NCBI GenBank assembly: GCA_001797815.1
Contig: MGQK01000027.1
Span: 5,016-21,879, forward strand
DNA: 16,864 nt
From: Deltaproteobacteria bacterium RBG_13_61_14
GTDB taxonomy: Bacteria > RBG-13-61-14
Reading direction: 5' to 3'
The notes beneath the pieces were generated by a model that was not told the origin of the DNA, did not search any database, and saw only the letters and a program-made list of their open reading frames with translations. Made by a program: the position numbers and the translations under genes. Of the stretch, positions 1-16,864 are shown piece after piece (the stretch's first letter is position 1; each line of letters starts with the position of its first letter).

Positions 1-954
1 CTCTTGAAAGTCCGCCTCGCGCTCGCCCGGAAACCCGACGATCAAGTCCGTGGTCAGGCCCGCCTCGGGCATGGCCCGCCGCAGCGCCCGCACCCGCTCC
101 AGGTAATGTTCCCGGGTGTAGCCCCGGTTCATCGCCCGCAGCACCCGGTCCGACCCCGCCTGCACCGGCAGGTGGATGTGCTCCATGACCTTGGGATGCT
201 CGGCCATGACCTCGATCAGCCGGTCGGACAGGTCCTTGGGATGCGAAGTGGTGAACCGCACCCGCTCGAGCCCGGGAACCTCCGCCACCCGGCGCAACAG
301 CTCCGGAAAGCCGATCCCGGCGCCGTTGCTTGGGCCGTAAGTATTCACGTTCTGACCGAGCAGCGTCACCTCCTTGACCCCGCCCGCGGCCAGACTCTCG
401 ACCTCGGCGAGCACTTCCTCGGCCGGCCGGCTCCGCTCCCGGCCCCGCACATAGGGCACCACGCAATAGGCGCAATAGTTGTCGCAGCCCTGCATGATGG
501 TCACGAACGCGGTCACCCCGCCTTGGGGCCGCGGCGACGGGATCTCGAACAGCCCGGGATCATCCGGCTTTAGCCACCCGGTCTCCGCCAGGCGGCGGCC
601 TTCGCTCACCCGCGTCAAGAGCTCCGGCAGGCGGTGGAGGGCCTGGGTGCCGATGGCCAGGTCCAGACCGGGCACGCGCTCGAGCAGCCGCCCGCCTTCC
701 TGCTGGGCCACGCATCCGGTCACCGCCAGAATGGTCCCCGGCCGTGCTTGCTTGAGTTGGCTCAAGCGGCCCAGGGTGCTATAGACCTTCTGCTCCGGCT
801 TCTCCCGGATCGAGCAGGTGTTGACCAGGATCAAATCCGCCTCGGCTTCGGACGCCGCAGGTCGAAAGCCTTGGTCGAGCAAGAACCCGGCCATGCGCTC
901 GCTGTCGCGCTCGTTCATCTGGCAGCCATAGGTTTTGATGAAAAAACTTTTCAT
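1..954 (-). CDS. miaB: tRNA-2-methylthio-N6-dimethylallyladenosine synthase MiaB (3' end outside window)
   Basis: This radical-SAM enzyme adds the 2-methylthio group to i6A37 of tRNAs in the cytoplasm. The visible 318 residues begin MKSFFIKTYGCQMN and stop at the window edge, leaving out roughly the last quarter, including the TRAM domain. The N-terminal UPF0004 domain shows its three cluster cysteines at C11 (YGCQMN), C47 (NTCSIRE) and C81 (TGCVAQ). The radical-SAM motif is C157-x3-C161-x2-C164 (GCDNYCAYC). The segment EKPEQKVYSTLGRL favours MiaB over RimO or MtaB. The ATG at 954-952 is the natural start because the YGC motif normally lies about 10 residues in; the ribosome-binding site is weak. 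It is divergent from the membrane-protein genes to its right. Identification is firm from family motifs. Confidence 0.97.
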   Translation of the reverse strand, partial: MKSFFIKTYGCQMNERDSERMAGFLLDQGFRPAASEAEADLILVNTCSIREKPEQKVYSTLGRLSQLKQARPGTILAVTGCVAQQEGGRLLERVPGLDLAIGTQALHRLPELLTRVSEGRRLAETGWLKPDDPGLFEIPSPRPQGGVTAFVTIMQGCDNYCAYCVVPYVRGRERSRPAEEVLAEVESLAAGGVKEVTLLGQNVNTYGPSNGAGIGFPELLRRVAEVPGLERVRFTTSHPKDLSDRLIEVMAEHPKVMEHIHLPVQAGSDRVLRAMNRGYTREHYLERVRALRRAMPEAGLTTDLIVGFPGEREADFQE

Positions 955-992
955 CGCTCGGCCCGGATTTTTCCGACTGACGCTCTCTTTTT

Positions 993-1021
993 AAGCTAAA
1001 GCAATGTCCGGTCAATGTCAA
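993..1021 (-). promoter_or_regulatory. Candidate sigma70-type promoter for miaB
   Basis: On the minus strand a perfect -35 TTGACA (1021-1016) is followed after 17 bp by a poor -10 TAGCTT (998-993). The expected transcription start would be about 30-35 nt upstream of the miaB ATG. The spacing is ideal and the position is right, but the -10 matches consensus at only three positions, so this is tentative. Confidence 0.4.
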
Positions 1022-1041
1022 ACCCACAGGAGTTCCCGGCC

Positions 1042-1070
1042 TTGACTTTGTTATTCCGATCGGATAAATT
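1042..1070 (+). promoter_or_regulatory. Candidate sigma70-type promoter for the plus-strand membrane-protein genes
   Basis: TTGACT (1042-1047) and TAAATT (1065-1070) are separated by 17 bp, facing right in the divergent miaB region. Transcription would start near 1077, just before the purine-rich GGAAGGGGGG (1079-1088) that resembles a ribosome-binding site. The position suits the gene read through 1124-1624. The inference is from sequence only. Confidence 0.5.
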
Positions 1071-1123
1071 TTATTCCAGGAAGGGGGGCGGTTAAGACAT
1101 TCTTCACTGACCCATACCTGCTT

Positions 1124-1624
1124 TTGCTAGCCGGTGCCCTGTTCAGCCTGACCGCGGAGAAAGGGGAGCGGAGCGTGTTGGCCCGGAGGAGTTTCTGGCT
1201 GGGGTTGGTCGAGGCCCTGATCATCACCGGGCTCGCTGTCTTTTTCTTTGTGCTCAAGCCGGAATGGATGTGGATGTATAGCCTGCATGAAAAAGAGGTC
1301 CCGGCCTGGCTCGGTCCCTCCCTCTTCTGCCTCTATCCCTTCCCCTACGTGGCCTCGTATTTCATCGGCTTGGATCTCAAAAAAGCGAAGGACGGTTATG
1401 CCTGGGTCTGGGCCGGGGCGGTGGCCCTGGTGGCGCTCATCATGCACCTTTTAATCCTCAACCGCTGGACCTCCTGGGTGACCACCGATGAGTTCATCGC
1501 CGGCATGAGAGGAGGCTTTTTTACCACGCCCCTCTGGATCTACCTCTTCGCCTCCATCCTCATCGCCGGCCTTTCTGCCGCGGCTTTTCTCTATCTCTCC
1601 TTCGAGAGAGCAGCCGAGAATTAG
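1124..1624 (+). CDS. Small polytopic membrane protein of unknown function, start codon unclear
   Basis: I do not recognise the family. The 166 residues given here start at a TTG. Hydrophobic segments lie near residues 1-10, 24-45 (LGLVEALIITGLAVFFFVL), 64-82, 92-112 and 137-160, so 4-5 membrane spans are likely. The frame stays open upstream to about 1046, and codons 1091-1123 would read VKTFFTDPYLL, which would complete the first hydrophobic segment. A purine-rich GGAAGGGGGG sits just before that, but the codon at 1091 is GTT, not GTG. The true start is therefore uncertain: a non-canonical start, a mutated GTG, or the TTG used here. It ends 2 nt before the next gene, so the two are probably co-transcribed and may act together in the membrane. 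Confidence 0.7.
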   Translation: MLAGALFSLTAEKGERSVLARRSFWLGLVEALIITGLAVFFFVLKPEWMWMYSLHEKEVPAWLGPSLFCLYPFPYVASYFIGLDLKKAKDGYAWVWAGAVALVALIMHLLILNRWTSWVTTDEFIAGMRGGFFTTPLWIYLFASILIAGLSAAAFLYLSFERAAEN

Positions 1625-1626
1625 GT

Positions 1627-2331
1627 ATGGCGCCCCCAAATCTAAAAGCCCGGCTCAATCGGGACGGGGTGATTTATCTGGCGCGGGAATTCGCCCATCT
1701 CCTGCTTCATCTCGCCCTTTTGTTGGCTGCGGCTGGAACCCTCCAGTGGATCAATGCCTGGGTGATGGCGGGGTTGAACCTGATCCACCAGGCCGTCAAC
1801 ACCCTGGTCCTGCTCCGGTTCAACCAGGAGTTGCTCAACATACGGAGAAAGCTGTTTCAAGAGGGCACCAAGCGGTTTGACAAATGGTTTATCGCCCTGT
1901 ATCTGCCGCTGGGGGTCTTGATCTCGATCCTGTGCGGCCTGGACGCGGTCCGGTTCGGCTGGTCGCACCTGCCCTTGGCTTTTATTTTCCTGGGTATGAT
2001 CATCTATATCGCCGCCTGCGCGCTCGGGTTATGGGCCATGGCGGTCAATGCCCATTTCGAGGTCACGGTGTTGATCCGCAAGGAGCAGCGAGTCTGCGCC
2101 TCCGGCCCTTACCGGATCGTGCGGCACCCCGGCTATGCCGCCGCGATTATCGGCTCGATCAGCTACCCGCTCATCCTCGGCTCCTGGTGGGGCCTGATGG
2201 CGGTCGGGTCATTGATCGTGCTGTTCGTGGTGCGCACGGCCTTGGAAGACCGGACTTTGCAAAAGGAACTGCCCGGCTACCGGGACTATGCGGAGAAGAC
2301 GCGGTATCGGCTCATACCCTTGGTCTGGTGA
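1627..2331 (+). CDS. Isoprenylcysteine carboxyl methyltransferase (ICMT/PEMT-like) family membrane protein
   Basis: This 234-residue integral membrane protein has 5-6 hydrophobic segments (about 20-38, 43-62, 88-104, 116-138 and 170-205). Its C-terminal third carries the family signature GPYRIVRHPGY (160-170) and E207-D-R with ELPGYRDYAEKTRYRLIP (214-231). These form the S-adenosylmethionine-binding and catalytic core of ICMT-like methyltransferases. In bacteria such proteins methylate lipids or other small hydrophobic or unknown substrates; true isoprenylcysteine substrates are generally absent, so the substrate is not assigned. The ATG lies 2 nt after the stop of the upstream membrane protein. 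A stem-loop at 2350-2375 follows the stop codon. Confidence 0.85.
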   Translation: MAPPNLKARLNRDGVIYLAREFAHLLLHLALLLAAAGTLQWINAWVMAGLNLIHQAVNTLVLLRFNQELLNIRRKLFQEGTKRFDKWFIALYLPLGVLISILCGLDAVRFGWSHLPLAFIFLGMIIYIAACALGLWAMAVNAHFEVTVLIRKEQRVCASGPYRIVRHPGYAAAIIGSISYPLILGSWWGLMAVGSLIVLFVVRTALEDRTLQKELPGYRDYAEKTRYRLIPLVW

Positions 2332-2349
2332 CCGAAGTGGCGGGGTGGA

Positions 2350-2375
2350 CCCACCCTTGCCGAAGCCAGGGTGGG
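2350..2375 (+). terminator. Stem-loop after the ICMT-family gene (possible terminator or REP-like palindrome)
   Basis: CCCACCCT (2350-2357) pairs perfectly with AGGGTGGG (2368-2375) around a 10-nt loop, 19 nt after the stop codon. There is no T-run directly after it, so intrinsic termination is uncertain. The sequence resembles repeats dispersed in other bacterial genomes (from memory, unchecked). Confidence 0.45.
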
Positions 2376-2526
2376 CTACAAATCAAAATCCTGGATCTAC
2401 GCCTCTTTTCTATCTTCACCATCTATTTTTTTCTTTTTTCTCCGTGCTCTCCGTGGCTCTGTGGTGAAAGCTCTTCGGCAGCCCCCTGCATCCGCGATCC
2501 CGCGAAGCGCGGGCCAAGCCAAATAC

Positions 2527-2554
2527 GTGACACCTGACACGTGACACTTGGCAC
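2527..2554. repeat. Degenerate 7-bp tandem repeat, four units
   Basis: The units are GTGACAC, CTGACAC, GTGACAC and TTGGCAC, end to end. Units 1 and 3 are identical, unit 2 differs at one base and unit 4 at two. It lies upstream of the HAD hydrolase gene, so it could be a binding-site array or a simple repeat. Confidence 0.6.
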
Positions 2555-2605
2555 GAGACCTACCCCTATACACTCCTCGGATTTCATGTTAAATTTAGTT
2601 TAGGG

Positions 2606-3325
2606 ATGACGGAAAAAGTTCGACCACGGATTCGACCCCAGTTGATTACCTTTGACTTCGGCGACACCCTGGTGACCTCCACGCCCTCTTACCTGGAGCG
2701 GATCGCCCTGGGGCTGACCGAGATCGGGTTCCCCTGCCGGGCCCAGGACGTAGAGGCCGCCTTTCACCGGTCCGACCTCAAACACTCCTCGCAGATGCTC
2801 GCCCAAGCGCCTTTTGACAACGCCACCTTCCAGACCGGGTTCGCCGAGACCTTGTTTGAGGAGCTTAAGCTCTCCGGCGACGAGGCCGAGCTTTACGAAA
2901 AGCTCGTCCGGTGGCTCCTTGACTTCCGGCCCAAGCGGGTGCTGATGCCGGGCGCGGGCGAGCTCCTGGACGCGCTCAAGCGCCGCGGCTATCGCCTGGG
3001 CGTCATCTCCAACAACGACGGCAACACCCGGCCGAAGTGCGCGGCAGTGGACATCGAAAAGTATTTCGAGTTCATCCTCGACTCGACCCTGGAGGGAGTG
3101 ATGAAGCCGGACGGCCGGATCTTTGCCAAGGCGCTCGAGCTCGGTGGCGCCCGCGCCGAGGAAACCCTCCACGTCGGCGACCTCTGGGGCTGCGATATCC
3201 TGGGCGCTCATGCCGCCGGCCTGTGGGCGGCGTGGCTCTCCAACCCCTATGTCTCTCCGGACCCGGTGGACCGGGTCTTTACCATCGAGAAACTCCTGGA
3301 CCTTTTGGAGATCCTGCCTTCATGA
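2606..3325 (+). CDS. HAD-superfamily hydrolase (phosphatase/phosphatase-like)
   Basis: This 239-residue cytoplasmic protein has all HAD motifs in order. Motif I is FDFGDT with nucleophile D17, motif II is S135 in GVISNN, motif III is K167 in VMKPDGRIF, and motif IV is G191-D192-x4-D197. An alpha-helical cap occupies residues 25-110. The second Asp of the usual DxD motif is Gly (G19), a variant seen in a subset of HAD proteins, so the general acid may be missing or supplied elsewhere. The substrate cannot be inferred. The ATG has AGGG directly abutting it rather than a well-spaced ribosome-binding site. The stop overlaps the rlpA start (ATGA at 3322-3325), indicating translational coupling. 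Confidence 0.88.
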
Positions 3326-3720
3326 AAACTTTCCCGCGGGCCGGGCCGGCCCTGGCCCTGGTGAGCCTGCTCCTGCTTTTGCCGGTCTGCAGCCGCAAGG
3401 CCAAGCCGGATATGGAGCAACCGGGCCGCCGGGTGGAAGTGGGCGTGGCCAGTTGGTATGGCCGGGAGTTCCAAGGCCGGCCCACCGCCTCGGGCGAGCG
3501 CTTTGACATGCACGATCTCACCGCCGCGCACCGGACCCTCCCTTTCGGCACGCGGGTGAAAGTGACCAACCTAGAGAGCGGCAAGAGCGTGGTGGTGCGG
3601 ATCAATGACCGCGGGCCGCACAAACCCGGGCGGGTGATTGACCTGAGCTACGCCGCGGCCAAGCAACTGAACATGATCGAGCCCGGGACCGCGCGGGTCC
3701 GCATTGAAGTGCTGGAGTAA
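3322..3720 (+). CDS. rlpA: RlpA-like double-psi beta-barrel protein, probable lipoprotein
   Basis: RlpA proteins are outer-membrane lipoproteins that bind or cleave denuded peptidoglycan at septa. This 132-residue protein has an N-terminal hydrophobic signal (8-22) ending in LPVC, with C23 as the likely lipidated residue; Val at -1 is unusual for a lipobox. The double-psi beta-barrel covers about 38-130 and shows ASWYG (43-47), ASGE (56-59), AHRTLPFGT (69-77), VRINDRGPH (92-100) and D107 in IDLSYAAA. No SPOR domain is present, so it is a short form. The start overlaps the HAD stop by ATGA. The last 10 codons plus the following 9 bases are repeated exactly at 3920-3958, beyond a small inserted element. 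Enzymatic activity is inferred from the family only. Confidence 0.9.
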
Positions 3721-3729
3721 GCCGTGGCC
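3691..3729 (+). repeat. 39-bp direct repeat, left copy (flanks small inserted element)
   Basis: It runs from GCGCGGGTCC to GTGGCC and covers the last rlpA codons, its TAA stop, a GGAG ribosome-binding site and GTG GCC. It is identical to 3920-3958, and extending 3 bases left adds one mismatch. It ends exactly where the inserted element begins. Confidence 0.97.
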
Positions 3730-3753
3730 ATGGGGTCAGGTCTTGACATTTGA
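3724..3753 (+). CDS. Decoy 9-codon leader ORF made by duplication of the xylG start
   Basis: The left 39-bp copy retains the xylG ribosome-binding site and GTG GCC, but the frame runs straight into the inserted element and ends after MAMGSGLDI at TGA (3751-3753). This is a by-product of the insertion rather than an ancestral gene. It could bind ribosomes and act as a leader ORF ahead of xylG. Translation is inferred only from the intact GGAG-6 nt-GTG signal. Confidence 0.45.
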   Translation: MAMGSGLDI

Positions 3754-3758
3754 CATTC
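3731..3758 (+). repeat. Left terminal inverted repeat of the small element
   Basis: 28 bp starting TGGGGTCAGG and ending TTTGACATTC. It matches the reverse complement of 3887-3914 with one mismatch, and matches the left end of the larger element (5460-5487) over all 28 bases. It contains two tandem TGACATT units. Confidence 0.95.
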
Positions 3759-3886
3759 GAACTGATTCTGGCCTTGCGATGAGTGAGGCAAAGAGAGACG
3801 GTTTCAAGATGCAATCATTCTTTTTAGAGATTATAAGGGAATCGAACGGCACAGGAAAAATAACTAAATCCAACAGGTTTCGCCAT

Positions 3887-3914
3887 GAATGTCCAATGTC
3901 AAGACCTGACCCCA
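3887..3914 (-). repeat. Right terminal inverted repeat of the small element
   Basis: 28 bp starting GAATGTCC and ending ACCTGACCCCA. Its reverse complement matches 3731-3758 with one mismatch. Confidence 0.95.
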
Positions 3915-3919
3915 AAACG

Positions 3920-3958
3920 GCGCGGGTCCGCATTGAAGTGCTGGAGTAAGCCGTGGCC
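3920..3958 (+). repeat. 39-bp direct repeat, right copy (supplies xylG ribosome-binding site and start)
   Basis: Identical to 3691-3729. The GGAG at 3943-3946 and the GTG at 3953 serve xylG, with a 6-nt spacer. The preceding coding-like part (RVRIEVLE stop) is only a duplicate of the rlpA end. Confidence 0.97.
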
Positions 3959-5482
3959 GATCCGCTCCTTCAGATGGAGGAGATCACCAAGGACTTCCCC
4001 GGCGTCCGGGCGCTGGACCGCGTGCGCTTCGAGCTTAATCCGGGCGAGGTCCACGCCCTGGTGGGCGAAAACGGCGCGGGCAAGAGCACACTGATCAAGA
4101 TCCTGGCCGGTGTCTATCCGGCCGGGAGTTTTCAGGGCATGATCCGGCTCTCCGGCCAGCCGGTGCGCCTGCGCGGCATCCGCGAGGCCGAGGCGCACGG
4201 GATCGCGGTCATCCACCAGGAGCTGGCCCTGGCCCGGAACCTCTCCGTGGGCGAAAATATCTTCCTCGGCCGCATGCCCGCCCGCGCCGGCGTGGTGCAG
4301 TGGGACAAGCTCTTCCACCAGAGCGCCCTGATCCTGGCCGAGTTCGGGCTGGACCTCAACCCCCGCGCGCCGGTCGAAACTTTAAGCTTGGGCCGGCAGC
4401 AACTGGTGGAGATCGCCCGCGCGCTGGCGCGGGAGGCGAGCATCCTGGTGCTGGACGAGCCGACCTCCGCGCTCGCCGACCACGAGATCCAGGCCCTGAT
4501 GGCCATTCTCCGCCGGCTGAAAGAACGGGGCGTGGCCTGCATCTATATCTCGCACAAGCTGGCCGAGGTGTTCGCCATCGCGGACCGGGTCACCGTGCTC
4601 CGCGACGGCAAGAACGCGGGCGCCGGCGAGGCGGCCGAGCTTTCCGAGGGCCGGGTGATCTCGATGATGGTGGGCCGCGAGCTCTTCGAGCTGTATCCGC
4701 GCACCCGCCGGCCGGCCGGCGAGGTTGTGCTTGAGGTCTCGGACTTGACGGTGGCAGACCCGGAGCGGCCGGGCCGGCGCCTGGTGGATGGCGTGAGTTT
4801 TCAGGTGCGGGCGGGCGAGGTGCTGGGCCTGTGCGGGCTTTTGGGCGCGGGCCGGACCGAGATGCTCGCGGCCGTCTTCGGCGCCGCGGCCGGGCCGGTC
4901 GCGGGCGAGGTGCGGGTGGCGGGCCGGCCGGTGGCGATTCGCTCGCCCCGGGACGCGATCCGGGCGGGCATGGCGCTCTTGACCGAGGACCGCCAGCGCC
5001 TGGGCCTGGTGCCGACGCAGAGCGTGGAGGAAAACCTGACGCTGGCCAGCCTGCGGGAAATCTCGCGCGGGCCTGTGCTCTCGCGGCCGGCGTCGCTGGC
5101 CCGCAGCCAGGAGATGGTGTCCGAGCTCCGCATCAAAACGCCGGGCCTGGAGGCGCAGGTGATCAACCTCTCGGGCGGCAACCAGCAAAAGGTGCTGCTC
5201 GGCCGGTGGCTCCTCACCCGGCCCCGGGTGCTCCTCCTGGACGAGCCGACCCGCGGCATTGACGTGGGCGCTAAGGCGGAGGTGTTCGAGATCATCAACC
5301 GCCTGGCCAGCCAGGGCGCCGGCGTGGTCATGGCCAGTTCGGAGCTGCCTGAGCTTTTAGGCATGAGCGACCGCATCCTGGTGCTCCGGGAGGGACGAGT
5401 GGCCGGCGAGTTCCGGGTGGAAGAGGCCACCCAGGAAAAACTGATGGCCGCCGCGGCCATGGGGTCAGGTCTTGACATTTGA
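3953..5482 (+). CDS. xylG: D-xylose-type sugar ABC transporter ATP-binding protein XylG, tail replaced by mobile element
   Basis: This is the tandem ATPase that powers sugar import through XylH at the inner membrane. The first ABC domain has Walker A GENGAGKST (38-46), HQE (88-90), signature LSLGRQQ (144-150) and Walker B ILVLDEP (164-170). The second has the degenerate Walker A GLLGAGRTE typical of RbsA/XylG/MglA (295-303), LSGGNQQ (406-412) and LLLDEPTRG (427-435). GVYPAGSFQG and MMVGREL...LYP resemble XylG more than RbsA. The start is the GTG at 3953 with GGAG 6 nt upstream, inside the 39-bp duplication. Native sequence ends at A502; the last residues MGSGLDI and the stop come from the left end of the inserted RAYT element. 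Removing that element would give a tail KTKDKDGCLA and an ATGA overlap with xylH. Exact sugar specificity is inferred. Confidence 0.93.
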   Translation: MADPLLQMEEITKDFPGVRALDRVRFELNPGEVHALVGENGAGKSTLIKILAGVYPAGSFQGMIRLSGQPVRLRGIREAEAHGIAVIHQELALARNLSVGENIFLGRMPARAGVVQWDKLFHQSALILAEFGLDLNPRAPVETLSLGRQQLVEIARALAREASILVLDEPTSALADHEIQALMAILRRLKERGVACIYISHKLAEVFAIADRVTVLRDGKNAGAGEAAELSEGRVISMMVGRELFELYPRTRRPAGEVVLEVSDLTVADPERPGRRLVDGVSFQVRAGEVLGLCGLLGAGRTEMLAAVFGAAAGPVAGEVRVAGRPVAIRSPRDAIRAGMALLTEDRQRLGLVPTQSVEENLTLASLREISRGPVLSRPASLARSQEMVSELRIKTPGLEAQVINLSGGNQQKVLLGRWLLTRPRVLLLDEPTRGIDVGAKAEVFEIINRLASQGAGVVMASSELPELLGMSDRILVLREGRVAGEFRVEEATQEKLMAAAAMGSGLDI

Positions 5483-5486
5483 CATT
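5460..5486 (+). repeat. Left terminal inverted repeat of RAYT element
   Basis: 27 bp, perfect reverse complement of 6462-6488. Read in the xylG frame, together with A5459 it adds MGSGLDI and a TGA stop to the upstream gene. Confidence 0.96.
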
Positions 5487-5490
5487 CAGC

Positions 5491-5520
5491 TTGACAATTC
5501 TCCTGCCGGCCTGCTAATCT
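5491..5520 (+). promoter_or_regulatory. Candidate promoter for the transposase (possibly leaderless)
   Basis: A perfect -35 TTGACA (5491-5496) is followed after 18 bp by TAATCT (5515-5520), which is preceded by TGC as in an extended -10. The ATG begins 7 nt after the -10, so transcription would start at or next to the start codon. No Shine-Dalgarno sequence precedes it. Weak -10, hence moderate confidence. Confidence 0.4.
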
Positions 5521-5526
5521 GAGCAC

Positions 5527-6483
5527 ATGGCCCGCCCCTGGCGAATCCAATTTCCCAATGCCCTCTACCATGTGACCGCCCGAGGCAACAACCGCCAGGC
5601 GATTTATCTCTCCGACAGTGACCGCGCGGATTTCCTTGAGCTCCTTTCCCGCTCGCACCAGCGCTTCTCCCTCGAAATCCTCGCCTTCTGCCTCATGACC
5701 AACCATTACCACCTTTTCCTCCAAACTCCCCAAGCCAACCTCTCCGCCGCCCTCCACTGGATCAATGCCACCTACACCAACCACTTCCACCGCCGGCACC
5801 GCCGCAACGGCCATCTTTTCCAGGGCCGCTACCAGGCCATTTTGATCACAGAGGAAGCGCATTGGCTTCACCTCTCCATGTACCTCCATTTGAACCCGGT
5901 CCGTGCCGGTCTGGTAGATGACCCGGCTGATTATAAATGGTCGAGCTTCCGCGACTACACCCGTTCCCAAGCGCGTTTCCCCTGGCTCAATCGGTCCCCG
6001 ATTTTGGCGGAGTATGGTTCCAACGATTCCTCCCGTCGGCGCCATTACCGGAACGAATGCCTGGCGCTGGCCGCAAAACAACCCAACTTTTGTAAAGAGT
6101 TGCTCAACCGCGTGGTTTTGGGTTCGGCTGAAGCTCTGGCCGAGTTGGTGAGGAAATATCCGCCCTCTGGTCAGGCCGATACAGTGCCGGATTTCCGGCG
6201 AGCGGCGCGCCCACCCGTGGATCCGAAGGCCGAACTGGGCCGGGTGGCAAGAGCTTTTGGAAAAGATCCAGCCAGCTTGAACAAGCGCGGCGCTCTCCCC
6301 CTCCGCCTGGCCGCTTACTACCATCTGGTGGAGCATGGCGGGATGAGTGCGACCCAAGTAGGAAACCTGATGGGAGTAAGTGTCTCTGCGGTTTCTAAAG
6401 GCTTGGCTCGGTTTCGCTCCCAACTCGAAAAAAATCGCTCCCTCCGCGCCCGCATGGAGTCAATGTCAAATGTCAAGACCTGA
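5527..6483 (+). CDS. REP-associated tyrosine transposase (Y1_Tnp family) with C-terminal helix-turn-helix domain
   Basis: RAYTs are IS200-like single-strand DNA nucleases thought to disperse REP-type palindromes. This 318-residue protein opens with the typical RPWRIQFPNALYHVTARGNN. The metal-binding HUH motif is H60-Y-H62 in CLMTNHYHLFLQ, and the likely nucleophile is Y119 in YLHLNPVRAGLV, followed by DYKWSSFRDY. A C-terminal extension (about 185-318) ends in a helix-turn-helix-like region (about 260-305, MSATQVGNLMGVSVSAVSKGL) resembling the DnaA C-terminal type found in longer RAYTs. All catalytic residues are present and the gene is intact, so it may be active. The last codons (NVKT and stop) lie within the right inverted repeat. 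It is flanked by xylG and xylH on the same strand. Confidence 0.94.
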   Translation: MARPWRIQFPNALYHVTARGNNRQAIYLSDSDRADFLELLSRSHQRFSLEILAFCLMTNHYHLFLQTPQANLSAALHWINATYTNHFHRRHRRNGHLFQGRYQAILITEEAHWLHLSMYLHLNPVRAGLVDDPADYKWSSFRDYTRSQARFPWLNRSPILAEYGSNDSSRRRHYRNECLALAAKQPNFCKELLNRVVLGSAEALAELVRKYPPSGQADTVPDFRRAARPPVDPKAELGRVARAFGKDPASLNKRGALPLRLAAYYHLVEHGGMSATQVGNLMGVSVSAVSKGLARFRSQLEKNRSLRARMESMSNVKT

Positions 6484-6488
6484 CCCCA
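6462..6488 (-). repeat. Right terminal inverted repeat of RAYT element
   Basis: 27 bp ending GACCTGACCCCA. It contains the transposase stop (TGA 6481-6483) in one frame and an ATG (6470-6472) in the xylH frame. Confidence 0.96.
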
Positions 6489-6517
6489 AAGACAAAAGAC
6501 AAAGATGGCTGCTTGGC

Positions 6518-7654
6518 ATGAAGAAGATGCACGATTGGCAAAAGCATTTGCGCTTCGGGATCATGGTGGCGATCCTGCTCCTGATCTGGATCGGCTTTCA
6601 CTTCGCCACGGACTCCGCCTTCCTCTCCGCCCGCAACCTCAGTAACCTCATGCGCCAGATGTCGGTCACCGGCTTGGTCGCCATCGGCATGGTGTTGGTG
6701 ATCGTGGCCGGCCAGATTGACCTCTCGGTCGGCTCAGGCGTGGCCCTGGTCGGCGGCGCCGCCGCCATCCTTTACGTCCACCACGACTTTCCGCCGGCCC
6801 TGACCATCCTGGCCGCCCTGGGCCTGGGCGCGGCCATGGGACTGATTCAAGGGACCCTGGTGGCCTACCTCCGCATCCCGGCCTTCATCGTCACCCTGGG
6901 CGGGATGATGGCCTTCCGCGGGGCGCTGTGGAGCGTGACCCAGAGCATTTCCATCCACCTGCCCGAGGGTTTCTTCCGGACTTTCGGATCGGCTTATCTG
7001 CCCAAGCCCCTGGGCTGGGCGTTAGCCGGCCTGGCCGTGGCGATCACCATCTCGGCTTTCTTTTGGCGGCGGCAGAGCCGGCTCCGCTACGGGCTTCCGG
7101 CCCACGGCGCTCTCTTCACCGCGGCCCAGGCCGCCCTGGTCTCGGCCTTGATCCTTCTGTTCATGGCGGTGATGAACTCCTACCAGGGCGTGCCCCTGCC
7201 CGTCCTGATCCTGCTCGTGCTCACGCTCTTGATGAGCTTCGTCGCCTCGGGCTTAAGCTTCGGCCGGGGCGTCTATGCCATCGGCGGCAACCCCGACGCG
7301 GCCTACCTCTCGGGCATCGCCGTCAAGCGCCACCTGCTCGGAGTGTTCGTCATCCTCGGCCTGCTGGTCGGCGTCGCCGGGCTGACCCTCACCTCCTGGG
7401 TCGGATCGGCCACGCCCGAGGCCGGCCAACTCCTGGAGCTCGACGCCATCGCCGCCTGCGTGATCGGCGGCGCCAGCCTGATGGGAGGCCGCGGCCAGGT
7501 CCCGGGCGCGATCCTGGGCGCCTTGATCATGGCCAGCCTGGACAACGGCATGAGCCTGATGAACCTGGACCCATTCTGGCAACTGGTGGTCAAGGGTTGC
7601 GTTCTGGTGGCGGCAGTGTATATTGATATCCTGACCCGCCGGCGGAGCGGATGA
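6518..7654 (+). CDS. xylH: D-xylose-type sugar ABC transporter permease XylH
   Basis: This membrane permease pairs with XylG to import sugar. From the ATG at 6518 it has 378 residues with about ten hydrophobic segments. Family motifs include SARNLSNLMRQ, AGQIDLSVGS, IPAFIVTLGGMMAFRG, GRGVYAIGGNPDAAYLSGI, ELDAIAACVIGGASLMGG and ALIMASLDNGMSLMNL. It resembles E. coli XylH closely, including the long middle region between the two halves. No ribosome-binding site precedes 6518. Before insertion, the xylG TGA at 6519-6521 would have overlapped this ATG, giving coupling. Now an upstream in-frame ATG at 6470, inside the element's right repeat, could start a protein extended by MSRPDPKDKRQRWLLG. No periplasmic binding protein (XylF) gene is in the window. 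Confidence 0.92.
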   Translation: MKKMHDWQKHLRFGIMVAILLLIWIGFHFATDSAFLSARNLSNLMRQMSVTGLVAIGMVLVIVAGQIDLSVGSGVALVGGAAAILYVHHDFPPALTILAALGLGAAMGLIQGTLVAYLRIPAFIVTLGGMMAFRGALWSVTQSISIHLPEGFFRTFGSAYLPKPLGWALAGLAVAITISAFFWRRQSRLRYGLPAHGALFTAAQAALVSALILLFMAVMNSYQGVPLPVLILLVLTLLMSFVASGLSFGRGVYAIGGNPDAAYLSGIAVKRHLLGVFVILGLLVGVAGLTLTSWVGSATPEAGQLLELDAIAACVIGGASLMGGRGQVPGAILGALIMASLDNGMSLMNLDPFWQLVVKGCVLVAAVYIDILTRRRSG

Positions 7655-7681
7655 GCCGCCGCCGGCTCTCAGGAGGACGAG

Positions 7682-8485
7682 GTGAAGCTCCGGGCAACGG
7701 CGATGGGGATCGCGGCTGGGCTGGTGTTGCTGGCCGGCTGCCACTCGGCTGAAGACTTGAACCGTCAAGGCTACGACAAGGCCAGTAAGGGCGAGCTGGA
7801 CGACGCCATTGCCTTGTATCAGCGGGCCCTGGAAAAGGACCCCGGCCTGGTGGCGGCCCACAATAACCTGGGCGCGGTGCATATGCAAAAGGGCGAGCTG
7901 GAACTGGCCCAGGCCGAGTTCGAGCAGGCGCTCCGCCTGGAGCCGGACCGTTCCGAGACCCTGAGCAACCTGGCCATGCTCCTCTTGCGTCAAGGCGATT
8001 ACCCGGGGGCCCGGACGCGCTTCCAGGAAGCGCTTCTCCACAATTCCCGCAACGCCTCGGCTTTCAACGGCCTGGGCCAGATCGCCTTTCATGAAAAGAA
8101 ATTCGACGAGGCAGTGGAAAATTTTCAGATCGCGCTCAACCTGAACCGGAACATGATCTCGGCCATCTCCAACTTGGCCGCGGCCTTGAGCGAAAAACAC
8201 GAATACGACAAAGCCCTGAACGTGTATATGCGCCTGCTCAAGATGCAGCCCAACAACGGCCAGGCCATCCTCAACGCCGCCTCCTGCGCCGTGCTGGTGC
8301 AAAACTACGACCTCGCCCGCCAACTGGTCAAGCGCGGCCGCAAGCAAAAGGTGCCCGGGATCGAGCAAATCGCCCGACTGATCCCGGCCCGCAATCCCAC
8401 GCCCGTCGAGACCCCGGAGACTTCCACCGAGCCCGGGAGCACGACCGCGCCGGAACCCGCCCCCGCCCCGTCGCCGGCAAAATAA
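7682..8485 (+). CDS. TPR-repeat lipoprotein
   Basis: This 267-residue protein starts at GTG with a strong ribosome-binding site AGGAGG 5 nt upstream. The signal peptide ends in the lipobox LLAGC with C20, so it should be lipid-anchored facing the periplasm. Six consecutive 34-residue TPR-like units run from about residue 23 to 226, with typical spacing such as NNLGAVHMQKGELELAQAEFEQALRLEP. The tail (about 231-267) is a Pro/Thr/Glu/Ala-rich linker. TPR lipoproteins scaffold protein complexes in the periplasm; no partner can be named. It lies 27 bp after xylH and probably belongs to the same transcript. A GC-rich hairpin follows. Confidence 0.88.
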   Translation: MKLRATAMGIAAGLVLLAGCHSAEDLNRQGYDKASKGELDDAIALYQRALEKDPGLVAAHNNLGAVHMQKGELELAQAEFEQALRLEPDRSETLSNLAMLLLRQGDYPGARTRFQEALLHNSRNASAFNGLGQIAFHEKKFDEAVENFQIALNLNRNMISAISNLAAALSEKHEYDKALNVYMRLLKMQPNNGQAILNAASCAVLVQNYDLARQLVKRGRKQKVPGIEQIARLIPARNPTPVETPETSTEPGSTTAPEPAPAPSPAK

Positions 8486-8500
8486 CGCGAGGGGGTCAGG

Positions 8501-8530
8501 ACCCTGCCCGGGTTTCCCGGGTCCGAGGGT
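8501..8530 (+). terminator. GC-rich stem-loop after the TPR gene (possible terminator)
   Basis: The inner stem CCCGGG-TTT-CCCGGG (8507-8521) is extended by ACCCT (8501-8505) pairing with AGGGT (8526-8530) across small bulges. No T-run follows, so factor-independent termination is uncertain. It lies in the convergent gap between the plus- and minus-strand blocks. Confidence 0.5.
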
Positions 8531-8678
8531 GGCCGGAACTCGAGCCGGGACGTGCGCGGGGACGCGTCTGAATCCTGTTGTCCATCAACCTATCCCATTG
8601 AAAAGATTGAGTATTCTGGTCATGATGCCTGCACGCTCACCCCAATTCTTAAGGGGAGCCATTTAATAATCTCTGATT

Positions 8679-9515
8679 CTAATCGGAAGGTCTTCCTGAA
8701 AGCCCCTTCTTGGCCTTTGCGATCAATTTGACCGCTTGCATCCGGAATTCCTTGGCCCGGGAAGCCGTGGGAAGGTAACTGGCGGGTTGGCAGAATTGCA
8801 GCACTTTTTCAAAGGATACAGGATTGGGCACCTGCCCGAAAAAAGCGATCGGGATCTTTTCCGGTCTGGCAAAACCTTGCTCAAAAGCGCGGATCGAGAT
8901 CGCGGTGTTGACCCCGCTGATCAGAGGCATCCGGATATCCAGGATAATCAAGTCCGGTCCAGAGTCGGATTCCAAACGGGCGCTGAACTCGGTCAAAACC
9001 TTTTCTCCATCGGTAAAGGCCGTGGCATGGCCCACGAGAGTTTCGTCAACCACCTCGATTAACACCTGCCGCAGGGCCGGGGTAAAGCCGGCCAGCCAGA
9101 CTTCTTCAATCTCGGGTTTGACGCTCGGCTCCGGCTCCACCGATGGGGTGACCCCCTTCTCCGGCTTGGGACCCGGCACCTCCATCTGCACTTCCAGCTC
9201 GTATTTGCCCAGGGTGATCCGGTCGTTGGCCTGGAGCAGCGACCGGCGGATGCGGCGGTCGTTGACCAGGGTGCCGTTCATACTCTTCAAGTCTTCAATC
9301 CAGAGTCCGCCTTCCTGAAAGAACACCCGGGCGTGCTCCGCGGAGACCGTGGTATCACTCAAGATTAAATCCATGTCTTTACGCCGGCCGATCCGCACCT
9401 CCGGCCGGGCCAGGTGATAGCGGATCCCTTGCTGGGGTCCTTTCCGGACCACCAGCGTGATTTCCACGCCCTGGGGCATGCCGGGCAGGTGGGGTTTATG
9501 GTTTGGAGGAGGCAA
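8679..9515 (-). CDS. FHA-domain protein with C-terminal degenerate receiver domain
   Basis: The 278-residue cytoplasmic protein has an FHA phosphothreonine-binding domain at about 17-110: VRIGRR (40-45), S59-x-H61 and D75...N80-G81-T82 are the expected contact residues. A Pro/Glu linker (112-137) leads to a receiver-like domain (138-272) with LIILDIRMP, where D193 sits at the phospho-acceptor position. The N-terminal acidic pair is replaced by AG (LAGFTPALRQVL), and the usual Lys near SYLPT is missing, so normal phosphotransfer is unlikely. The TTG at 9515 is chosen because AAGGA lies 8 nt upstream and a good promoter lies just before; an ATG at 9479 is the alternative. It follows the sulfatase-like genes but can be transcribed separately. 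A signalling or scaffold role is inferred. Confidence 0.85.
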   Translation of the reverse strand: MPPPNHKPHLPGMPQGVEITLVVRKGPQQGIRYHLARPEVRIGRRKDMDLILSDTTVSAEHARVFFQEGGLWIEDLKSMNGTLVNDRRIRRSLLQANDRITLGKYELEVQMEVPGPKPEKGVTPSVEPEPSVKPEIEEVWLAGFTPALRQVLIEVVDETLVGHATAFTDGEKVLTEFSARLESDSGPDLIILDIRMPLISGVNTAISIRAFEQGFARPEKIPIAFFGQVPNPVSFEKVLQFCQPASYLPTASRAKEFRMQAVKLIAKAKKGLSGRPSD

Positions 9516-9544
9516 AGCCGGATTCCTTGATCGTCCTGCTGAAA

Positions 9545-9573
9545 ATTGTAACGTGGCCCCGGGTCTCAGTCAA
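9545..9573 (-). promoter_or_regulatory. Strong sigma70-type promoter for the FHA/receiver gene
   Basis: On the minus strand -35 TTGACT (9573-9568) and -10 TACAAT (9550-9545) are separated by exactly 17 bp. Each matches consensus at five of six positions. The -35 overlaps the stop codon of the upstream sulfatase-like gene. The start site would be near 9538, leaving a ~23-nt leader with AAGGA before the TTG. Confidence 0.7.
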
Positions 9574-12037
9574 TATAGCCCCATTGCTTCAAGGTCTCGC
9601 GCACCGCGGGGGACAGGCTCTGGTCGCTGAAAGTTTCCTGGACCCAGTCGGAATATCTCATGGTGAACAGGAACGCCCCTTGGGGATCCCCGTAAAAGCG
9701 CGGGTTGCGCTCCGCCCGCAAGAGCGGATTCTTGAAACTCTCAACGGTGGTGCCACGGGTTTGCAACCCGTAGCCATTTAAGTTCAGAGCGAACGGCCCT
9801 CGCCAGACCCGGAGCGATTCGCCTGCGGCCGCAAGCTGCAAATCGCGGATGGAGTAAGGCAGGATCAAACCCTGGCCCGGCTCCGTAAGCTCGAGTTGGA
9901 AGGAAACCCGCAATCCCTCCGGATGCTCCGGCAGCGGCTCGACCTTCCATTCCGGTTTCCCGCCCAGGGTTATCTCCGTGCCCAATACCCTCTGGTCCGG
10001 CGCCGCCTTCTCAAAGCTGCCCTGGACCGGACCCGGCCCCAGATTGAAGGTCAGAAAAGTCAGCAACGGCTCTTGCGGCCGCTCTTGGACCAAGAGCTGG
10101 CGCATCCATTCGAGCGTCCTCGGGTCCGCGTCGGCCAGGTTCTGATGCTCCTCCGGGTCTTGCCCCAGGTCATAAAGTTGTTCCGATAAGATCCGCATCA
10201 GCCGATGCTCGTCTTCCGGCAGCAACACCTCTTCCTGGTCCGGCCAGCGCCGGATATATTGATAACGGCCGTCCAGCACCACCGACTCGCCCACCTGGCT
10301 CACCGTATAAATCAAGTTCCGGCCGGCAAAGGTTTGTCCCTGGACCAGGGAAGAAAAATCGCGCCCGTCCACCGCGGCCTCCGCGGGCCGGAATTCGGGC
10401 GGCAAGACCAAAGCCGCCACCGTGGGCAGCAAGTCCATGCTCGCAACCGGCGCCGGGATGCGCGTTCCTCCACCGGACCCCATCGGCCGGTCGAGCAGGC
10501 AAGGGATCTGAATCTCCTCGGCCAGGAGCGTGCGGCCGTGCACGTAGTCCGCGGCCCAGGGCTTCTTGTTTTCCCGCAGGGTCCAGACAAAGTGGGCCGG
10601 GTCCAGGGTCTGGCCGTGATCCGAGGTCAGGATCACCAGGGTCCGGTCCCGGATCCCGAGCTGATCGAGCGCCTGGAGGAACTGGCCGAAGGAATCGTCC
10701 GAGTAGATCACCTCGGCCAGGTAAGCCAGGTATTTTGCCCGGTAGTCGCCCGGGGTCTGAAACAACGCTTTCCAGAGGTAGATTAATGACGGCTTTTCCG
10801 AAGCGTGAGGAGCGTTGAAATGAACGTAGAGGAAAAAGGGCCGGGTATAATTCCGGGCCAGCCATTCCATGGTCGCGTGCATGGTGTCGGCGCTGCGGTA
10901 ATACTTGCGGCCCATGTCCATACCCTCGTCGAAGCCCAGGTCCAGGCCGGTGGCATGGGTGGGAAGCACAAACTGGTTGGCGCCCACCATCGCCGTCTGA
11001 AAGCCGGCCCGGTGGAAGACGGTGGCAAAGCTCTCGAAGCGCTGGCGGTAAAAACGGGCCCGCACTTCCGGGTCCAGGGAAAACATCTTGGGCGCCAGGC
11101 CCATGGCGGCAAAGTGCTTGCCGGTCAAGAGGGGGAAGGTCCCCAAGCGGGTGGTGTCTCCCACTCCGAAATAGCGTTCGAGTTGCACCGCGTTTTCGGC
11201 AAACGCATCCATCCGGGGAGTCAGGCGCATCTCGGGAGAGTAGGACCCCGTCGCGCTTCGGCTCAAGGCATCCACGATGAAGAGCACCACGTTCTTCGGC
11301 GGCTGCTCTTCAGGCTGGCGCTCGGCCAAGACCACCGGGTCCCCGAAAAACGCGGCCGGCCAGGGTTCTTCCCGAAGCGGCACCGTCCGCAAGATCAGCT
11401 CCACCCGCTGGTCGGCGTAGGCGCTCAGGTCCAGCGTGGCTTCTTTCCAACGGTCGCCCCAATCGCGCGATCCGGCCCGGAGATAGCGGTAGTAGAAGTT
11501 CATCCGCTGCGGGTTTTTCTCCCAGAAGGGAACGCGCCTCGGCTGAACCAGCTTTTCCCACAGCACCTCTTCTTGATCGCGCACCCGCACCGCCACCTGG
11601 AACTTGACCCCGGGCCGGGTCACCTGGTCGGGATGCGAAACCAGCCCGTAGCCAAAGGCCAGGCGCGAGCCGGCGGGCAGTTCCAGCCAGTAGCGGTATT
11701 CCGCCGGCGCCGGCGCCAGCAAAGCGCGTCGGTTTTGGCTCTCCCAGCGGCTGTAGCCCAAGGTGGCGGAGGGAGGGAAGTTCGGGTTCAAGTCCACCTG
11801 TTTCTTTTCCGCCAGGACTTGAAAAGCTTCCGAGGCATAGGGCACGTTTTTAGCGCCATCCTCCTCGACCAACCGGTAAACAATCCGCTCGGCCGGCCGC
11901 GGGCCCAGGCCCATAAGATGCGCGAGCGGATCCCCGACCCGGCTCACGTTGGGATAAACCAGAAAAAGCTCGAAAAGCCCCCAGAGAAGGAGCAGGGCCA
12001 GGATCGGCAACCCGACCGGCCAAAGCAGCCGCTTCAT
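9566..12037 (-). CDS. Membrane-anchored alkaline-phosphatase-superfamily (sulfatase-like) enzyme with Thr at the nucleophile position
   Basis: The 823-residue protein has one N-terminal membrane anchor (about 7-28), a beta-rich extracytoplasmic region (30-240), a sulfatase-fold domain (247-620) and a further C-terminal domain (650-823). The fold motifs are NVVLFIVDALSR with D256, T296 ten residues before the G of PLLTG, PH in NAPHASEKP (H411), SDHG (D473, H474) and H500. The position that is Cys or Ser in formylglycine sulfatases is Thr. The set D256/T296/D473/H474 parallels the metal site of LtaS-type phosphoglycerol transferases. A phosphotransfer or phosphodiesterase role in the envelope is thus at least as likely as sulfatase activity. 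The start ATG overlaps the previous stop (ATGA). A REP-like palindrome is translated within it (9755-9771). Confidence 0.85.
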   Translation of the reverse strand: MKRLLWPVGLPILALLLLWGLFELFLVYPNVSRVGDPLAHLMGLGPRPAERIVYRLVEEDGAKNVPYASEAFQVLAEKKQVDLNPNFPPSATLGYSRWESQNRRALLAPAPAEYRYWLELPAGSRLAFGYGLVSHPDQVTRPGVKFQVAVRVRDQEEVLWEKLVQPRRVPFWEKNPQRMNFYYRYLRAGSRDWGDRWKEATLDLSAYADQRVELILRTVPLREEPWPAAFFGDPVVLAERQPEEQPPKNVVLFIVDALSRSATGSYSPEMRLTPRMDAFAENAVQLERYFGVGDTTRLGTFPLLTGKHFAAMGLAPKMFSLDPEVRARFYRQRFESFATVFHRAGFQTAMVGANQFVLPTHATGLDLGFDEGMDMGRKYYRSADTMHATMEWLARNYTRPFFLYVHFNAPHASEKPSLIYLWKALFQTPGDYRAKYLAYLAEVIYSDDSFGQFLQALDQLGIRDRTLVILTSDHGQTLDPAHFVWTLRENKKPWAADYVHGRTLLAEEIQIPCLLDRPMGSGGGTRIPAPVASMDLLPTVAALVLPPEFRPAEAAVDGRDFSSLVQGQTFAGRNLIYTVSQVGESVVLDGRYQYIRRWPDQEEVLLPEDEHRLMRILSEQLYDLGQDPEEHQNLADADPRTLEWMRQLLVQERPQEPLLTFLTFNLGPGPVQGSFEKAAPDQRVLGTEITLGGKPEWKVEPLPEHPEGLRVSFQLELTEPGQGLILPYSIRDLQLAAAGESLRVWRGPFALNLNGYGLQTRGTTVESFKNPLLRAERNPRFYGDPQGAFLFTMRYSDWVQETFSDQSLSPAVRETLKQWGYID
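9755..9771. repeat. REP-like palindrome inside a coding region
   Basis: ACGGGTT (9755-9761), loop TGC, AACCCGT (9765-9771). Read on the minus strand it encodes GYGLQTRG near the C-terminus of the sulfatase-like protein. It resembles a hairpin repeat dispersed in other genomes (from memory). Confidence 0.55.
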
Positions 12038-14195
12038 GGCTCTACCATCGACAGGAAGTAGCCGTTCGCAATCTGCCAGCCGGGCCGGGTCCGGAGCAGG
12101 TCCAAGAGCGCGGTTTGCATTTCCAACAGTTTTTGCGGCTCGCGCTCGGCCAGGTCTTCCCGCTCTTCCGGGTCCGGAGCCAGGTGGTAAAGCTCCCAGC
12201 GCACGCCCTCGCGCAGGGGCACGTAGATCACTTTCCAGCCGCCCTGGATCAGGGTCCGGTGCTTGGCGGTCTCGGTGTAGGCGTCATATTCTCTGCGGAG
12301 CACGATCTCGCTGTGAAAGTAAGGCTCGAACTTGCAAATGAAGGTGACGTCGGGATAAGGCAGGCGCAGTTTCTGGAAAAAACCCTCGCCGGTGTCAATG
12401 AACCATAAGCCGGTCTCGGCATAGACCGGGAGGTCGGTGTCCTCGGCCCGGCCCTGGAGGCGGGGCAGGAGGTTCTGGCCAGGGACGTTGTGGATCGGCT
12501 CCTGGCCGAGCAGAGCTAAAAGCGTGGGCGCGAAGTCCACCGAGCGCACCCGGCCCTTGACCCGCGAGACCGGAAAACGCTCCCGGGGATCGTAGATCAG
12601 CCAGGGGATCTGGAGCGAATAGCGGCCGCGCAGGTGCTCGCCGTGGCCCATGCCGTATTCGTGCTCGTAGAGGTTCTCGCCGTGGTCCGCGGTGAAGACC
12701 ACGATCGTGTTCTCGGCCAGATCAAGCCGTTTGAGGTCGGCCAGGATCTCGGCGATGGCGTCATCGGTGGCCCGGATCGCGCCGTCGAACAGCTCGCGCA
12801 CCTGCTCCTCGTCCTTGGTGGTCACCTTTTCTTCGACATTGATCCGGTTGGGCTTGAAGTATTTGTAGGGACCGCGATAAGCCGGATCGGTATAAATCCG
12901 GTAATAAGGATAAGCCGGCGCATACGGGAAATGCGTGGCCGAGAAAAACACCAGCAGGAAAAAACGGTCCTGCCGCGCATATTCTTCCAACTGCTGGTGC
13001 ACGTCGCCCTGGAGCAGCTTCGGGTCGGCCAGGGCCGCGAACTCCTTGAGCACCGGGAAGACCCTGCGGCCCGGGCGGTTGGCGATATAGGGCAGGAGCG
13101 GGGTATGGATCTCCAGGCCGCGCATCTCGGTGAGCACTTCGAAATTGAAGTCCGGGGCCGAGACGTCCTGGAAGCCGATCTCGATCCGGCTGAAGACGTC
13201 GCCGGCAAAGTCCGAGATCACGCCGGTGCGCCAGCCTTGATCGCGGAGGATCGAGGCAAGGGTGACGAAATTTTTCTGGCGCGACTTGACCGAGGGGAAC
13301 ATGGTGGTGATGCCGTGCTGGAACGGGTATTCGCCGGTAAGGAAGCTGAGCCAGGAGGGGAAGGTGCGGGGGAGCTGGGCATAGGCCTGCTCGAAGACGA
13401 CGCCCTCCTGGGCCAGGCGGTCGAGGGCGGGCGAGGTGTCGCGCCGGCTGCCGCCGAAGCCCAGGTGGTCGGGCCGGATCGAGTCGGCGGAGATGACCAG
13501 GAGGTTGGGGCCCTTGTTTTTCGTAGGGGCGACCGGCGGCTCGACTGAGCTCGCCGAAGTCCGGTCGCCCCTGCCAGCAAAAAATCCGGCCAGGGCCAGC
13601 ACGAGCAGCGCGGCACCGGCCAGCGCGAGTTTGGCCCGGCGCCGGTCCCGGATGGCCCGGCCGATGCGGGTGAAGAGGAGGATGTGGAAGACAATGAGCA
13701 CCACCCGGAGAAACCAGCGGATGGATTCCGGGTTCAGAGTGTCGGTGCAGAGCAGTTGGAACCATTGCCAGAAGCCGCCGCGGTCGTAATAGAACTCGGC
13801 ATAGAGTTGGGGATAATGGGCGAGAGACATCATCTGGAAGGCCAGGTGGAGGATGGCCACCAGGAAGAGGCAGAACAGGAACGCGCTGTTACGTGAGAGG
13901 GAGGGCCGGAGCAGGTCGCGGGCGAGCTTGGTGAAAGCGCCGCAGAAGATGCCCATCAGGACCCCGCAGAAGAGGTAGGCGAGCAGCACCTGGCCCTGGA
14001 AGCGGAGGATGGCCCAGGTGAAATACTGCTCGGTGATCCGCGAGAGCTCGGGGTTCTTCACCCCCATCACCGCGAAGCCGCGGTGGAAAACCAGCACATA
14101 GAGGAATAGGCCCAGGTAGAGTGGCAGGGCTACCCAGAGCCCGTCGCGGATGCGAAAGGGCTTCCCCTCTCCGCGGGTTCGGTGCGCGCTTGCGC

Positions 14196-14199
<4 letters not shown>
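12034..14199 (-). CDS. Polytopic membrane alkaline-phosphatase-superfamily (sulfatase-like) enzyme with Thr nucleophile position
   Basis: This 721-residue protein has about five N-terminal membrane segments (21-39, 63-90, 105-125, 160-178, 189-207), then a linker (210-230) and a sulfatase-fold catalytic domain to the C-terminus. Motifs are [16 protein letters not shown] (D239), [12 protein letters not shown] with T279 at the nucleophile position, ATHFPY (H423), TADHGEN (D505, H506) and GHGEHL (H519). The many-span N-terminus plus Thr nucleophile resembles LTA synthase or phosphoethanolamine transferase architecture rather than secreted sulfatases. The start is TTG with GGAG 6 nt upstream, overlapping the uvrA stop (TTGA). 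Its stop overlaps the next enzyme's ATG, so the pair is translationally coupled. The linker contains a translated hairpin repeat. Confidence 0.86.
13525..13572. repeat. REP-like 12-bp inverted repeat inside the sulfatase-like gene
   Basis: AGGGGCGACCGG (13525-13536) is the perfect reverse complement of CCGGTCGCCCCT (13561-13572). The 24-nt loop contains a further CGGC/GCCG pairing. It keeps the frame and encodes the linker residues between the last membrane segment and the catalytic domain. Confidence 0.8.

Positions 14200-16864
<2,665 letters not shown>

Follow-up and report, generated by a model that had tools for sequence, protein, structure and literature searches.

A TIRtron with a predicted DnaA-like domain in its Y1 transposase, and the dispersed ends of its relatives, in a deltaproteobacterial genome

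When domesticated transposases of bacteria are discussed, RAYTs are the standard example. In the IS200/IS605 group, the single-strand chemistry of the Y1 enzymes is established, and the absence of a target duplication is expected. Di Nocera, De Gregorio and Rocco (2013) gave the names TIRYTs and TIRtrons to RAYT-like genes situated between long terminal inverted repeats (TIRs); in the majority of members the TIRs share the motif GGGGWSAS, and they are also dispersed as singles, dimers and groups (PMC3733652). Most TIRYTs were later equated with subclass 2.1 of the TnpA-Y1 proteins and with RAYT group 1 of Bertels (Quentin 2018, PMC6006769). Class 2 TnpA-Y1 genes are divergent and single-copy, and subclass 2.1, present in about 15% of the strains of Quentin's sample, is characterized by a C-terminal HTH/DnaA-like domain, a low copy number and a low identity between copies (PMC6006769). 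The same study pointed out that GGGGWSAS does not resemble a DnaA box, doubted that the domain has a role in reading the target and left that target open (PMC6006769). We found almost no mechanistic work on this TIR-flanked branch.

The window, a stretch of 16,864 nt from Deltaproteobacteria bacterium RBG_13_61_14, contains a unit of 1,029 bp (positions 5460–6488) bounded by perfect 27-bp inverted repeats (Table 1). The initial annotation had described it as a discrete and intact element with the stop codon of the transposase inside the right terminus, and both statements hold: the two arms (TGGGGTCAGGTCTTGACATTTGACATT), separated by 975 nt, are 100% complementary, and the ORF of 318 codons ends with a TGA (6481–6483) that falls within the right arm. 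The unit has inserted where a xylG-like gene ends, and the left repeat supplies the stop codon (5480–5482) of this gene.

Table 1. Coordinates of the features of the window
Feature	Coordinates	Strand	Remarks
Left copy of 39-bp direct duplication	3691..3729	+	End of rlpA-like gene
Miniature lacking an ORF, folding into one long hairpin	3731..3914		Same ends, one mismatch between them
Right copy of 39-bp duplication	3920..3958	+	xylG-like start (GTG 3953) and GGAG upstream
xylG-like sugar ABC transporter ATPase	3953..5482	+	Last codons and stop read from left terminus
Left terminal inverted repeat	5460..5486	+	(T)GGGGTCAG + GT + C + TTGACAT TTGACAT + T
Predicted -35/-10 promoter (TTGACA ... TAATCT region)	5491..5520	+	Ends about 6-8 nt before ATG
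Y1/HUH transposase, REP-associated type, 318 aa	5527..6483	+	HUH-Y core ~1-180; DnaA-domain-IV-like HTH ~231-317 (predicted)
Right terminal inverted repeat	6462..6488	-	Perfect complement of left; holds transposase stop codon
Sugar ABC transporter permease (GguB/XylH-like), downstream of insertion	6519..7654	+	Start picked by eye

The assignment of the product to the RAYT type was borne out by NCBIfam model NF047646 (REP_Tyr_transpos, REP-associated tyrosine transposase), matched with 82.7 bits against a curated cut-off of 80; Pfam PF01797 (Y1_Tnp) was also matched above its cut-off. The catalytic residues H60, H62 and Y119 are intact, as previously annotated, and these three residues and N123 are invariant in an alignment of 23 homologues. 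H60-Y61-H62 constitutes the HUH motif, and the HUH and Y---NP motifs of TnpA-REP from Escherichia coli (PDB 4er8) align with H60/H62 and Y119/N123, respectively. In an AlphaFold2 model obtained from 15 natural homologues (mean pLDDT 80.7), the core was most similar to the 4er8 RAYT (Z 17.4, 2.6 Å over 155 residues), with a poorer match to the TnpA proteins of IS608 and ISDra2 (Z about 10). Residues 231–317 of the model matched domain IV of DnaA (1j1v; Z 13.8, 1.8 Å over 87 residues), a match that clearly exceeded those of unrelated helical entries. Comparison with the domain IV profile of the host's own DnaA using hhalign gave a probability of 91% (E 9e-7, 65 columns), and only 33% with the smaller alignment A2; additionally, Bac_DnaA_C was matched in one relative (2.8e-5). 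The C-terminal domain is therefore predicted to adopt the DnaA domain IV fold.

The unit was originally set apart from lone, domesticated RAYTs, but a RAYT-like gene flanked by long inverted termini is what defines the TIRYTs/TIRtrons (PMC3733652, PMC6006769): it is a TIRtron, of a kind known since 2013, and no exception among RAYTs. It shares with TIRtrons a Y1 transposase that has the HUH motif and the catalytic tyrosine (H60, H62, Y119), perfect 27-bp ends that lack GTAG and are unrelated to GTAG REPs, a layout that is the same in 12 paralogues, and an octamer, GGGGTCAG, that fits GGGGWSAS, the 151 ends found with a looser pattern (see below) occurring as singles, pairs and clusters. It differs in the unusually high number of lineages in one genome (12 intact), and in the tandem heptamers and the promoter near the ATG, terms that are absent from the text of PMC3733652. 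From the features tested, its class is most likely subclass 2.1 of Quentin, or RAYT group 1 of Bertels, with which it has in common a long protein with the Y---NP signature and a C-terminal HTH/Bac_DnaA_C-like domain, few intragenomic copies of low identity, and no REP hairpins. The likeness to TnpA-REP extends to the catalytic fold and to the HUH, Y and N motifs, whereas REPtrons sensu stricto carry GTAG-tagged REP hairpins instead of the linear inverted repeats seen here, and TnpA-REP lacks the extra DnaA-like C-terminal domain. With IS200/IS605 elements it shares the Y1/HUH core and the lack of target duplication. However, at 318 aa the protein has twice the length of those TnpA proteins (about 150 aa) and an extra domain, the ends are inverted repeats instead of subterminal hairpins, and near-identical copies are missing (closest about 60% in amino acids; assembly collapse possible). 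As to DnaA, the predicted fold of residues 231–317 and the profile are similar, but the AAA+ domain is missing and the heptamers do not fit a full DnaA box.

The whole unit is present as a single copy in the source genome (4.74 Mb in 132 contigs, where identical copies could be collapsed); since this assembly is fragmented, copy numbers are lower bounds. There are 11 further full-length, stop-free relatives of the transposase, 46–60% identical to the product of 5527–6483 (the closest about 60%), and the 12 paralogues are mutually no more than 62% identical. All 12 are flanked by GGGGTCAG ends, with GGTGTCAG in L020 and a left end GGGGTCGG in L016; the automatic arm finder mis-paired this last locus. 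The ends start some 60–80 nt before the ATG and delimit units near 1.02–1.07 kb, with ORFs that enter or nearly reach the right end, and each paralogue has its own end subtype. The same layout was found in other phyla (Desulfobacterales, Gammaproteobacteria and Omnitrophota). Homologues occurred in 12 of 72,556 plasmid records, all below 60% identity, and in one phage record; the exact 26-mer terminus had no matches in viral contigs.

Each end consists of the constant octamer GGGGTCAG, a variable dinucleotide, a C and a subtype-specific tandem pair of heptamers, such as TTGACAT-TTGACAT (unit 5460–6488), TTCACAT-TTCACAT (L018), TTTAGTT-TTTAGTT (L017) or CTGACAA-TTCACAA (L012). Identity at a period of 7 was 0.66 over the 12 elements (0.39 or less for other periods), and 0.56 over 71 distinct ends, against a maximum of 0.36 in shuffles. 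Neither direct repeats nor tandem heptamers in the ends are mentioned in the searched text of PMC3733652 and PMC6006769. Distances between ends correlated with distances between proteins among the 12 paralogues (Mantel r 0.44, p 0.003), and the correlation dropped when the two most divergent, L020 and L021, were left out (r 0.27, p 0.09). In addition, the unit L034 (positions 1501–2531, genome G016), from a remote lineage and similar in size, shares the 26-nt end exactly, yet its transposase is only 30% identical. The pairing of ends and proteins is thus not strict, and a strict co-evolution of both is weakened by this case. A REP-like hairpin within each end was also considered: GTCA...TGAC is present here and GTCAG...CTGAC in L012, but it is missing in the CTTCAC and CTTTAG subtypes and, as judged by eye, no hairpin is conserved among end subtypes. 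Full DnaA boxes (TTWTNCACA) were no more frequent in the ends than in shuffles (p 0.81), and the heptamers matched the 3′ half of the box weakly (p 0.003, with non-independent sequences).

Upstream of the 12 paralogues, the best -35/-10 pair had a mean of 8.8 matches, compared to 6.3 for shuffled sequences (maximum 7.25 of 200). The predicted promoter, typically TTGACA-N17-TANNNT, is conserved in position, with 5–8 nt between the end of the -10 box and the ATG (11 nt in L013, whose match is weak). With the -10 box so near, transcription would be expected to start at or next to the ATG; we infer that the transposase mRNA is leaderless and expressed from the unit's own internal promoter.

Nine occurrences of the 20-nt terminus are present in the source genome, against none of its reversed control; the terminus is thus found elsewhere in the genome, and passes a check put forward with the initial annotation. 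A looser pattern (GGGGTCAGNNCNTNA) occurs 151 times, against once for its control. These figures exclude a chance origin of the ends. From 80 stretches and the window we collected 133 ends, 98 of which are within three mismatches of the ends of some paralogue, arranged as solos, close inverted pairs of 59–81 bp, larger miniatures and clusters. The interior of two miniatures from contig C99 (L190, 504–609 and 2248–2423), of the same end subtype as the unit, reads as an N-terminal fragment of a transposase, and these miniatures are internal-deletion derivatives. Each intact gene being single-copy and the ends dispersed, the system is REPtron-like, with one transposase serving many small repeats. 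The contrast with a lone RAYT drawn in the initial annotation does not stand, because dispersed short ends are themselves the pattern of a lone RAYT plus many small repeats.

The second element with the same ends, claimed to lie 1.5 kb away, is real as a pair of ends (3731–3758 and 3887–3914, 96% complementary, 128 nt between them), but these delimit only 184 bp; it is a miniature and not a second RAYT, because it lacks an ORF and resembles the transposase unit in its ends alone. Given the dissimilar interior, an origin by internal deletion of the 5527–6483 transposase was rejected. Through the 39-bp duplication around this miniature, the rlpA-like gene keeps an intact end and the xylG-like gene an intact start. 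Of 27 end pairs (among them that of L034, from another genome), 26 had no duplication abutting the element, in line with Y1 chemistry; a target-site duplication was rejected for these, the 184-bp miniature being the sole exception. Just outside GGGG, T is weakly favoured, most of all at -1 and -2; GAT[TC] was found only in the subtype of L015, so there is no fixed target. The left flanks of both elements of the window (5450–5459 and 3721–3730) are nearly the same 10-mer (GCCGCGGCCA and GCCGTGGCCA, respectively), yet they belong to different genes.

We consider it likely that the locus is best explained as a TIRtron, inserted at the end of the xylG-like gene, together with a mechanism that disperses its ends. 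The Y1 core would cleave and rejoin single-stranded DNA at or near GGGGTCAG through a 5′-phosphotyrosine, as TnpA-REP and TnpA-IS608 do, and the DnaA-like domain would recognise the tandem heptamers, so that every paralogue would have a set of ends of its own. In most cases, short end-bearing pieces (solos, pairs and internal-deletion derivatives) would be dispersed, and the whole 1-kb unit would move rarely. The gene is probably expressed from its internal, apparently leaderless promoter. Counting against this explanation are the incomplete co-variation of ends and proteins (r 0.27, p 0.09; L034), the mismatch between the heptamers and the full DnaA box (p 0.81; 3′ half weakly matched), the fragmented assembly, in which identical copies could have collapsed, and the 39-bp duplication at one miniature, unexpected from Y1 insertion alone.

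The perfect 27-bp ends, an ORF that is intact and has its own predicted promoter, and a miniature with the same ends could also correspond to an autonomous, currently active insertion sequence that moves as a full 1,029-bp unit, with the miniature as its non-autonomous partner. In two order-level relatives, the best-matching XylG homologues (47–48% identity, orthology uncertain) end normally without an element, followed directly by a permease ORF in relative L111, and the ends are absent from both genomes, which also fits such an insertion sequence. Nevertheless, this alternative is improbable, as a second copy is missing, the closest full-length relative is only about 60% identical, the 12 paralogues are 62% identical or less, and plasmid and phage homologues are very few. 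For the same reasons, the recent or ongoing mobility proposed in the initial annotation is not supported for the whole unit, which is single-copy and has 11 paralogues, 46–60% identical, each with its own end subtype.

Twelve divergent, intact and single-copy ORFs are, on the other hand, what is described for class 2 TnpA-Y1 genes (PMC6006769), and would agree with a domesticated, immobile RAYT with a host function. The ends would then be fossils or sites bound for another purpose, such as gene-end marking or, given the DnaA-like domain, replication or chromosome organisation; both this reading and these purposes seem rather unlikely to us, because near-identical, subtype-specific dispersed ends and deletion derivatives imply a past sequence-specific spread, and the unit retains both ends perfect. 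That the inverted repeats are an incidental intergenic family, for instance transcription-terminator hairpins, beside an unrelated transposase would be consistent with the strong hairpins that paired ends can form and with their location here at gene junctions. It is, however, barely credible when 12 of 12 paralogues have the same class of ends at a similar distance from their ATG and an ORF that enters or nearly reaches the right end, an arrangement found also in Desulfobacterales, Gammaproteobacteria and Omnitrophota.

Returning to the TIRtron with dispersed ends, the heptamer pair adjoining the octamer is a candidate target of the DnaA-like domain, in contrast with subclass 2.1 as described by Quentin (2018). 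We tentatively suggest, with somewhat more doubt than conviction, a two-part end code, in which the invariant GGGGTCAG, serving the Y1 chemistry, is combined with a heptamer pair read by a DnaA-domain-IV-like reader, so that a dozen mutually insulated transposase/repeat systems would coexist in one genome. If true, this code would resolve the doubt raised in 2018 over what the DnaA-like domain of subclass 2.1 recognises, and the paired heptamers offer specific, mutable bases for testing it. With their subtype-matched ends, the 12 coexisting lineages constitute a natural panel in which to study how DNA is chosen by a Y1 transposase that carries a DnaA-like reader, and whether it is the short ends or the whole units that move. 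The two-part code, the reader and the number of parallel lineages are hence the aspects worth following.

End subtype GGGGTCAGAACTTTACTTTAAACTTT is present in many copies (G000 contigs C7, C12, C45, C71, C99, C116, C118 and others), and an intact transposase with matching ends was not found in this assembly. In the window, position 8492 has an extra GGGGTCAG immediately after a TPR gene, followed by GACCCTG instead of heptamers; it may be a decayed end. Many of the solo ends, across different heptamer subtypes (L131, L149, L155, L158, L168, L171, L185, L199 and others), run into a shared tail like ACATNNTTGCATA and then into unique sequence, as if the solo were a unit of ~40 bp with its own inner boundary.
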